Positions 1-64,000 of a stretch of DNA of 64,000 nucleotides are shown piece after piece. Under the pieces are notes generated by a model. That model was not told the origin of the DNA. It saw only the letters and a program-made list of their open reading frames with translations, and ran no database searches. The stretch covers positions 248,001-312,000 of the forward strand of contig NZ_JARHTQ010000004.1 of the NCBI RefSeq assembly GCF_029223525.1. Reading direction: 5' to 3'. Within the stretch, counting starts at the first letter, position 1. Every line of letters starts with the position of its first letter. The position numbers and the translations under genes were made by a program. Source of the stretch: Streptantibioticus ferralitis (GTDB lineage: Bacteria > Actinomycetota > Actinomycetes > Streptomycetales > Streptomycetaceae).

Positions 1-121
1 GCTCGCCGCCCCATGGCCCGCGGGCATGCGCCGCGGCTACGAACTCGCCGCCCCGCTGGGCGAACAGCGGGCCGCTGGTGGCCTCATCCACCGCGGCGAC
101 GACGGCCGCGGCGGACGTCAT
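1..121 (-). CDS. Thioesterase-family protein (N-terminal part only)
   Basis: Only the first 40 codons lie in the window. The ATG at 121 overlaps the stop of the upstream MFS gene (ATGA), so the two are probably translationally coupled. The visible residues include FVAAAHARGPWGGE, which resembles the start of acyl-CoA thioesterase-like (4HBT_3) proteins, where a GPW motif precedes an HGGP loop. The active-site part lies outside the window, so the family call is an inference from a short stretch. Confidence 0.5.
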   Translation of the reverse strand, partial: MTSAAAVVAAVDEATSGPLFAQRGGEFVAAAHARGPWGGE

Positions 122-1344
122 GCACCCGCCTTGGCGGTGGAGCGGCGGCCGCCCCAGGCGCACAGCACCGCGATGGCGAACACCGCGGCCACCAGCGTCC
201 AGCCCACCGGGTACCCGCCCGAGGTGTCGACCAGGAAGCCGAAGGAGAGCGGGCCGACCACGAATCCGGCGAAGAACCCCATGGACACCAGAGCGGACGC
301 ATGGCCGGTGCTCCCGAAGCCGCGGCCCTTTATGACGGCCACCATGGAGACCGCGTTCGCCGCCACCGCCGAGCCGCCGAGCCCTATGGCACCGATCCAG
401 ATCAGCCAGTGCGCGCCCGAGGCGCTCGGTACCAGCACCGCGAAGCAGACCGCGGCGATCGCCAGCACGATCAACGACGCGGACAGATTGGCCAGTCGGG
501 CGCTGAAACGCGCCCACAGCACGCGCGCGAAGATGCCCGACACGCCCAGGGCGGCGATCAGCGCCCCTGCGGCCTGATCGCCCATGCCGAGGTGCTGGTG
601 GGCGTAGAGCGGCAGATAGGTGTTGAGCGCGGCCAGACCGCTACCGATGCACAGCGAGTAGGCCATCAGCCAGCGGGTCGCGGTGTTGGGCACACCGGGC
701 AGTGTCAGCCGCTTGGCCTGCCCCGCCGCGGCGTCGCGGGGCAGCAGTGCCGTCAGCACCGCGGCCAGCACGGCGACCGGTACCACCAGCGCGAGCGCCC
801 CGCGCCAGGACAGCACCCGGGCCAGCGTCGGCAGCAGCAGCCCCGCGACGAAGGCGCCGAGCTGCACGCCCGACTGCTTGATGCCGACCGCGCCCGCCCT
901 GCGCTCCGCGGGCAGATGCGTCGCTATGAGCTTGTTGGTCGAGGGATTGGCGAGGGCCTGCGGTACCCCGGCCAGTATCAGCGTGCCGAGCAGGAACCAG
1001 TACGTCCGGGTGGCCGCCAGCAGGGCGAAGTCCACGGCGATCAGTGCCAGCAGCGCGACCAGCGCCCGGCGGCCGCCTATGACGTCCGTCAGATGGCCCG
1101 CGTACAGCGACAAGATGGTGGCGGTGCCGAACGCCACCGCGGTGAGCAGTCCCAGTTGGGACTTGGATATGTGCAGGTCGTCGAGGATGAATGGGCCCAG
1201 CGACCCGATCGCGTACAGCACGAGCATGGACAGCCCCATGCCGCTGGTGAGCAGTGGCAGCAGGGTCCTGGGCGGGGAACCCGGTCGGCTGGCGGCCGCT
1301 TCCGTCGCGTCAGTGGTCCTTTTTTCAACCGATTCGGTGGCCAT
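118..1344 (-). CDS. MFS transporter (12-TM, CynX/NarK-like)
   Basis: Inner-membrane secondary transporter of 408 aa with about 12 hydrophobic segments. The loop after TM2 reads GHLTDVIGGRRA, an MFS signature loop. The start is taken at the ATG at 1344, with GGGGGA upstream on the same strand; an in-frame TTG at 1392 has no ribosome site. It is divergent from a TetR gene, with 91 bp between the starts, and its stop overlaps the next gene's ATG. A TetR-MFS divergent pair usually means the TetR represses an efflux pump. The substrate cannot be read from sequence; the FAD monooxygenase beyond the TetR may act on the same compound. Confidence 0.85.
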   Translation of the reverse strand: MATESVEKRTTDATEAAASRPGSPPRTLLPLLTSGMGLSMLVLYAIGSLGPFILDDLHISKSQLGLLTAVAFGTATILSLYAGHLTDVIGGRRALVALLALIAVDFALLAATRTYWFLLGTLILAGVPQALANPSTNKLIATHLPAERRAGAVGIKQSGVQLGAFVAGLLLPTLARVLSWRGALALVVPVAVLAAVLTALLPRDAAAGQAKRLTLPGVPNTATRWLMAYSLCIGSGLAALNTYLPLYAHQHLGMGDQAAGALIAALGVSGIFARVLWARFSARLANLSASLIVLAIAAVCFAVLVPSASGAHWLIWIGAIGLGGSAVAANAVSMVAVIKGRGFGSTGHASALVSMGFFAGFVVGPLSFGFLVDTSGGYPVGWTLVAAVFAIAVLCAWGGRRSTAKAGA

Positions 1345-1435
1345 CGCTTGCGTCCCCCATTGCTTGGATGCCAATAATGGAGTGGATTTCAATGAAGTCG
1401 AACTCTAGATTCACACTATAGTAAGTAGGCGCACG
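1345..1435. promoter_or_regulatory. Divergent promoter/operator region, MFS and TetR genes
   Basis: Short AT-rich intergenic spacer between divergent starts. It holds the perfect 8-bp palindrome ACTATAGT at 1415-1422, which contains TATAGT, usable as a -10 box. This is the only place a TetR operator controlling both genes could sit. The exact operator boundaries cannot be fixed by eye. Confidence 0.5.
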
Positions 1436-2071
1436 ATGGCGATGGCGAAGAAGACCGACGGACGGCGCGCACGGGCGGAGCAGACCAGGGCGCGGATGCT
1501 GGACGCGGCCATGCGCCTGTTCGTCGAGAACGGCTACGGGGCGACGACCATCGAGTCCATCGCCCAGGAGGCCGGGGTCGCCGTGCAGACGATGTACTTC
1601 TCCTTCGGCAACAAGCAGAAGATCCTCAAGGAGCTCATCGATCTGCATGTCGCCGGTGACGACGACCCGGTGCCCACGTTGGAACGCCCATGGGTGGCCG
1701 AGGCGTTGGCCGCCGCCGACCCCGTCGACCAGCTGCGGCTGCAGGCGCAGGGCGCCCGGGCGATCTACGAGCGGGTGGGCGCCGTGCTCGAAGTGCTGCG
1801 CAACGCCGCGGTGGTGAGCGGCGACGCGATGGAGCTGTGGCGGACCAACCAGCACCAACGGCTTGTCGTACAGGGGCACTTCGTGGACGCGCTGGCGAAG
1901 AAGCGCCCGCTGCCGGAAGGTCTCGGCCGGAAGCGGGCCGTGGACATCTGCTACGGGCTGCTCGGCCCCGAGCTCTACCACCTGCTGGTACACGAGCGCG
2001 GCTGGACCCCGCGGCAGTGGGAGCGGTGGGTGTTCGACAGCCTCTGCGATCACCTCATCGACAAGGCGTGA
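1436..2071 (+). CDS. TetR-family transcriptional regulator
   Basis: DNA-binding repressor of 211 aa. The N-terminal helix-turn-helix lies at about residues 18-65 (ATTIESIAQEAGVAVQTMYF). The C-terminal half is the variable ligand-binding domain. It is divergent from the MFS gene and 50 bp upstream of the FAD monooxygenase on the same strand, so it likely controls both. The ligand is unknown. ATG at 1436 is the first of two in-frame ATGs (1436 and 1442); no strong ribosome site separates them. Confidence 0.9.
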   Translation: MAMAKKTDGRRARAEQTRARMLDAAMRLFVENGYGATTIESIAQEAGVAVQTMYFSFGNKQKILKELIDLHVAGDDDPVPTLERPWVAEALAAADPVDQLRLQAQGARAIYERVGAVLEVLRNAAVVSGDAMELWRTNQHQRLVVQGHFVDALAKKRPLPEGLGRKRAVDICYGLLGPELYHLLVHERGWTPRQWERWVFDSLCDHLIDKA

Positions 2072-2121
2072 CGCCAGCGGCGCCTGACAGGACGGTATCG
2101 ATCATTCCGAGGAGTGGGGGC

Positions 2122-3807
2122 ATGACGGTGTCCGATGAAGGCCTCGACACACAGGTCGTGATCGTCGGCGGCGGGCCGGTCGGTCTGATCACCGCGCTGC
2201 TGCTGGCCCGTTGGGGAGTGCGCACCAAGGTGCTGGAGCGGCGGACGGCGCCCTCTCCACTGCCCAGGGCCAGGGCGCTGACCGCGCGCAGCATGGAGGT
2301 GCTGCGCTCGCTGGGGCTTGAGGAGCGGGTGCGCGCGGTGGCGCTGCCCGTCGAAGTCACCGGCCGCCACTACTACTTCGGCCGCTCGCTGACCGATCCG
2401 GACTTCCGCCGCCTGGCCCGGTCGAGGGCGTCCCGGCAGACCGAGGCGAGCGCGGTCCCGCCGGCCATCTGCACCCAGGACCGGCTGGAGCCCGTCCTGC
2501 GCACCGCCGTTCGCGGCACCCCCGCCATCACCCTGCTCACCGGCGTCGAGGTGACCGCCGTCACCCGCCACGGCGACTCGGTCGAGGTGGGATACCGGCC
2601 GGTCGGCTCAGGGCCCGCGCTCAGCTCCCGGGCGTCCTACTGCGTCGCCGCCGACGGCGCGCACAGCCTGGTGCGCGATGCGCTCGGGATCCGGATGAGC
2701 GAACCCGAAGAGGCTTCGCACAACCTCAACATCCTCTTCGAAGCGGAGCTCAACCCGCTGCTTGAAGACCGCCGCAGCGCCATCTACTTCCTCGACAGCG
2801 GCGAGGTGCACGGCTATGTGATGCCGGGAGACGGCGGACGGCGCTGGCTGTTCAACCAGATCCTGGACGGCCCCTACCGCCCCGGTGCCGATGACACCGA
2901 CCGGTGTGCGGACGCGGTGCGCCGGATCATCGGCGCCGGCGGTCCCGCCGTCACCGTCGTCGACCGGCAGCGCTGGACCGGGGTCAGCCGACTCGCCGAG
3001 CGGTTCGGTGCGGGGCGGGTGCTCCTGGTGGGTGACGCCGCCCATGTCGTCACCCCGTTCAGCGGCATCGGACTCAACCTCGGGGTGCAGGACGCCTGCA
3101 ACGCCGCCTGGAAGCTCGCCGGTGCGGTCGGCGGCTGGGGCGGGCCCGCCCTGGTCGAGACCTACGGTCCCGAGCGGCGTGCCGTGGCGGCCTGGACCAT
3201 CGACGAGGACCGCGAGACGATGCGCGCCGCCCGACCGGCGGATCCCGCCCAGGGCGCGGGCACCGGACCCGCCTCCAACGACCAGGCAGGGCTGGGCCGT
3301 TGGAGCGCCTGGTACGGCCGGATGCTGGAGCGCCGCAACGACCAGGGCCTGGTCTTCGGCTACCACTACGACTCCACCGCGGTACTGCCGGACGGCACAC
3401 CGCCGCCGCGCGGCGACGACCCGTTCGGCGAGTACGTACCGACCGGACGCCCGGGGCACCGGGCCCCGCACACCATGGTCGAACCCGCCTCCGGCGCCCG
3501 ACTGCCGGTCGCCGACCTGTTCGGCCCCTGGTTCACCGTCCTCGCAGCCGACGCCGCGCCCCTGGGCCCGTGCGAGGCGCTGCACGGCGCATCGGGCCTG
3601 CCCCCGCTGCGCGTTCACCAGGTGACATCCGCCGATCCGGGCACCGACTGGACGGAGCTGTACGGCATCGCCAAGGACGGTGCCGTGCTGGTCAGGCCGG
3701 ACGGTCACACGGCCGCCCGGTACCACTCGCTCCCGGCCGACTTCGCCGCCGTCCTGCGGCGCGATCTGCGCCGTCTCACCGACCCGCCCCAGGGGGCGCA
3801 GCGGTAG
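2122..3807 (+). CDS. FAD-dependent aromatic monooxygenase (PHBH fold)
   Basis: Class A flavoprotein hydroxylase of 561 aa. The Rossmann motif GGGPVG is at residues 16-21. The second-site DG motif (VAADGAHSLVRDA) is near residue 175. The GD motif GDAAHVVTPFSGIGLN is near residue 305. About 150 extra C-terminal residues match the thioredoxin-like domain of MhpA/RdmE-type enzymes. The start is the ATG at 2122 with GGAGTGGGGG just upstream; the same frame stays open much further 5' but that part covers the TetR gene. Enzymes of this class hydroxylate phenolic rings using NAD(P)H and oxygen, in aromatic catabolism, polyketide tailoring or antibiotic inactivation. The TetR/MFS neighbours suggest detoxification plus export. 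Confidence 0.88.
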   Translation: MTVSDEGLDTQVVIVGGGPVGLITALLLARWGVRTKVLERRTAPSPLPRARALTARSMEVLRSLGLEERVRAVALPVEVTGRHYYFGRSLTDPDFRRLARSRASRQTEASAVPPAICTQDRLEPVLRTAVRGTPAITLLTGVEVTAVTRHGDSVEVGYRPVGSGPALSSRASYCVAADGAHSLVRDALGIRMSEPEEASHNLNILFEAELNPLLEDRRSAIYFLDSGEVHGYVMPGDGGRRWLFNQILDGPYRPGADDTDRCADAVRRIIGAGGPAVTVVDRQRWTGVSRLAERFGAGRVLLVGDAAHVVTPFSGIGLNLGVQDACNAAWKLAGAVGGWGGPALVETYGPERRAVAAWTIDEDRETMRAARPADPAQGAGTGPASNDQAGLGRWSAWYGRMLERRNDQGLVFGYHYDSTAVLPDGTPPPRGDDPFGEYVPTGRPGHRAPHTMVEPASGARLPVADLFGPWFTVLAADAAPLGPCEALHGASGLPPLRVHQVTSADPGTDWTELYGIAKDGAVLVRPDGHTAARYHSLPADFAAVLRRDLRRLTDPPQGAQR

Positions 3808-3839
3808 CGGCCGCCCGGCCGCCGGTCCACCATGAGGGC

Positions 3840-4046
3840 ATGAGCCGGTATCCGTACGTCGTCTACGCCTGGGACGGCCACAGCCCCTACCGGCTGGTCA
3901 TGTTCCCGAACGAGAGCTACCGGCAGGTGCACACCCGAGCCGAGCTGGAGCGACTGGCCAGGGACTGGGGGCTGGACCTCGACGATCCCGACCAGGTGGT
4001 CTGGGAGGGCGGCGACCGCTGGCCCCCACCACCGTCAGACCAGTGA
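3840..4046 (+). CDS. Small hypothetical protein (68 aa)
   Basis: Not recognised. A short acidic, aromatic-rich protein beginning MSRYPYVVYAWDGHSPYR, with a charged helix in the middle and a proline-rich end. It starts 32 bp after the monooxygenase stop, without a strong ribosome site, and its last 12 bp overlap the 3' end of the opposite-strand phosphatase gene. Codon use is as GC-biased at third positions as in the neighbours, which supports coding. Confidence 0.6.
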   Translation: MSRYPYVVYAWDGHSPYRLVMFPNESYRQVHTRAELERLARDWGLDLDDPDQVVWEGGDRWPPPPSDQ

Positions 4047-5153
4047 TCCGCCGGCCGTGGCGGGCGCGTCGTAGCGGACGGCCAGCAGCGCCGCGTCGTC
4101 GTTGAGCCCGCCCCCGGTGTAGGCCCGTACATCGGCGATCAGCTCGTCCAGCAGCGCCTCGGGGTCGTCCGCCCGCATACCGGCGACGCGCTCAAGCAGC
4201 GGATAGAACCGGTCCGACGCGTCCCGCGCCTCCGAGACGCCGTCCGTGTAGAGCAACAGCAGTTCACCGGGGCCGAAGCCGATGGTGCTGGCGGTGTAGG
4301 TACTGCCCACCATGGAGAGCAGCGCGAGGGGCGGGGCGTAGCGGGGCGGATCGAGCTCCTCCGTCCCGCCGGCCGCGTTCCGCAGCAACGGCGGCGGATG
4401 CCCGCAGTTGAGGACCGAGGTCGGGCCCTGGTCGGGGACGCTGACCAGCACCGCGGTCACGAACTCCTCGCTGCCGGGCCGCCGGGCGAGCGCTCCGTCC
4501 AGTCGGCTCGCCACCGCCGACAGATCCCCCTCGGTCTGCGCGGCGTCCCGGAACACCCCCAGGACATCGACCGCCGCCTCCACCGCGGCCAGCCCCTTGC
4601 CCCGCACATCGCCGAGCAGCATCCGCGCCCCGTACGGCGTGGACAGCACCTCGTACAGATCTCCGCCGATCCGGGCCTCGGCAGCGGCGGCCACATAGCG
4701 CACGGCGATCCGCAGCGCCCCGAGGCGCCGGGGGACCGGCCGTAGCAGTGCCTGCTGGGCGGCGGCGGCCACGCTGCGCACCTGGGCGAGTTCGCGTTCC
4801 CGAGCGGCGACCAGGGCCACGGAGGCGGTGCTGATGAAGGTCACCGCCAGCACGGTGGCGGCGGCGGTGGCGTGCACCACCATGGACACGCCGCTGTTGG
4901 CCATGCCCAGGAAGGCGACGCCCAGGACGCTGACCAAGCCGGCCAGCAGGGGGATCGCCGTCCTGCGCGTGCCGATCGCCGCCAGCACCGGAACCGCCGC
5001 CAGGACCGGCGAGAACGTCGAACCCGGTCCGGTGAGCAGATCCACCACGATCGCGGCCCCGACCAGCAGGTATGCGGCGCCGACCAGCGCACGCGCACGG
5101 GCCGACAGGCGCACCGGCGGCAATTGCGGCTGGGCGACCACGACGTCGGCCAT
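4035..5153 (-). CDS. Membrane SpoIIE/RsbU-type PP2C phosphatase
   Basis: Predicted membrane-bound serine phosphatase of 372 aa. About four hydrophobic segments occupy residues 20-125, followed by a PPM/SpoIIE domain from about 150 to the end. Metal-binding signatures are visible: GGDLYEVL, DVRGKGLAA, LLYTDGVSEARD and LNDDAALLAVR. Such proteins dephosphorylate anti-sigma-factor antagonists and so activate sigma-B-like factors in Streptomyces. The start is the ATG at 5153, preceded by AGGAGGAAG at 5-nt spacing; an in-frame ATG at 5186 lacks this site. No antagonist or anti-sigma gene is adjacent. Confidence 0.88.
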   Translation of the reverse strand: MADVVVAQPQLPPVRLSARARALVGAAYLLVGAAIVVDLLTGPGSTFSPVLAAVPVLAAIGTRRTAIPLLAGLVSVLGVAFLGMANSGVSMVVHATAAATVLAVTFISTASVALVAARERELAQVRSVAAAAQQALLRPVPRRLGALRIAVRYVAAAAEARIGGDLYEVLSTPYGARMLLGDVRGKGLAAVEAAVDVLGVFRDAAQTEGDLSAVASRLDGALARRPGSEEFVTAVLVSVPDQGPTSVLNCGHPPPLLRNAAGGTEELDPPRYAPPLALLSMVGSTYTASTIGFGPGELLLLYTDGVSEARDASDRFYPLLERVAGMRADDPEALLDELIADVRAYTGGGLNDDAALLAVRYDAPATAGGSLV

Positions 5154-5667
5154 GACTTCCTCCTGCCCGACTCGCCCGGCAGTCATGAGTCATTATCCCG
5201 CGGAGCCTTCCCGTCCCGCCTGCTCGCGGTCCCGATCAAGAGCGGAGCCGACCAGCGAGGATTGGCCGAAAGGCCCACCGGGAAACGCGGGGTCCGGCAG
5301 CGCGGGATCGGACGCCGCGGGCCGCTCGGGGCGCCGGACCGGTCGGCGGCGGAGACCGGGGCGGGCCGGACCGCCATGACGGAGGCGTGCGTCTGCGGGG
5401 TCTGTGCGCCGTCGGGAGCCGACCGCGACGGACCGGGGGGAGCCGAGTACGGGGTGCACGGCCTGCGTGGCCCATCTGCCGTTGTGCGCCGGGGCATTGA
5501 CCGCTGGGTTCACCGGGCTCGCCACGGCGAGGGCGCGCGTACCGCTCCGCGCGGCCAGGAGGCGGCTGAACGGTCACAGGCCGTACACAGCAGAAGGCCT
5601 GCCCGGTGCGACGGGGGATGCACACCGGGCAGGCACATGGATCTTTTTACCGCATCGAGGAGTGGTT
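5154..5667. other. Long intergenic region, no confident gene
   Basis: About 500 bp between the phosphatase start and a possible small ORF. Several open frames exist on both strands but none has a convincing ribosome site or recognisable residues. The one clear element is a hairpin at 5597-5634 followed by a short T run. The promoter of the minus-strand phosphatase should lie at its left edge. Confidence 0.5.
5597..5648 (+). terminator. Rho-independent terminator
   Basis: A perfect 12-bp inverted repeat, GCCTGCCCGGTG (5597-5608) and CACCGGGCAGGC (5623-5634), is followed within 8 nt by a CTTTTT run. This is an intrinsic terminator for a plus-strand transcript, although no convincing plus-strand gene lies directly upstream. 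Confidence 0.7.
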
Positions 5668-5886
5668 ATGCATCAAAATCTTGTTCGCTTTGTCGCCCAC
5701 CAGGCGATGGGGAGCGAATTCAGGCCATGCGTCCGCACCGAAGGGCGCCCCGCCACTCCTGCGGCGCCGCAGCCCGTCGCCGGGCCGGGCCAGGGGCGGC
5801 GCCGGACAGTAGCTGCCCGGCGCCGCCCCTGCGGTGCAGGTGGCCCTGACCCCCGTCCGGGGCCACCTCGATATGGGGCCGTGTGA
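5668..5886 (+). CDS. Possible small ORF (72 aa)
   Basis: The ATG at 5668 has GAGGAG six bases upstream, and its first codons are unusually AT-rich for this genome (MHQNLVRFVAHQAM). The frame then becomes Arg/Pro-rich and runs through a strong hairpin at 5791-5831, which counts against a full-length product. Not recognised. It could be a short leader or peptide gene, or chance. Confidence 0.25.
   Translation: MHQNLVRFVAHQAMGSEFRPCVRTEGRPATPAAPQPVAGPGQGRRRTVAARRRPCGAGGPDPRPGPPRYGAV
5791..5831 (-). terminator. Long GC-rich hairpin, probable terminator of XRE gene
   Basis: A perfect 15-bp stem (5791-5805 with 5817-5831, core GGGGCGGCGCCGG) with an 11-nt loop. It lies 80 bp beyond the stop of the minus-strand XRE gene. 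There is no T run on either side, so it is a factor-assisted or L-shaped terminator type, common in Streptomyces. Confidence 0.6.
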
Positions 5887-5910
5887 GCACGGCTGGAGGC
5901 CTGGGCGCCG

Positions 5911-6387
5911 TCAGGAGTCCTGGACGCCGGGCGGGTCGGAGGGCAGGTTCATCTCCCGGCGGAACTGGCCGATGATCGTGGTGAGGCAGTCCTGCACATC
6001 GGGCGGCAGCCCCACGGCGCGCAGCGCGATGGCGCGGACCCGCTGGTCGCGCATGGCGACGAGGAACCGGACCTCCTCCTCCACGCGCTGGGCCTGGGAC
6101 GCGGACAGATCGCCCAGCAGATAGCCGACCGGCACGCCGAAGAACTTGGCCACCGCGCGCAGCACATCGGGGCTGGGGTTGGCGCGCTTGCCGTTGCGCA
6201 GCATGGACAGGTACTGCTCGGTGAGGCTGACTCCGCCGTACTCCTCGGTGCCCTGGCTGATCTCGGCAGCCACATGGGCGTTGGTGTACGGGGCGCCGGG
6301 CGGATGCATGTGCGCGAACAGGTAGTTGAGCCGTTCGGCCAGCGGGCCGCACGTGGTCTTGGGCGGTGTGTCACCCCCGGCTGCCAT
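5911..6387 (-). CDS. XRE-family helix-turn-helix regulator
   Basis: DNA-binding protein of 158 aa. Residues 13-93 form a Cro/CI-type HTH with the family's conserved block SLTEQYLSMLRNGKRANPSP followed by ALAKFFGVPVGYLLGD-like residues. The C-terminal helix (SASQAQRVEEEVRFLVAMRD) is probably a dimerisation or effector region. The start is taken at the ATG at 6387, with GGAAGG about 9 nt upstream; an in-frame GTG at 6393 is too close to that site. The 150 bp upstream holds a perfect 19-bp palindrome and a second matching arm, so it very likely regulates itself. Its other targets are unknown. Confidence 0.88.
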   Translation of the reverse strand: MAAGGDTPPKTTCGPLAERLNYLFAHMHPPGAPYTNAHVAAEISQGTEEYGGVSLTEQYLSMLRNGKRANPSPDVLRAVAKFFGVPVGYLLGDLSASQAQRVEEEVRFLVAMRDQRVRAIALRAVGLPPDVQDCLTTIIGQFRREMNLPSDPPGVQDS

Positions 6388-6407
6388 CTTCACTTCCCTT
6401 CCGATGT

Positions 6408-6520
6408 CTCACCGCCAGTTAAGCCACTTAACTGCACGCTTGGCATTTTGCCATGCAGGCAACGCCATGCACCAGTCCAATTAAGGAACCGGCTGGTCAG
6501 GCTACTTAACTGGCGGTGAG
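6408..6520. promoter_or_regulatory. XRE operator cluster
   Basis: CAGTTAAGCCACTTAACTG at 6416-6434 is a perfect 8+3+8 palindrome. The 16-mer CTCACCGCCAGTTAAG (6408-6423) recurs exactly inverted at 6505-6520. A further palindrome, TTGCC-N5-GGCAA, is at 6448-6462. They sit directly upstream of the XRE start and downstream of the amidohydrolase stop, so the XRE promoter is the obvious target. Three AGTTAAG-type arms suggest cooperative dimer binding with possible looping over about eight helical turns. Confidence 0.7.
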
Positions 6521-6537
6521 GGGTTCCGTCGGACCGG

Positions 6538-9500
6538 TCAGACCGCTACATCACAGCAGCAGTCCCGGCGCAGTTGCCGCCCGACGGCCAGCCACTCGGC
6601 GTCCGATGCCGCCGCCGGGTGGGCCCCGCCGTGCTCGGGTGCCGGGAAGGCGCCCACCAACTCGGCCTGCTCGACGGGAACTCCACCACGCAGCACCGAC
6701 ACAGTCCGTACCAGCGAGTCGAAGTCGGTGAACGGGTCGCCGTCCACCACGGTCAGGTCCGCGAGCTTGCCCTCCTCGACGGTGCCCAACTCCTTGTCCA
6801 CGCCGAAGACCTGCGCCGGAACGACGGTCGCGGTGCGCAGCGTCTGCGCGGCCGACAGACCGAAGCGGCGCAGCGCGCGCAGCCCCATGTGCAGATGGAG
6901 ACCCACCGGCACCAGCGGGGAGTCCGTGCCCATCGCCACCAGCCCGCCGCCGGACAGCACCCGGCGGTACACGCCGACCTCCGTCTCCAGGGCGGCCAGT
7001 TGAGCCGCCGTCGGCGGCTGGGCGGCGAGCTGGCGGACCACCGCGGTGTCCCACGGCGGCATCAGCGCCGTGACCCGCGGGTCCGACGCGAGCGCCGGTT
7101 CCGCGCCCACCAGCGGCGCCGCGGTGAACGGTGTGGCGATCATCCGGAAGTCCGCCGCCGTGTACAGCTCCAGCACGTCCTCGTAGGAGTGGCCGGTGGC
7201 GGTCGTGTCATGGCCGAACTCCAGTCGCTGGGTGGCGTGCAGATGTGCCGTCAGGTCCTGGCCGAGCTGAATGCCGGGGGTGCACAGATGGCTGCCGCTG
7301 CGTACCCCGAGCCGTTCGTGCGCGAAGCGCGCGGCCGTCTCCATCACCCAACCCGGCGCCCGGACATACGTCTTGACGAAGTCCCAGTCCAGCGCCGCCC
7401 CGCGGGCCAGCGAACGCTGCAGCCCCTCAGGGGTGCGATGCGCCCTGCCCATGCTGTAGGCGACACGCGCGCCGTCCAGCAACTCGCCGGTCGCCAGCAG
7501 CCGGGGCCCGGCCAACACGCCCGCCGCGACCGCCTCCCGGATCCGCGCCTGCTCGTAGGCGAAACCACCCAGCGAGACGGCCGTGGTGATCCCGTAGGCG
7601 AGCTGTGCGGCGGTCTGCCGTCCGCCGTAGGTCGACTGCCAGGGATGCGTGTGTGAATCCCACAGTCCGGGCGTGACGGTGCGCGAGGAGGCGTCGACGC
7701 GGCGCTGGGCGGGCCGCCCCGCGCGATGCGGTTCGACGGCGGCTATCCGCCCGTCGCGCAGCACGACGTCCACATCGTGCCGGACGTGCTCGCCGGTGCC
7801 GTCCCACAGCTGCCCGGCGTGTACGACGGTGTCAGCGGGCGCCGGGCGACGGTAGGTGAGCGGAACGCGGACCGTACGGGCAGCGCCCGAGTCGGCGTCG
7901 ATCATCCGCAGCGCACCCGCCGACAGGTACAGCAGGGTGCGTGAGTCCCCGGACCACGACGGATGGTCGGCGGGCTCGTCGGTGAGCTGCCGCGGGGCAC
8001 CGTCGGGCGTGCCGTCCGGCCCCACCGGCAGCAGCCACAGCGCGGACTCGCAGATCACCGCCATCCACCGGCCGTCCGGCGACCAGACCGGGCCGGAGTC
8101 GTAGCGGTCGGAGATCGAGACATGCGGTGCGACAGCGTGCAACCGGGCGGTGCCGTCCGTGGTGTCGACGACGCGGATCAGGTTGTAGCCCTCGCGGAAC
8201 CGCTGGTTGAGCCGGTTGCGGTCGCAGAACGCCAGATACCGGCCGTCGGGAGACCAACTGGGTCTGCCCGGCAGGCCCCCGCCGCCCAGTGCCGCCGTCA
8301 GGACGCGTTCCGCTCCCGTGGCCGGATCGCGGACGACATCGCGGACGACGAGGTTGCCCGACATGTCCACGCAGGCCAGCCGGGTGCCGTCGGGCGACAG
8401 TGCGGGGTGCACCCGGCCACCGGAGGCGAGCACGGTCTCCGTCCCGGAGGCGAGGTCGTGGCGGCGCACCGCGTACAGCCCGTCCCGGTCGTCCGCGTAC
8501 AGCAGTGACCGCCCGTCTCGCGCCCAGACCGGGCCGAGGACGTACCGGGTGGGGTCGGCGTGCACGATCCGCCGCGGGGCACCGCCCGAAGTGCCGCCGA
8601 TCCACAGCGAGTTGAGCGCCGCGAAGGCCACCTGCCGCCCGTCGGGGGACAGCGCGGGCAGATGCACCCCGCGTACCGGCCGAACGCCGGAGCCGTCCAG
8701 GTCGTACTTCTTGACGCGGTAGCGCGGGCGGTCCAGCGACAGCGTGGCGGCGAACGGGATCCGCCGGGCGTCGCCCGGCTGCCGCGGCCGGACGAACTGG
8801 AACTGCCCGTCGACGGTGAGCAGCAACTCGTCCCGGGAGGTCCAGCGCGGCGGTGCGGGCGCCACATCCCCGTCGATCGGCACCGGCGCGCCGTCGACCA
8901 CCAGCGTGCAGGAGGCGGCGGGCGCGGCGGTGGTGCGCAGATAGGCGAGCCGTCCGTCCGGCGAGACGGCGGGCACCATCACCTGGACGCCCGGGGTCGG
9001 ATCGGTGTGCGCGACCGTGACCGGCCCGGTGCCGTCGGCCCGGACGGAGGCGATCGTCCGGGCGTCGAGCACGGTGCCGCCCGGACCGGTGGACGCCACC
9101 GGCTGGGCGCGGACGAACAGCAGGTGTTGGCCGTCCGCCGACCAGGTGGGGTCGAAGTCCTCCCAGGGGCCGTCCTGCAGCGGACCCTGCTGGCCCGCGA
9201 GACCGGTGATCCGGGTCAGCCGTCCGGTCGCCACCTCAAGCAGCCAGATCCGGTACGGGCTGCCCGCGACCGGGTCGCCGTCGCGCTCCGAGGCGAAGGC
9301 GATCCGGGTGCCGTCCGGTGACCAGGACGGTCCGCGGTCGTCCCAGGGGCCGTCGGTGCGCTGCTTCAGCCCCGAGCCGTCGGGACGCAGCGTCCAGATG
9401 TGGAAGCCGCCGCCCCGGTAGGCGCAGACGGCCAGCAGTTTCCCATCGGGGGAGAAGACCGGGCGGGTGGGCTCCAGATCCGGGGTGCTGAGCCGCACGG

Positions 9501-9762
9501 CGCGGCCGCCGGTGGGCGGCAGCGACCACAGCACGTTCTGCACCTCGGCGACCAGCCGGTCGCCGACGGGGGAGAGGGTGGCCGAGCCGTTGGTGGCGGA
9601 GCTGAAGGACAGCGTGGTGCGCCCGGCAGTGCTGGTGGCCGCGGCTTCTCCCGGCAGGCCGAGCACCGCCCCGGCGGCCGCGGCGCCGGCCGCCGCGTGT
9701 AAGAAGCCGCGCCGTGAGAGCGCGGAGCCGGTGGTGTCGGAGGGGTCCTGAATGATGTCCAA
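6538..9762 (-). CDS. Tat-exported beta-propeller amidohydrolase
   Basis: Large secreted protein of 1074 aa. A twin-arginine signal (SRRGFLHAAAGAAAAGAVLG, residues about 16-35) is followed by a TolB/WD40-like PD40 propeller (about 45-650) with repeated 'SPDGRxxAF' strands. A metal-dependent amidohydrolase domain (about 680-1045) carries the zinc-binding DSHTHPW motif near residue 700 and the late GTDSPLVP motif. The start is taken as TTG at 9762 with AGGGAG upstream; longer frames lack a site. Related proteins act as prolidase-like or imidazolonepropionase-like hydrolases on peptides or N-acyl compounds; the substrate is unknown. The protein ends CCCDVAV, an odd Cys triplet close to the C terminus. 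It is an isolated gene. Confidence 0.85.
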   Translation of the reverse strand: MDIIQDPSDTTGSALSRRGFLHAAAGAAAAGAVLGLPGEAAATSTAGRTTLSFSSATNGSATLSPVGDRLVAEVQNVLWSLPPTGGRAVRLSTPDLEPTRPVFSPDGKLLAVCAYRGGGFHIWTLRPDGSGLKQRTDGPWDDRGPSWSPDGTRIAFASERDGDPVAGSPYRIWLLEVATGRLTRITGLAGQQGPLQDGPWEDFDPTWSADGQHLLFVRAQPVASTGPGGTVLDARTIASVRADGTGPVTVAHTDPTPGVQVMVPAVSPDGRLAYLRTTAAPAASCTLVVDGAPVPIDGDVAPAPPRWTSRDELLLTVDGQFQFVRPRQPGDARRIPFAATLSLDRPRYRVKKYDLDGSGVRPVRGVHLPALSPDGRQVAFAALNSLWIGGTSGGAPRRIVHADPTRYVLGPVWARDGRSLLYADDRDGLYAVRRHDLASGTETVLASGGRVHPALSPDGTRLACVDMSGNLVVRDVVRDPATGAERVLTAALGGGGLPGRPSWSPDGRYLAFCDRNRLNQRFREGYNLIRVVDTTDGTARLHAVAPHVSISDRYDSGPVWSPDGRWMAVICESALWLLPVGPDGTPDGAPRQLTDEPADHPSWSGDSRTLLYLSAGALRMIDADSGAARTVRVPLTYRRPAPADTVVHAGQLWDGTGEHVRHDVDVVLRDGRIAAVEPHRAGRPAQRRVDASSRTVTPGLWDSHTHPWQSTYGGRQTAAQLAYGITTAVSLGGFAYEQARIREAVAAGVLAGPRLLATGELLDGARVAYSMGRAHRTPEGLQRSLARGAALDWDFVKTYVRAPGWVMETAARFAHERLGVRSGSHLCTPGIQLGQDLTAHLHATQRLEFGHDTTATGHSYEDVLELYTAADFRMIATPFTAAPLVGAEPALASDPRVTALMPPWDTAVVRQLAAQPPTAAQLAALETEVGVYRRVLSGGGLVAMGTDSPLVPVGLHLHMGLRALRRFGLSAAQTLRTATVVPAQVFGVDKELGTVEEGKLADLTVVDGDPFTDFDSLVRTVSVLRGGVPVEQAELVGAFPAPEHGGAHPAAASDAEWLAVGRQLRRDCCCDVAV

Positions 9763-9976
9763 GAGGGCTCCCTGGTAAGGGTGTTGACAGGCGTTCGGCT
9801 TGTCGCGCTGCCGATCGTGGCATAGGCCACACACCCGTGGTGGGCACTCCTGGTGGTGAGTCCCGGACCGCGTTCTGTCGACCGGCCCGGTCCGCCCTGG
9901 GCCCGCCGACTAGACATACTCGCGGGCCGGAGTCAAGGTTCGGTCAAGTAGTTGCGCCGATGTGCAAGAAGCAGGC

Positions 9977-9982
9977 TAGACT
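9977..9982 (+). promoter_or_regulatory. -10 box for riboswitch/Nramp transcript
   Basis: TAGACT fits the actinomycete TANNNT -10 consensus and lies about 20 nt before the start of the M-box. A weak TTGCGC lies upstream with non-ideal spacing. It is the best promoter candidate for the riboswitch-led transcript. Confidence 0.45.
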
Positions 9983-10002
9983 TCAAACGAAGTTGCAAGA
10001 GG

Positions 10003-10162
10003 CACCTCGTTCGGTGAGGCGTCTGCACGGACACAGGCCACTGATCCCACCCGTCGAGAGACGCTCCGGATCAGGACAGGTCTCCCCGAGTTAAGGGGTG
10101 ACCCCAAGTGGCTTCCCGCTCTGGGCGGGACACGCCGTGGAGTGCCAAAGCTCTGACGAGTT
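10003..10162 (+). ncRNA. M-box (ykoK) Mg2+ riboswitch
   Basis: The leader shows the ordered conserved blocks of the M-box as I know it in actinobacteria: CTCGTTCGGTGAGG (from 10006), GCACGGACACAGGCCACTG, GTCGAGAGACGC, AGTTAAGGGGTGACCCCAAG and finally AGTGCCAAAGCTCTGACGAG. CTCGT (10006-10010) pairs with ACGAG (10156-10160) to close P1. M-boxes bind several Mg2+ ions and shut off Mg2+ importers when Mg2+ is plentiful. Here it leads to a 25-codon ORF and then the Nramp-fold transporter. The expression platform is probably within 10163-10476, where GC-rich alternative hairpins lie. Confidence 0.9.
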
Positions 10163-10248
10163 GGGGTGAACCGGCCGTTTTCGGGTTGGTCCGCTCCTTG
10201 CCGAGTCCGTTTGGCGCGATGCGCCCCGGCCGGGAGGAGGCGAGAGAA

Positions 10249-10326
10249 ATGGATTGCAGTAGCAGTAGTCCGGGCCATAGTCGGCCCCGCATCCGCTTGT
10301 CCTCGTTGACCTCCGGCACGCGGTAA
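10249..10326 (+). CDS. Leader peptide uORF (25 aa)
   Basis: A short ORF between the M-box and the transporter: ATG at 10249 with a near-perfect GGGAGGAGG ribosome site, stop TAA at 10324. The peptide begins MDCSSSSPGHSRPRI, with a run of four serines then prolines and arginines. The strong ribosome site on such a short frame, placed between riboswitch and transporter, suggests translation here affects folding or termination downstream, by analogy with mgtL/corA leader peptides of enterobacteria. The analogy is inference; the ORF and its site are seen directly. Confidence 0.65.
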   Translation: MDCSSSSPGHSRPRIRLSSLTSGTR

Positions 10327-10411
10327 CCACCTTCCCTGCGCGCACTACAGCACCACTGATCGCGGTCCCGTACGGCCCATGCCGTTTGGCCGCGCTCCGG
10401 CGTGCGCTCGC

Positions 10412-10470
10412 AGGGGGGATTGCTGCTGCGTGCCCCCCTAGCGATGCCCCCGTCGAGGGGGCCTGGGAGG
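10412..10470 (+). promoter_or_regulatory. Mutually exclusive hairpins before the Nramp ribosome site
   Basis: A G6 run (10412-10418), a C6 run (about 10434-10439) and a GCCCCC-GTCGA-GGGGGC hairpin (10446-10461) lie just before GGGAGG. The central C run can pair with either G run, so the ribosome site could be exposed or occluded in alternative folds. This fits the expression platform of the upstream riboswitch or leader peptide; it is inferred from sequence only. Confidence 0.45.
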
Positions 10471-10476
10471 CCCGTC

Positions 10477-12141
10477 ATGACCAACCTGACCACCGCAACG
10501 CCGCCCGCCGCGATCGCGGCGCAGCGCTCGACCGCCGTCCTGGACGACGCGCATGTCGGTGACATCCGCGGTGCGCTGGGCACCATCCGACTGGACGACA
10601 CCGCACCGCGGCTGGGTCTGTCGGCGAAGCTGAAGACCCTGCTGGCCATCGTCGGGCCCGGCCTGATCGTCATGGTCGGTGACAACGACGCCGGTGCGTT
10701 CGCCACCTACGGGCAGGCCGGGCAGAACTACGGCACGAAGCTGCTGTGGACCCTGCTGCTGCTCATACCCGTCCTGTACGTCAACCAGGAGATGGTGCTG
10801 CGCCTCGGCGCGGTCACCGGGGTCGGGCACGCCCGGCTGATCCTGGAGCGGTTCGGGAAGTTCTGGGGCGCGTTCTCCGTCATCGACCTTTTCCTGCTCA
10901 ACGCGTTGACGCTGGTGACCGAGTTCATCGGCATCACCCTGGCCGCCGGATACCTCGGTCTGCCGAAGGCCGCCTCGGTGGTGCTGGCCGCCGCGATCAT
11001 CGTCGCCTCGGCGTTCACCGGCTCGTTCCGCCGCTTCGAGCGGATCGCGATCATCCTGTGTGCGGCGTCGCTGCTGCTGGTGCCGATCTACTTCATCGTC
11101 CACCCGGCCACCTCGCAGATGGCGCACGACTTCGTGGTGCCCACCATGCCCGGCGGTTCCGGTGAGCTGGCGACCGTCATGCTGCTGATCATCGGCATCG
11201 TCGGTACCACCGTCGCGCCGTGGCAGTTGTTCTTCCAGCAGTCGTACGTCATCGACAAGCGCATCACGCCGCGGTTCATGAAGTACGAGAAGGCCGACCT
11301 GTGTATCGGCATCGCGGTCGTGGTCATCGGCGCCGCCGCGATGATGGGCTTCACCGCCGCCGCGTTCGCCGGGACCAAGGGCTTCGGCAACTTCTCCGAC
11401 GCGGGCGGGATCGCCACCGGTCTGGAGGCGCACGCGGGCAAGCTGGCCGGGGTGCTGTTCGCGATCGCGCTGCTGGACGCATCGATCATCGGCGCCTTCG
11501 CCGTGTCGCTGTCCACCGCCTACGCCATCGGCGACGTGTTCGGCATGAAGCACTCGCTGCACCGCGGGGTCAAGGGCGCCAAGGGCTTCTACGCCGTGTA
11601 CGCCGGTCTGGTCGGCGCCGCGGCCGCCATCGTGCTGATCCCCGGCTCCCCGCTCGGTCTGCTGACCGAGGGCGTGCAGACCCTGGCCGGTGTGCTGCTG
11701 CCGTCCGCCTCGGTCTTCCTGCTCCTGCTGTGCAACGACAAGGCCGTCCTCGGGCCCTGGGTCAACGGAGCCAAGACCAACGCCTTCACCTCGGCCGTGG
11801 TCGGAGTCCTGGTCACGCTCTCGATCATCTTGACCGCGTCGGTGCTGTTCCCGGACATCTCCGCCAACGCGATCATGAACATCATGGCCGGCTGCGGCGT
11901 GGTCGGGGTCGTCGCCATCGGCTATGCGGAGGTGCGCCGCCGCCGCAAGGGCTGGGCACGCGCCGGAGCGGGCATCGACCGCAGCGGACGCGACGAGTGG
12001 CGGATGCCGGCGCTGGAGACGCTGACCAAGCCGGTCATGTCCACCGGTCGCAAGATCGGCATGGGTGCGCTGCGCACCTACCTGCTGCTGGCGATGGTCC
12101 TCGTGGTCATCAAGATCGTCGAGGTCGCGCTGGGCCAGTGA
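10477..12141 (+). CDS. NRAMP-fold divalent metal transporter, probably Mg2+ (NRMT-like)
   Basis: Inner-membrane transporter of 554 aa with about 11 TM segments and LeuT/NRAMP-fold signatures (GPGLIVMVGDNDAGAFAT). In canonical MntH-type proteins the TM1 motif is DPGN and TM6 has MPHN. Here the aligned positions read DAGA (about residues 71-74) and APWQ (about 247-250). Both the TM1 asparagine and the TM6 methionine ligands are therefore alanine. Loss of that methionine is the hallmark of NRAMP-related Mg2+ transporters. The upstream M-box independently points to Mg2+. ATG at 10477 has GGGAGG upstream. The transcript ends at a strong hairpin shared with the convergent ABC operon. Confidence 0.85.
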   Translation: MTNLTTATPPAAIAAQRSTAVLDDAHVGDIRGALGTIRLDDTAPRLGLSAKLKTLLAIVGPGLIVMVGDNDAGAFATYGQAGQNYGTKLLWTLLLLIPVLYVNQEMVLRLGAVTGVGHARLILERFGKFWGAFSVIDLFLLNALTLVTEFIGITLAAGYLGLPKAASVVLAAAIIVASAFTGSFRRFERIAIILCAASLLLVPIYFIVHPATSQMAHDFVVPTMPGGSGELATVMLLIIGIVGTTVAPWQLFFQQSYVIDKRITPRFMKYEKADLCIGIAVVVIGAAAMMGFTAAAFAGTKGFGNFSDAGGIATGLEAHAGKLAGVLFAIALLDASIIGAFAVSLSTAYAIGDVFGMKHSLHRGVKGAKGFYAVYAGLVGAAAAIVLIPGSPLGLLTEGVQTLAGVLLPSASVFLLLLCNDKAVLGPWVNGAKTNAFTSAVVGVLVTLSIILTASVLFPDISANAIMNIMAGCGVVGVVAIGYAEVRRRRKGWARAGAGIDRSGRDEWRMPALETLTKPVMSTGRKIGMGALRTYLLLAMVLVVIKIVEVALGQ

Positions 12142-12148
12142 GGTCCCT

Positions 12149-12180
12149 CGGTGGCGGCGGGCACGTTCCCGCCGCCACCG
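12149..12180. terminator. Bidirectional terminator hairpin
   Basis: Perfect 13-bp stem CGGTGGCGGCGGG (12149-12161) and CCCGCCGCCACCG (12168-12180) with a 6-nt loop, placed between two convergent genes, the Nramp gene and the ABC ATPase gene. Confidence 0.85.
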
Positions 12181-12184
12181 GCGT

Positions 12185-13552
12185 TCACAACGCCGCCTCC
12201 GCGCCCGGTTCCAGGCTGAGCACGCCGTCGTCGGCGTCGTAGTCGAACAGCTCGCCGTAGCGGCCCCAGTCGATCGCGATGTCCAGCTGGCGGTGGGCCT
12301 CGTCACCGGTGAACCTCCGGCGCAGCAGGTCGAGGAAGAAGCCCTCGCGCAGCTTGTGCCCCTCGGTCGCGGCCAGAGCCTGGATGATGGCGCGAACCAG
12401 TGGTGCGCGCTGCGCCGCGTACCGTGCGAACAGCTGCTTGCTGGTGAGGATGTCGGCGGCGGCGAACTCCCTGCCCTGCTCGGTCAGGGTGATCCGTGGC
12501 CCCTGGGTGCGGGCCAGGCCCAGCAGAACGGCGGCGTCCACCAGCGGCAGCAGATCGTCGATCTCGAAGCTGAGCTCGTCGGAGATCTCCGCCAGACCGT
12601 CCTCGCCGCCGCGCGCCGCCAGGATCTCCAGCAGCCCGGCCAGCCCGCCCACACTGACCTCGGGCAGCGGCACGGCCAACGGTGTGGCGGTGGGCCGCGG
12701 CGCCGCGGCCGCCACCGCGGGCACCTGCGCGGCGGCGGCCGCCGCCTCCGCGGCTTCCTCCCGGCCGGTGAGGATCCCGTACACCGTGTCGACCAGCGCC
12801 TCGAACTGCGGGGAGCGCCGGTCGCGCGGCCTGGGCAGCCCGACCGTCAACTCGGCCTTGATACGCCCTGGGTTGGAGGACAGCACCAGGATCCGGTCGG
12901 CGAGCAGCACCGCCTCCTCGATGTTGTGGGTGACCAGCAGCATCGAGCGCACCGGCGCCTCATGGCCCTCCCACAGGCCGACGATCTCCCGCCGGAGGTT
13001 CTCCGCGGTCAGCACGTCCAGCGCGGAGAACGGCTCGTCCATGAACAACGCGTCCGGCTCGACCACCAGCGCCCGCGCGACGCCGACGCGCTGCCGCATG
13101 CCGCCGGACAGCTCCTTGGGATACGCGCCCTCGAAACCGTCGAGACCGATCAGGTCGATCGCCTTCAGTGCCCGCTCCCGTCGCAGGTCCTCCGGGACAC
13201 CACGGGCCTGCAGGCTCAACTCCACGTTCTGCTGGACGGTCAACCACGGCAGCAGCGCGAAGGACTGGAAGACCATCGCGACCCCGGGGTTGGTCGCGGT
13301 CAGCGGCGTGCCGCGGTACGAGACGGTGCCCGCCGACGGCGCGATCAGCCCGGCGAGGCACCGCAGCAGCGTGGACTTGCCGGAACCCGACTTGCCGAGC
13401 AGTGCCACGATCTCGCCCTCCCCGACCTGCAGGCTGATCGCGTCGAGCACCGGAAGCTCCCGCCCGTCGGGCGTGGTGAACGTCTTGGTCACCGCTTCGG
13501 CCTGGACGATCGTCGGCCCGGCGTCGGGGGTACGGGACGTGGTGGTCGTCAT
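12185..13552 (-). CDS. ABC transporter ATPase, nitrate/sulfonate type with AAA-associated domain
   Basis: Cytoplasmic ATPase of 455 aa. Walker A is GKSGSGKST at 53-61, the Q loop MVFQSFALLPWLT, the signature LSGGMRQR, and Walker B ALFMDEPFSALD, followed by the switch histidine in LVTHNIEEA. The NtrD/SsuB-like ATPase (1-260) is joined by an Ala/Pro linker to a C-terminal 'AAA-associated' winged-helix-like domain (about 310-445), an extension found on this transporter subclass. It sits 13 bp downstream of the permease gene on the same strand, forming one operon. No substrate-binding protein gene is adjacent, so the substrate is unknown. Confidence 0.9.
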   Translation of the reverse strand: MTTTTSRTPDAGPTIVQAEAVTKTFTTPDGRELPVLDAISLQVGEGEIVALLGKSGSGKSTLLRCLAGLIAPSAGTVSYRGTPLTATNPGVAMVFQSFALLPWLTVQQNVELSLQARGVPEDLRRERALKAIDLIGLDGFEGAYPKELSGGMRQRVGVARALVVEPDALFMDEPFSALDVLTAENLRREIVGLWEGHEAPVRSMLLVTHNIEEAVLLADRILVLSSNPGRIKAELTVGLPRPRDRRSPQFEALVDTVYGILTGREEAAEAAAAAAQVPAVAAAAPRPTATPLAVPLPEVSVGGLAGLLEILAARGGEDGLAEISDELSFEIDDLLPLVDAAVLLGLARTQGPRITLTEQGREFAAADILTSKQLFARYAAQRAPLVRAIIQALAATEGHKLREGFFLDLLRRRFTGDEAHRQLDIAIDWGRYGELFDYDADDGVLSLEPGAEAAL

Positions 13553-13565
13553 CGGCAGCTCCGGG

Positions 13566-15302
13566 TCACAACGCGTAGCGGGTCTCGGCCAGGCGGTAGA
13601 GGCGGCGCCACAGCAGTCGGTTCAGCGCGACGACGTAGACGCTCATCACCGTGACCCCCACCAGGATCTTGGGGAAGTCGCCGGTACCGGTCGCCTTCGC
13701 GATGTACGCGCCCAGTCCCGTCGCGGTCAGATGGTGCCCGCCGAAGTTGACGACCTCCGCGACGATCGAGGCGTTCCAGGCGCCGCCCGCCGCGGTGATC
13801 CCGCCCGTCACGTAGTACGGGAAGACCGCGGGCAGGATGAAGCAGCGCCAGCGCAGCCGTCCGCCGATGTGGAAGCAGGTCATCGCCTCACGCAGGTCGG
13901 AGGGGATCGCCGAGGCGCCCGCGATGACGTTGAACAGGATGTACCACTGCGCGCCCAGCGCCATCAGCAGAACGCTGCCCGCGTTCAGCGAGATGCCCAG
14001 CGCCACGAACGCGGCCGTGGCGAACGGGAAGAGGAAGTTCGCCGGGAAGCTGGCGAGTACCTGCACCACCGGCTGGGCGAATCTGGTGACCTTGGGGTTC
14101 ATACCGATCCACACCCCGATCGGCACCCACACCACCGTCGCGACCACCAGCAGCAGCGCCACCCGTCCGAACGTCGCCGCGCCCAGCGCGAAGGCGTGCC
14201 CGAACTCACCGAGCCCCACCGAACCGCGGACATAGCCCAGCGCCTTCCACGCGCCGTAGAGGACCGCCACCGCGAGCGCACCGGCGAAGAACACATCGCC
14301 GGTGCGCTCCCGTCCGTCCGGCCTGGTCAGCGGGTGCTCGGCGAGCCCGAACGGCCGCGCGGCCTCGTCCAGCGCCCGGCCCGCCGACCGCAGCGGACGC
14401 GCCATCAGGTCCGGCAGCGAGGAGCGGCGCAGCAGATCCAGTACGACGCTGCGGGGCCGCTCCGCCGCCTCCGACTCCTCGACCCGGAACCGCTCCGACC
14501 ACGCCACCATCGGCCGCCAGAACAGCACGTTCACGCCGATCACCATCACCACCATCACACCGATGGCGATGCCCACCTCGCGAAGGTCGCCCTTGCCGAT
14601 CGCGGTGGCCGCGTAACTGCCGATGCCCGGCAGCGCGTACTGGTGGTTGAGGACGCTGATGGTCTCCGAGGCGGCCAGGAAGAACCAGGCGCCGCCGAAG
14701 CTCATCATCCCGTTCCACACCAGCGGGATCATGCCGCTGGGCACATCGAGCCGCCAGAACCGCTGCCACTTGGTCAGCCGCATCACCCGCGCCGCCTCGT
14801 CCAGCTCGCGCGGCTGGCTCATCAGCGAGTGGTAGAAGGCGAACGTCATGTTCCACGCCATCGATGTGAAGATCGCGAAGATGGAGGCGCACTCCAGACC
14901 CAGCGTGGAGCCCGGGAAGAAGTTGATGAACGCCGTCACGACGACGGACAGAAAGCCCAGCACCGGCACCGACTGCAGGATGTCCAGCACCGGAAGCAGC
15001 ACCTTCTCGGCCCTGCGCGCCCGGGCCGCGGCCGTTGCGTAGGCGAAGGTGAACAGCACCGAGAGGACCAGCGCGATGAACATCCGCAGCAGCGAGCGCA
15101 CCGCGTAGAACGGCAGGTTGGCCGGGTCGGTCGACACCGTCGTCGGTGCCTGGCCGGGCAGGAAGGGCGCGTTGAGCGACGGCGCCAGCTTCAGCAGCCC
15201 GTACAGCAGCGCCACCAGCGCCGCCCCCACCAGCACATCCACCCAGCGCAGCCCGGGACGGCGCCAGACACCCCGCGACGGAAACCCGCCCGCGCCCGCC
15301 AC
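13566..15302 (-). CDS. ABC transporter permease with two fused permease domains
   Basis: Inner-membrane protein of 578 aa holding two complete BPD_transp_1 permease halves (about 15-285 and 325-575). Each half has its EAA-like loop: RELDEAARVMRLTKWQRFWRL in the first half, and SDLREAMTCFHIGGRLRWRC in the second. One polypeptide thus supplies both membrane subunits of the importer. The start is GTG at 15302 with GGAGGTGAGG upstream. It is first in the operon with the ATPase gene. Convergence with the riboswitch-controlled metal transporter may only reflect gene order. Confidence 0.88.
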   Translation of the reverse strand: MAGAGGFPSRGVWRRPGLRWVDVLVGAALVALLYGLLKLAPSLNAPFLPGQAPTTVSTDPANLPFYAVRSLLRMFIALVLSVLFTFAYATAAARARRAEKVLLPVLDILQSVPVLGFLSVVVTAFINFFPGSTLGLECASIFAIFTSMAWNMTFAFYHSLMSQPRELDEAARVMRLTKWQRFWRLDVPSGMIPLVWNGMMSFGGAWFFLAASETISVLNHQYALPGIGSYAATAIGKGDLREVGIAIGVMVVMVIGVNVLFWRPMVAWSERFRVEESEAAERPRSVVLDLLRRSSLPDLMARPLRSAGRALDEAARPFGLAEHPLTRPDGRERTGDVFFAGALAVAVLYGAWKALGYVRGSVGLGEFGHAFALGAATFGRVALLLVVATVVWVPIGVWIGMNPKVTRFAQPVVQVLASFPANFLFPFATAAFVALGISLNAGSVLLMALGAQWYILFNVIAGASAIPSDLREAMTCFHIGGRLRWRCFILPAVFPYYVTGGITAAGGAWNASIVAEVVNFGGHHLTATGLGAYIAKATGTGDFPKILVGVTVMSVYVVALNRLLWRRLYRLAETRYAL

Positions 15303-15425
15303 CGCCTCACCTCCGTCGCCGTGGCACTCAGCGAATCACGGCCCGGCGACGCCGCCGCGGGTTGCGGACGGCAACACCCCGATGCCCACCGGCTTGGACG
15401 ACAGGGGGCGGCGGCCCGGAATCCG

Positions 15426-16454
15426 TCAGTGCGGGTGCGGGCCCTCGCGGTGCACCGGGCCGTGCGCGTCCGCGCAGTGGCCGTTGTCCTCCTCGGCGCC
15501 TCGGTGGGTGACCGCCAGCAGTTCTTCGGGGGCGTGGTCGACCTGGAGCGTGGTGTGGGTGATGTCGTAGTCGTGGCGCAGCAGTTCCACCAGGTCCCGT
15601 TGCACCGCATGGCAGTCCCCGGTCGGTTCCACCAGGATGTGCGCGGACAGCGCGGGCTGACCGGAGGTGATCTGCCAGACGTGCAGATCGTGCACCTCGA
15701 CCACCGACGAGTGGGCGACCAGCCGGTCGCCGATCGCGTCCGGGTCCACTCCCGCGGGCGCGGCCTCCAGGAAGATCCGACCGGACTCGCGCACCAGGCC
15801 CGACCCGGCCTTCAGCATCAGCGCCACCACGACGAGCGAGGCGATGGCGTCCGCGCGGGCGAAACCGGTGAGCAGGACGACCAGTCCGGCGACGGCGGTG
15901 GCGAGGAACCCGTACAGATCGGTGAGGATGTGCTGGAAGGCGCCCTCCACGTTGAGCGAGGTGCGGTTGGCCTTGGAGATGCACCAGGCCGCGATCACAT
16001 TGACCACGATCCCGGCCAGTGCCGTCACCAGCACCAGGGAGCCGGTCACCGCGGGCGGCGAGATCAGCCGCCAGGCCGCCTCGTACGCCAGCCACAGCGA
16101 CAGCACCAGCAGGGTGATGCCGTTGGCCTGTGCCGAGAGGATCTCCGCGCGCTTCAGCCCGTAGGTGAAACCGCCACGTGCCGGACGTGCGGCGAGCCGC
16201 ATCGCCACCAGCGCGAGCACGATCGAGGCGGCGTCGGTGAGCATGTGCGCGGCGTCCGACAGCAGCGCGAGTGATTGGGCGAACAGGCCGACGACCACCT
16301 CGACCGCCATGAAGCCCACGATCAGGCAGAGCGCGATGGTCAGCCAGCGGCGATCGGCGTCGGCCGCCACACCGTGCGAGTGCCCGCCGTGCCCATGGTC
16401 ATGGCCGTGCCCGCCGTGATCGTGTCCGTGCTGCTGCTCCGCCTCGTTGCCCAT
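15426..16454 (-). CDS. Cation diffusion facilitator (Zn2+/Co2+ exporter)
   Basis: CDF-family antiporter of 342 aa with six TM segments. It starts with a His-rich stretch (repeated HGHDHGGHGHDHG units, residues 8-28). The transport site is visible as LLSDAAHMLTDAAS in TM2 and FQHILTDLYG in TM5, the H/D pairs of zinc-type CDFs. The C-terminal cytoplasmic domain ends with a second His/Cys-containing tail (EEDNGHCADAHGPVHREGPH). The start is the ATG at 16454 preceded by AAGGGA; an upstream in-frame start lacks a ribosome site. It exports Zn2+ or Co2+ using the proton gradient. No metalloregulator gene is adjacent. Confidence 0.9.
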   Translation of the reverse strand: MGNEAEQQHGHDHGGHGHDHGHGGHSHGVAADADRRWLTIALCLIVGFMAVEVVVGLFAQSLALLSDAAHMLTDAASIVLALVAMRLAARPARGGFTYGLKRAEILSAQANGITLLVLSLWLAYEAAWRLISPPAVTGSLVLVTALAGIVVNVIAAWCISKANRTSLNVEGAFQHILTDLYGFLATAVAGLVVLLTGFARADAIASLVVVALMLKAGSGLVRESGRIFLEAAPAGVDPDAIGDRLVAHSSVVEVHDLHVWQITSGQPALSAHILVEPTGDCHAVQRDLVELLRHDYDITHTTLQVDHAPEELLAVTHRGAEEDNGHCADAHGPVHREGPHPH

Positions 16455-16663
16455 CCCCGATCCCTTCAGCAGTGGACGTCCCCGATCGAGCATCTCGTCG
16501 TACCCGGTCCAAGGCAGTAGACCGCGAATCGGCGAAAGATCCAAAGACTGCACTGGCAACCGTTATCGACGCCGGTAAGACCGCTGTGACCTGCGGTTTC
16601 TCTGAAGGCTACGGTTCACTCGAACGGAGTAACCGGGATGCCGGCCACCGGATCGAGCCGCCG

Positions 16664-17908
16664 TCAGGTGCGCTTCGCCGCCACCCACTGCGTGACCGGC
16701 ATGGCCTGCCGCCACCCGGTGAAGCCGCCGACCGGGACCGCGTGCGAGACCCCGATGCGCACCAACTCGCCCCCGTACCGCCGATACCAGTCGGCCAGCA
16801 GTGCCTCGGACTCCAGCGTCACGGTGTTCGCCACCAGACGGCCGCCCGCCGGCAGCGCTTCCCAGCAGGCCTCCAGCAGCCCCGGCACGGTGGCGCCGCC
16901 GCCGATGAACACGGCGTCCGGCATGGGGAGTTCGGCGAGCGCGTCCGGTGCGTGTCCGGTGACCACCCGCAGCCCCGGCACGCCGAGCCGCTCCGCGTTG
17001 CGCACCACCCGCTCGGCCCGTACGGGGTCGCGTTCCACGGCTACCGCTCGGCAGGTGCGGTGGGTGCGCATCCACTCGATGCCGACGCTGCCGGAGCCCG
17101 CGCCGATGTCCCAGAGCAGTTCACCGGGGGTGGGGGCGAGCGCGGCGAGCGTCACCGCCCGTACCTGGCGCTTGGTCAACTGCCCGTCGTGCTCGAAGGC
17201 TTCGTCCGGCAGGCCGGGGGTGTTCGGCAGACGCGGTGTGCCCTCGGCCGCCGCGCACTCGATGGCGATCACGTTGAGCGGGTCGCCCGCGGGATGCGAC
17301 CAGGTGTCGGCGGCGCCGCTGATCCGGCGTTCCCGCTCACCGCCGAGTTGTTCCAGCACCCGTATGCGGCTCGGCCCGTATCCCCGGTCGCGCAGCAGCG
17401 CCGCGACCTCGGCGGGGGTCCCGGCGCCCGCGCTGAGCACCAGCAGCCGACGTCGGGCGTGCAGCGCGGCGGCCAGCGACGCCACCGGCCGTCCCACCAG
17501 GCTGACCACGTCCGTCTCGTCCAGCGGCCAGCCCAGTCGCGCGCAGGCGTAGCTGACCGACGAGGGGTGCGGCAGCACCCGCAGCCGCTCGGCGCCCGCC
17601 ACTTCGGTCAGTGTCCGGCCGATGCCGAAGAACATCGGATCGCCGCTGGCCAGCACGCACACCCGGCGCTCGGCGTACTCGGCCAGCAGCCCCGGAACGG
17701 CGGGACGCAGCGGGGACGGCCACGCCACCCGCTCGCCGGCGCACTGCGACGGCAGCAGAGCGAGCTGCCGTGGCCCGCCGATCAGCACCTCGGCGGTGCG
17801 CAGCGCCTCCCGGGCGGCCGGTGGCAGACCGTCCCAGCCGTCGGCGCCGAGCCCCACGACCGTGACCGGTGCGGCGCCGTTGTCGCTGGCGGATCGGGCG
17901 GGACTCAC
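16664..17908 (-). CDS. cobL: Precorrin-6Y C5,15-methyltransferase (CbiE-CbiT fusion)
   Basis: Corrin-ring methyltransferase of 414 aa in cobalamin biosynthesis. The CbiE half (about 12-205) has [12 protein letters not shown] and [12 protein letters not shown] motifs. The CbiT half (about 215-414) has the SAM-binding motif [13 protein letters not shown]. Together they methylate C5 and C15 and decarboxylate the C12 acetate. It stands alone here; other cob genes are elsewhere. The GTG start faces tsaD across about 130 bp that contain a Fur-family-like inverted repeat. Confidence 0.93.
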
Positions 17909-17989
17909 TGGTCACCTCGGTGGTCAGGGGCGGAAACGGAATCCGAACTCTACTGACCCGGCGGACGCGGAAGGCGTCAGGGAGCTTTA

Positions 17990-18006
17990 TTGCATATCAT
18001 TTGCAA
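17990..18006. promoter_or_regulatory. Fur-family-like inverted repeat
   Basis: TTGCATATCATTTGCAA is a 17-bp near-palindrome centred on ATCAT, in an AT-rich patch between the divergent cobL and tsaD starts. Its TGCA/TGCA arms with an AT-rich centre resemble Streptomyces Nur or Zur boxes; which one cannot be decided by eye. Metal control of a cobalamin gene would make sense, but it is an inference. Confidence 0.5.
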
Positions 18007-18042
18007 CTGCGTCTTACAGGTGGAACCAGAAGGGGGTGCGGG

Positions 18043-19107
18043 GTGGGCGGTTCGCCGATCGTGCTCGGAATCGAGTCGTCCTGCGATGAGACCGGAGCCG
18101 GTCTGGTGCGGGACGGGCGGCTGCTGGGCCACGCGGTGGCGTCGAGCATGGACGAACACGCCCGGTACGGGGGCGTGGTGCCCGAGATCGCCTCCCGCGC
18201 GCACGTGCACGCCATGGGCCCGGTGGTACGGGCCGCGCTGGCCGACGCCGGACTCGGGCTCGATGACATCGGCGCGGTCGCGGTGACGACCGGTCCCGGC
18301 CTGTCCGGCGCCCTGCACGTCGGCCTGGCGGCGGCCAAGTCCTACGCCTACACGCTGGGCGTGCCGCTCTACGGAGTGCACCACCTCGCCGGGCATGTCG
18401 CCGCCGACACCCTGGAGCACGGGCCGCTGCCCGATCCCTGCATGGTGCTGATCGTCTCCGGCGGCCACACCTCCCTGCTGCTGGTACGGGACTTGGCCCG
18501 CGACCCGATCGCGCACCTCGGCGACACGTTGGACGACGCGGCGGGGGAGTGCTTCGACAAGGCCGCCCGGCTGCTGGGACTGCCCTACCCGGGCGGACCG
18601 GCCATCGACCGGGCGGCGCGGGCGGGCGATCCGCGGGCCATCGCCTTCCCCAGGCCGCTGAGCGGCCCTGGTGACCAGCGGTACGCCTTCTCCTTCTCCG
18701 GCTTGAAGACCGCCGTCGCCCGCCATGCGCAGGCCCGCGGCGGCGCGATCGAGGTGGGCGACGCCGCGGCCTCGCTCCAGGAGGCGGTGGCCGACGTACT
18801 GACCGCCAAGGCGGTCGCCGCCTGCCGGGAGTACGGGGTGCGCACCCTGGTGGTGGTCGGCGGGGTGGCGGCCAACTCCCGGGTGCGGGCGCTGGCCGCC
18901 GAGCGCTGCGCCGCCGCCGGCATCGAACTGCGTGTGCCACCGCCGCGGTTGTGCACGGACAACGGTGCGATGATCGCCGCCGTCGGTGACCTGCTGGTCC
19001 GCTCGGGCGCGCCCGCGGCGCCCCTCGACGTCTCGGTGGACCCGTCCGCCCCGCTGGAGTACGCGGCGCTGCACCCGGTACCCGCCCGGCGCGCGGCGGT
19101 CGGCTGA
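18043..19107 (+). CDS. tsaD: TsaD-family tRNA threonylcarbamoyladenosine transferase
   Basis: ASKHA-fold enzyme of 354 aa that transfers the threonylcarbamoyl group to A37 of ANN-decoding tRNAs. The N terminus [15 protein letters not shown] is typical. The metal-binding HxxxH is HHLAGH (H114, H118), and the distal aspartate lies in CTDNGAM near residue 307. All catalytic signatures are intact and length is normal. The start is GTG at 18043 with AGAAGGGGG upstream. The usual partners tsaB, tsaE and rimI are not adjacent, so this may be a second copy. Its divergent partner is cobL, with a Fur-like box between them. Confidence 0.9.
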
Positions 19108-19131
19108 CCCGGCGCGCTGGCGCCATGACAA

Positions 19132-19170
19132 AGGTGCCGGTCCCCCGCGAACCGCGGGGGGCCGGCACCT
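19132..19170. terminator. Bidirectional terminator hairpin
   Basis: A 17-bp stem (19132-19148 with 19154-19170, one G-T pair) and a 5-nt loop GAACC, between the convergent tsaD and protease-inhibitor genes. Confidence 0.85.
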
Positions 19171-19204
19171 GAATCGATTCAGCTGAGCGGCGGCTTCAGC
19201 GCGC

Positions 19205-19636
19205 TCAGAAGCTGAAGACGTACGCGTTGTTGGCCTTCATGACGCACTCGTTCGGGTACGTGTGCGCGTACGAGATGCGCTGGCCGCCCCAGACACCCTG
19301 TGCGGTGACCGTCACCGGGTTCCAGATCATCGGGCATATCGCGTGCGGGGCGTTGGTGCTCAGCTCGGCGAAGTTGCCGCCCACGGCGCCGAGTTCGGCG
19401 CAGGCCTGGTACGAGTCCGGGTGGTCGCCGCCAACCGACGGCGAACAGCGGAGGGTTGCCGCGCGCTCTACGGTGGCGGTGTTCGGGTTGGTGCCGTTGG
19501 CGATGGTGAGCACCAGGGCCGAGGGCGCCTGCGTCGCCGGTTTGCCGGCGGCGGCCTGCGCGGCGGTGGCCCCGATCCCGGTCAGGCTCAGGGCGAGGGC
19601 CGCCACGAGCCCCATGGTCCTCTTGGTGTACCGCAT
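19205..19636 (-). CDS. Streptomyces subtilisin inhibitor (SSI) family protease inhibitor
   Basis: Secreted inhibitor of 143 aa. A Sec signal peptide (RYTKRTMGLVAALALSLTGI..AAQAAA, about 1-33) precedes a mature domain of about 110 aa. The four SSI cysteines are visible: LRCSP, QACAE, AICPM and NECVM. The reactive-site loop CPMIW puts Met at P1, as in SSI itself, which suggests inhibition of subtilisin-like enzymes. The protein ends in the family's AYVFSF tail. The start is the ATG at 19636 with AAGGAGTG upstream. SSI proteins control extracellular proteases around aerial growth. Confidence 0.95.
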   Translation of the reverse strand: MRYTKRTMGLVAALALSLTGIGATAAQAAAGKPATQAPSALVLTIANGTNPNTATVERAATLRCSPSVGGDHPDSYQACAELGAVGGNFAELSTNAPHAICPMIWNPVTVTAQGVWGGQRISYAHTYPNECVMKANNAYVFSF

Positions 19637-19950
19637 TCCGAACACTCCTTGTCTTGGGGGTGCAGATAGCGGACGGGAGTCTTGCCGAAACCTCCACGAG
19701 ACGCACATCGAACGAACACTTCTGGTCACCGGATGCGATCAGATGATGGCTCATTGTGGCGAAAGTGCTGCTCGGAGCCCGTTCGGGGCTGTCGTTCGGT
19801 GTCGGCTCATACCGGAATGGCGCGGTACGTAACGACAGTTGACACCTCGCCCACCTGTACGAATGTCGAACAGGCCAACTCCTCCCGTTGTGCCGAGTCG
19901 GCTGAAAAAGGGCACCTGGGTTGTGCGCGGGGCATAACCACGAACGCGAA
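19637..19950. other. Intergenic region upstream of the inhibitor gene
   Basis: About 310 bp with no supported gene. It must hold the minus-strand promoter of the SSI gene, but no -35/-10 pair stands out. A plus-strand TTGACA at about 19838 has no matching -10. Confidence 0.5.
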
Positions 19951-19993
19951 AACACCGCGGCCCCGCAGCGAGAAGCTGCGGGGCCGCGGTGTT
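19951..19993 (-). terminator. Intrinsic terminator of the DUF2156 gene
   Basis: A perfect 19-bp stem (19951-19969 with 19975-19993) and 5-nt loop. On the minus strand it is followed at once by TTTT, and it lies 13 bp past the stop of the 20006-21796 gene. Confidence 0.9.
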
Positions 19994-20005
19994 CGCGGTG
20001 CGGGT

Positions 20006-21796
20006 TCAGCTGTCCCGGCGCAGCCGGGCCAGCGGTGCGGGCGTGGTGATGAAGCCCTCGGCGCGGGCGTTGGCGATGCCGATCCGCGGCAGCTGCGAGG
20101 TCTTCTCGAACAACAGGAAGCGCGGCTCCCAGATCGGACGGTACTTGGCGTTCGAGCGGTACAGCGACTCCAACTGCCACCAGCGCGAGAAGAACAGCAA
20201 CGCCGACCGCCACATCCGCAGGATCGGCCCGGCGCCGAGCCGGGCGCCCTCCTCGAAGACCGAGCGGAACATCGCGAAGTTCAGCGAGATCCGCTCCACG
20301 GCCACCTCGGCGGCCTTCTGGATCAGCTCCAGCACCATGAACTCCACCAGACCGTTCTCGGACTCGCGGTCCCGGCGCATCAGGTCCAGGGACAGGCCCT
20401 TCGGCCCCCACGGCACGAAGCTCAGCAGCGCCCGCAACTGCCCTTCCCCGTCAACGCACTCGACCATCACGCACTGACCGTCGGCGGGGTCCCCCAGCCG
20501 GTTGAGCGCCATGGAGAAGCCGCGCTCGGTCTGCCCGTCGCGCCAGCGGTCGGCCGCGTCCAGCAGTTGGGCCATCTCGTCGGCAGGGATGTCGGCGTGC
20601 CGACGGATGCGGGTGGTGTAACCCGCGCGCCTCACCCGGTTGTATGCCTGCCGTACGCCGCGCATCGCGCGGCCGTCAAGGGTGAACTCGCTGGTGTCGA
20701 CGATCGCCTCGTCGCCCATCTCCAGCGCGTCCAGGCCGTGCCGGGCGTAGACGTTGCCCGCCTCCTCGCTGGCACCGGTCACCGCCGGGATCCAGGCGTG
20801 CTCCCGGGCCTCGGCCAGCCAGGCGTCGATCGCGCCCGGCCAGGCCTCCACATCACCGATCGGGTCCGCGGACGCCAGCGACACTCCGCCGATCACCCGG
20901 TAGGTCACCGCCGCCTTGCCGGTCGGCGAGAAGATCACCGACTTGTCGCGGCGCAGTGCGAAGTACCCCAGCGAGTCACGGGAGCCGTGCTTGTCCAGCA
21001 GGGCCCGCAGCCGGTCCTCGTCGTCCCGGTCGAGCAGCTCGCGTCCGCGCGGCGAGCGGAAGAGCGCGTACAGCACCGCGAGCAGCAGCGCCAGGCCGGT
21101 CAGGTTGATACCCGCGCTGACCCAGCGGGCCACATGCAGGGTGCCGAAGTCCTTGTCGTTGGTGAGCGTGGTCAGCCGCAGCGCCACGTACCACACACGG
21201 TCGCCGATGCTGGCCTCGTCGGAGCCCACCGCCGTCACAAGGGTCGCGCCGACGAAGACCGAGATCAGCGCACCGACGCCGAGCACCGCGAGGGCGAGCT
21301 GCGGATTCGTACGGTCGCCCTTGGCATAGAACTCACGGTGCGAGATGAGCGCGAAGAGCAGCACCAGGCAGGTGACCGCGAAGGAGATCCAGTTGAACGG
21401 ATGGTCGCGGAACTCCCCCCACGTCACCAGCCACCACGCCGTCAGCGCCGCGTACCCGCCGCAGAGCAGCATGAACACGATCCACGCCATCCGCTTGCGG
21501 CGCCCCAGCATCATCGCCATGAACAGCGCGGCCGCGGCCGAACCGAACCCGGCGAACAGCATGAACGGCGTGAACAGCTCACCCGTGTTGTGTTCCTGCA
21601 CACGCTCGCGGAACGCGAACGACACCGCGGTCAGCAGGTTCAGTACGCCCACCAGCCGCAGGTACCAGATCGGTACCGCCGCGCTGCGTCGCGTCAGGGC
21701 GGTGGACTGCCTGCCCGACCGCCGTGACTGCTGCCCTCCGGCCCCCGGCCCGGTGCCTGCATCGGCACGCGGCGCGGCACTGACAGCATTGCTCAT
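20006..21796 (-). CDS. MprF-like phosphatidylglycerol lysyltransferase-domain (DUF2156) membrane protein
   Basis: 596-aa protein. About seven TM segments lie in residues 40-255, followed by a large cytoplasmic DUF2156 domain (about 265-580) of the GNAT-like fold seen in MprF/LysX lysyl-phosphatidylglycerol synthases. Visible blocks include GYFALRRDKSVIFSPTGKAA, SFVPWGPKGLSLDLMRRD and a C-terminal SKYRP-like SNAKYRPIWEPRFL. MprF-type enzymes add lysine from Lys-tRNA to phosphatidylglycerol, which protects against cationic peptides. There is no fused lysyl-tRNA synthetase, unlike mycobacterial LysX. Start ATG at 21796, with GAGAGG upstream. Confidence 0.88.
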   Translation of the reverse strand: MSNAVSAAPRADAGTGPGAGGQQSRRSGRQSTALTRRSAAVPIWYLRLVGVLNLLTAVSFAFRERVQEHNTGELFTPFMLFAGFGSAAAALFMAMMLGRRKRMAWIVFMLLCGGYAALTAWWLVTWGEFRDHPFNWISFAVTCLVLLFALISHREFYAKGDRTNPQLALAVLGVGALISVFVGATLVTAVGSDEASIGDRVWYVALRLTTLTNDKDFGTLHVARWVSAGINLTGLALLLAVLYALFRSPRGRELLDRDDEDRLRALLDKHGSRDSLGYFALRRDKSVIFSPTGKAAVTYRVIGGVSLASADPIGDVEAWPGAIDAWLAEAREHAWIPAVTGASEEAGNVYARHGLDALEMGDEAIVDTSEFTLDGRAMRGVRQAYNRVRRAGYTTRIRRHADIPADEMAQLLDAADRWRDGQTERGFSMALNRLGDPADGQCVMVECVDGEGQLRALLSFVPWGPKGLSLDLMRRDRESENGLVEFMVLELIQKAAEVAVERISLNFAMFRSVFEEGARLGAGPILRMWRSALLFFSRWWQLESLYRSNAKYRPIWEPRFLLFEKTSQLPRIGIANARAEGFITTPAPLARLRRDS

Positions 21797-22052
21797 GGAT
21801 GACGCCTCTCAGATCCCTCGAAAACCGCTCGCCGGTGCGCCCCCATTGCCGAACCGCGTTCCGCACCAACCCTCGACTTTACCAATCACACGAAAGGGTG
21901 ACACCGCTCTGTGCCTGGCCAAACCGGGCGTCTTCTGTGTGGGATCTGTGCGGCAACCATGGGGCGGCAAAGTGGCGTCTGTCTCATAGCTCATTCCACC
22001 CTCCTGCTCGGAACACAGGGCACCGCTGGGCGAATTTCGGGTTATTTCCGGG

Positions 22053-22184
22053 CTATTTTGTGGCGGCGTCGAGCGTGATGACGCCGATAGCGATCGTCAT
22101 GCTGAGGTCGTACAGCACGCGCTTGGGGTGATGGGCCGGGCGGCTCGCGCAGTGCGCGTAGGCGTGGGCGGCGGCCGTTGCCAT
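22053..22184 (-). CDS. Possible small protein (43 aa)
   Basis: A short minus-strand frame beginning MATAAAHAYAHC and ending TIAIGVITLDAATK. The second half has a plausible composition, but the ribosome site is poor. It lies in a gap of about 470 bp (21797-22269) in which nothing else is supported. Not recognised. Confidence 0.3.
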   Translation of the reverse strand: MATAAAHAYAHCASRPAHHPKRVLYDLSMTIAIGVITLDAATK

Positions 22185-22269
22185 GATCGGCGGACCCGCG
22201 GCGCGCGGGCATCGACTGTTCGGCCGCGACGCACCGTCTTCCGGCGGATCCTCGACCACACCGGAGGAG

Positions 22270-22704
22270 TCAGCGGCCGAGGATCAACTTCTCCAGGGCC
22301 GCCCGCGCCCTGGCGTCCGACTCCGCGCGCGCCGCGATGGCGCTCGCCAGCGCCTGCACCCACTCGTCGAGCGCGACCGGGCGACGGGAGAGAACCACGC
22401 CGCGCACCTCCTTGCACACCTCACCCGTCGGACGTCCGCCCGACAGGTTCAGCACCAGCCGCTGCTCGCCCAGCGAGACGTCCAACCGCTCCACCCGGCC
22501 CTCACGGCCCGCCAGCCGGTCCGCCATACCGCGCTTGCGTTCGATCGCGACCGAGCCGGGCGGCAGCGCGTCCGCCAGCGTGCCGGTGAGCACCTGTGCG
22601 TACACCTCCAGATCGGCGGCGTCCTGGCGCAGCGCGGCGGCCAGCAGGTCCACGGAGTCGGGCGCACCGCCCGGTTCGTACGGCATCGGGTCGTTGGAGG
22701 TCAT
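22270..22704 (-). CDS. Hypothetical protein (144 aa)
   Basis: Not recognised beyond being a conserved-looking actinomycete protein: acidic, soluble, alpha/beta, with a VERLDVSLGEQRLVLNLSGG strand pair and a C-terminal amphipathic helix (VQALASAIAARAESDARARA). It lies 89 bp downstream of a YbjQ-type gene on the same strand, and that gene follows another YbjQ-type gene, so the three may form one transcript. Start ATG at 22704. Confidence 0.7.
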   Translation of the reverse strand: MTSNDPMPYEPGGAPDSVDLLAAALRQDAADLEVYAQVLTGTLADALPPGSVAIERKRGMADRLAGREGRVERLDVSLGEQRLVLNLSGGRPTGEVCKEVRGVVLSRRPVALDEWVQALASAIAARAESDARARAALEKLILGR

Positions 22705-22793
22705 CGAGAGCCTTGTCTGGAGTGCGTTCTACGGTACTTCCCGGGGGCGCCGCGGCCTAAGCGGCGAACGCCGCGACCCGCCCCCAGGGGCGG

Positions 22794-23627
22794 TCAGCCG
22801 TCCAGGCTGAGCACCATCGTCGGCCGCTCGATGACATGGTCCTCGCGCAGCGGCCGTACCGCGGTACCGATCGCGAAGAACTCCGTGGTGTGGCCGCCCC
22901 AGCGGTGGTTGTGCGAGTTGAGCTGGACACCGACGATGCCCTCCGCGTGCAGCTCCTCCGCCTCGTTCTGCATCCGCTCCATCGCCAGCTCACGCGCGTC
23001 GTACAGCGCCTGGGTGAACGGCTCGATCTCCACGTTCTTGCCGATGTTGGAGAAGACCGAACCCATCTTCTGATGCGCGATGTGGTAGACGCAGGTGCCC
23101 ATCACCATGCCGAGCGGCGCGTACCCGGCACGGATCAGCGTCCAGAAGTCCTGGCCGCTCAGGTCGGAGGTGAACGGCTGACCCTTGACGTTGCGCCAGC
23201 TGCCGTCGCCGCCCGGTGCCGGGGCGTCCGCCTTGACCGCGGTGCCGATCGCGATGAACTCCGCGATGTCGTTGCCGAATTCACGCGCCTCTACCGACAG
23301 CCGCACCCCTACGATGCCGTCCGCGCCGAGCTGCGCCGCCTCCGCCTCCATCCGCGTCATCGCCAGCTCACGGGCGTGGTACATGGCCTGGCTGAGCGTG
23401 GTCAGCTCCTGGTTCTTGCCCCAGCGGCCCAGCTGGATCCCGACGTGGTAGATCGAGCTGCCCAGCACCAGGCCGATGGGCCGGAAGCCCGCCTCGCGCA
23501 CCAGCAGGAACTCGTTGACCGACAGGTCGCTGGTGAAGATCCCGCCCGGCTTGCCCGGCTGCAGCTCGGCCAGCCGTCGCATCGCGTCGGCTGGTACGCC
23601 CTGGGCGGTGGGGTCGATGGCGGTCAT
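22794..23627 (-). CDS. Tandem YbjQ (DUF74) heavy-metal-binding-domain-like protein
   Basis: 277 aa with two copies of the YbjQ fold, at about 28-140 and 150-275. Each copy carries FTSDLS, a 'G..P.G.V.G...YHI' block and a '..ARELAM.RM..EA..L.A.GIVGV.L' helix-strand. YbjQ proteins are small decameric proteins of unknown function. Start ATG at 23627 with GAGGGGA. The upstream same-strand gene (23686-24714) is a paralogue, so this is a local duplication. Confidence 0.85.
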   Translation of the reverse strand: MTAIDPTAQGVPADAMRRLAELQPGKPGGIFTSDLSVNEFLLVREAGFRPIGLVLGSSIYHVGIQLGRWGKNQELTTLSQAMYHARELAMTRMEAEAAQLGADGIVGVRLSVEAREFGNDIAEFIAIGTAVKADAPAPGGDGSWRNVKGQPFTSDLSGQDFWTLIRAGYAPLGMVMGTCVYHIAHQKMGSVFSNIGKNVEIEPFTQALYDARELAMERMQNEAEELHAEGIVGVQLNSHNHRWGGHTTEFFAIGTAVRPLREDHVIERPTMVLSLDG

Positions 23628-23685
23628 GATCGGGTTCCCCTCGTTGCTTGGTGATGGGCGGTACGGTCGCGCTGCTGCCAGTCGA

Positions 23686-24714
23686 TCATTCCGTACCGTC
23701 CAGTTCCGACAGCTCGGCCAGCATCCGGCGCACCTCGGTCGGATCGCTGCCGTACGAGTCCAGTTCGCGGGCGATGCGCTTGCGCAGCCGCTTCCGCTTG
23801 GAGTCCAGCGGCATGACGCTCAGGGTGCGGGGCGGCGCCTGGCGCACCTGGAAGGCGGCCACCGCCGTGCCGACCAGCGTGGCCTCCGCGGCATGGTCCT
23901 CGGCGTCGGACTCGCTGTTGCGGTTCCGCGCCCGGATGCAGCGCTCACCCCAGACCCGCAGGTCACTGCTGCCCAGCACCACACCGCCCGCTCCGGCGCC
24001 GGCGGCCTGGCCGTACAGCTGGGCCCTGGCGTCGTGCCGGGTGGCGCCCACCAGGTCGGACCAGCCGGTGACCTCCTGGTTGCCCGCACCGAACCAGTTC
24101 TGCCGCCGCGTGGTCCAGTCGTTGTGACGTACACCGATCGACAGGCCGATCAACAGTTCGACCGGCACCCAGCCCGCCGAGATCAGCTTGGCGAAGCCCT
24201 GTCCGTCCAGATGCGTGGTGAACGGGCGCTTCGGGCGAACCGGCCCCTGCGCCCGCACCGCGGTACCGATCACCTGGAACTCCAGGCAGTTCGACGACGC
24301 CGGGAACGGCGCGATGGTCAGATCGGCGGCGACCACGCCGTCCCCGCCCAGCGCCTCGCACTCGGCGGACATCCGGGCCAGCGCCTTGTGCCGGGCGGCC
24401 ATCAGCACGTCGACCAGCGCCCGCGACGCGGCTCCCTGGCCGGAGACGGCGACCTGCGCCGGGTACGACATCCGGCCCGAGAAGCCCGCGTACTGGTACC
24501 CGCAGTCGTAGTAGCCCCAGAAGGGCCCGCTGCGTGACACCTGGTAGACGGCCGAGCCCATCACCTGGCCCACCGGTTCGAAGCCCACCGAGCGGATCGC
24601 CGCGAACTCGCCGGTCGACACGGCCGAGGACCAGGTGCCGCTGCGTCGCGCCGCAGCGGTTCTGGCCGCCGCCACCGGGGGCAGGGCCGCTGACTGGGAC
24701 CACTCCCCGCTCAT
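23686..24714 (-). CDS. Tandem YbjQ-like protein with basic C-terminal tail
   Basis: 342 aa, paralogous to the next gene. Two YbjQ-like halves lie at about 35-150 and 160-290, with FEPVGQVMGSAVYQV and WVPVELLIGLSIGVRH in the equivalent strands. It ends with a charged helix (LDSKRKRLRKRIARELDSYG) absent from the neighbour. The start is the ATG at 24714, preceded by GGGGAG; further upstream the frame loses coding character. Function unknown. Confidence 0.82.
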   Translation of the reverse strand: MSGEWSQSAALPPVAAARTAAARRSGTWSSAVSTGEFAAIRSVGFEPVGQVMGSAVYQVSRSGPFWGYYDCGYQYAGFSGRMSYPAQVAVSGQGAASRALVDVLMAARHKALARMSAECEALGGDGVVAADLTIAPFPASSNCLEFQVIGTAVRAQGPVRPKRPFTTHLDGQGFAKLISAGWVPVELLIGLSIGVRHNDWTTRRQNWFGAGNQEVTGWSDLVGATRHDARAQLYGQAAGAGAGGVVLGSSDLRVWGERCIRARNRNSESDAEDHAAEATLVGTAVAAFQVRQAPPRTLSVMPLDSKRKRLRKRIARELDSYGSDPTEVRRMLAELSELDGTE

Positions 24715-24772
24715 GGACAACCAACTCCCCGTTCGCGTTAGCGCGCTGGTTTGGGAGGCCGAGTCTAGGACC

Positions 24773-25902
24773 TCACACCGGCAGCACGCACACGGGTACC
24801 GGGGCCGTGAACGGCGGTTGGGCGGCGGACAGTCGGCCGGTGCGCCGGTGCACGCGGAAGACGGTGACCGAGGCCGATTTCTGGTTGGCGGCGAACAGCA
24901 GCCGTCGCGCCGGGTCGACGGCGATATGGCGCGGGAAGTCACCGCCGACCGGCACGCTGTCCAGCAGCCGCAGGGCGGCGCCGCCCGATTCGACCGCATA
25001 GCGGGTGATCGTGTTGTGCCCCCGGTTGGCGAGGTACGCGACCGGGCCGTCCGCGGTCACCAGCACCTCGGCCGGATAGTTGCGACCGGTGCCGCTCCCG
25101 GTGGCCTGCGGTGTTCCGGGGGTCAGCCGGCCGGTACGGCGGTGGTAGCGGCACACCACGATCGTGTCGTCGACCTCGTTGGCGAGGTAGGCGAAGCCGC
25201 CGCCGGGGTGGAAGGCGAGGTGGCGCGGCCCGGCGCCGGGCCGCAGCGACGCGTAGCCGACCTGGCCCAGCGTGCCGCTCCGCTGATCGAGGCGGTACGT
25301 GTAGACCGTGTCGTTGCCGAGGTCGACGGCGAGTACATGGCCGCCGTCCGGGCTGGTGATGATCTGGTGGGCGTGCGGGCCGTCCTGCCCGGGGCCCGGC
25401 GGGGGCCATGAGTGGTGGACCAGGTCGGTGCGCTCGCCGAGTGAGCCGTCCGGCTCGATGGGGTGGACGGCCACACTGCCGGAGTCGTAGTTGGCGCTCA
25501 GCAGGTGGCGGCCGCCGGGGTGGACGGACAGATGGGTGGGGCCGTCGCCGCCGGTGGACCGCGCGTTGAGCACCCGCAGCGTCCCGTCGGTCCCGAGGCG
25601 AGGGCGGTCACGCTGCCGTTCGGCTGCTCGTTGACCGCGTACAGCGTGCGGCCGGTGGGGGACAGGGCCAGGAACGAGGGGTTGTCCAGCGGTAGCGTCG
25701 CGATGCCGGTGATGCCGCCGGTGCGCGTGTCGTACGCGGCGAGGCCGATACCGGTTCCGGCCCCGGCGCCCGTGGTGTACGTGCCGAGGTACAGCGGGCG
25801 GGACGCGTCGTGCGGCCCGGAGGGCAGGCCGGCCGTCGCCGCCCCGGCCGCCGTCGCGGCGAGGAACCGCCGGCGGTCCCACCGCCCGCTGAGGACACCC
25901 AT
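24773..25902 (-). pseudogene. Tat-exported lactonase-family beta-propeller, frameshifted
   Basis: A 6-phosphogluconolactonase-like (YbhE/PF10282) seven-bladed propeller split between two frames. The first frame runs from ATG 25902: a Tat signal (DRRRFLAATAAGAATAGLPS), then PLYLGTYTTGAGAGTGIGLA and TLYAVNEQPNGSVTALA. The rest continues in another frame from about 25600 down to 24773: DGTLRVLNARSTGGDGPTHL, through LAVDLGNDTVYTYRLD, to NQKSASVTVFRVHRRTGRLS. Adding one base near 25592-25600 restores a normal protein of about 375 aa. It is either a true one-base deletion or a sequencing error. Confidence 0.85.
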
Positions 25903-25982
25903 GCCGCTCTCCCGCCTGTCGAAGCCCGAAGCGGAGACCTGCCAGGGACACAGTGGCCCTGATCACAGCAAGTGACAAGACG

Positions 25983-26009
25983 TGCAACGGGGGTTGCATA
26001 TGATGCAAC
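25983..26009. promoter_or_regulatory. Triple GTTGCAT half-site operator
   Basis: GTTGCATATGATGCAAC (25993-26009) is a perfect 7+3+7 palindrome. An extra half-site TGCAAC at 25983-25988 forms a second inverted pair with it across GGGG. It lies between the divergent lactonase and leaderless hypothetical genes, about 50 bp upstream of the latter's -10. The binding protein is unknown. Confidence 0.55.
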
Positions 26010-26059
26010 GTCCGACTGTGACTCCCGGGACAGTGGCAGGGCTCCAGCCGACAGGCCGA

Positions 26060-26065
26060 TACTGT
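26060..26065 (+). promoter_or_regulatory. -10 box of a leaderless promoter
   Basis: TACTGT (TANNNT) ends six bases before the ATG at 26072, and there is no ribosome site. This is the geometry of a leaderless mRNA whose transcription starts at or next to the start codon. Confidence 0.6.
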
Positions 26066-26071
26066 GCTGAC

Positions 26072-27859
26072 ATGGCGATCAACGGGGCGGCAGACCACGG
26101 GGAACACGGTTGTGCGCTGCTGCTGACCTCCGCACCTCCCGGCAGACACCGCGTGTTGGACACCGCCTCGGCGCTGCCGCTGCTCGCGGCCGTCCCGCCA
26201 CACGTCCTCACCGGCAGCCAATCCGGCGGCAGCGTCGTGCAGTTGGTGGACCCGGTGGACGCCAACACCGTGACCACCCATCTGCGCACCGCGGCGGCCG
26301 TGCCGGGTCCGCTGCTGGTCTATGTGTGCGGACAGGTCACCATCGACCGCAAGCAGCGCCTGCCGCATCTGGTCCTCGGCCGGACCACGGCGGACACGGT
26401 GCGCTACACCGCGCTCCCGTGGCACTGGCTCGCCGTCGCGTTCCAGCAACGCCCGCCCGGCACCACGGCGGTGGTGTGCGATCTCGTCGCCGACGAGACG
26501 GCGTGGCGGCAGATATCCGGCCGGCCGGAGCAGTTGACCGCCGGTCTGACGCTCTACGGAGTGCTGGCACCGCCGCCGCCCAAGCGCGAGATCGTGGCCT
26601 GTTCCTACAGCCGGGCCCTCGCCGATCTGCTGCGGGCCGCCACGGCACGTCCGCCCATGGCGCGGTTGCACCAGGAGGCCGTCGCGGCCGCCGGGGCAAC
26701 GGGCGGGCGCCAACTGCTGTTCGGAGCACCGGACTTCGCGTCGGCACCGCGGGTGGCGGAACGGGAGCCGCAGGGATGGGCCGCCCATCCGGTGCCGCAA
26801 CAGCCCTACGGCGCCGGTCAGTCCGTCGGCGCCGAGCACACCGGTGCCGGGGCCGTGGTGCCGCAGCGCACGCCGTCGGCGGCCCAACTGGTCGTACCCG
26901 GGGGCGTGCCGTCCCAGCCCGAGACGCCGCGCGGCGGTGGAGCGCCGCAGTCCGGTACCTGGCCGGCGGCGCTCGCCGCACCGCAACCCAGGGCTTCCAT
27001 AGCCGCCCCGCTCCAGGCCACTGACAGCGAGCCCCCGACGCCTCAACCCGTTGACGGCGAACCCGCGGTGCCGGAAAACGCCGACGCGCCGCCCATCTCG
27101 CCCGAGCCGGATGAACCGGCACCGCCCGCGGCAGCGTCAGCCCATCTGGACGTCCCCAGCGCCCCTGCCGCGCAACGGGCCGACAGCCGTCCGACGACGC
27201 TGGACACGCCCCCACCGGCCGTGCCCGCCCCTGTCCCGCTGTCATCCTTCGACGCGCCGCCCCCCGTCCCGTCGCCCCCCGACCCGTCGCCGTCCGCCGA
27301 TGCCGCACCGCCAGCGGCACCCCGGTTCGTGCCGCCGCAGTCCGGTATGCCAGCGTCACCACCACCGCTGCCTCCGGCCGCCCCTGCCCGTTGGCAGCCT
27401 CGGCCGCCCGCCGTGGCCGACCCGCACGACGCCATCCGTGACGCCGCCCGCGCCGGTCGCCACACCGAGGCCGCCGCCATCGCGGCGGCGTGGGAACAGG
27501 CCGCACTACGGGCCGCGGGACCCTCCTCCGCGGAGGCGGTCCACTGGGTCGAGGTCCGCGCCGACCTGGCCATGCTGGCCCAGGACACCGGGCGCGCCTG
27601 CGAGTTGTGGCTGACCGCCGCGAGCGCCCGGCTTACGGGTGGCCAGGACACCGAGAGCGAGGACGTGATCAAGGCGGTCGACCGCGCGCACCACTGCTGG
27701 TCGCGCATAACGGACCCGGCCCGGGCCCGGCAACTCGCCCCGGACCTGGTCAGGTTGCGCCGCCGGGTGGTCGGCCGCCAGCCCGACGCCCTGAGCGCCC
27801 TCCAACAGCGCCTGGCCACCCTGGGCGCAGTCCCCACCGACGGCCACGCCCCGAACTAG
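26072..27859 (+). CDS. Hypothetical protein: degenerate caspase-like N domain, Pro-rich linker, helical C domain
   Basis: 595 aa, function unknown. Residues 1-210 look like an alpha/beta fold: a strand LLVYVCGQ followed by a long loop, then TTAVVCDLVADETAW. These sit where caspase/CHAT-type proteins have 'YxSGHG' and 'DxCxSG', but the catalytic His and Cys are missing. That resemblance is a weak inference. Residues about 250-445 are a low-complexity Pro/Ala linker. Residues 450-590 are TPR-like helices (AIRDAARAGRHTEAAAIAAA, WVEVRADLAMLAQDTGRACE). The start is set by the leaderless geometry, with a TACTGT box 6 nt before the ATG. Two terminator-like hairpins follow. Confidence 0.7.
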   Translation: MAINGAADHGEHGCALLLTSAPPGRHRVLDTASALPLLAAVPPHVLTGSQSGGSVVQLVDPVDANTVTTHLRTAAAVPGPLLVYVCGQVTIDRKQRLPHLVLGRTTADTVRYTALPWHWLAVAFQQRPPGTTAVVCDLVADETAWRQISGRPEQLTAGLTLYGVLAPPPPKREIVACSYSRALADLLRAATARPPMARLHQEAVAAAGATGGRQLLFGAPDFASAPRVAEREPQGWAAHPVPQQPYGAGQSVGAEHTGAGAVVPQRTPSAAQLVVPGGVPSQPETPRGGGAPQSGTWPAALAAPQPRASIAAPLQATDSEPPTPQPVDGEPAVPENADAPPISPEPDEPAPPAAASAHLDVPSAPAAQRADSRPTTLDTPPPAVPAPVPLSSFDAPPPVPSPPDPSPSADAAPPAAPRFVPPQSGMPASPPPLPPAAPARWQPRPPAVADPHDAIRDAARAGRHTEAAAIAAAWEQAALRAAGPSSAEAVHWVEVRADLAMLAQDTGRACELWLTAASARLTGGQDTESEDVIKAVDRAHHCWSRITDPARARQLAPDLVRLRRRVVGRQPDALSALQQRLATLGAVPTDGHAPN

Positions 27860-27861
27860 GT

Positions 27862-27886
27862 CCCGCGCGGCGGCGCTTCGCGCGGG
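27862..27886 (+). terminator. Short hairpin after the hypothetical gene
   Basis: CCCGCGCG (27862-27869) pairs with CGCGCGGG (27879-27886), starting 3 bp past the stop codon. Confidence 0.55.
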
Positions 27887-27972
27887 GGCAGTCAGTCGCT
27901 GACGCCCGCCGCAGCCCGATGCGGATCCCTTTGGGTTGCGGCTCGCTTGACACGCCGATCGTCGCCGTGCGG

Positions 27973-28020
27973 TTGCTCGCCGTCGCGGCGGTAGGAGAAT
28001 TCCGCCGCGACGGCGAGCAA
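27973..28020. terminator. 19-bp perfect hairpin
   Basis: TTGCTCGCCGTCGCGGCGG (27973-27991) is followed by a 10-nt AT-rich loop and its exact inverse (28002-28020). It lies between convergent genes and can terminate both. Its right arm is part of the repeated element at 27999-28043 and 28111-28155. Confidence 0.65.
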
Positions 28021-28155
28021 TCACGAGAGTGCGGACCGGCGGTGATGGAACAACCGCGACTCGCGGTGGTCAGGACCCGTTTGGGCTGGCTCTGGGTCTT
28101 GCCGGGGACGATTCCGCCGCGACGGCGAGCAACCGCCAGAGTTCGGACCGGCGGT
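27999..28155. repeat. Imperfect 45-bp direct repeat
   Basis: Copies at 27999-28043 and 28111-28155 share an identical first 22 bp (ATTCCGCCGCGACGGCGAGC + AA) and the end CGGACCGGCGGT, with a few mismatches between. They fill most of the 330 bp between the hypothetical gene and the phosphatase; no gene is supported there. Confidence 0.7.
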
Positions 28156-28186
28156 CACATGACCGCCGCAATCCGTCGGCCAGGCG

Positions 28187-29755
28187 CTAGCCGTCCCTGC
28201 GGGGGCGTTCCAGGGTGAAGCGGTCGACCGGCTTCATCGTCCCGCCCGGGCCCGTCACCGCGTAGTACGTGACATGGATCCGTGTCCGGCCGCCAGGCTC
28301 CCCGGGGTCGACGTCGAACGCGCAGAAACCGTACGGGTTCTCCTTGTCGCGGAACGCCGACCACGGCGCGTCCTCATGCGCGTAAACGGGCTGGTAGTGG
28401 CCGTTAGCCTTGGTGTCGCCGCGGGCGACGATCACCTTGGCGGTCCGTCCGTCGCCCAGCCTGCCGTTGGACGTGAAGCCCATGCCGCCGCCGCCGATCA
28501 CCATGTGCACGGTGCCCTTGCTGGTGTCGGCCACCGCGAGGTCGGTGGAGACCGGGATGGGCGTGGCCGTCGAGTTGCCCTGCTGTCCGCGAATGGGCAG
28601 CGAACGCTCGTAGTGGTGTTCATGACCGCAGACGACCAGGTCGACCCCGTACCGGTCGAACAGCGGCAGCCAGGCCTTGCGGACTCCGAGGTCGGCGCCG
28701 TTGAAGTCGGCGGTGGAGATGACCACCTGGTGCATGCACACCACGATCCAGTCGATGTCCTTGTCCGCCCTGGTGCGCCGCAACTCCTGTTCCAGCCAGC
28801 GCTGCTGGGCACCGCCGGAGTAGCCGTTGACATACGACCCGCCCGCGTCCTGGTAGGCCACGTCATCGTTCTGCAGCATGATGACGCGCACCGATCCGGC
28901 GGTGAACGCGTACCACAGGCCCTTGAACTCGTCCTCCGCTCCGCTGTCGGGAAGGTTGAAGTACGTCTGGTAGCCGCGGAACCCGATGGGTCCGTTGCCC
29001 AGTTCGTTCTCGTGGTTTCCCGCGGCGGGCATCCAGGGGCGGTTTCGCGCGCTGCGGCCGTTGTTGATGAACCAGTCCCGCCACACCCGGGTCGGGTTGG
29101 CCGACAACTGCGCGTAGCACAGGTCACCGTTGAGCAGATGGAACAGCGGAGCCACCCGTTCCACGGCGGACGTGGTGTCGCCCGCGTACGGCGAACCGAA
29201 GTTGTCCTGGCCCCAAAGTCCGCCCGATTGCGCCTTGTTGACCTGCGGGGTGGCCTGGTCCCCGAAGCTGGTGAAGGTGAAGGGGTGCCGTCCGCGCGGT
29301 GCGGTGCGGAAGGTGCCCGCCTCCGGCGTCGCACCGTCGTGCACCGCCATGTACAGATACTCGCCACCGGGCCGCAGCCCGCGGATACGGGCGTGGTGGG
29401 CGAGCACCTCCTCGCCGGTGACCGGGTCGCGGTATGTCCGGGTCTCGGCCGGATAGGTGGTGCCGACACCATGTTCGACCGTGCCGAGCATCACCCGGGG
29501 GCGGCGCACGGAGACATCCGTCTGCCAGGAGACCGTCACCTCGCGGGAGGCGTCGGCACCGAACTGCAGATGCACCCCGGCGAGCGCCGGAGCGTCCAGC
29601 GCGCTCGGGGGGCTCAGCAGCATGGGGGAGGGGGCGGGCAGGGCGCTGGCCCGGCCGCCGTCGACGGCGATGAGGGAGACACCCGCTCCGGCCGCGGTGA
29701 GCAGGCCCCGGCGGGTCACGGAGGACCGGGACGTGGGAGGTTCGGTGCGACTCAT
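28187..29755 (-). CDS. Secreted purple-acid-phosphatase-like metallophosphoesterase (Tat)
   Basis: 522 aa. A twin-arginine signal (VTRRGLLTAAGAGVSLIAV, about 13-32) is followed by a fibronectin-like N domain (about 55-165) and a metallophosphoesterase domain. The purple acid phosphatase metal ligands appear in order: FGDQ, NGDLCYA, AGNHEN, CMHQ and GHEHHYER. The enzyme should release phosphate from organic esters outside the cell. The start is uncertain: ATG at 29755 is preferred, but GTG at 29800 is in frame, and neither has a strong ribosome site. No PHO box was recognised upstream by eye. Confidence 0.9.
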   Translation of the reverse strand: MSRTEPPTSRSSVTRRGLLTAAGAGVSLIAVDGGRASALPAPSPMLLSPPSALDAPALAGVHLQFGADASREVTVSWQTDVSVRRPRVMLGTVEHGVGTTYPAETRTYRDPVTGEEVLAHHARIRGLRPGGEYLYMAVHDGATPEAGTFRTAPRGRHPFTFTSFGDQATPQVNKAQSGGLWGQDNFGSPYAGDTTSAVERVAPLFHLLNGDLCYAQLSANPTRVWRDWFINNGRSARNRPWMPAAGNHENELGNGPIGFRGYQTYFNLPDSGAEDEFKGLWYAFTAGSVRVIMLQNDDVAYQDAGGSYVNGYSGGAQQRWLEQELRRTRADKDIDWIVVCMHQVVISTADFNGADLGVRKAWLPLFDRYGVDLVVCGHEHHYERSLPIRGQQGNSTATPIPVSTDLAVADTSKGTVHMVIGGGGMGFTSNGRLGDGRTAKVIVARGDTKANGHYQPVYAHEDAPWSAFRDKENPYGFCAFDVDPGEPGGRTRIHVTYYAVTGPGGTMKPVDRFTLERPRRDG

Positions 29756-29847
29756 GAGGGCCGACGATGCACCTTCGACGTGTCGTTGCGGATGTGACAC
29801 GGCGAAGAATGGCCGACGACCGACCGAACGGGGCCGAAACGCTCATG

Positions 29848-29900
29848 CCGTAGGCCCGGGCGGGCGGCGGTGAACTCGCCTGCCCGGCCCGGGCCTACGG
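29848..29900 (-). terminator. Terminator hairpin of the LAETG-protein gene
   Basis: CCGTAGGCCCGGGC at 29848 pairs with GCCCGGGCCTACGG at 29887-29900, and the stem continues with one bulge. It lies downstream (minus strand) of the surface-protein gene and upstream of the phosphatase gene. Confidence 0.75.
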
Positions 29901-29920
29901 CGTCCCGTACCCCGTTGTCA

Positions 29921-30016
29921 GCGATCCAGCGATCCAGCGATCCAGCGATCCAGCGATCCAGCGATCCAGCGATTGAGCGATCCAGCGATTAAGTGATGAA
30001 GCGGTCCAGCCGTTCA
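29921..30016. repeat. 8-bp tandem repeat, 12 units
   Basis: GCGATCCA occurs six times in perfect tandem from 29921, then six decayed units (GCGATTGA, GCGATCCA, GCGATTAA, GTGATGAA, GCGGTCCA, GCCGTTCA). The array runs into the last codon of the minus-strand surface-protein gene, so it seems to have grown from that gene's 3' end into its untranslated region. Confidence 0.9.
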
Positions 30017-30637
30017 GCGGGAAGCGTGCGAACCGTATGTGCGGCGCCTGCGGCCCATCAGGAACAGTCCGCCACCGGCGGTCAGGACGGCGACCGCCAC
30101 ACCGGCGATCACCGGTGTGGAACTGGAGCCACCGGTCTCGGCGAGGTTCGGTCCCGACTTCGAGGGCGACGGAACGGGAGCGACGGCAGAGGCGCTGATG
30201 GTGGCGCTGACGCCGGGCACCGGGGTGCTCGACGAGGACGGAGTGCTGGACGGCGTGGGGCTCGGGGCGGGTGAGGTGCTCGCGCACACCGGAGCTGTCT
30301 TGGTCTGGTCGGAGCTGTACCTCTGGTCGTCACCGGCGTGCACGACCAGCTCCACCTGCAACGGGCTGCTGTGCGCGGGGAGTTCGAGGGTCTTGCTGAA
30401 CGCGTCGGGGAACGTGGTCGTCGGCAGCAGGTCCTTGCCGTCGGCCTTGACCGTCACCGTGTTCGTGGCGTGTGCGTTGTAGTACGTGAGGTCGATCGAG
30501 ACCTTGTCGCAGGTCACCGACCACCCCGGGACGTGAGCTGAGGCGGGAGCGGCGAGTATGCCGGTCCCGAGCAGGGCCGTGAAAGCGGCAGCGGCGATGA
30601 CGCCCGTTCTTCTGCGGCCCCGGCTCGCTCTGGTCAT
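30014..30637 (-). CDS. LAETG-anchored cell-wall surface protein
   Basis: 207 aa, with a Sec signal peptide (about 1-35, ...LLGTGILAAPASA). A short globular region (about 36-120) with two cysteines begins WSVTCDKVSIDLTYYNAHAT. A Ser/Pro-rich wall-spanning stretch follows, and then the sorting signal LAETG with a hydrophobic segment and RRRR tail. The LAxTG motif is the class E sortase motif used by Streptomyces chaplins. No sortase gene is adjacent. Start ATG at 30637 with GAAGGAGA. Function otherwise unknown. Confidence 0.88.
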   Translation of the reverse strand: MTRASRGRRRTGVIAAAAFTALLGTGILAAPASAHVPGWSVTCDKVSIDLTYYNAHATNTVTVKADGKDLLPTTTFPDAFSKTLELPAHSSPLQVELVVHAGDDQRYSSDQTKTAPVCASTSPAPSPTPSSTPSSSSTPVPGVSATISASAVAPVPSPSKSGPNLAETGGSSSTPVIAGVAVAVLTAGGGLFLMGRRRRTYGSHASR

Positions 30638-30804
30638 GTGCTCTCCTTCAACTTCCCCTGGCGGCGCCCCCGTTGCGCCGCGAATCTGTGAGAGGGGCGG
30701 CACACTACTCCAGTCCCATGGTGCGCTGAAAACCATGGCCATTGACAAAATGTTGAATTCGGGGGTTCCCTGCCGTGGGCGCGGCAGGGAAATCGGAGAA
30801 CCCC

Positions 30805-31188
30805 ATGCGGATACGCATCCTGTGGCCGGCGGGACAGGCCACCGCCACGCTTTCCGAGACGCCCACGGCCAGGGCCGTGTGGGAGGTGCTGCCGATCACC
30901 TCCTCGGCTGGCACCTGGGGCGCGGAGGTGTACTTCACCACGCCCCTCGGCGTGCCGCGTGAGCCCGGCGCCCGTCAGGTCGTCGAGCCGGGCACGGTCG
31001 CCTTCTGGACCGACGGCGACTCCCTGGCCCTCCCGTACGGCCCCACGCCGGTCTCCCAGGGGGACGAGTGCCGGCTCGCCTCGCCCTGCAACGTCCTCGG
31101 CACCCTTGACGGCGATCCCCAGGTGCTGCGCACGGTGCGCGATGGGGACGCCATCCGGGTCGAGCGCCGCGCTTCCCGCGAGGGCTGA
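30805..31188 (+). CDS. Cyclophilin-like fold protein
   Basis: 127 aa, beta-rich. The pattern MRIRILWPAGQATATLSETPTAR then WGAEVYFTTPLG and TVAFWTDGDSLALPYGPTPVS matches the cyclophilin-like (TM1367/DUF3830-like) family, which lacks proline isomerase residues. Function unknown. Start ATG at 30805 with GGAG upstream; a longer in-frame start at 30775 has no site. It is followed by a strong terminator and appears monocistronic. Confidence 0.75.
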   Translation: MRIRILWPAGQATATLSETPTARAVWEVLPITSSAGTWGAEVYFTTPLGVPREPGARQVVEPGTVAFWTDGDSLALPYGPTPVSQGDECRLASPCNVLGTLDGDPQVLRTVRDGDAIRVERRASREG

Positions 31189-31211
31189 CCGCTCCGCGCC
31201 CGTCTTGTAGG

Positions 31212-31246
31212 CCGCCTGGCCGGGGAACGCGTCCCCGGCCAGGCGG
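31212..31246 (+). terminator. Rho-independent terminator
   Basis: Perfect 15-bp stem CCGCCTGGCCGGGGA (31212-31226) and its inverse (31232-31246), loop ACGCG, followed by GTTGTTAT. It closes the cyclophilin-like gene. Confidence 0.85.
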
Positions 31247-31308
31247 TCGCGTTGTTATGACATCTTCACTCCCCGCGTGCGGGGATGCGCCCGGAGCGGG
31301 TTAGGGTA

Positions 31309-31327
31309 GCTTGCTGGATACAAGCAA
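31309..31327. promoter_or_regulatory. MarR operator candidate
   Basis: GCTTGCTGGATACAAGCAA contains two interleaved inverted repeats, GCTTG-N7-CAAGC and TTGCT-N7-AGCAA. It lies just after a TAGGGT -10-like box and 22 bp before the MarR start. The size and position are typical for a MarR autorepressor. Confidence 0.6.
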
Positions 31328-31349
31328 TACACTTCGGAGGCGGAAGGCG

Positions 31350-31901
31350 ATGGGCGAGGGGACGGTCCACAGTGACGGCCCAGCGGCTACAGAGGCCACG
31401 GACCGGTCGGGGCTCGCCGAAGCCGCGGCCGGTCTCGGTACGGAACTGGTACGGCTCACCCGGCTGATCGCGGCCTGGAAGCAGCGGGCCAAGCACGAGC
31501 CGGGCGCAGCCGACCGGGTACTGCTCGCCAGGCTGGTGATCGGCGGTGAGCGCAGGGCGACCGATCTGGCCGCGGACGCCTTCCTCGACCTGTCGACGGT
31601 CAGTCGTCAGGTGCGCTCCCTGGTGGAGCGAGGTCTGGTCGAGCGCCGTCCGGACCCGGAGGACCGGCGAGGGTCGCTGCTGACCGCGACCGAGGCCGGG
31701 CGTGCGGCGTTCGAGCAGTACCAGCGCCAGCGCGACGCGGAGCTGGCCGAGCTCCTCAAGCCCTGGCCGGCGGAGGACCGCCGTCAGCTGATCCGGCTGA
31801 TGGCGCGACTCAACGACGACTTGGTGGAACAACAACAGGCGCGGCTCTGCCCCGGGGGGCACGCGGGCACCGCGGCGAAGCAGGGAGAAACACAGATATG
31901 A
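31350..31901 (+). CDS. MarR-family transcriptional regulator
   Basis: 183-aa winged-helix repressor. The recognition region ATDLAADAFLDLSTVSRQVRSL and wing RRPDPEDRRGSLLTAT are clear. The start is the ATG at 31350 with GGAGGCGGAAGG upstream. Its stop overlaps the exporter's ATG (ATGA at 31898), so the two are translationally coupled; MarR proteins in this arrangement repress the downstream drug exporter until a ligand binds. Confidence 0.92.
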   Translation: MGEGTVHSDGPAATEATDRSGLAEAAAGLGTELVRLTRLIAAWKQRAKHEPGAADRVLLARLVIGGERRATDLAADAFLDLSTVSRQVRSLVERGLVERRPDPEDRRGSLLTATEAGRAAFEQYQRQRDAELAELLKPWPAEDRRQLIRLMARLNDDLVEQQQARLCPGGHAGTAAKQGETQI

Positions 31902-34492
31902 GCACGTCCGCGTCTCCGCCGACCGTGGAGTCCAAGCCGATAACCTCGCCTGGCGGCCTTAGCCACCGGCAGATCCTCACCATCCTCAGCGGCCTGATGC
32001 TGGGCATGTTCCTGGCCGCACTCGACCAGACCATCGTCAGCACGTCCATCCGGACCATCGCCGACGATCTGCACGGCCTCAGCCAGCAGGCCTGGGCAAC
32101 CACGGCGTACCTGATCACCTCGACGATCGCCACGCCGCTGTACGGCAAGCTGTCCGACCTGCACGGCCGCAAGCCGTACTACCTCACCGCGATCGGCGTC
32201 TTCATCGTCGGCTCCGCGGCGTGCACCTTCTCCACCTCGATGACCGAACTGGCCGCCTTCCGGGCGTTCCAGGGCATCGGCGCGGGTGGTCTGATGTCGC
32301 TGGCCCTGGCGATCCTCGGTGACATCGTGCCGCCCCGCGAGCGGGCCCGCTACCAGGGCTACATGCTGGGCACCTTCGCCACCTCCAGCGTCGCCGGACC
32401 GCTGATCGGCGGCTTCCTGGCCGGCCAGAGCAGCCTGCTGGGCATCACCGGATGGCGCTGGGTCTTCCTGGTCAACGTGCCGATCGGCATCATCGCGCTG
32501 TTCGTCGTCGCCAAGGTGCTCAACCTCCCGCACACCCGTCGTGACCACCGGATCGACTGGTGGGGCGCGATCACCATCGCCATCGGCGTGGTGCCGCTGC
32601 TGATCGTCGCCGAGCAGGGCCGGGACTGGGGCTGGGGCTCCACGCGGTCCATCGCCTGCTACGCGATCGGCGTGGTCGGCATCATCGCCTGGGTCTTCGT
32701 CGAGCGGTGGATCGGCGATGACGCGCTGATCCCGATGCGGCTGTTCCGCAACGGCACGTTCAGCAAGACCAGCCTGCTCTCCGTGCTCGTCGGTATGGGC
32801 ATGTTCGGCGGCATGCTGATGATCCCGCAGTACCTCCAGATCGTGAAGGGCGCCAGCCCCACCAAGTCCGGTCTGGAAATGCTGCCGTTGATGGTCGGCA
32901 TGATCATCGCCTCGGTCGTGTCCGGTCAGATCACCTCCAAGACCGGGCGTTACAAGATCTTCCCCATCATCGGCACCGTGCTGATGGTCGCGGCGATGCT
33001 GCTGTTCCACTTCAGGGTCCAGTGGGACACGGCGCTGTGGGAGACCATGGTCTTCATGCTGGTCTTCGGCCTCGGCCTGGGCGGCTGCATGCAGACGCTG
33101 GTGCTCGCGGTGCAGAACGCGGTGCCGCCGAAGGACATGGGCGTGGCGACCGCCTCGTCCACCTTCTTCCGGCAGATGGGTGCCACCGCCGGTACCGCGA
33201 TCTTCCTGTCGGTACTGTTCAGCAACGTCGGCGGCAAGATCTCCTCGGCGTTCCAGTCCGCTGCCCACACCCACCGGTTCCAGGCGGCGCTGCACGACCC
33301 TGCGGTGCTGTCGAACCCCGACAACCAGCCGGTGCTCAGCATGCTGAAGCACCCCGGTGCGGCCGGCGGCTCCGGCGTGCTCAGCGACTCGTCGTTCATC
33401 CAGAAGTTGGACCCGCGGCTCGCCGAGCCCTTCAAGCAGGGCTTCGCCGACTCGATGCACTCGGTCTTCCTGCTGGCCGCGGCCGTGTGCGCGGCGGCCT
33501 TCCTGCTGGTGCTGTTCATCAAGGAGGTGCCGCTGCGGCAGGTCTCCGGTCTGGAGGCCCGCGCCGCCGAGGCCGCCGAGTCGGACGGGACGGCCGCACA
33601 GCCCGCCGAGCCGACCGAGCCCGTCGTGGAGCAGGCCGTGGCCGTCGAGTCCGGCACCGGCGGCCATCAGCGGGACGACACACCGGTGGACGCCGTCGAA
33701 CTGGCCGCCACCACGGCCGTGTTGGAGCGTGCCGGTTCCCCGGTACGCGGTGTGGTCATGGACGGCGACGGCGCACCGGTGCCGCAGGCCGTGGTCACCC
33801 TCATCGACGTCGGCGGGCGCCAGCTCGGCCGCACCACCACCCAGGCCGACGGCCGGTACGTACTCGACACGCCCGGCAGTGGCACCTACGTCCTCATCGG
33901 CTCGGCGGGTGCCCGCCAGCCGCAGGCGGCCACCGTGGTGGTCGGCGACGCCCCGGTCGACTTCGACCTCACGTTGAGCGGCGCCGCCGGACTGACCGGT
34001 GCGGTACGGGACGCCGTGGGCGGCGACCCGCTGCCCGGCGCGCTGGTGGTGGCCACCGATGTGCGCGGTGAGGTCGTGGCCTCCGGCGCCGCCGGGGTGG
34101 AGGGCGACTTCGCCTTCGGTGAACTCGTCCCGGGCTCCTACACGCTCGCCGTCAGCGCCGACGGCCACCGCCCGGCCGCGCTGCCGGTCGAGGTCGCGAC
34201 CGGTACGCCCAACTGGTACGAGGTACGGCTCGCTCCGGGCGTCGGCATCCGCGGCACGGTGCGCACCGCGGGGGGTGTGCCGCTGGACGACGCCAGGGTG
34301 ACCCTGCTCGATCCCGCCGGAAACGTGGTCGGCACCTCGACCACCGGCGCCGACGGCGAATACGGGTTCACCGACCTGGACGGCGGTCAGTACACGGTGA
34401 TCGCCAGCGGGTATCCGCCGGTCGCCACCCCGGTCCGGCTGGACCCCAGTGGTCAGGACGACTTCGACGTGGACCTGAGCCACGACCGCTGA
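31898..34492 (+). CDS. DHA2-type MFS drug exporter fused to three carboxypeptidase-regulatory-like repeats
   Basis: 864 aa. Residues about 25-545 form a 14-TM DHA2 (EmrB/QacA) exporter with LAALDQTIVSTS in TM1 and the loop GKLSDLHGRKPYY. After an acidic linker (about 550-620), the rest (about 625-864) is three tandem beta-sandwich units of the CarboxypepD_reg type: VRGVVMDGDGAPVPQAVVTL, LTGAVRDAVGGDPLPGALVV and IRGTVRTAGGVPLDDARVTL. Each begins with 'G.V.d..G.p...a.V' and ends with a 'G.Y.f..l..G.Y' strand. Ordinary DHA2 exporters are about 500 aa. The repeats may bind carbohydrate or another envelope part. Coupled to MarR. Confidence 0.9.
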   Translation: MSTSASPPTVESKPITSPGGLSHRQILTILSGLMLGMFLAALDQTIVSTSIRTIADDLHGLSQQAWATTAYLITSTIATPLYGKLSDLHGRKPYYLTAIGVFIVGSAACTFSTSMTELAAFRAFQGIGAGGLMSLALAILGDIVPPRERARYQGYMLGTFATSSVAGPLIGGFLAGQSSLLGITGWRWVFLVNVPIGIIALFVVAKVLNLPHTRRDHRIDWWGAITIAIGVVPLLIVAEQGRDWGWGSTRSIACYAIGVVGIIAWVFVERWIGDDALIPMRLFRNGTFSKTSLLSVLVGMGMFGGMLMIPQYLQIVKGASPTKSGLEMLPLMVGMIIASVVSGQITSKTGRYKIFPIIGTVLMVAAMLLFHFRVQWDTALWETMVFMLVFGLGLGGCMQTLVLAVQNAVPPKDMGVATASSTFFRQMGATAGTAIFLSVLFSNVGGKISSAFQSAAHTHRFQAALHDPAVLSNPDNQPVLSMLKHPGAAGGSGVLSDSSFIQKLDPRLAEPFKQGFADSMHSVFLLAAAVCAAAFLLVLFIKEVPLRQVSGLEARAAEAAESDGTAAQPAEPTEPVVEQAVAVESGTGGHQRDDTPVDAVELAATTAVLERAGSPVRGVVMDGDGAPVPQAVVTLIDVGGRQLGRTTTQADGRYVLDTPGSGTYVLIGSAGARQPQAATVVVGDAPVDFDLTLSGAAGLTGAVRDAVGGDPLPGALVVATDVRGEVVASGAAGVEGDFAFGELVPGSYTLAVSADGHRPAALPVEVATGTPNWYEVRLAPGVGIRGTVRTAGGVPLDDARVTLLDPAGNVVGTSTTGADGEYGFTDLDGGQYTVIASGYPPVATPVRLDPSGQDDFDVDLSHDR

Positions 34493-34526
34493 CCGCCCGC
34501 GTGGTGGCCGCCCCCCGCGGCCCCCA

Positions 34527-34538
34527 CCCCCCCCCCCC
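34527..34538. repeat. Poly-C tract
   Basis: Twelve consecutive C bases between the exporter stop and the convergent membrane-protein gene. Such tracts slip in replication and are error-prone in sequencing. Not inside a gene. Confidence 0.7.
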
Positions 34539-34545
34539 GCGACCC

Positions 34546-34926
34546 TCAGGCGTGATCCCGGCGCCGGGTGATCGCCCCGGTCGTGGCTCCCGCGAGAGCC
34601 GCGACCAGCAGTACCGCGAGACCGGCGCGGTCCGTCGACCGCCAGGCCAGCTCGCCCTGGCTGTTGACCATGAACCCGTCCAGGAACAGCCAGCAGACCA
34701 CCGCCACGGCCGGAGCCCACACCACCCGGGTCTGCGCGGAGAAGACCGCGGTGAGCACCGCGAAGACCGCGACCGAGAACCACAGGTGGTCGCGCCCGCC
34801 GCCCAACTCCAGGACCGCGGCCAGGACCGCGGCCGACGCGTAGCCGAGGGGCAGTACGAGATCACTGACCAGCTTGTGCGGCCGGGCATCATGCCGTACC
34901 GAGCGCGACCAGTGGACCGAAGCCAT
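34546..34926 (-). CDS. Small membrane protein (126 aa)
   Basis: Three or four hydrophobic segments follow a short charged start (MASVHWSRSVRHDARPHKL): LVLPLGYASAAVLAAVLEL, WFSVAVFAVLTAVF, WAPAVAVVCWLFLDGF and GLAVLLVAALAGATTGAI. Not recognised. ATG at 34926 has AGGTGG upstream; an ATG at 34959 is also in frame. Convergent with the DHA2 exporter. Confidence 0.7.
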   Translation of the reverse strand: MASVHWSRSVRHDARPHKLVSDLVLPLGYASAAVLAAVLELGGGRDHLWFSVAVFAVLTAVFSAQTRVVWAPAVAVVCWLFLDGFMVNSQGELAWRSTDRAGLAVLLVAALAGATTGAITRRRDHA

Positions 34927-35238
34927 GGGCCACCTGCCGCGAGCACTTCCGCTCTCCATACTCGTAGCCTGTCCGGCACGGTGCGGGCCGCGACCGCGGT
35001 CCGGCGGGACGTTAGCGCTGCCCGTATCCGAAACCCGCTGATATTTACGGCCTGTTGACACCCTGCCCGGTGTCGGTGGGGTGCCGCCGCGCTTTTCCGG
35101 GGGCGGCCCCCGGGCCCGGGTTCGTGGGCGTGTCGCCTTGGTCGGCGTGGTGTCGGGGGGGCTGGGTTCTGGTGGGGTCTGTTGCCAGCTTCCGGGGATG
35201 CTTACGGCCTGCTGACGGCCGATGGACTATCAGTAGAA
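34927..35238. other. Intergenic region
   Basis: About 310 bp without a supported gene. A 16-mer TTACGGCCTG(T/C)TGAC occurs twice (about 35045 and 35204). The promoter of the small membrane-protein gene should lie at its left edge. Confidence 0.45.
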
Positions 35239-35281
35239 GGGCGGGCGGGTGCCAACACGGGGGTCTGGCACCCGCCCGCCC
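35239..35281 (-). terminator. Terminator of the fchA-folD operon
   Basis: Perfect 16-bp stem GGGCGGGCGGGTGCCA (35239-35254) with its inverse at 35266-35281 and an 11-nt loop, 18 bp past the folD stop. Confidence 0.85.
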
Positions 35282-35298
35282 AATGTTCGTCCGCGTGC

Positions 35299-36144
35299 TC
35301 AGCGCGCCGTCGCGGCGGCCACGGTGTGCCGGAGCAGCAGGGCCGTGGTGACCGGGCCCACGCCGCCGGGGACCGGGGTCAGGGCTCCGGCCCGGCCGGC
35401 GAGCGAGGCGGCGTCCGCGTCGCCGGTCAGGCCGCCGTCGGGAGTGGGGTTGGTGCCGACGTCCACCACGACCGCTCCGGGGCGCACATGGTCGGCGGTG
35501 ATCAGCCCTGGCCGCCCCACCGCGGCCACGACCACGTCGGCGGTCGAGGTGACGGTGGCGAGGTCGGTGGTGCGCGAATGGCAGACGGTGACCGTGGCGT
35601 TCCGGTCCAGCAGCAGATGTGCCGCCGGTTTGCCCACCACCGTGGAGCGGCCGACCACCGCGACCCGCCGTCCGGCCAGTTCGATCCCGTAGTGGTCCAA
35701 GATCGCCACCACGGCCTCGGCGGTCGCGGGCGGATGGGCGGGCAGCCCGGCCGCAAGCCGCCCGAGGCTGAGCGGATTGGCGCCGTCCACGTCCTTGCCG
35801 AAAGCGATGGCGGACGCCAGATCCTGCAACGCGGCGCCGCCCGGCAGCGGCGTCTGCAGCAAGACCCCGTGCACGGTGTCATCGGCGCTGAGCCCGCGCA
35901 GCCGCGCCACGATCGCCTCCGCGTCGGCGTCCGGCCCGAGGTCGACGATGTCGCAGGTGATACCCGTCTGCCCGGCCGCCTTGGCGATGGACCGCACGTA
36001 CCAGGCACTGGACTCGTCGTCCGTCGCCACCACCACCGCCAGTTTCGGCGGGCGCCCGGAAGTGGCGAGGATCGCGGCGCGTTCGGCGGTCTCGGCACGG
36101 ATGGCCGCGGCGAGTTCCTTGCCGTACAGGGGAGTTGCGGTCAC
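35299..36144 (-). CDS. FolD-family methylene-THF dehydrogenase lacking the cyclohydrolase lysine
   Basis: 281-aa FolD fold. NADP-binding and pocket motifs are present: QTPLPGG, KDVDGANPLSLGRL, GRSTVVGKPAAHLLL and PVPGGVGPVTTALL. The bifunctional enzyme uses Tyr50 and Lys54 in YVxxK (E. coli YVASKRK). The aligned residues here are YVRSIAK, Y49 and I53. The lysine needed for cyclohydrolase activity is isoleucine, and the PCTP loop reads PPAT. I infer a dehydrogenase-only enzyme. The GTG start overlaps the stop of an FchA-type cyclohydrolase gene, which could supply the missing step. Confidence 0.87.
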   Translation of the reverse strand: MTATPLYGKELAAAIRAETAERAAILATSGRPPKLAVVVATDDESSAWYVRSIAKAAGQTGITCDIVDLGPDADAEAIVARLRGLSADDTVHGVLLQTPLPGGAALQDLASAIAFGKDVDGANPLSLGRLAAGLPAHPPATAEAVVAILDHYGIELAGRRVAVVGRSTVVGKPAAHLLLDRNATVTVCHSRTTDLATVTSTADVVVAAVGRPGLITADHVRPGAVVVDVGTNPTPDGGLTGDADAASLAGRAGALTPVPGGVGPVTTALLLRHTVAAATAR

Positions 36145-36761
36145 TTGGCGATCTCCTCGCGGACGGCGGCGGTGACCCGGTCGGCGCGTGCGGCGATGCC
36201 GTCCACCTCGCCCGCCACCTCGGCCAGTTCGGCGCGTGCCCGGTCATCCGTGATGCCACCCAGGTTGATCTCGATGTTGACGCGGGCGGTGGTGGCCGCC
36301 GCCCGGGCGGCCTCGACGGCGGCGGCCACATCGGAGATGACATTGCGATTGCCGACCGGCAGCAGCCCCTCGGCAGCGGTCACCACCTGTTCGGCCACGC
36401 CGATGACCTCGGAGGGCGGCCAGGCGGCGCCGACCAGCGCCTCGCCGATGGCGGCCGAACGAGCCGCCTTCTCCTGCTCGGTGCCCTTGGGCAATCGGTA
36501 CGCGTCCGCGACGGCGCCGAAGGCCGCCGCGTCATCCTGCGCGAGTTGCACAGCCGCCGCCCGCAGTTCGTCGGTGGCGGTGATGATCCGGTCGATGGCC
36601 TCGTGGTGTGCCGCGTACTTCTCGCCGGTCGTGTAACGGGCCACCATGCCCAGCAGGGCCGCTCCCTGCGCCGCGTGCAGCGCGGCCGACGCACCGCCGC
36701 CGGGGGCTGGTTGCCGAGCGGCCAGTCGCTCCAGGAATCCGCTGATCGTCTCGTCACGCAC
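36141..36761 (-). CDS. FchA-type cyclodeaminase/methenyl-THF cyclohydrolase family protein
   Basis: 206 aa, all-helical, family PF04961 (formiminotransferase-cyclodeaminase C domain and FchA). The diagnostic PAPGGGASAALHAAQGAALL block is at about 17-36, with NVISDVAAAVEAARAA further on. FchA hydrolyses methenyl-THF to formyl-THF; cyclodeaminases act on formimino-THF. It starts at GTG 36761 with GGAGGA upstream, and its TGA overlaps the folD GTG (GTGA), so the two are made together. This pairing suggests FchA does the cyclohydrolase step. Confidence 0.9.
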   Translation of the reverse strand: MRDETISGFLERLAARQPAPGGGASAALHAAQGAALLGMVARYTTGEKYAAHHEAIDRIITATDELRAAAVQLAQDDAAAFGAVADAYRLPKGTEQEKAARSAAIGEALVGAAWPPSEVIGVAEQVVTAAEGLLPVGNRNVISDVAAAVEAARAAATTARVNIEINLGGITDDRARAELAEVAGEVDGIAARADRVTAAVREEIAK

Positions 36762-37005
36762 AGTCGCTCGTCCTCCGGGACGTGTGAGGTGGGAGGGGCC
36801 AGGACTCTGCGAAGATCCTAGTCCCGGACGGGACCCGGACCGGGCTGGAACACCGGCGTGGACGGCGACCGCTGGACCGGCGGAACGAACCCGTAAAATC
36901 GCCGCGAATGCCATCCGGCGCTGCCCGCCAGCCGGACCGCCGGATATCTCGCGGCCCGGCTGCCGGGTGGGAAGAATCCAGCCGCCCGGTGACTTGTACG
37001 AGGAC

Positions 37006-38037
37006 ATGAAGTCGATCGTCTACACCCAGCACGGCGGTTCGGATGTCCTCTCCCTCGTCGAGCGGCCGGTTCCCGAGCCCGGTCCGGGCGAGGTACGCGT
37101 CAAGGTGCATGTCTCCGGGGTGAACCCCACCGACTGGAAGGTGCGCACGGCCCCGGTGTGGGGCCCGCTCGGCGAGCAGGGGCAGGTGCCCGACCAGGAC
37201 GGCGCCGGTGTCATCGACGCGGTGGGCGAAGGCGTGCCCGGCGAGCGGATCGGCGAGCGGGTGTGGCTGTGGGAGGCGGCCTGGCAGCGCGCCGACGGCA
37301 CCGCGCAGGAGTACCTCACCATCGCGCAGCACCAGGCCGTCGCACTGCCCGACCATGCCTCGTTCGAACTCGGCGCCAGCCTCGGCGTCCCCGCGCTGAC
37401 CGCGCACCGCTGCCTGACCGTCGCCGACGGCGGTCCCACCCGGCTGACGCCGGGGAGCCTCGCGGGCCGTACCGTGCTGGTCGCCGGTGGCGCGGGCGCG
37501 GTCGGCAACGCCGCGATCCAGCTGGCCCGTTGGGCCGGGGCGACGGTGATCACCACGGTGAGCGGACCGCGCAAGGCGGAGCTGGCCAAGGCCGCGGGCG
37601 CCCACCACGTGGTCAACTACCGTGAGCAGGACGCCGCTTCGGTGATCCGCGAGGCGGCACCGGCGGGTGTCGACATCATCGTCGAGGTCGCCCCGGCGGC
37701 CAACGCGGAGCTGGACCACGCGGTCGCCGCGCAGAACGCGGTCATCGCCTACTACGCGGGCAACCCCGAGGACGAGCTGCGGATTCCGGTACGCGTGGCG
37801 ATGACCGCCAATCTGCGCTGGCAGGGCGTGCTGCTGTACTTCTTCCCCGAGGAGGCGAAGAAGCACGCCGTCGCCGACGTCTCGGCGGCGGTGGCCGACG
37901 GGGCGTTCCGGGTCGGCGCGGACGCCGGACTGCCACTGCACCGCTTCCCGTTGGACAAGACCGCCGACGCGCACGACGCCGTGCGGGACAATGCGGTGGG
38001 CAAGGTGCTGATCGAGGTGGAACAGGCCGCCGGATAG
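37006..38037 (+). CDS. Zinc-free NADPH:quinone oxidoreductase-like MDR enzyme
   Basis: 343-aa medium-chain dehydrogenase/reductase of the QOR group. The GroES-like N domain reads GPGEVRVKVHVSGVNPTDWK. The nucleotide-binding motif is VLVAGGAGAVGNAAIQLARW at about 157-176. Cysteine zinc ligands are absent, as expected of quinone reductases. Start ATG at 37006 with GAGG close upstream. It is divergent from the fchA-folD operon across about 245 bp and is followed by a DUF427 gene 79 bp on. Confidence 0.9.
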   Translation: MKSIVYTQHGGSDVLSLVERPVPEPGPGEVRVKVHVSGVNPTDWKVRTAPVWGPLGEQGQVPDQDGAGVIDAVGEGVPGERIGERVWLWEAAWQRADGTAQEYLTIAQHQAVALPDHASFELGASLGVPALTAHRCLTVADGGPTRLTPGSLAGRTVLVAGGAGAVGNAAIQLARWAGATVITTVSGPRKAELAKAAGAHHVVNYREQDAASVIREAAPAGVDIIVEVAPAANAELDHAVAAQNAVIAYYAGNPEDELRIPVRVAMTANLRWQGVLLYFFPEEAKKHAVADVSAAVADGAFRVGADAGLPLHRFPLDKTADAHDAVRDNAVGKVLIEVEQAAG

Positions 38038-38116
38038 TCGTGTTGCCCCAGTGGGGCAAAGGGATGTCCCGTAGCGCACCGGGATCTCCAGATGTGCAGA
38101 GGGATGAGGAGGCGCA

Positions 38117-38509
38117 ATGACAGAACGTGTCCACGGCCACCGCGTAGCGGCGGTGCCCAGTTCGCAGCACGTCAGAGTGGAGATCGACGGCCGTGTGGTG
38201 GCCGAGACCCGCCGTCCGGTCCTGGTGTACGAGACCGGTATGAAGGTCCGCTACTACCTGCCGCCGGAGGATGTGGATCTCACTCTGTTCGAGCCGACCG
38301 ACAGCCACACCACCTGCCCGTTCAAGGGCGTCGCGTCCTACTGGACCTATGTGGGCGACGGCGAGCGGAGCAAGGCGCACACCGATGTGGTCTGGGCGTA
38401 CCAGGATCCGATCCCGAACGTCGAGCAGATCAAGGGCCATCTGTCGTTCTACGACACGGTGGCGCTGGTAGCCGTCGAGGGAGAGGCGCCCGCCGACCCC
38501 GCGGTGTGA
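38117..38509 (+). CDS. DUF427 family protein
   Basis: 130 aa. Typical DUF427 layout: VRVEIDGRVVAETRRPVLVYETG, then VRYYLPPEDVD, SHTTCPFKGVASYW and a GHLSFYD end. The family is a small beta-barrel-like fold of unknown role. ATG at 38117 has GAGGAGG upstream. The gene may be in one transcript with the quinone oxidoreductase. Confidence 0.92.
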   Translation: MTERVHGHRVAAVPSSQHVRVEIDGRVVAETRRPVLVYETGMKVRYYLPPEDVDLTLFEPTDSHTTCPFKGVASYWTYVGDGERSKAHTDVVWAYQDPIPNVEQIKGHLSFYDTVALVAVEGEAPADPAV

Positions 38510-38526
38510 CGTGTTCCGCGGGCGCG

Positions 38527-40212
38527 TCACTTCGCGTCCGCGTAGCACTCCACGACGCAGGTCTGCAGCGGGAAGCACACCGGCGTGTCACCGAAGACCA
38601 GTCGGCTCGCTTCCCGCGCCGCTTCGGTGACCGCTTCGGCGACCGCCTCGGCGAACTCGACGGGGGTGTGCACCATCACCTCGTCGTGCTGGAAGAACAC
38701 CAGCCGAGGCGGTGCGCCGCCGTCCGGCCCGAGCGCCGCGAGCCGGCGGCGCAGCGCCGCCAGTACCGCCAACGCCCAGTCGGCGGCGCTGGCCTGGATG
38801 GTGAAGTTGCGGGTGAAGCGCCCCCACGCGCGCGCCGCCCGCAGCGCCGGAGACGCGCCGTCCGCCGTCTCCTCGTCGTCCTGCGGCCACAGCGCCGACG
38901 GCCGCGGGGAGGTACGGCCCAGCTGGGACCGGACGACGCCGCCCGCCTCACCGACGCGCGCGGCCTCCTCGACCAGTCCCATGGCGGCTGGGAAACGGCG
39001 GCGCAGTATCGCGAGCAGTTGCCCGGCCTCGCCACTGGTCTGCCCGTACATCGCGGCCAGCAGCGCGATCTTGGCGCGTCCCCGGTCGCCGTCGAACGCG
39101 GTGCCGGCCAGGTCGGCGTACATGTCTCCGCCCGCGGCGGCCGCGCACAGTCCCCGGTCGCCGGACATGGCCGCGAGCACCCTGGGCTCCAACTGCCCGG
39201 CGTCGGCGACCACCAGGCGGTGTCCCGGATCGGCGACCACCGCCGAACGCAGCAGCCGCGGGATCTGCAGCGCGCCGCCGCCGCGCGTCGCCCACCGGCC
39301 GGACACCACCCCGCCGACCACGTACTCCGGACGGAACCTGCCGCCACCTACCCACTGCTCGCGCCATGCCCAGCCGTGCGCCGAGTGGATGCGGGAGAGT
39401 TCCTTGTAGCGCAGCAGGATCGCGGCGGCCGGATGACCGGCATCCTTCAGCACATGGTTGCGGGTGGACGGCAGGCTCACCCCGGCGCGTGCGAAGGCGG
39501 ACAGCACCTGGGCGGGCGAGTCCGGATTGACCGGGCGGCCGATCGCCTCCTGGAACCGCGCCGTCAACCGGTCGAGCTCCTGCGGCCGCGCCCCGCCCGA
39601 AGGACGCGGCCCCAGCAGATCGGTCAGCAGTGCGTCATGGACGGCCGCGCTCCAGGGCAGTCCGTCCCTGGCCATCTCCACCGCGGCCAGCGCCCCCGCC
39701 GACTCCGCCGCGCAGAGCAGCCGCATCCGCTCCGGCCGTTCCATCGCCGCGATCCGGCGCCGCTGCTCGGCGTGGACCGCCACCACGGCCGTCAACTGGT
39801 CCACATCGGGCGGGAGTTGATGGCGGTCGGCGGCGAACAGTGACGGTTGTCCATCGGCTGCGCCGTCGCGCGCGTCGTCCGGGACCGGCAGTCCGCGCAG
39901 TCGTGCCCACGCCGCCCCCAGGGAACGCGGCTGCCCGTGCCCGCCCTCGTATCCGAGCAGCAGCGCCTCGACGAGCTTGAGGTCGTGGCAGCGGCCCAGC
40001 CGCACCGGAACGCGGTCCAGAAGCCGCGGGTACAGATCGTCCGTGGCCGCCCACACCCATCGCGGCCGCAGCCGGGCCTCCCGTACGGCCACCGCCTCCG
40101 CGAGGTCGTCGACCGGCTCGGCCGCCGAGAGCGGCGTCCCGTCCGCGCCCAGCGCCTGCAGCCGTCCGCCCGCGCCGACCGGATCGGCGGCCACGGCGAT
40201 CCACTCAGCCAC
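38527..40212 (-). CDS. Family A DNA polymerase with degenerate exonuclease-like N region
   Basis: 561 aa, the short actinobacterial PolA paralogue. Motif A is VVADAGQLEPRVLAAMSGD (canonical DYSQIELR; the catalytic Asp, Glu and Arg are kept but the Tyr/Ser become Ala/Gly). Motif B is RGRAKIALLAAMYGQTSGEAG, with the usual Asn-Phe-Gly replaced by Leu-Ala-Ala. Motif C is FFQHDEVMVHTP. The N-terminal 190 aa match the 3'-5' exonuclease fold but with few acidic catalytic residues. There is no 5' nuclease. The likely role is repair or translesion synthesis rather than Okazaki processing. Start GTG at 40212. Normal length for this subfamily. Confidence 0.88.
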   Translation of the reverse strand: MAEWIAVAADPVGAGGRLQALGADGTPLSAAEPVDDLAEAVAVREARLRPRWVWAATDDLYPRLLDRVPVRLGRCHDLKLVEALLLGYEGGHGQPRSLGAAWARLRGLPVPDDARDGAADGQPSLFAADRHQLPPDVDQLTAVVAVHAEQRRRIAAMERPERMRLLCAAESAGALAAVEMARDGLPWSAAVHDALLTDLLGPRPSGGARPQELDRLTARFQEAIGRPVNPDSPAQVLSAFARAGVSLPSTRNHVLKDAGHPAAAILLRYKELSRIHSAHGWAWREQWVGGGRFRPEYVVGGVVSGRWATRGGGALQIPRLLRSAVVADPGHRLVVADAGQLEPRVLAAMSGDRGLCAAAAGGDMYADLAGTAFDGDRGRAKIALLAAMYGQTSGEAGQLLAILRRRFPAAMGLVEEAARVGEAGGVVRSQLGRTSPRPSALWPQDDEETADGASPALRAARAWGRFTRNFTIQASAADWALAVLAALRRRLAALGPDGGAPPRLVFFQHDEVMVHTPVEFAEAVAEAVTEAAREASRLVFGDTPVCFPLQTCVVECYADAK

Positions 40213-40385
40213 GGCGGCGCGCCTTCGAGTCGGATTCGGCGGGGTCGTAGATGGTCACCGGTCGAGCCTAAACGTTTGTTCGATGCCGCGTCTCGCGCGG
40301 GAAAGGCCTGGTGTGTCGAAGTCTCCCAAGCGGTTGCGGTGTTGCCCCGGTGTCCGGCTGGGCCGGGTGTCCGCGGCTCGGCGGC

Positions 40386-40664
40386 TCAGAAGCCGGGGGT
40401 CCAGCTGATGCTCTGGTGGGTGGTGATCAAGGTCGCGAGGATGGCGATGTCGGCGATGCCGAGGAAGAGCCCCAGCAGTGCCCGGGCGCGCCGGCGGGTG
40501 CCGCGCACCAGGGCGACCGCGCCCAGGGTGATGGCGAGCGGTCCGAAGACGATGTTGAGGACGAAGGTGCCGAGCAGCCCCAGGATGAAGGAGGCGACGG
40601 CCGTGCCGTCAGCGTCCGAACGCCTGGCGGGTGCCGTGGTCCGGGCCGGGGCGACGGTGTCCAT
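40386..40664 (-). CDS. DUF4190-like small membrane protein (92 aa)
   Basis: Two hydrophobic segments (VASFILGLLGTFVLNIVFGP and ARALLGLFLGIADIAILATL) flank a LAITLGAVALVRGTRRRA loop, as in DUF4190-type proteins. ATG at 40664 with GAAGGGAAA upstream. It is the second gene of a two-gene unit divergent from a TetR gene. Confidence 0.8.
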   Translation of the reverse strand: MDTVAPARTTAPARRSDADGTAVASFILGLLGTFVLNIVFGPLAITLGAVALVRGTRRRARALLGLFLGIADIAILATLITTHQSISWTPGF

Positions 40665-40689
40665 GGTGGTGGTTTCCCTTCGGGAGTGG

Positions 40690-40854
40690 TCAGTGGTTCC
40701 GGGCGCGGTTGGCGCGGCTGACGCGTTCGCGTACGTAGAACACGAGCAGCCAGCCGCCGATCGCCGCGGCGGCGGCGATGAACACCGGAGTCGGCGCGTA
40801 AGCGGCGGCGCCGAACAGGGTGCCGAGGGCGATGACGATCAGGGCGAGAGCCAT
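40690..40854 (-). CDS. Very small membrane protein (54 aa)
   Basis: Beginning MALALIVIALGTLFGAAAYA, with a second hydrophobic stretch (VFIAAAAAIGGWLLVFYV) and a basic end (RERVSRANRARNH). The ATG at 40854 has GGAGAAGG six bases upstream. It is first in the unit; its stop lies 25 bp before the 92-aa gene. Too short for most gene finders but well supported. Function unknown. Confidence 0.75.
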   Translation of the reverse strand: MALALIVIALGTLFGAAAYAPTPVFIAAAAAIGGWLLVFYVRERVSRANRARNH

Positions 40855-40898
40855 GACGGGCCTTCTCCGTTAAGACGTGGGATCCGGTGAACCGAACA

Positions 40899-40934
40899 GT
40901 CAGTGAACAGTTGGGATGACAGTTGTTCACTGAC
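40899..40934. promoter_or_regulatory. TetR operator between the two small membrane genes and the TetR gene
   Basis: Perfect 11-bp inverted repeat GTCAGTGAACA (40899-40909) and TGTTCACTGAC (40924-40934). Several ACAGT/ACTGT half-sites surround it, and TACTGT at about 40939 can act as a -10 for the TetR gene. This lies in the spacer between the divergent starts (40854 and 40986). Confidence 0.75.
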
Positions 40935-40985
40935 ATGATTACTGTACCCTGGCGGAAATGAGCGAACGACTGTTTACTGGATGAT

Positions 40986-41642
40986 GTGAGTCACACTCTT
41001 GGGGCCGACCAGGCCCACAAACCTCTGGGCGCCAGGCAGGCCCAGAAACTGCGCACCCGTCAGGCCCTGCTCGACGCGGGACTGCGGCTGCTGGAACACC
41101 AGAGCCTGAGCAGCCTCGGACTGCGCGAGCTCACCCGCGAGATCGGTGTCGCACCCGCCGGGTTCTACCGGCACTTCCGCGATATGAGCGACCTGGGGGT
41201 CGCGCTCGTCGAGGAGTCCTTCGGCTCGCTGCGCGAGATGGTCCGCGCCATCCGGGGCGAGCGGGCCAAGTCGGAAGAGGTCATAGACGGCACCGTCGAG
41301 ATGATCGCCCGGTACGTACGCGAACAGCGCCCGCACTTCCGCTTCATCGCGCGTGAGCGGTACGGCGGCGTACGGCAGGTGCGCGAGGCGATCGCCGGTG
41401 AACTCGGGCTGTTCGCCGAGGAACTGGCCAGCGACCTCGGCGCGCAGCCCGAGTCCGCGGGCTGGAGCCCGCAGGACGTCCGGATGCTCGCCGACCTCTA
41501 CGTGGACCACATGGTGATGATCGCCACGGCGTTCCTCGACGCGTCGCCCGAACACCCGGAGTCGGAACGAGAGATCGCGAACATCGCGCGCCGGCAGATG
41601 CGGCTGATCCGGCTCGGCCGCTTGCACTGGCTGGACGGCTGA
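40986..41642 (+). CDS. TetR-family regulator
   Basis: 218 aa. HTH at about 25-70 (LGLRELTREIGVAPAGFYRHF), resembling the FabR-type group. The GTG start at 40986 is the only in-frame candidate close to the domain. It is divergent from two tiny membrane-protein genes and shares with them a spacer of about 130 bp holding a perfect inverted repeat. FabR-like proteins sense acyl chains, so membrane-lipid state is a possible signal; this is inference. Confidence 0.88.
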   Translation: MSHTLGADQAHKPLGARQAQKLRTRQALLDAGLRLLEHQSLSSLGLRELTREIGVAPAGFYRHFRDMSDLGVALVEESFGSLREMVRAIRGERAKSEEVIDGTVEMIARYVREQRPHFRFIARERYGGVRQVREAIAGELGLFAEELASDLGAQPESAGWSPQDVRMLADLYVDHMVMIATAFLDASPEHPESEREIANIARRQMRLIRLGRLHWLDG

Positions 41643-41694
41643 GCCCCCGGCCGGGCGTGGGGAATTCCGGGCGGCCGCGGACGTTGTGCTGTAG

Positions 41695-42714
41695 GTGACC
41701 TTGAAGAAGCCCATGGTCCGGCTGTCGGTGCTGGACCGCTCCCGGACCCGGCGGGGCCAGCACCCGTCCCAGGCGCTGCGCGACACCGTGGCGTTCGCGC
41801 GGCAGGCCGAGGCCCTGGGCTACCACCGCTTCTGGGTCTCCGAGCACCACGGCGTGCCCGGTGTCGCGGGGTCCGCGCCCACCGTGCTCGCCGCGGCGGT
41901 GGCGGCCGCCACCAGCCGGATCAGGGTGGGCACCGGCGGGGTCATGCTGCCCAACCACCAACCGATGGTCGTGGCCGAGCAGTTCGGGGTGCTCGCCTCG
42001 CTCTTCCCGGGCCGGATCGACATGGGCCTGGGCCGCTCGGTGGCGTTCACCGACGGGGTGCGACGGGCGCTGGGCCGGGACAAGGACGCGGCCGACCACT
42101 TCGCCGAGCAGTTGGCCGAGCTGCTCGGCTACTTCAGCGGTGAAAGCCCGGCACACCCGCAGGCGCACGCGCGCCCCGCGGAGGGACTGACCGTCCCCGC
42201 CTTCGTGCTGGCCATCGGAGCGGGGGCACGGGTGGCCGCCGAAGCCGGACTGCCGCTGGTGATCGCCGCCGCGCGCGGTGAGCAGCGGATGCTGGAGGCC
42301 ATTGACGACTACCGGACCCGCTTCCGCCCGTCCGCGTGGGCGCCACGGCCGTATGTCATCGTCTCCGGGACGGTCGCGGTCGCCGAGACCGCCGACGCGG
42401 CTCGGGAGCTGCTGGTCCCCGAGGCATGGTCGAGCGCGTACGCCCGTACGCATGGCGAGTTCCCGCCGCTGGCGCCCGCCGAGGAGATCAGGGCGCTGGA
42501 CATGACGAGCCGTGAACGGGCCGAGTTCGAGCGGGCGATGGACGGGCACATCTCCGGTACGGAGGAGGAAGTGGCAGTCGGCCTCGGTGCGTTGGTCGGA
42601 CGCACCGAGGCCGACGAGTTCCTGGTGACGACGAGCAGCTACGACCGGGAGCAGATGCTCGACTCCTACCGGAGGCTGGCGGTGACAGGTCTCCTCCGCC
42701 GCGACGGCGAGTAG
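41695..42714 (+). CDS. LLM-class flavin-dependent oxidoreductase (luciferase-like)
   Basis: 339-aa single-domain bacterial luciferase-like monooxygenase using FMNH2/F420. Signature blocks: RFWVSEHHGVPGVAGSAPTV, IRVGTGGVMLPNHQPMVVAEQFG and PGRIDMGLGRS. The substrate is unknown. Start at GTG 41695 or, with a better GAAGAAG ribosome site, ATG 41713. The gene stands alone. Confidence 0.88.
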   Translation: MTLKKPMVRLSVLDRSRTRRGQHPSQALRDTVAFARQAEALGYHRFWVSEHHGVPGVAGSAPTVLAAAVAAATSRIRVGTGGVMLPNHQPMVVAEQFGVLASLFPGRIDMGLGRSVAFTDGVRRALGRDKDAADHFAEQLAELLGYFSGESPAHPQAHARPAEGLTVPAFVLAIGAGARVAAEAGLPLVIAAARGEQRMLEAIDDYRTRFRPSAWAPRPYVIVSGTVAVAETADAARELLVPEAWSSAYARTHGEFPPLAPAEEIRALDMTSRERAEFERAMDGHISGTEEEVAVGLGALVGRTEADEFLVTTSSYDREQMLDSYRRLAVTGLLRRDGE

Positions 42715-42795
42715 CCACGACGAAGCGGACCGGCCGGTCGAAGGGCTGCCGCAGCCCACCGGCACTGCTGGGCACCCCCTGCCGGACCGGTGTCA

Positions 42796-43731
42796 TCACG
42801 CCAAACAGGCCAGCGGCTGACCGCCGTTGAAGGAGATCATCTCCCGCAGAATCGATGGCAGCGGCAACTCCACACCGCGCGGCTCGCCGCGCAACTCCGC
42901 ATACGCCCGGTGCAGGTTGGCCACCAGTCGCTCGGGCTCCAGGAGCTCGGCGAACGCGCCGAGTTCGGCCTCCCGCGCCACCTCGAACGGCTCCCGCCCG
43001 GCGGCGAACCCCTCGACGGCCAGCTCGCGCACCCACCGCAGGTACTCCGCGTTGGCGTCGATGACCTCGGGACCGGAAACGGGACCGTGGCCGCTGACCA
43101 CCACCTCCGCGTCCAGCTCCCGCAGCGCCCTCAGTACTTCCAGGGTCCCGTCCAGCGACCCCGCCAGGCAGAACGGCGTGCCCTGGGAGAACGTCAGATC
43201 ACCGGTGAACAGCACCCGCTGCTCCGGAAGCCAGGCCACCACGTCCCCGGTGGTGTGCGCCGGGCCCAGATGGATCAACTCGACCCGCAGTTCGTCGACG
43301 TGGAGGGTCAGGCGGTCGGTGAACGTCACCTGCGGCGGCACCAGCCGTATGTCGCCCCAGTGCACGTCCGGCCATATCGACGGCAGGTTCAGCCCCTCAC
43401 GCAGCATCGTCTCCCGGGTCCGCTCATGCGCGACGACGGTCAGGCCGGGGCCGAACACCGCGGCGCCGCCGTGGTGGTCGCCATGGTGGTGGGTGACCAC
43501 CATGGTGCCGACCTGCGAGGGGGTGTGCTCGCCGATCGCCGAGCGCAGTCGGCGCGCGCTCGACTCGGTGGCCGTACAGTCGATCAGAGTGACCGCGTCC
43601 CGGCCGACCAGCACCCCGGCGTTGCTGACGCACCAGCCGCCGCGCGGCCGTACGTAAGCCAGGACGCCGTCGGCCAGCTCGACCAGCGCCTCCTTGTCCT
43701 GATGGCCCGCGCGCATCGCGTCGTGCTGCAA
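42796..43731 (-). CDS. Metallo-beta-lactamase-fold hydrolase
   Basis: 311 aa. The dinuclear zinc motif THHHGDHHGG is complete, with the further ligands in GPAHTTGDVV, LFTGDLTF and SGHGPVSG. The start is TTG at 43731, because GGAGGCGG precedes it at ideal spacing; an ATG at 43716 is in frame. The family includes quinoprotein-linked and lactone/thioester hydrolases; the substrate is unknown. It faces an alpha/beta hydrolase gene, and the spacer holds one degenerate copy of the TATTGAC-N5-GTCAAC palindrome, so it may belong to that regulon. Confidence 0.88.
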   Translation of the reverse strand: MQHDAMRAGHQDKEALVELADGVLAYVRPRGGWCVSNAGVLVGRDAVTLIDCTATESSARRLRSAIGEHTPSQVGTMVVTHHHGDHHGGAAVFGPGLTVVAHERTRETMLREGLNLPSIWPDVHWGDIRLVPPQVTFTDRLTLHVDELRVELIHLGPAHTTGDVVAWLPEQRVLFTGDLTFSQGTPFCLAGSLDGTLEVLRALRELDAEVVVSGHGPVSGPEVIDANAEYLRWVRELAVEGFAAGREPFEVAREAELGAFAELLEPERLVANLHRAYAELRGEPRGVELPLPSILREMISFNGGQPLACLA

Positions 43732-43873
43732 GGTTCCGCCTCCGGTGACTCGGTGAACCGGGACGACCGGACGGCACGCCCCAGCTGAGTCTACGAGGCG
43801 GTCCGAAGGGGGCGGCGGGAACCGTCCGGTTGCGAGGCGCCGCACCGTACAGAGGTCGGCGCCGCCGTCGTAG

Positions 43874-43888
43874 TTGACGGTCCGTCAG
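43874..43888. promoter_or_regulatory. Regulon palindrome, site 5 (one mismatch)
   Basis: TTGACGGTCCGTCAG on the plus strand. On the minus strand it reads TTACTGAC-GGACC-GTCAAC, one base from the consensus TTATTGAC-N5-GTCAAC. It lies between the MBL hydrolase and alpha/beta hydrolase starts. A weak CACGCT lies 17 bp after TTGACG on the plus strand. Confidence 0.6.
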
Positions 43889-43944
43889 TAAGCTGCCACG
43901 CTTCCAGCGCTCCGACACCACCGTCCCCCCACGGGAGGCGCCCC

Positions 43945-44871
43945 GTGTCCCCAGTACGCTCCCCGGCCCTGCCGCTGCCACCGCCGAGCCGCCCGCCGGG
44001 CAGGTTCATCAGGGTGCGGGGGCGAGCGGTACACGTGGTGCTTTCCGGACCGCCGAACGCACCGGTGGTCCTGCTCAGTTCAGGGCTCGGCGGCTCATGG
44101 CTCGGCTGGCAGCCGGTACTGCCGCTGCTGCGCGGCCACTGCCGGCTGGTCAGCGTCGACCGGCCGGGCCTCGGCCGCAGCGCGCCCGCCCCCGAGCCGC
44201 CGACGCTCGCCGGTCGGACCCGGTGGACGGCGGAAGTACTGGACGCGCTGGGGGTCGGCGGTCCGGTGACCGTCGTGGGCCACTCGCTCGGCGGTCTGTA
44301 CGCGGAGGCGTTCGCCCGCGTCCTCCCCGGCCGCACCTCGGCGGTGGTGCTGGTCGAGGCGGCCGCCGAGGCGGAGGTTGGTCCGCCGCTGCGCTGGCCG
44401 GGAGCCCGGGCGCGGATGGCGCACACCGCGGGGGAGGCGTTCCGCTGGGCCGGGCTCAGCCAGATCGTGGCGCCAGGGCTGCGGCGCCTCGGTGTACGGA
44501 CGCAGTCGCTGCGCGGCCGCGACCAGGCCGATGTCGGCGACGCCTATCGCGGCGCCTACGGTGCGGGGCACTGCCTGACGGCGGCGCTGGTCGAGCGGGT
44601 GCTGTTCCGTGATCTCGTGGCCGAACTCGACGCGCTGCGCCACCGGTTCGCCTTTCCGCCGGTGCCGCTGCGGGTGGTCTCGGGTCCGTGCGGCGACCCG
44701 CGCCCGCACCGTGCGCTGGCCGCGATCAGCCCGTGCGGCACCCACACCGCGGTGGACGGCACCCGTCATCTGGTGCCGGTCGACCGCCCGGACGCCATCG
44801 CCGACGCGGTACGCGCGGTGCTCGCACCGGCGAGTCCGGGCGAACCCGTCAGCTTGACTCCCCGTACGTGA
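43945..44871 (+). CDS. Alpha/beta hydrolase
   Basis: 308 aa. The nucleophile elbow is GHSLGG (VTVVGHSLGGLYAEAFARVL, about 111-130), the oxyanion region LLSSGLGGSWLGW, and the catalytic His lies in GTRHLVPVDRP near the end. GTG start at 43945 with ACGGGAGG upstream. The substrate is unknown. It lies downstream of a degenerate copy of the regulon palindrome. Its 3' end overlaps the convergent 49-aa gene by 23 bp. Confidence 0.87.
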   Translation: MSPVRSPALPLPPPSRPPGRFIRVRGRAVHVVLSGPPNAPVVLLSSGLGGSWLGWQPVLPLLRGHCRLVSVDRPGLGRSAPAPEPPTLAGRTRWTAEVLDALGVGGPVTVVGHSLGGLYAEAFARVLPGRTSAVVLVEAAAEAEVGPPLRWPGARARMAHTAGEAFRWAGLSQIVAPGLRRLGVRTQSLRGRDQADVGDAYRGAYGAGHCLTAALVERVLFRDLVAELDALRHRFAFPPVPLRVVSGPCGDPRPHRALAAISPCGTHTAVDGTRHLVPVDRPDAIADAVRAVLAPASPGEPVSLTPRT

Positions 44872-44998
44872 TCAGCGGGACGTTGTGCTGCTTCGGCGGC
44901 GGGTCATTGGCGTGGACCACTCCGAAGGCGGCGGCGACCGCCAGTCCGGCGCCCGCGAGGGCCACGGCCAGTACCAGCCACACGGCGCGCATTCCCAT
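44849..44998 (-). CDS. DUF2613-like small membrane protein (49 aa)
   Basis: One N-terminal TM segment (VWLVLAVALAGAGLAVAAAF), then a short tail ending PLITYGESS. It resembles the small DUF2613 proteins that I recall next to AftD-type genes in actinobacteria; this is from memory and moderate. ATG at 44998 with GGAGGGGG five bases upstream. Divergent from the AftD-like gene, with regulon palindrome site 1 between them, and overlapping the alpha/beta hydrolase stop. Confidence 0.7.
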   Translation of the reverse strand: MGMRAVWLVLAVALAGAGLAVAAAFGVVHANDPPPKQHNVPLITYGESS

Positions 44999-45032
44999 CG
45001 CTGCCCCCTCCGACGGAACTGCGCACAGATTA

Positions 45033-45061
45033 TTGACGATGTGTCAACAGAGCAATAGCGT
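45033..45061 (+). promoter_or_regulatory. Regulon palindrome site 1 within AftD-like promoter
   Basis: TTGACGATGTGTCAA (45033-45047) is the operator, flanked as TATTGAC...GTCAAC. TTGACG doubles as a -35, and exactly 17 bp later TAGCGT (45056-45061) is a good -10. Transcription would run into the gene at 45165. A bound repressor would cover the -35. Confidence 0.78.
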
Positions 45062-45164
45062 GACGCGCCAGTCACGTGTGCCAGGGCCTGCCCGGCGAGG
45101 TCCGCCGGTCGGGCCGTAGGCCCTGCCCGGCCAGCAGCCGGGCCCGCGCCGGAAGGGGCCGGAC

Positions 45165-48100
45165 GTGAACGTCGCCTCCGCCGAAACCCGTGTACCACCG
45201 TCGCCCGCCCGCCAGGGCCCAGCACGGCCCAGCTGGCGGCGCTGGCTCGCCGGCCGAGGTGGTGAACACCTGGGCGGCTACTGGGCGTTGGGCCTGTGGG
45301 CGGTCGCGTTCATCGGGATGCTGCTGCAGGCACCGGGGCGGGTGGTCTTCGACACCAAACTCGACATCGACCTCACCCCCGGCGCCTTCCTCGGCGGCCT
45401 GGCACACCTGTGGGACCCGCGGCAGGGATTCGGCGGCCTCCAGGACCAGGCCGTCGGCTACGCCTTCCCCATGGGGCCGTTCTACGCGACCTCCGAGGCC
45501 CTCGGCCTGCCGCCGTGGATCACCGAGCGACTGTGGATGTCGCTGATCGTCGCCGCCGCGTTCTGGGGTACGGTCCGGCTCACCGAGCGGCTGCGCGTCG
45601 GTACGGCCGGGACCAGGCTCGTCGCCGCGCTCGCCTACGCGTTGTGGCCGACCCTGACCGCACTGCTGGGCTCGACCTCCGCCGCCGTGCTGCCGCTCGC
45701 CCTGCTGCCCTGGGTACTGGTGCCGCTGGTCACCGGGGCCCGCACCGGCGGCTCGCCGCTGCTGTGCGCGGCCCGCTCGGCGTTCGCGGTGCTGTGCATG
45801 GGCGGGGTGAACGCGGTGTCGGTGCTGGCCGTACTGCCCGCCCCGCTGCTCTACCTGCTGACCAGGGCGCCCGGTGTGCGGCGCCGGACGCTGCTCGGCT
45901 GGTGGCTGGCGGGCGTGCTGCTGGTGACGGCGTGGTGGTGGCTGCCGCTGTTGCTGCTCGGAGGTTACGGCTTCGACTTCCTGCCGTACATCGAGACCCC
46001 GCACACCACCGCGAGCACGATGGCCGCGACCGAGGCGCTGCGCGGCACCGGCAACTGGCTCGACTACCTCAACTTCGGTTCCCCCGCCCTGCCTTCCGGC
46101 TGGGTGCTGGCGACCACCGGCTGGGCGGTCGCGGGCACCGCGTTCACCACGGCGCTGGGACTGGCCGGGCTGGCCCGGCGCGCGGTGCTCGCCCCCGAGG
46201 TGCGCTGGCTGCGGCTGACCGTCGCCGTCGGCGCGGCGGCCGCGATGGCGGTCTATCCCGGGCGGCTCGGCGGCCCGCTGCACGCGGCGCTGCAGTCCTT
46301 CCTCACCGGCCCGGGCGAGGCGTTCCACAGCGTCTACAAGTTCCAGCCGCTGATCGCGCTACCGCTGGTCGTCGGCATCGCCCATCTGCTGGCCGGTCCG
46401 CTGCCGCGCGTTGCGGCGTTGCGCGGTGCGCTCGCCGTACTGCTGGCCGCCGGTCTGCTGGGCGCGGCCCTCCCGTACCTCACCGGACGGCAACTGCAAA
46501 GCGGTTCGTTCAAGGCGGTGCCCGACTACTGGCGGCAGACCGCCACCTTCCTCGCCGGGCACGGCGGCGACGGGCGGGCACTGCTGGAACCCGCCGCGTC
46601 ACACGGCGACTACACCTGGGGCACGACCACCGACGACGCCCTGCAGCCGTACGCCGCCTCCAACTGGGTGGAACGCACACTCATCCCCATGGGCGGCGCC
46701 GGATCCCAGCGCTATCTCGACGCGGCGGAGCAGACGATGGCCTCCGGCACCCAAGTGCCCGGCCTGGCCGCCTACTTGGCGCGCGGCGGGATCCGCTACG
46801 TCCTGGTACGGCACGACCTCGACCCGAACCAGTTCGAGTTCATCTCTCCCGCGCTCTACCACCGCACCCTGCAACTGTCCGGCTTCCACCAGGTCGCCGG
46901 TTTCGGCCCGGTGACGCCCGCGAGCCCCATCCGCAGCGGTACGCCGCTGCAGATCCAGGCCATCGACCAGGGCTATCGGGCGGTGGAGGTCTACGAGGCC
47001 GATGACCAGGCCCGGCAACCCGAGGACCCCGTCGCGGTAGTGCCCGCGGACGGTGCCCTACGGCTCAGCGGCGGTCCGGAATCGCTGCTGCAGACCTCGG
47101 GGGACGGGCTGCTCGACGGCCGTGCCGTCACCCTCACCGGTGACGGCACCAGCCCGGACGGCGGCCCGCTCGTGGTCACCGACGGACTGCGCCGCACCGA
47201 CACCTCGTTCGGGCTGATCCGTGACAACGTCTCGTACACCTACACCCCGCACGGCACCAATCCGCCCGGCCGTACCGACGGCAGCGCGGGCACGCCGCCA
47301 CGGCAACTGCGGCTGCCCTTCGCCGAGTCCGGGCATCAGACCACCGCCCAGCTGGCCGGTGCCGCCTCGGTGACCGCGTCCACGTACGGCTCCTGGCTGC
47401 TGCAGTCACCCCAGTACGACCCGGTGAACGCCTTCGACGGCGATCCGAGCACCGCATGGGTGGAGGGCAACGCCGCGACGCCGGTCGGCCAGTGGCTGAG
47501 CATCGACTTCGGCCGCTCCATCGACATGTCGACGGGCGTGGGCATACGTCTGCTCGCCGACAGCCCGTTCCGGCCTGTCGCCACCCGGCTCACCGTGACC
47601 ACCGACCGCGGCTCGGCCACCGACGCGGTGCGGCCCGACGGCCGCGAGCAGCGACTTCGCGTGCCCGAGGGGCAGACCCGCACGCTGAAGATCACCATCG
47701 CGGCGGCCAACGGCGCGGTACCCGGCGGATTCGGCGCGGGCATCAGCGAGGTGTCGATACCCGGCGTGCAGATCACCCGCTACCTCAAGGTGCCGCACGA
47801 CGCACCGACCAACGGCCCCGGCGGCGTGGTGTACTCCTTCCACCGGCAGACCACGGCGTCCGGATTCATCGGTTCCGGCAACCCCGAGCCGGTGCTGGCC
47901 CGCGCCTTCACTCTAGACATGGGCGAACCCTTCACCGCGACGCTGAGCGCGCGGCCGACCCCCGGCCCGCAACTGGACCAACTGCTGGACCAGTTGACGC
48001 CCAGTCGCGGCATGCGGGTCAGCGCCAGCCCGTCGCTGGGCGACCTTCCGCAGTTCCGCGCCGCGAACCTGGTCGACGGCTCGTACCTCAACGGCTGGAT

Positions 48101-49400
48101 CGCCGCGCCGGGCACCACTCCCGTCGTCCATCTGAGTTGGCACGGCAAGCGCGGCCTCAAGGAGCTCTATCTGCAGGCCGCCGACGGGATTTCGGCACCG
48201 CCGCAGTCGGTACGGATCAGCAGTCCGGACGGGGCACGGCAGGCGCGGGTCGGAGCGGACGGCCATGTCGTCTTCCCGGAACTGCGCACCGACCGGGTGG
48301 ACCTGACGTTCCCCGAAGTGAAGCGGATCACCGTCTACGACCAGATCACCGGCACCCGACTCGCCCTGCCGCTCGGCCTCGCCGAGATCCACTTCCCAGC
48401 GCTCGCCGATCTGCGGCACACGGCGCCGGACCCCAACACGGCCTTCACACTGCCGTGCGGTCGCGGCCCGGCGCTCACGGTCGACGGCCGTTCGTACGCC
48501 ACGTCTGCGTCCGGCACCCTCGGCGATCTGCTGAACGGCCTACCGGTGAAGGTGTCGTTGTGCACGCCGGACGGGCAGCTGCCGCTGGCCTCGGGTACGC
48601 ACCGTCTCTACGCGCCCGGCAGCGGTGTGCCGTTGGCCGTCACGGATGTGCGGCTGACCGGAGCGACGGCGGCGGCCGCACTGAGCACACCGGTGAGCCC
48701 AGCGGGGCGCCGGCTCAGCCGCCGCATCTGGGGCGACGAGGACCGATCGCTCACCGTCGGCCAGGGGCCGGCCAGTTACCTGGTGATCCACGAGAACCGC
48801 GCCCCCGGCTGGAGCGCGACCCTCGACGGGAAGCTCCTGGACGCGGTCACCCTCGACGGCTGGCAGCAGGCGTTCGTCCTGCCCGCGGGCGCGGGCGGCA
48901 CGGTACGCATCCACTACGGACCCGCGGGGGCGTACCGGATCTCGCTGGGCGTGGGCGCGGTGCTCGCGCTGGTCGTGGTCGCGGCGGCCTGCGGGGCGTT
49001 CGGCCGACGCAGGGGTGCGGACCTTGCGGCTGCGGGTGAGCGACCCCAAGTCGGTTTCATCATCGGACCGTTGGTGGCCGTGGTGGCGCTGGGGCTGGTC
49101 GGCGGCCCGATGGCGCTCGCGGCGGTGGCGCTCGCGCTCCTGGCGTGGTGGTGGCCGACCGTCGCCCCGGTGGTGGCGGTGGCCGCGATGACGGCGGCGG
49201 GGGTGGTCGCGGCGGTCGCCGCGCAGAACGGTCTGTCGCCGGGACGCGGCGCGTTCGGCCCGTGGGCCCAGGCGCTCGCCCTGATCGCCCTGGCGGCGGC
49301 CCTCGCGCCACCGGGTGCGCGGCGCGAGGCCGAGGTTCCGCCAGCCGAGCCGCCCGAGGCCGAGGTTCCGCCCGCCGAGCCGCCCGAGGCCCTCGCGTGA
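45165..49400 (+). CDS. AftD-like (DUF3367) GT-C arabinofuranosyltransferase-family protein
   Basis: Very large membrane glycosyltransferase (1411 aa). The N-terminal part (about 40-460) has about a dozen TM segments of GT-C type, with an acidic stretch FDTKLDIDLTPGAF after TM1. The central outside region has two F5/8-type C (discoidin-like) carbohydrate-binding domains: VNAFDGDPSTAWVEGNA at about 745 and FRAANLVDGSYLNGWIA at about 965. TM segments return near the C terminus. The last 24 residues are a tandem duplication of EAEVPPAEPP. Mycobacterial AftD adds arabinofuranose to lipid-linked arabinan outside the membrane. Start GTG at 45165 with GGAAGGGG. The acceptor in a Streptomyces-like cell is unknown. 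Confidence 0.88.
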   Translation: MNVASAETRVPPSPARQGPARPSWRRWLAGRGGEHLGGYWALGLWAVAFIGMLLQAPGRVVFDTKLDIDLTPGAFLGGLAHLWDPRQGFGGLQDQAVGYAFPMGPFYATSEALGLPPWITERLWMSLIVAAAFWGTVRLTERLRVGTAGTRLVAALAYALWPTLTALLGSTSAAVLPLALLPWVLVPLVTGARTGGSPLLCAARSAFAVLCMGGVNAVSVLAVLPAPLLYLLTRAPGVRRRTLLGWWLAGVLLVTAWWWLPLLLLGGYGFDFLPYIETPHTTASTMAATEALRGTGNWLDYLNFGSPALPSGWVLATTGWAVAGTAFTTALGLAGLARRAVLAPEVRWLRLTVAVGAAAAMAVYPGRLGGPLHAALQSFLTGPGEAFHSVYKFQPLIALPLVVGIAHLLAGPLPRVAALRGALAVLLAAGLLGAALPYLTGRQLQSGSFKAVPDYWRQTATFLAGHGGDGRALLEPAASHGDYTWGTTTDDALQPYAASNWVERTLIPMGGAGSQRYLDAAEQTMASGTQVPGLAAYLARGGIRYVLVRHDLDPNQFEFISPALYHRTLQLSGFHQVAGFGPVTPASPIRSGTPLQIQAIDQGYRAVEVYEADDQARQPEDPVAVVPADGALRLSGGPESLLQTSGDGLLDGRAVTLTGDGTSPDGGPLVVTDGLRRTDTSFGLIRDNVSYTYTPHGTNPPGRTDGSAGTPPRQLRLPFAESGHQTTAQLAGAASVTASTYGSWLLQSPQYDPVNAFDGDPSTAWVEGNAATPVGQWLSIDFGRSIDMSTGVGIRLLADSPFRPVATRLTVTTDRGSATDAVRPDGREQRLRVPEGQTRTLKITIAAANGAVPGGFGAGISEVSIPGVQITRYLKVPHDAPTNGPGGVVYSFHRQTTASGFIGSGNPEPVLARAFTLDMGEPFTATLSARPTPGPQLDQLLDQLTPSRGMRVSASPSLGDLPQFRAANLVDGSYLNGWIAAPGTTPVVHLSWHGKRGLKELYLQAADGISAPPQSVRISSPDGARQARVGADGHVVFPELRTDRVDLTFPEVKRITVYDQITGTRLALPLGLAEIHFPALADLRHTAPDPNTAFTLPCGRGPALTVDGRSYATSASGTLGDLLNGLPVKVSLCTPDGQLPLASGTHRLYAPGSGVPLAVTDVRLTGATAAAALSTPVSPAGRRLSRRIWGDEDRSLTVGQGPASYLVIHENRAPGWSATLDGKLLDAVTLDGWQQAFVLPAGAGGTVRIHYGPAGAYRISLGVGAVLALVVVAAACGAFGRRRGADLAAAGERPQVGFIIGPLVAVVALGLVGGPMALAAVALALLAWWWPTVAPVVAVAAMTAAGVVAAVAAQNGLSPGRGAFGPWAQALALIALAAALAPPGARREAEVPPAEPPEAEVPPAEPPEALA
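49321..49390 (+). repeat. 30-bp tandem duplication in AftD-like gene
   Basis: Two nearly identical 30-bp units coding EAEVPPAEPP repeat in frame just before the stop, followed by a partial third. It lengthens a Pro/Glu tail without breaking the frame. Confidence 0.8.
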
Positions 49401-50281
49401 TCACCGGGCTGGCCGTCACCCTGCTCTCCGCCGTCTTCTACAACATCGGCCTGCTGGTCGAGAAGTCGGCACTGTCCGCGCTTCCGGCGCTCCGGGTGCG
49501 CCAACCCCTCGCGCTGCTGCGGACGCTGTTCGGCAGGCCCATGTGGCTCGCCGGGTTCGGGCTCATGCTGCTCGGGCTGGTCTGCCAGGTCGTGGGGATG
49601 GCGCTGCTGCCGATCACCGTCGCACAGCCCATGCTCGCGGTCGGCCCGGCGATCGTGGTGGCGGGTTCGGCGCTCGTGCTCAAGGAACCGCTCAGCCGGG
49701 CCGACTGGACCGCACTGGCGGTCATCGGCTGCTCTCTCGTCATGCTGGGCCTCAGCTACGACCCCGGCGCGGAACGGGTCGGCCACGGCGACCACCCGGG
49801 CGCGGTGCTGGCGGTGGCGCTGCTCTCGGGTGCGCTCTCCATCGCGATCTTCACCGCCGCGGGTCGCACCGGACGAGCGGTCGCCTACGGCGCCGCCGTC
49901 GGCCTGCTCAACGGCGTGGGTGGGCTACTGGGCAAGGCCTGCGCAGCGGTGGTCGCACGGGACGGCCAACACGCGCTCAGCGTTTTGCTGTTGACCCCGT
50001 ACCCCTATCTGGTGTGCGTCTTCTCGATCGCCATGCTGTTCGCGTTGCAGATCGGCCTGCAACGCTCGCGTGCCGCGATCCTCGTCCCGGCCCAGGTCGT
50101 CGTGGGCAACGCCCATGTGATGATCACCGGCACACTGATCTTCGGCGAACACCTGCCCGCGAACCCGGTCCGCCTGGCCCTGCGGTTGACGGCACTGGCG
50201 GTGTCGTTGACGGTGTTGGCGGTACGGAACGGGGTGCCGGAGGGAAGACGGCGTCACCCTCAGGTGGCGACGGGAGAATAA
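49397..50281 (+). CDS. DMT/EamA-type membrane protein coupled to AftD-like gene
   Basis: 294 aa with about nine hydrophobic segments in two related halves, as in the DMT (EamA-like) superfamily. Visible: VITGLAVTLLSAVFYNIGLL, PITVAQPMLAVGPAIVVAGS, LGKACAAVVA and LVPAQVVVGNAHVMITGTLI. The GTG start overlaps the AftD-like stop (GTGA), so it is made together with the glycosyltransferase. Some DMT proteins flip lipid-linked sugars (for example ArnE/F). A flippase feeding the outside-facing GT-C is an attractive inference. Confidence 0.82.
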   Translation: MITGLAVTLLSAVFYNIGLLVEKSALSALPALRVRQPLALLRTLFGRPMWLAGFGLMLLGLVCQVVGMALLPITVAQPMLAVGPAIVVAGSALVLKEPLSRADWTALAVIGCSLVMLGLSYDPGAERVGHGDHPGAVLAVALLSGALSIAIFTAAGRTGRAVAYGAAVGLLNGVGGLLGKACAAVVARDGQHALSVLLLTPYPYLVCVFSIAMLFALQIGLQRSRAAILVPAQVVVGNAHVMITGTLIFGEHLPANPVRLALRLTALAVSLTVLAVRNGVPEGRRRHPQVATGE

Positions 50282-50300
50282 TCGCGAATCACGCCGGACA
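50276..50300 (+). repeat. 25-bp repeat, left copy
   Basis: GAATAATCGCGAATCACGCC followed by GGACA. It includes the DMT stop codon. A 21/25 match lies at 51986-52010. The pair flanks the DUF6879-XRE module, and each copy is at promoter distance from the next plus-strand gene. Confidence 0.65.
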
Positions 50301-50359
50301 GCGGATCCGCTCGCGCCCCATCCTGGGGCTGACCTTTCCGACAACGAAGGGAAGCGCCC

Positions 50360-51112
50360 ATGGCTCGGCGACTGCGGTTCATCGGGACGAACTCCGGCGA
50401 TAACGGGTGCCCGACGCTGTACGAGGACATGCACACAGGGGAAGTGCTCGTCCAAGGGAGGAAGGTAACCAACCCCGAGGACATCACTCAGCTGCGCAAC
50501 GTCGAAGAAGACGAGGGCCTCGTCGTGGTGCCGCGTCAACTGCTGTTGGACTTCGCCCCGAAGGAGGCAGAGCGGGCTCGGGAAATCATCCCGTGGGAAC
50601 AGTTCGACAGCATGTTCAACACGTTCGAGCATACGGCGTGGCGTCTGGAGACCCGACGCCGCTACAAGTCGGACGAGCAATCGGAAACCTACCGCCGCTT
50701 CGTCCGGGGCGAAGATCCCGACTGGGACATGAACCACCCATGGCTTGTCGCCCGCCGCGAAGGCGCGGCGCAGGGCAAGCGGTTCGAGCGAGTCCGGATC
50801 GTGGACAACCCACCCACTGTGGGGCAGCGATACCTGCTCAACAACGCCCGCCGGAACATCCAGGCCGGAGAAGACATCCGGAACATGTGGCGGCAAGACG
50901 CGGAGAAACTGAGGCTTCCGGAGGAAGACTTCTGGCTCTTCGACTCCCGCGTAATGGCGGTTCTGCTCTTCGACGACGATGACGACTGCGACAAGGTGGA
51001 GCTGATCACGGATCCCCGCAGGGTCCTGCTCGCCTGTCAGGCACGTGACGCCGCTTGGCATCACGCAACGCCGAACAGGGAGTTCATCGCTCAGGTACCG
51101 TCCGATGTGTGA
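50360..51112 (+). CDS. DUF6879 family protein
   Basis: 250 aa. The C-terminal 175 aa are typical DUF6879: WEQFDSMFNTFEHTAWRLET, VARREGAAQGKRFERVRIVD, ARRNIQAGEDIRNMW and EEDFWLFDSR. The first 65 aa (RFIGTNSGDNGCPTLYED, GEVLVQGRKV) look like a small protein usually encoded separately beside such genes, so this may be a fusion; that is from memory. ATG at 50360 with AAGGGA. It is coupled to the XRE gene by GTGA overlap. DUF6879-XRE pairs are treated as toxin-antitoxin-like regulatory units in Streptomyces. GC is visibly lower than in flanking genes. Confidence 0.87.
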   Translation: MARRLRFIGTNSGDNGCPTLYEDMHTGEVLVQGRKVTNPEDITQLRNVEEDEGLVVVPRQLLLDFAPKEAERAREIIPWEQFDSMFNTFEHTAWRLETRRRYKSDEQSETYRRFVRGEDPDWDMNHPWLVARREGAAQGKRFERVRIVDNPPTVGQRYLLNNARRNIQAGEDIRNMWRQDAEKLRLPEEDFWLFDSRVMAVLLFDDDDDCDKVELITDPRRVLLACQARDAAWHHATPNREFIAQVPSDV

Positions 51113-51954
51113 GCACTGACTTTCAGCACGCTCGAACGGCTCTCGGCGCGCGGCTGCGCGAGCTGCGCGTCGAGAGCGGCCTGACCGGACGCGAGTTGGC
51201 TGATGCTTTGGGCTGGCCGCAGTCCAAGGTCAGCAAGTTGGAGACCGGCAGACAGACCGCGACGGTTGACGATCTCCGTGCATGGGCTGAGGGGACTGGT
51301 TACCCGGAAGCCGCTGACGGGCTGGCCGCGCGGCTACGCGGACTGGAGTCGCGCACCCGCTCGTGGCGGCGGCAACTCGCGGCCGGACACCGGCCCGTGC
51401 AGGACGCCATCAACGCAGAGCATGAGCGCTCAACGGCGCTGCGCGGCTGGGTACCCATGCTGATCCCCGGAATTCTCCAAACCGCCGACTACGCACGCCG
51501 GGTGTTCTCGGCCTTCGCGGATCTGCACCAATGTCCCCGCGACTTGGACGCCGCGGTGCAAGGCCGCCTCAAGCGGCAGGAGGCGCTTTACCGGAGGGGC
51601 AAGCACTACCACATCCTCATGTGGGAGCCCGCTCTCCGGATGCAGCTGTGCCCGCCCGCTGTGCTCGTCGCCCAACTCGACCGCCTCAGCGGCGTGATCG
51701 GCCTGGACACCGTCTCCCTCGGCGTCGTCCCCTGCGATGCCCACCTGAAAATTCCGCCAGGAAACGACTTCTGGATCCACGACGAACGCCTGGTCGTAGT
51801 CGAAGACTGGCACGCCGAACTATGGCTGGACGACGCCCAGAACATCGCCCTCTACCTCAAGATCTGGGAAACCCTGAACAGCTCAGCCGTCTACGGAGCG
51901 GATGCCCAGCAGCTCATCACCCGCGCGCGGAGAGCCCTGGACGAATCGCCCTGA
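51109..51954 (+). CDS. XRE/DUF5753 (Scr1-type) regulator
   Basis: 281 aa. N-terminal Cro/CI HTH at about 5-65 (LTGRELADALGWPQSKVSKLET), then a DUF5753 domain (about 90-275) with LIPGILQTADYARRVF and LRMQLCPPAVLVAQLDRL. The GTG at 51109 overlaps the DUF6879 TGA. Scr1-type proteins are antitoxin-like partners of small DUF397/DUF6879 proteins and affect development and antibiotic production. It likely regulates its own module through the repeats at 50276 and 51986. Confidence 0.93.
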   Translation: MSTDFQHARTALGARLRELRVESGLTGRELADALGWPQSKVSKLETGRQTATVDDLRAWAEGTGYPEAADGLAARLRGLESRTRSWRRQLAAGHRPVQDAINAEHERSTALRGWVPMLIPGILQTADYARRVFSAFADLHQCPRDLDAAVQGRLKRQEALYRRGKHYHILMWEPALRMQLCPPAVLVAQLDRLSGVIGLDTVSLGVVPCDAHLKIPPGNDFWIHDERLVVVEDWHAELWLDDAQNIALYLKIWETLNSSAVYGADAQQLITRARRALDESP

Positions 51955-51985
51955 GAATCACGTGGAAGCCACCCGAACCGCACGC

Positions 51986-52010
51986 GAATAACCGAGAATC
52001 ACGCCCCACA
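51986..52010 (+). repeat. 25-bp repeat, right copy
   Basis: GAATAACCGAGAATCACGCC followed by CCACA, matching 50276-50300 at 21 of 25 positions. It overlaps the -35 zone of the next gene, whose TACCGT -10 starts 43 bp after the repeat start. CATCCT lies at the same distance from the left copy. Confidence 0.65.
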
Positions 52011-52041
52011 AGCCCAATCCCCTTTCCCTACCGTGCTGTTC

Positions 52042-52254
52042 ATGACGGAACAGAACCAGCAACCCACCGAGGACACCTGCGCCGAATGCGGCCGTCTGGC
52101 CACCGAGCGGGCGAAGGCTGAAGCGGAACGCGACCGGAGTCGGCAGGCGGACGTGGCGGTGTTGACCCGTAGGCACATGGCGGCATGCCACGCGGGCGAA
52201 TGGCTGCAATCCCGCCTCGCCGAGGTGAACGCGCGCAGCCGGGCCGCGCGGTGA
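52042..52254 (+). CDS. Small hypothetical protein (70 aa), leaderless
   Basis: Begins MTEQNQQPTEDTCAECGRLA, followed by a highly charged helix (TERAKAEAERDRSRQADVAV). The single CxxC could bind a metal with other residues. There is no ribosome site; TACCGT (52029-52034) ends seven bases before the ATG, so the mRNA is probably leaderless. Its stop overlaps the next gene's GTG. Not recognised. Confidence 0.7.
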   Translation: MTEQNQQPTEDTCAECGRLATERAKAEAERDRSRQADVAVLTRRHMAACHAGEWLQSRLAEVNARSRAAR

Positions 52255-52484
52255 CCGTCAAGGCGGTGCTGCGCTACGCGCTGCACAAGATCACGCGGCA
52301 CCCGGGCACCGATGTGACCTTCGAAGCGGAGTGCCTGCGCTGTGACTGGACGGCGGAGCCTGGCGACGACTCCGCACCGGTCGACATCGCCTGCATGAGC
52401 CATACGGGCCTCACCGGACACGACGGTTTCCGGCGCATCTGCACCTCGTTCGCCATCGTGGTTCGTGCCGACAACGCGGGCTGA
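52251..52484 (+). CDS. DUF7848-like Cys-containing small protein (77 aa)
   Basis: Residues FEAECLRCDWTAEP, VDIACMSHTGLTGHDGFRRI and CTSFAIVVRA match a small Streptomyces family with a likely zinc-binding CxxC...C...H arrangement (DUF7848 as I recall). GTG at 52251 overlaps the TGA of the 70-aa gene. Such genes travel with Scr1-type regulators. Function unknown. Confidence 0.75.
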   Translation: MTVKAVLRYALHKITRHPGTDVTFEAECLRCDWTAEPGDDSAPVDIACMSHTGLTGHDGFRRICTSFAIVVRADNAG

Positions 52485-52505
52485 CCGTCGCAGGCGCGGG
52501 GCGCC

Positions 52506-53663
52506 TCACCCGCCGCCAAGCGGCTCCCGATGCAGCGCCTCCGCCACCACCCCCGTGAACCGGTCGACCGTCTCCGTCCACTCCAGGTCCAGTGCTCTGC
52601 GGCGGGCCGCGTGGCCCATGGCGTTGCGGCGGCGCGGGTCCAGGGCCAGGCTGGCCCAGGCCGACGCGAAGGCGCTCTCGGTCGCGGTCAGCAGGCCCGT
52701 GTGGCCGTGGGCCACCGAATCGCGTAGGCCGGGGACGTCGAAGCCCACCGCGGGGGTGCGGCGGATGGCCGCCTCGGTGATGACCAGTCCCCAGCCCTCG
52801 ACGCGCGCGGGATGCAGCAACAGCCAGGCGTCGCACAGGAGTTGGTGCTTGCGGGACTCCGTCACACGTCCGGTGAACCGTACGCCCGGTCCGGCCAGCC
52901 GCTCCAGGCGGGCCCGCTCGGGGCCGTCGCCCGCGATGACCAGGGTGCCGCCGGTGACCGGGCGGACCCGCTCCCACAGTCGGATCAGCACGTCGATGCG
53001 TTTGTAGTCGGCGAGTCTGCCGAGAGCCAGGAAGAGCGGATCCGGTGCCTCCGGGGTGATCGCCGAAGCGTCCTCGACGCCGTTGGTGATGACCCGGATG
53101 CGGTCGGGGGCGACCCCGAGTTCGGTCAGTGCCAGTGCCGTTGAGGGGGAGACGGCGACGAAGAGGTTGCCGCGGTGGGCGCGCGGCATCAGCACCGCCT
53201 CGGCGTAGCGGCCCGCGGCGGCGATCGGCTGGGGGTAGCGGATGGGCCACAGCTCGCTGTGCACATGGTTGACCAGGCATACCGAAGGGGTGCCGCGCAG
53301 CCACAGCGGAGCGAGGTAGGGCAGCCCGTTGCAGACCTCGACCAGTAGATCGCAGCCGCGCAGACGGCGGCGGACGGCGACGGGTGCGCTGAGGAACTGG
53401 CTGTAGGCGCCGCCGTTTCTGATCACCTGGTACGGCCGGTCAGACCCCACCGGGCCGCCGCACAGCAGGGAGGCTCGGTGCCCCCGGTCGACCAGACCGC
53501 GAGCCAGCCGGTCGACGAGCAGCTCGGAGCCGCCCGCATGCGGGCTGGCCAGGTCGCGTCCGGCGAGGAAGGCGATGTGCAGCCGGTTGGGGATGGGGCG
53601 GGGGTCTCCGGCGGGTGGCACGGCGTACGGTGCCGGACGGGCGTGGGTGGGTCCGGTGGCCAT
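52506..53663 (-). CDS. GT4-family glycosyltransferase
   Basis: 385-aa GT-B retaining glycosyltransferase. N-domain: IAFLAGRDLASPHAGGSELL. C-domain: FLALGRLADYKRIDVLIRLW, VIAGDGPERARLERLAG and the nucleotide-sugar site HPARVEGWGLVITEAAI, which contains the EX7E pair. Donor and acceptor unknown. Start ATG at 53663. It is divergent from the TetR gene, and its promoter (TTGACG-17-TACGGT on the minus strand) contains regulon palindrome site 2. Confidence 0.92.
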   Translation of the reverse strand: MATGPTHARPAPYAVPPAGDPRPIPNRLHIAFLAGRDLASPHAGGSELLVDRLARGLVDRGHRASLLCGGPVGSDRPYQVIRNGGAYSQFLSAPVAVRRRLRGCDLLVEVCNGLPYLAPLWLRGTPSVCLVNHVHSELWPIRYPQPIAAAGRYAEAVLMPRAHRGNLFVAVSPSTALALTELGVAPDRIRVITNGVEDASAITPEAPDPLFLALGRLADYKRIDVLIRLWERVRPVTGGTLVIAGDGPERARLERLAGPGVRFTGRVTESRKHQLLCDAWLLLHPARVEGWGLVITEAAIRRTPAVGFDVPGLRDSVAHGHTGLLTATESAFASAWASLALDPRRRNAMGHAARRRALDLEWTETVDRFTGVVAEALHREPLGGG

Positions 53664-53725
53664 GAGCGGCGGCCTTTCGTCGTGGGGGACGAGAGGTGCG
53701 GGCTGGCAGGGCGTGCGGGGGTCTC

Positions 53726-53754
53726 ACCGTAGGCAGCTATTGACGGAACGTCAA
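53726..53754 (-). promoter_or_regulatory. Regulon palindrome site 2 within the glycosyltransferase promoter
   Basis: TTGACGGAACGTCAA at 53740-53754, between the divergent glycosyltransferase and TetR genes. Read on the minus strand, TTGACG (53754-53749) and TACGGT (53731-53726) are separated by exactly 17 bp. The same site is placed to autoregulate the TetR gene, whose own -10 may be TAGAAT near 53794. Confidence 0.78.
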
Positions 53755-53846
53755 CAATTCGCGCTCTCCGCCTCGTTGACGGTCACGCCCTCGCTAGAAT
53801 TGATCAACGCCGGGCATCCGGCGGTCGCACGGAGGGGGTCAGCGCC

Positions 53847-54557
53847 ATGAAGTCCGCCAAAGGTGACAGCGACGGCCCGGCATCCGGGCGGCGGTCCCGG
53901 CAGCGCCTCGCCCCCGAAGACCGCAGGCGGGCACTCATCGAGACCGCGCTCGACCTGTTCGCGTCCCGGCCCTACGACGCGGTGTCGGCGGACGATCTGG
54001 CCCGCGCCGCCGGAGTCTCCAGGCCGCTGCTCTACCACTACTTCGGCAACAAGTACGGCCTGTTCCTGGCCGCCCTCCAGCAGTGCGCCGACCGCCTGGA
54101 GCGCGCCGTGCGCACCGCCGCCCGCGCCGCGCCCCAGGACTGGCTCGGTGCGGGGATCGCGGCGTATCTGCACCACATCCACGGGGACGCGCTCGGCTAC
54201 ACCGCGCTGCTCGGCCACGGTTCCGGCACCGCCACCCGCGAGGAGGAGGCCATCCTGGACGGGGTGCGGGAGCGGATCCTGGAGTTGATCGTCGGGGGCA
54301 TGGCGCTGCCGGAGGCGCCCGCCCTGCTGCGCTCGGTGCTGCGCGGCTGGATCGGCCTGGTGGAGATGGTCTGCCGGGACTGGTTGCGCAGTGCGGACCG
54401 CCCCGCACCGGATGAACTGGCGGAGCTGCTACGGGAGTTGTTCGGCGCGGTTGTGCTGACCGCGGCCCGGCACGATCCGCGGCTGGCCGACGTGCTCAGC
54501 CGGGCACGCGGACTGGCGGGTGCCGGAGTCCAGGCTCCGGCGCCCGCCGCGCTGTGA
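53847..54557 (+). CDS. TetR-family regulator of the envelope cluster
   Basis: 236 aa. HTH at about 28-72 (VSADDLARAAGVSRPLLYHYFG) in the N domain, then a ligand-binding domain. ATG at 53847 with ACGGAGGGGG. Copies of TTGAC-N5-GTCAA lie directly upstream (53740) and directly downstream (54595) of this gene, and three more lie at other units of the neighbourhood. It is therefore the best candidate for the protein that binds them. The ligand is unknown; an acyl-lipid intermediate would fit the enzymes around it. Confidence 0.9.
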   Translation: MKSAKGDSDGPASGRRSRQRLAPEDRRRALIETALDLFASRPYDAVSADDLARAAGVSRPLLYHYFGNKYGLFLAALQQCADRLERAVRTAARAAPQDWLGAGIAAYLHHIHGDALGYTALLGHGSGTATREEEAILDGVRERILELIVGGMALPEAPALLRSVLRGWIGLVEMVCRDWLRSADRPAPDELAELLRELFGAVVLTAARHDPRLADVLSRARGLAGAGVQAPAPAAL

Positions 54558-54594
54558 CCCGTGGACACCGCCCGGTCCGGTCCTGCGGAAGTTA

Positions 54595-54623
54595 TTGACA
54601 CTTTGTCAACGTCTCCCTAACGT
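54595..54623 (+). promoter_or_regulatory. Regulon palindrome site 3 within the DUF3068 promoter
   Basis: TTGACACTTTGTCAA (54595-54609) flanked as TTATTGAC...GTCAAC. TTGACA is followed after exactly 17 bp by TAACGT (54618-54623), a good -10. A degenerate second copy (inverse of TGACGGAACGTTA) overlaps the -10. Transcription enters the DUF3068 operon. Confidence 0.8.
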
Positions 54624-54669
54624 TCCGTCAGCGCGAACCCGGTTCTCCGGTGCCGTCCAGGGAGACGCC

Positions 54670-55653
54670 ATGCATGGTCGCCGTACCGCCGCGTTCCTCG
54701 CCCTGGGTCTCGGGGCCTTCCTCATCGTCCTCGGCCCGCTGCTGCGCTGGTACGTCCTGCCCAGTGTGCAACTCGCGGCGTACGACCAGGACTTCACCGA
54801 CGTCAGCACCGGCACCGGCTACTACCTCGACCAGTCCACCGGTCGGCTGGCCTGGGGGCAGATCACGGTGGCCCGGCACACACTGGGCGACGCGGGAGCC
54901 GGACGGACGGTCGGCAAGGCGGTGTGGGACATCTCCACCCGGGTGGACACCCCGCGGACCAGCAAACTCGCGGACGCCCGGCAGGCGTTCAGCCTCAGTG
55001 TGCACCGCTGGGTCTTCGACCGGCACACCAACCGGTCGAACTCCTGCTGCGGCGGCGACACCGGGGCCGGTGCCGACGGCTACCTGAAGTACCCGTTCAA
55101 CGCCGGACACCGGTCGTACCTGGTGTGGGACGGCACCGCGGGCAGAGCCTACCGCGCGGACTTCACCGGTATCCGCACGCTCTACGGCAGGAGCTTCAAC
55201 CAGTACACGATGCGGGTACCGGCCACCCGGATCGGCACCATGCGGGTGCCGCCGTCGGTGGTGGGGCTGAAGCCCGGCGCGGATCCGGTGACCGCGGAGG
55301 AGTGGTACAGCAACCCGGAGGCGGTCAACCTCATCGACCCGCTCACCGGCGCGCCCGCCGGAGGATCCAGCCACCAGATCATCACCCTGCGACTGCCGGG
55401 CTCCACCAGGACCGCCGCGACCGCGCTCGATGTGGAGCTGCGCTCCACGCCCGGGACCGAGAAGGCACTGGTGGACGCGTACAAGGCCAAGCACGACGGC
55501 TTGGCGTTGCTGACCGGTCCGGTGCCGTACGTGCTGCTCGGTGTCGGCGCGGTCGGCGTGGCGGTCGGCGGCGTGCTGCTACGTCGGCCCAGGACCGTCG
55601 AGCGGGCGCCGGTGACCACCGGAGCGTTGCCGGTGGGGGGTGCGGCCCGGTGA
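54670..55653 (+). CDS. DUF3068 (PorA-like) membrane protein
   Basis: 327 aa. An N-terminal TM segment (AAFLALGLGAFLIVLGPLL), a long outside beta-rich region (VWDISTRVDTPRTSKLADAR, FPFNAGHRSYLVWD-like residues) and a C-terminal TM segment (GPVPYVLLGVGAVGVAVGGV). DUF3068 is the family named for PorA of actinobacteria; its role in Streptomyces is unknown. Two adjacent cysteines (NSCCGG) sit in the outer part. ATG at 54670 with AGGGAGA. First gene of a coupled operon (GTGA, ATGA overlaps). Confidence 0.88.
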   Translation: MHGRRTAAFLALGLGAFLIVLGPLLRWYVLPSVQLAAYDQDFTDVSTGTGYYLDQSTGRLAWGQITVARHTLGDAGAGRTVGKAVWDISTRVDTPRTSKLADARQAFSLSVHRWVFDRHTNRSNSCCGGDTGAGADGYLKYPFNAGHRSYLVWDGTAGRAYRADFTGIRTLYGRSFNQYTMRVPATRIGTMRVPPSVVGLKPGADPVTAEEWYSNPEAVNLIDPLTGAPAGGSSHQIITLRLPGSTRTAATALDVELRSTPGTEKALVDAYKAKHDGLALLTGPVPYVLLGVGAVGVAVGGVLLRRPRTVERAPVTTGALPVGGAAR

Positions 55654-56255
55654 GCGAGGCCACCGCCACCATGGCGCAGTTGCTGCGTGCGCTCGCCGTC
55701 ATCGGTCGGGACCGCAGCGGATTCCACCGACTGCGGGCCCGCTACTGCGTCCAGCAGGTCGCCGCCGCATGCGAGTTGGGCGGCCGCACCGTGGTCGACG
55801 TGGGCGGCGGTGACGGCTGGTGTGCCGAGGAGTTCCGGGCAGCCGGGGCGAGTTGCGTGGTCGTCGATCCGTGTCCGGTGCCCTCGCGCACCGGTCCGGC
55901 CACGGTCGTCGGGGACGGCTACTGGCTGCCGCTGCTGGAAGGGTCGGCCGATGTCTGCTACTGCTCCGACGTTCTCGGGCACGTACCGGACCCGGTGGGT
56001 CTCCTGGACGAGCTGATCAGGGTGGTACGGCCGCACGGCACGGTCCATCTGGCGTTCACCAACTGGTGCTCGCCGCGCGGGCGGGCCCCCGCACCGGTAC
56101 GGGTCGGCAGACTGCTGCGGCATGTCCGCAGCAGGCCGGACGTGGTGCTGGTGGAGGCCCGGCCGCGCTACGTCCCGCGCGGCCTCAAGGGCTTGTTGCG
56201 CGTTCCGCTGCTGCGCGGAGTCGCCGTGCAGGTGACCCTACGGAGGACCGGATGA
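55650..56255 (+). CDS. Class I SAM methyltransferase
   Basis: 201 aa. Motif I VVDVGGGDGWCAEEF, the motif II region VVVDPCPVP, and a motif IV-like CYCSDVLGHVPDPVGLLDEL. Length and VGGGDG resemble lipid/quinone-type Methyltransf_11 enzymes. GTG start overlaps the DUF3068 stop; its own stop overlaps the acyltransferase ATG. The substrate is presumably the lipid or glycan of this cluster. Confidence 0.85.
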   Translation: MSEATATMAQLLRALAVIGRDRSGFHRLRARYCVQQVAAACELGGRTVVDVGGGDGWCAEEFRAAGASCVVVDPCPVPSRTGPATVVGDGYWLPLLEGSADVCYCSDVLGHVPDPVGLLDELIRVVRPHGTVHLAFTNWCSPRGRAPAPVRVGRLLRHVRSRPDVVLVEARPRYVPRGLKGLLRVPLLRGVAVQVTLRRTG

Positions 56256-57664
56256 ACGGCTCGCAGGGGCGCCTGCGGCGCGGGGTCGGGGATCCTTTCG
56301 GGGGCTTCGCCCCCGAGTCCCCCTGCGGGGCGCGTACGGATCCCGGGGGGTTCGCTTCCCAGGCTCGGTCCGTCCGGCTGCCCTTCACCGCTGTCGACGA
56401 GACCGCCGATCTGCTGGAGCGGCGGGGTGAACCCAATGTGATCCTGCTGGAGTTGGCGGTCGGCGGTCGGCTGGACGAGGCCCGGCTGCGCACCGCCGTA
56501 CGGGACGCGCTCGGTGCGCATCCGATGGCCAGGGCGCGCAAGGCCGCCGACGGCCTCTGGCACTGTCGCAGCAGTTGGGAGATCCCGGCGGCGCCCGATC
56601 TCGATCCGCTGACGGTGGCCGCACCCGGCGCGCTCCGCGCTGACGAGCGCCGACAGGCGATGGACACCGCGGTACCGCTCGGCGTGTCACCGCTACTGCG
56701 GATACGGCTGCTGCCGGGCGGCGGTGACGGGGACCGGCTGCTGGTCGTCACCCACCATGCGCTGTTCGACGCCATCTCCTGCCTCGGCCTGGTCACCTCG
56801 GTCATCCGCCGGTACAACGGCGCCCCCGATCCCGTTGCCGAAGTGGATCCCGCGCTGGCACGCACCCTCCCGCCGCCCGCACCGGCACCGGTCAGGGCGC
56901 AGCGCGCCCGGCCCGCCCGTCCGGTCCGCGTCGCCCGGGTGGGGACCGCAGGCGCGGAAGGGTACGGATGCGTGCTGCACGCCCTCGGCGCCTCGGCCAC
57001 CGAGGCGCTGGCCACCGGTGCCCGCCGCCAGGGCGCGACCGTCAACGATCTGCTGATCACCGGGCTGGCGCTGGCACTTGCCCGATGGAACCGCGAACAC
57101 GGTGGTCAGGTCACCCCGTTGCGCATCACCATGCCGATCAACGCCCGCCCCGCGGACAGCCGCTTCGAGGTCATCAGCAACCTCTCCCGGCTGACCTCCA
57201 TCGACATCGCCGACGGCCGCGACCCGGCAGCACTGCTCGTCAGCGTCGCCCAGCAGACCCGGCTGGCCAAGCGGACCCAGGCCCCGGCAGGCGGCCCGGC
57301 CGCCCTCCTGCTGGGCGCGCCCCGACTGCCCTACGCGGTACGCAGGTCGCTGGTGCCCGTCGTACGGACCGTCGCCCGGCGGTACGCCGACACCACCATG
57401 CTCAGCAACCTGGGGCGACTGCCCGCGCTGCCGTCCTTCGACGGTGCGGGGCCGATCACCCATCTGTGGATGGCCGCACCGGCGCCCATGCCGCGCGGAC
57501 TGTCGGTCTCGGCGCTGACCGTGGAAGACCGGCTGCACCTCGCCGTACGGCACCGGCGCGGCGTGCTGGACACCGCCGCGGCCACCGCCTTCACCGGGCG
57601 GCTCGTCGCCGCCTTCGCCGAGCTGGCCGAACTACCGGCCGCGCCAGAGCAGTTGCCCATCTGA
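56252..57664 (+). CDS. PapA5/WES-like condensation-domain acyltransferase
   Basis: 470 aa. The chloramphenicol-acetyltransferase-like fold is shown by the active-site HHxxxD, in VTHHALFDAIS at about residue 170. The second-half blocks TVNDLLITGLALALARWNRE, ITMPINARP and TMLSNLGRLP are typical of PapA5/WS-DGAT proteins. These join acyl-CoA to alcohols or sugars. ATG at 56252 overlaps the methyltransferase stop, with GGAGGA upstream. Residues about 10-37 are coded by a GC-rich palindromic repeat (56293-56340) that looks inserted in frame; an alternative start after it cannot be excluded. Confidence 0.85.
   Translation: MNGSQGRLRRGVGDPFGGFAPESPCGARTDPGGFASQARSVRLPFTAVDETADLLERRGEPNVILLELAVGGRLDEARLRTAVRDALGAHPMARARKAADGLWHCRSSWEIPAAPDLDPLTVAAPGALRADERRQAMDTAVPLGVSPLLRIRLLPGGGDGDRLLVVTHHALFDAISCLGLVTSVIRRYNGAPDPVAEVDPALARTLPPPAPAPVRAQRARPARPVRVARVGTAGAEGYGCVLHALGASATEALATGARRQGATVNDLLITGLALALARWNREHGGQVTPLRITMPINARPADSRFEVISNLSRLTSIDIADGRDPAALLVSVAQQTRLAKRTQAPAGGPAALLLGAPRLPYAVRRSLVPVVRTVARRYADTTMLSNLGRLPALPSFDGAGPITHLWMAAPAPMPRGLSVSALTVEDRLHLAVRHRRGVLDTAAATAFTGRLVAAFAELAELPAAPEQLPI
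56291..56340. repeat. REP-like palindrome inside the acyltransferase 5' end
   Basis: CGGGGGC-TTC-GCCCCCG (56299-56315) with flanking GGATCC/GGGGATCC-like and CCCCCTGCGGGG stretches. It resembles the palindromes crowded at 60068-60345. It is translated in frame as a Gly/Pro/Phe-rich segment. Confidence 0.65.
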
Positions 57665-57692
57665 CCCGGAGCAGTCCAGAAGGAGACGTTTC

Positions 57693-58727
57693 GTGACCGA
57701 CCCCGCACCGTCCCGACTGCGCCTCCTCTACGAGGACCCGACTGTTCCGATCGCCTCCGGCGCCGAGCGGGCCCGCCGCCAACTGCGCATGATCGAACCG
57801 ACATTGGACCAGGCCCGCGAACCGCTGCGCATCCTCGACATCGGCTGCGGTGACGGCGAGGCCACCGCGGTGCTGGCCGCCCGCGCCCGCGGCCATACCG
57901 TCATCGGCGCCGACTGGTCCCGGCAGGCCCTGGACCGGGCCCGGCGGCACGGGTTGACCGTGGTGCGCGCCGGACTTGAGGAGCCGGGCCTGCCGTTTCC
58001 CGACGGCTCCCTGGACGTGGCCGTACTCAGTGAGGTCATCGAGCACCTGGTGGACACCGACGCGGCGTTGGAGGAGATCATCCGGGTGCTGCGCCCCGGT
58101 GGGTCGCTGTTGCTGTCCACCCCCAATCTCGCCGCGTGGTTCAATCGCGCACTGCTGCTCGGCGGCGTCCAGCCGGTTTTCACCGAGGTCAGCCTGCGCG
58201 GTATCTACGGCCGTCCCGGACGTGAAGTCGTCGGTCACCTACGGGTGTTCACGGCCAGGGCGTTGATGGGACTGCTTGACGCGCACGGTCTGGAGATCGT
58301 CTCGACCCGTGGCGCCTGCTACCACGACACCCCGGCACCGCTGCGGCCCCTCGACCGCTTCTTCAGGCTCTTTCCGTCGCTCGCCGCCGATCTGCTGGTG
58401 CACGCCCGCACCCCGCTCGGCTCGCACCCCGCGAAGCCGTCGGTACGGCCGCCCCTGCCCGATCCGGAGGACAGCATGCCGATCCGCAAGGAACTCCGCG
58501 AACTACTCGCCTGCCCGATCGACAAGGGGCCGCTGCTGTACGACGAGAGGTCCGACGCGCTGTACAACCCGAGACTGCGCCGCCGCTATCCGATCGTCGA
58601 CGGGATCCCCTATCTTCTGGCCGACCAGGCCGAGACCGTCGGACCTGCGGAGCACCACCGCCTGGTCGGCCGGGCGGCCGGGCCAGCCGCCCCGGACGGC
58701 CTCAATGACGTGCCGGCCCGCTACTAG
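57693..58727 (+). CDS. SAM methyltransferase fused to a Trm112-like domain
   Basis: 344 aa. The methyltransferase part (about 1-230) has ILDIGCGDGEATAVLA, VIGADWSRQAL and VAVLSEVIEHLVDTDAALEEIIRVLRPGG. Residues about 265-325 read ELRELLACPIDKGPLLYDER...RYPIVDGIPYLL, a Trm112/YcaR (UPF0434) domain that is normally a separate small protein. GTG start at 57693 with AGGAGA, 28 bp after the acyltransferase. It ends overlapping the convergent lipoprotein gene by 26 bp. The tail may help dock or stabilise the enzyme. Confidence 0.88.
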   Translation: MTDPAPSRLRLLYEDPTVPIASGAERARRQLRMIEPTLDQAREPLRILDIGCGDGEATAVLAARARGHTVIGADWSRQALDRARRHGLTVVRAGLEEPGLPFPDGSLDVAVLSEVIEHLVDTDAALEEIIRVLRPGGSLLLSTPNLAAWFNRALLLGGVQPVFTEVSLRGIYGRPGREVVGHLRVFTARALMGLLDAHGLEIVSTRGACYHDTPAPLRPLDRFFRLFPSLAADLLVHARTPLGSHPAKPSVRPPLPDPEDSMPIRKELRELLACPIDKGPLLYDERSDALYNPRLRRRYPIVDGIPYLLADQAETVGPAEHHRLVGRAAGPAAPDGLNDVPARY

Positions 58728-60009
58728 GCGGCGCGAGACGCAGACGTACGAACCGCGGCCGGTACAGGGCGACATCGCGGTTCACATTGGTGTCCACGGG
58801 CGCTGCCGGGGAGCCCAGCCAGTTCACGTCGTAGCCGACCAGCAGCCCGTCGCCGGTGGTGAACTCCGGGTGTGCCTGTGGGTTGTAGATCGCGGCGTTG
58901 CCCTGCGCCTCGCCGTCCTGCGGCAGCGGTGGGTCGAAGCCCGGGTCGGGACCGTGCCAGGGGCCCTGCGGCGAGCACGCCCAGTACGAGGTGAGCGCGG
59001 TCAGGCCGCTGGCCGCGGGGCCGCCCGCGTCCATGGTGAGCAGCACCCACGTACCGCCCAGGCGTACCACCGAGTACCCGGTGCCCACGCCCCGGCGTCC
59101 GCCGTTGCCGAGCACCGGCCTGGCGTGGGAGAGCAGCGGCTGCCAGCCGCCGCCGTCCCAGTACCGCCAGGCGGCGGCGTCCGCCAGCCGCCCCGACGGT
59201 ATCCGGGCGAGATAGGCGCGCGAGGACGCCGCGCCGCGGCCCGGCCCGTCGTCGCTGCCGAAGACGTACGTCCAACTGCCTTGGCGTACCGCCGTGGTAC
59301 CGAACAGCAACCGCTGTCCGGGCGCCGGGACGCTCCACTGGTCGGAGACCTTGGCGATGCCGGTGAGACGCAGGTCGGGCAGCGACAGTGTGGCCACCTC
59401 GGTGGCCAGCGGCACCCCGTAGAGCCACGGCGCGGGGGCGACGGCCCGATCCCACAGCAGCACCCGTACGACCTGCTCGGTGGCGCCCGGGGAACGCGGC
59501 TCCACGACCGCTTGCATGGGCCAACGCCAGATCTGCGGGTCGGCGTTGAGGTCGGGGAAGTACGAGCCGGGTTCCGCGAACGTACTGCCGAGCAGCGTCT
59601 GCCGCAGCCGACCGGTGCGGTCCATGACCAGCACCGCGTTGTGCACCCACGCGGGCATTCGCCCGCCCGAGGTGTCCCGCCACCAGTACGGCTGGCCCAG
59701 CGGGTTGGGCGGCGGGTGGACCCGGTCCAGGAAGGGATCGTCGGCCAGCCACAACGTGCGCCCGTCCGGCAGCCGGACCGAATGCGTGCCGTCCCCACCG
59801 GTCCACCCCACGGCGCGGGCGCCGTCGTCGCCGAACCGGCTGAACTCACCGGTCGTGGCGGTGTCCTCGCCCCAGGAGGAAATCCGCACCGCCGAGCAGC
59901 CGGCGACCTGCCGGGCTCCTCCGGAACATCCAGCGAGACCCAGGACCCCGACGAGAGACATCGCCACGATGGCGTTCCGCCATCGTGGCATGGCATGGTT
60001 CCGCGTCAC
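58702..60009 (-). CDS. Beta-propeller lipoprotein (DUF4185/GH43-like)
   Basis: 435 aa. The lipobox LGLAGC at about residues 24-29 predicts a membrane-anchored lipoprotein. The rest is a five-bladed-propeller-like pattern (HSVRLPDGRTLWLADDPFLD, WTYVFGSDDGP, LTSYWACSPQGPWHGPDP, LLVGYDVNWLGSP), as in DUF4185/GH43-like proteins. It may bind or trim a glycan outside the cell. GTG at 60009 or ATG at 59991; no strong ribosome site. Regulon palindrome site 4 lies 11 bp upstream of the GTG. Confidence 0.8.
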   Translation of the reverse strand: MTRNHAMPRWRNAIVAMSLVGVLGLAGCSGGARQVAGCSAVRISSWGEDTATTGEFSRFGDDGARAVGWTGGDGTHSVRLPDGRTLWLADDPFLDRVHPPPNPLGQPYWWRDTSGGRMPAWVHNAVLVMDRTGRLRQTLLGSTFAEPGSYFPDLNADPQIWRWPMQAVVEPRSPGATEQVVRVLLWDRAVAPAPWLYGVPLATEVATLSLPDLRLTGIAKVSDQWSVPAPGQRLLFGTTAVRQGSWTYVFGSDDGPGRGAASSRAYLARIPSGRLADAAAWRYWDGGGWQPLLSHARPVLGNGGRRGVGTGYSVVRLGGTWVLLTMDAGGPAASGLTALTSYWACSPQGPWHGPDPGFDPPLPQDGEAQGNAAIYNPQAHPEFTTGDGLLVGYDVNWLGSPAAPVDTNVNRDVALYRPRFVRLRLAPPSSGPARH

Positions 60010-60019
60010 GGCCGAGTTA

Positions 60020-60034
60020 TTGACGTCCCGTCAA
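60020..60034. promoter_or_regulatory. Regulon palindrome, site 4
   Basis: TTGACGTCCCGTCAA, flanked as TTATTGAC...GTCAAC. It lies 11 bp upstream of the lipoprotein gene start. Unlike sites 1-3, no TANNNT box sits 17 bp from it, so here it would act by covering the start region. Confidence 0.7.
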
Positions 60035-60067
60035 CAGCCGAAACCCCAGAAGGCGAGAGGGAACGGA

Positions 60068-60345
60068 ATCCGGGGGCTGTGCCCCCCGGACCCTCGTGGG
60101 GGCTGCGCCCTCGGATCCCCATCCGGGGGCCACGTTCGCAGCTGTGTGGGCTGTGTCCTACGGGCCGCGTCGGGCTGCGCCCCCGGACCCGGCGGGTTCT
60201 CAGCGTCCCTGGGTTGCGCCCCGCCCCCGCCTGCCGGAGCCTGCGCCCGGCACCCCCACCGAAGTTCGCCCCCCGCGGCGGACCGGGGACGCGCCCCCCG
60301 AACCCCCACCCCGGGGCGCGGCCCCCGGGGGACCGTTGAGGAGTG
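60068..60345. repeat. Cluster of REP-like GC palindromes
   Basis: Nearly the whole spacer before the FkbM gene consists of repeated GGGGGC-N3/4-GCCCCC-type palindromes (for example CCGGGGGCTGTGCCCCCCGG near 60071). Units are irregular in length and spacing. No gene is supported here. Confidence 0.65.
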
Positions 60346-60348
60346 GTC

Positions 60349-61131
60349 ATGACCCTGGCTGCCGTGCTGGCTCCGCGTCTGCCGTGTTGGGTGGTGGCGC
60401 GGGGGCTTGATGTGCTGTATCCGCGGCAGGAGCCGGAGTTGGCTCGGCTGGATGAGATCTGTCCGCCATGCGGCACGGCGCTGGACATCGGGGCCTGGTA
60501 CGGGCCGTGGTCGCGGCGGCTGGCCCGGCGGGCGGATCGGGTGGTCGCGCTGGAGCCGGTGGCCGAGGTGTGCCGGGCGCTGCGCGAGACCGTGCCGGAG
60601 CGTGTGGACGTGATCAACGCGGCCGCCTCCGACCGCAGCGGCGACGCGGCGATCTGGCTGGCGGACCAGGACGGGCGCGAGGCGCGCGGGCTGACCTCGT
60701 TGGAACCCCGGCCGTCGGTGCACCGGCGTACCCGCCGGGTGCGCCTGGTCACCGTGGACGCGCTCGGTCTGTCCGACATCCGCTTCGTCAAGATCGACGT
60801 CGAGGGCCATGAGGTCGCCGTGCTGCGCGGTGCACGCAACACGCTCCGCCGCGACCGGCCCAATCTGTTCATCGAGACGGAAGCCCGGCTCCAGCCGGTT
60901 GAGCGCATCACCGGACTGCTGCGCGGCTGGGGCTATCGGGGCTGGGTGCTGCCGGGGCGCGACTGGGTGCCGCTCGACGCGTTCGACCTGTCGGCTCACC
61001 AGCGGGCGTGCGCCCATGTCGTGGCGCGCGGGCTGTTGCGGCGCAGCCTGCGACCCTACCCGCGCTACGTCAACTCCGTCCTGTTCACACCGGAGGAGGC
61101 CGCCTTTCCGTCCCGTGGGCCGTCCCTGTAG
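60349..61131 (+). CDS. FkbM-family methyltransferase
   Basis: 260 aa. ALDIGAWYGPWSRRLARRAD is the SAM motif; VVALEPVAEVCRALRE and FVKIDVEGHEVAVLRGARNTL are the FkbM hallmark blocks. FkbM enzymes O-methylate hydroxyls of sugars, lipids or polyketides. ATG at 60349 with GAGGAG five bases upstream. It sits at the edge of the envelope cluster, convergent with sdhB (6 bp between stops). Confidence 0.9.
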   Translation: MTLAAVLAPRLPCWVVARGLDVLYPRQEPELARLDEICPPCGTALDIGAWYGPWSRRLARRADRVVALEPVAEVCRALRETVPERVDVINAAASDRSGDAAIWLADQDGREARGLTSLEPRPSVHRRTRRVRLVTVDALGLSDIRFVKIDVEGHEVAVLRGARNTLRRDRPNLFIETEARLQPVERITGLLRGWGYRGWVLPGRDWVPLDAFDLSAHQRACAHVVARGLLRRSLRPYPRYVNSVLFTPEEAAFPSRGPSL

Positions 61132-61137
61132 CCGCGC

Positions 61138-61880
61138 TCAGCGCGGTGCCCTGCGTGCCGCCCGCAGGAACTCCCGGTTCATCGTGGCGATCGACTGCAG
61201 CGGGATGCCCTTCGGGCAGGCCACCGCGCACTCGCCGGTGTTGGTGCAGCCGCCGAAGCCCTCGGCGTCCATGGTGCCGACCATGTCCAGCACCCGGCTC
61301 TCCCGCTCCGGAGCGCCCTGCGGCAGCACGTTCAGATGCACCACCTTCGCCGAAGTGAACAGCATCGCCGAGCCGTTGGGACAGGCCGCCACACACGCCC
61401 CGCAACCGATGCACTCGGCGTGCTCGAATGCGGTGTCGGCGACCGGCTTCGGCACCGGCGTGGCATGCGCCTCCGGGGCGCTGCCGGTCGGTGCGGTGAC
61501 ATAGCCGCCGGAGCCGATGATGCGGTCGAACGCGGACCGGTCGACGACCAGGTCCTTCACCACCGGGAAGGCCGCCGCGCGCCACGGCTCGATGTCGATG
61601 GTGTCGCCGTCCGAGAAGTGCCGCATGTGCAGCTGGCAGGTGGTGGTGCGCTCGGGGCCGTGCGCCTGGCCGTTGATGACCATCCCGCACGCGCCGCAGA
61701 TGCCCTCGCGGCAGTCGTGGTCGAAGGCGACCGGTTCGTCGCCGTCCAGGATCAGCCGCTCGTTGAGCGTGTCGAGCATCTCCAGGAACGACATGTCCTC
61801 GCTGATGCCGTCGACCTCGTAGGCGGTCATGGTGCCGGGCTGTTCGGGGCCGCGCTGGCGCCAGATCCGCAGGGTGAGCC

Positions 61881-61884
<4 letters not shown>
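61138..61884 (-). CDS. sdhB: Succinate dehydrogenase/fumarate reductase iron-sulfur subunit
   Basis: 248 aa. The [2Fe-2S] ligands lie in [15 protein letters not shown] followed by CQLH; the [4Fe-4S]/[3Fe-4S] sites are [18 protein letters not shown] and [17 protein letters not shown]. It passes electrons from SdhA to the membrane quinone. The ATG overlaps the sdhA stop (ATGA). The short B-type subunit fits a menaquinone-linked enzyme. Confidence 0.95.
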
Positions 61885-63827
<1,943 letters not shown>

Positions 63828-63828
63828 G

Positions 63829-64000
63829 TCAGCTCACCACTCCGGTCATCACCGAGACGGGCACCGCGACGAATCCCGCGGTCAGAACGAGGGCCAGCGC
63901 GTTGGCGGTGAACTTGAGCGCCGCGTCGCGGCGCGCGCTGTTGGCGCCGAGGGTCTGCGCCGCGCTCCACAAGCCGTGCCGGATGTGCAGCCCGAGGGCC
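63829..64000 (-). CDS. sdhC: Succinate dehydrogenase cytochrome b subunit (C-terminal part)
   Basis: The last 56 residues are visible: [20 protein letters not shown], then a final TM segment ([20 protein letters not shown]). HIRHGLWS matches the heme-ligand helix of B-type SdhC. The gene continues past the window end. Confidence 0.85.

Follow-up and report, generated by a model that had tools for sequence, protein, structure and literature searches.

The 64,000-nucleotide stretch of Streptantibioticus ferralitis DNA analyzed here (the window) carries a candidate Mg2+ uptake gene that is probably controlled by a two-part leader, in which an M-box aptamer is followed by a translated leader open reading frame (ORF) serving as a cis-acting expression platform. 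The leader ORF accompanies the M-box across Actinomycetes, not the transporter of the window, and its recurrence points to a functional role within the switch; judged from sequence, it is taken here to be a class-wide translated expression platform of M-boxes. The combination of an M-box with an NRAMP-related Mg2+ transporter (PMC4072509) and the presence of an upstream ORF (uORF) behind M-boxes in mycobacteria (PMC12810186) are already known. New are the class-wide spread of the leader, its occurrence irrespective of the downstream gene, and its codon and hairpin signature; in the open-licence literature (titles and abstract starts), no earlier report was found on leader ORFs of M-boxes in non-mycobacterial genomes or on actinomycete NRAMP genes behind M-boxes.

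Locus layout and spread of the leader ORF

The earlier note had described an M-box followed by a 25-codon ORF with a strong ribosome site, ahead of an NRAMP-fold transporter in which DAGA and APWQ stand in place of the canonical motifs, and each of these elements was recovered. The covariance-model search with RF00380 returned a full-length match that scored 133.1 bits, the gathering score being 44, the leader Shine-Dalgarno (SD) sequence lies 8 nt upstream of the ATG, and both motifs are present in the transporter. The aptamer ends 76 nt before the start of the leader ORF, and a further 150 nt separate the leader ORF from the transporter gene. The features of the locus, in window positions, are as follows.

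9999-10172, forward strand: M-box (ykoK) Mg2+ riboswitch aptamer (RF00380, 133.1 bits, E 1e-29, model positions 1-169)
10170-10190, forward strand: hairpin I, between the aptamer and the anti-SD, with arms 10170-10176 and 10184-10190 (covariation, 38 leaders)
10194-10203, forward strand: anti-SD CTCCTTGCCG, with potential pairing to the leader SD region 10231-10239 (pairing across 38 leaders)
10232-10240, forward strand: leader ORF SD GGGAGGAGG (sequence; alignment A1)
10249-10326, forward strand: leader ORF of 25 codons, ATG 10249 to TAA 10326, MDCSSSSPGHSRPRIRLSSLTSGTR (sequence; strict leader rule)
10272-10287, forward strand: RNA hairpin within the leader codons, GGGCC-N6-GGCCC (pairing across 38 leaders)
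10327-10404, forward strand: C-rich stretch 3' of the leader stop (34 C, 21 G), a possible Rho loading region (composition)
10412-10439, forward strand: hairpin III (AGGGGGG/CCCCCCT), near the transporter SD (by eye from sequence and alignment A1, no statistics)
10447-10461, forward strand: hairpin IV (CCCCC/GGGGG) (by eye from sequence and alignment A1, no statistics)
10465-10470, forward strand: transporter SD GGGAGG (sequence)
10477-12141, forward strand: NRAMP-related transporter, putatively of Mg2+ type, 554 aa, with the site D71-A-G-A74 and T244-T-V-A247-P-W249 (Pfam Nramp 263 bits; EleNRMT 7qia 166 bits; tree; residues)

Under a strict rule (GGAGG or AAGGAG, a start 40-130 nt behind the aptamer, and 13-60 codons), a leader was detected at 117 of 139 distinct actinomycete M-boxes, compared with a mean of 2.6 and a maximum of 5 in 20 dinucleotide shuffles, which rules out a chance ORF. 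The phylum sample has 21 loci, three of them from the class itself; a looser rule also fired at 13 of the 21, and the strict rule with shuffles was used for this reason. Outside the class, the strict rule was positive at six of 18 loci; within it, the 22 missed loci include leaders beyond the limits of the rule (L106, L149, and L154), lost starts (L114 and L118), and a lost frame (L086). M-boxes were present in 24 of 345 genomes of the class sample and in 54 of 150 genomes of the family sample, and a simple rule placed a leader at 79 of the 84 M-boxes in the latter. Among the best 80 of 546 homologous loci of the transporter (named records), the M-box is present at 36, with a leader at 34 of these by the looser rule and at the other two by eye.

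An exclusive tie between the leader and the transporter of the window can be ruled out, as the genome (8.8 Mb, 110 contigs) contains three M-boxes and the other two are each followed by an SD and a short leader ORF as well. The genes located behind M-box leaders encode NRAMP-type, MgtE, CorA, MgtC, P-type ATPase, PPE, and ABC permease proteins, with Pfam hits in 15 of 16 scanned proteins behind M-boxes and none for L099. Leader N-termini in the class include MSSSDSPGRSP (group f4 g20, which has PPE genes at two other loci), MSSGSSPQP, MSPGHSPRLSW, and MPEGNSQQP. Because it fronts many kinds of Mg2+-linked gene, the leader is regarded as a cis expression platform and not as the partner of one transporter.

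An intrinsic terminator (hairpin and U-run) was searched for behind the window aptamer, and none was found. In a rough scan, terminator-like sites occurred within 350 nt at 18 of 152 class loci, only one of them within 120 nt; outside the class, they occurred at 10 of 18 M-boxes, all within 120 nt. As a separate observation, a palindrome pattern was present upstream of 21 of 149 M-boxes.

Leader codons, RNA structure, and proposed mechanism

In the first 12 codons of the strict-rule class leaders, the Ser codon before Pro is AGT in 126 cases, AGC in eight, and TCN in none, and AGT accounts for 181 of 438 Ser codons in 67 leaders versus 7 of 1004 in downstream ORFs, six of which were read in the wrong frame. 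An acidic residue lies within residues 2-9 of 108 of the 117 class leaders, mostly at codon 2 (GAC 46, GAT 31, GAA 3, and GAG 1), and a Pro within residues 2-10 of 113, although such conservation counts overstate the number of events because the leader sequences are related and not independent. The early acid is missing in nine leaders, groups f17 and f18 among them, and acids are rare later in the class leaders. The window leader has Asp2, its only acidic residue, together with Pro8, the combination of early acid and proline that marks ribosome-destabilizing leaders of the mgtQ/MgtL type. The first Pro after residue 3 falls at positions 5-8 in 105 of the 117 leaders, and the conserved proline of uORF2 is at position 7.

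Among 66 distinct window-type leaders, the C-terminal 12 codons give no sign of purifying selection (pN 0.40, pS 0.33), the core around Pro-Gly-His is better kept (pN 0.16, pS 0.31), and the core Gly and Pro, both also in or beside the stem, have a pN of 0. The drift of the C-terminal codons and the unrelated downstream genes rule out a full-length conserved microprotein. It is also highly improbable that the leader ORF yields a microprotein acting in trans, the role proposed for Rv1805A as a partner of the PE20-PPE31 system: the N-terminal residues are conserved and a homologue in Mycobacterium tuberculosis lies outside an M-box context (PMC12810186), but the same kind of leader precedes unrelated gene families, and the C-terminal part of window-type leaders is unconserved.

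Three helices of the leader RNA were tested jointly in alignment A1 (38 leaders, with the structure drawn on one of the sequences) against 500 shuffles that ignore relatedness, yielding 94.1% paired cells versus 88.8%, 43 double changes versus 8.9, and a covariation score of 0.227 versus 0.126 +- 0.008, with none of the 500 shuffles as high in any of these three measures. Less clear are the pairs with double changes (6 versus 3.7; nine of 500 shuffles as high) and the further pair types (21 versus 17.7; 25 of 500 as high), and sliding the helix partner lowers all pair measures. Hairpin I provides most of the covariation support, with 94.6% of cells paired and four of its seven pairs changed on both sides. 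In the anti-SD:SD helix (94.2% of cells paired), one of nine pairs is double-changed, from U-A to C-G, in 10 of the 38 leaders, which all belong to one alike group and may reflect one event, while the second pair is absent in 12. The leader-codon hairpin (93.2% of cells paired) adjoins the AGT-Pro codons on their 3' side and occurs in the variants GGGUC/GACCC and GGGGC/GCCCC; one of its five pairs is double-changed, in four of the 38 leaders, and its fourth pair is non-standard in 11.

The anti-SD:SD pairing is conserved, with one compensatory change, and would be under the control of the aptamer. In folding computations, a free P1 strand raised SD accessibility relative to its absence in 84 of 117 cases (p 3e-7), with values of 0.40 versus 0.21 for the window; relative to a shuffled strand, the figure was 65 of 117 (p 0.12), and class-wide coupling of the aptamer to the SD is in this respect unsupported beyond a shuffled P1 strand.

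In the proposed mechanism, Mg2+ would be sensed by the M-box aptamer, as its RNA family implies. At high Mg2+, the anti-SD would mask the leader SD and prevent leader translation, and at low Mg2+, the SD would be open and the leader translated. Translation of the leader would keep Rho off the C-rich stretch and so decide transcript completion; it may also decide the opening of the transporter SD, and the product of the completed transcript would import Mg2+. Within the 78 nt that follow the leader stop, C outnumbers G in 60 of 61 related leaders, as compared with 46 of 61 coding controls. The main termination site of the M. tuberculosis system lies upstream of uORF2 (PMC12810186), which makes it less likely that translation of the leader gates Rho in that organism.

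Features of the leader that may act in the translation step are the early acid and proline, the rare AGT serine codons, and the hairpin just behind them. A nearly even chance is given to the leader being a plain relay, in which the act of translation is all that counts and the conserved words serve as RNA elements (SD, anti-SD, and hairpin) with no peptide signal. Several observations fit such a relay: Ser before Pro is encoded only by AGT or AGC despite six available codons, a stem pair inside the leader covaries, pN is at least pS in the drifting C-terminal codons, and the leaders range in length from 19 to 47 aa. Against it, the codon-2 acid persists despite synonymous codon changes and exchanges between Asp and Glu, and the core Gly and Pro show a pN of 0, though they lie in or beside the stem. 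A more speculative and rather unlikely reading holds that the nascent leader peptide is itself Mg2+-sensitive, so that riboswitch and ribosome would form two serial Mg2+ sensors that the different Mg2+ transporter types in the class share; it draws on the early acid and proline, the slow AGT codons, and the hairpin at the ribosome entry, a composition that suggests destabilization by analogy. The two-part leader with a translated, cis-acting platform is retained as the preferred reading.

Identity of the transporter

The transporter matches Pfam Nramp with 263 bits, and among solved structures its best match is EleNRMT (7qia) at 166 bits, followed by 10ky, a divalent metal cation transporter, at 73.6 bits, and by MntH chains at no more than 48.1 bits. 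In a tree of 53 rows, the window transporter and EleNRMT fall in an 18-row clade (100/99) separate from the MntH-type clade (100/100), and the structure matches and the tree together rule out a canonical MntH identity. The window transporter occupies its own subclade, sister to that of EleNRMT, in a tree whose bootstrap support is not fully settled, and a group with the TM6 methionine retained (L271 and L287) is placed between the two; the closest named relative in this tree is from Streptantibioticus rubrisoli, of a genus within Streptomycetaceae, with 95% identity over 453 columns. In the alignment, Asp71, Glu149, and Gln401 of the window correspond to EleNRMT site residues, the helix-6 word TxxA-P-W is present, and APWQLFFQQ aligns with APWMMFFNQ of EleNRMT. 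Helix 6b has no protonable histidines, Trp249 and Gln254 being found at the two histidine positions.

The site signature of the window transporter is DxxA-TxxA and does not match the published NRMT signature DxxG-TxxA/T (PMC8806188); two related genes behind M-boxes (group f4 g20) read DxxG-TxxA. All 42 loci of the family sample with a recognized TM1 motif read DAGA. Among the best 80 of 546 homologues, DAGA is found at 36 of 36 loci with an M-box and at 43 of 44 without, the remaining one reading DTGA, and many of these 44 are from Burkholderiaceae. The TM6 word was among the two patterns of the homologue scan, and TM6 counts from it are biased in consequence. In EcoDMT, a Mn2+ transporter, Mg2+ transport was gained neither by removing the methionine nor by exchanging the full set of residues for those of NRMT, and the protein without the methionine admitted Ca2+ (PMC8806188).

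Since the EcoDMT exchange mutants gained no Mg2+ transport and DAGA occurs both with and without an M-box, the site residues alone are no proof of Mg2+. The earlier note had read riboswitch and active site as independently suggesting Mg2+ import. The Mg2+ reading itself is favored by the M-box and by the grouping with EleNRMT apart from MntH; the active site, with DxxA instead of DxxG, does not stand as an independent pointer. Assignment to Mg2+ is carried mainly by the riboswitch, which is a stronger argument than the site residues, as it was for the genes studied by Shin et al. (PMC4072509). A transporter that is NRAMP-related and of Mg2+ type is, from sequence comparison, partly supported.

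It is improbable that the protein is chiefly an importer of Mn2+ or of some other divalent metal and that the M-box only co-regulates it. Consistent with such a role, an Acidobacterium NrmT that has no M-box restored Mn2+ uptake but Mg2+ uptake only weakly (PMC4072509), EleNRMT also carries Mn2+ (PMC8806188), the site has DxxA, and the group with the TM6 methionine falls between the window subclade and EleNRMT. However, an M-box precedes 36 of the best 80 of 546 homologous loci, MntH-type genes form a separate clade, and the 8.8-Mb genome gave no MgtE match; the same genome contains two CorA matches and only one of the NRAMP family.

Comparison with known systems

If the preferred reading is correct, a leader ORF that has been printed as a mycobacterial peculiarity would be a general cis-acting output stage of actinomycete M-boxes, and the role of Rv1805A-type ORFs would become testable in Streptomyces. 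It would also suggest a way in which high-GC bacteria operate this riboswitch in the absence of the intrinsic terminator that it uses elsewhere. In addition, M-box-controlled NRAMP-related transport would extend to actinomycetes, and some M-box-linked genes labelled as manganese transporters would be suggested to be of Mg2+ type.

M-box-controlled NrmT was described by Shin et al. in 2014 in Clostridium acetobutylicum (Ca_c0685 and Ca_c3329), with examples mostly from Clostridia and Deltaproteobacteria (PMC4072509). As in the window, an M-box aptamer precedes an NRAMP-related gene there, and Mg2+ transport has been reported for that system; unlike the window, which has an SD and a leader ORF with no terminator-like site, the C. 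acetobutylicum M-box uses an intrinsic terminator (PMC4072509). EleNRMT is of the same family as the window transporter and shares the TxxA-P-W word, the Asp, Glu, and Gln residues, and the lack of helix 6b histidines. The window protein differs from it by an Ala in place of Gly58, by its separate subclade, and by N-terminal and about 100-residue C-terminal stretches that lie outside the match.

Salmonella mgtQ resembles the window leader as a short ORF with a strong SD, an early acid and proline, and a stem, situated before a Mg2+ transporter gene; ribosome destabilization is attributed to its Asp2 and Glu5, and the stem contains a proline codon (PMC8092293). In contrast to the window leader, mgtQ lies between two operon genes, its system as described has no M-box, and ribosome destabilization was tested there (PMC8092293).

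The closest parallel in layout is found at the M. tuberculosis pe20 and rv1535 M-boxes, which likewise comprise an aptamer, an anti-SD, an SD, and a short, conserved ORF in which a proline comes early and, in the published description, have no intrinsic terminator (PMC12810186). For pe20, results from reporter fusions and from the depletion of Rho favor a platform that works at the level of uORF2 translation, together with Rho-dependent termination, and the uORF2 (Rv1805A) peptide has been called mycobacteria-specific, with a suspected PE/PPE role (PMC12810186). The features that define the uORF2/Rv1805A type, a short ORF with a strong SD located 3' of an M-box that has an anti-SD, are found in the window, and the class leaders may be homologous to the uORF2 peptide, a proposal that rests on place, SD, and early Ser-Pro and not on its printed sequence. 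Unlike uORF2 as published (PMC12810186), the leader is found class-wide, before unrelated genes, and with AGT-Pro codons and a codon hairpin.

ABC ATPase and permease pair beside the transporter

The gene pair that converges on the NRAMP-related transporter occupies the following interval:
12185-15302, minus strand: ABC ATPase (AAA_assoc_C domain) and double-domain permease, convergent to the transporter.

This pair is a candidate Mg2+-linked ABC importer. In two genomes (loci L222 and L223), an M-box and leader precede the same ATPase/permease pair (55-60% identity), with MgtC placed between the M-box/leader and the pair in L223. In L236 the pair lies downstream of an MgtC-like gene. The pair is also found about 0.4-1.5 kb or less from the transporter in three loci devoid of an M-box (L124, L127 and L137). 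Counting against a Mg2+-linked role, the permease is present in just 7 of 296 genomes of the class, and the M-box is absent at six further permease loci.

M-box arrangements and neighboring small ORFs

Two features concern M-boxes and their surroundings:
Window, 9932-9998: promoter region with repeats, GTCAAG occurring twice at 9932-9948.
L122, 1197-1373 and 2023-2196: tandem M-boxes, 650 nt apart (likewise in L008 and L041).

Upstream of the M-box in L006 lies the palindrome GCTACTTGCGTCGATACGCAAGTAGC. In the tandem arrangement, a leader and a small 93 aa ORF are situated between the two M-boxes, and the transporter follows the second. A small-protein family (90-104 aa) constitutes the first gene downstream of the M-box in L005, L008, L009, L014 and L038, and a second family (84-85 aa) takes this position in L006, L040 and L051. 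Outside the class, loci L201 and L203 contain an M-box with a terminator-like site, followed by an ORF with a strong SD that begins MESDPGHR or MESDPGSR, resembling the start of the actinomycete leader.

Transporter termini and the NRMT signature

Two parts of the window transporter's subclade are not covered by the EleNRMT match:
10534-10587: N-terminal segment conserved across the subclade; the window's version reads AVLDDAHVGDIRGALGTI.
11845-12141: C-terminal ~100 residues.

The "manganese-type" M-box class of PMC12810186 may instead be of Mg2+ type. In L268 and L269 (genomes of group f4 g20), two M-boxes lie upstream of NRAMP-type genes reading DAGG and TTVAPW, which together correspond to the NRMT signature as published.
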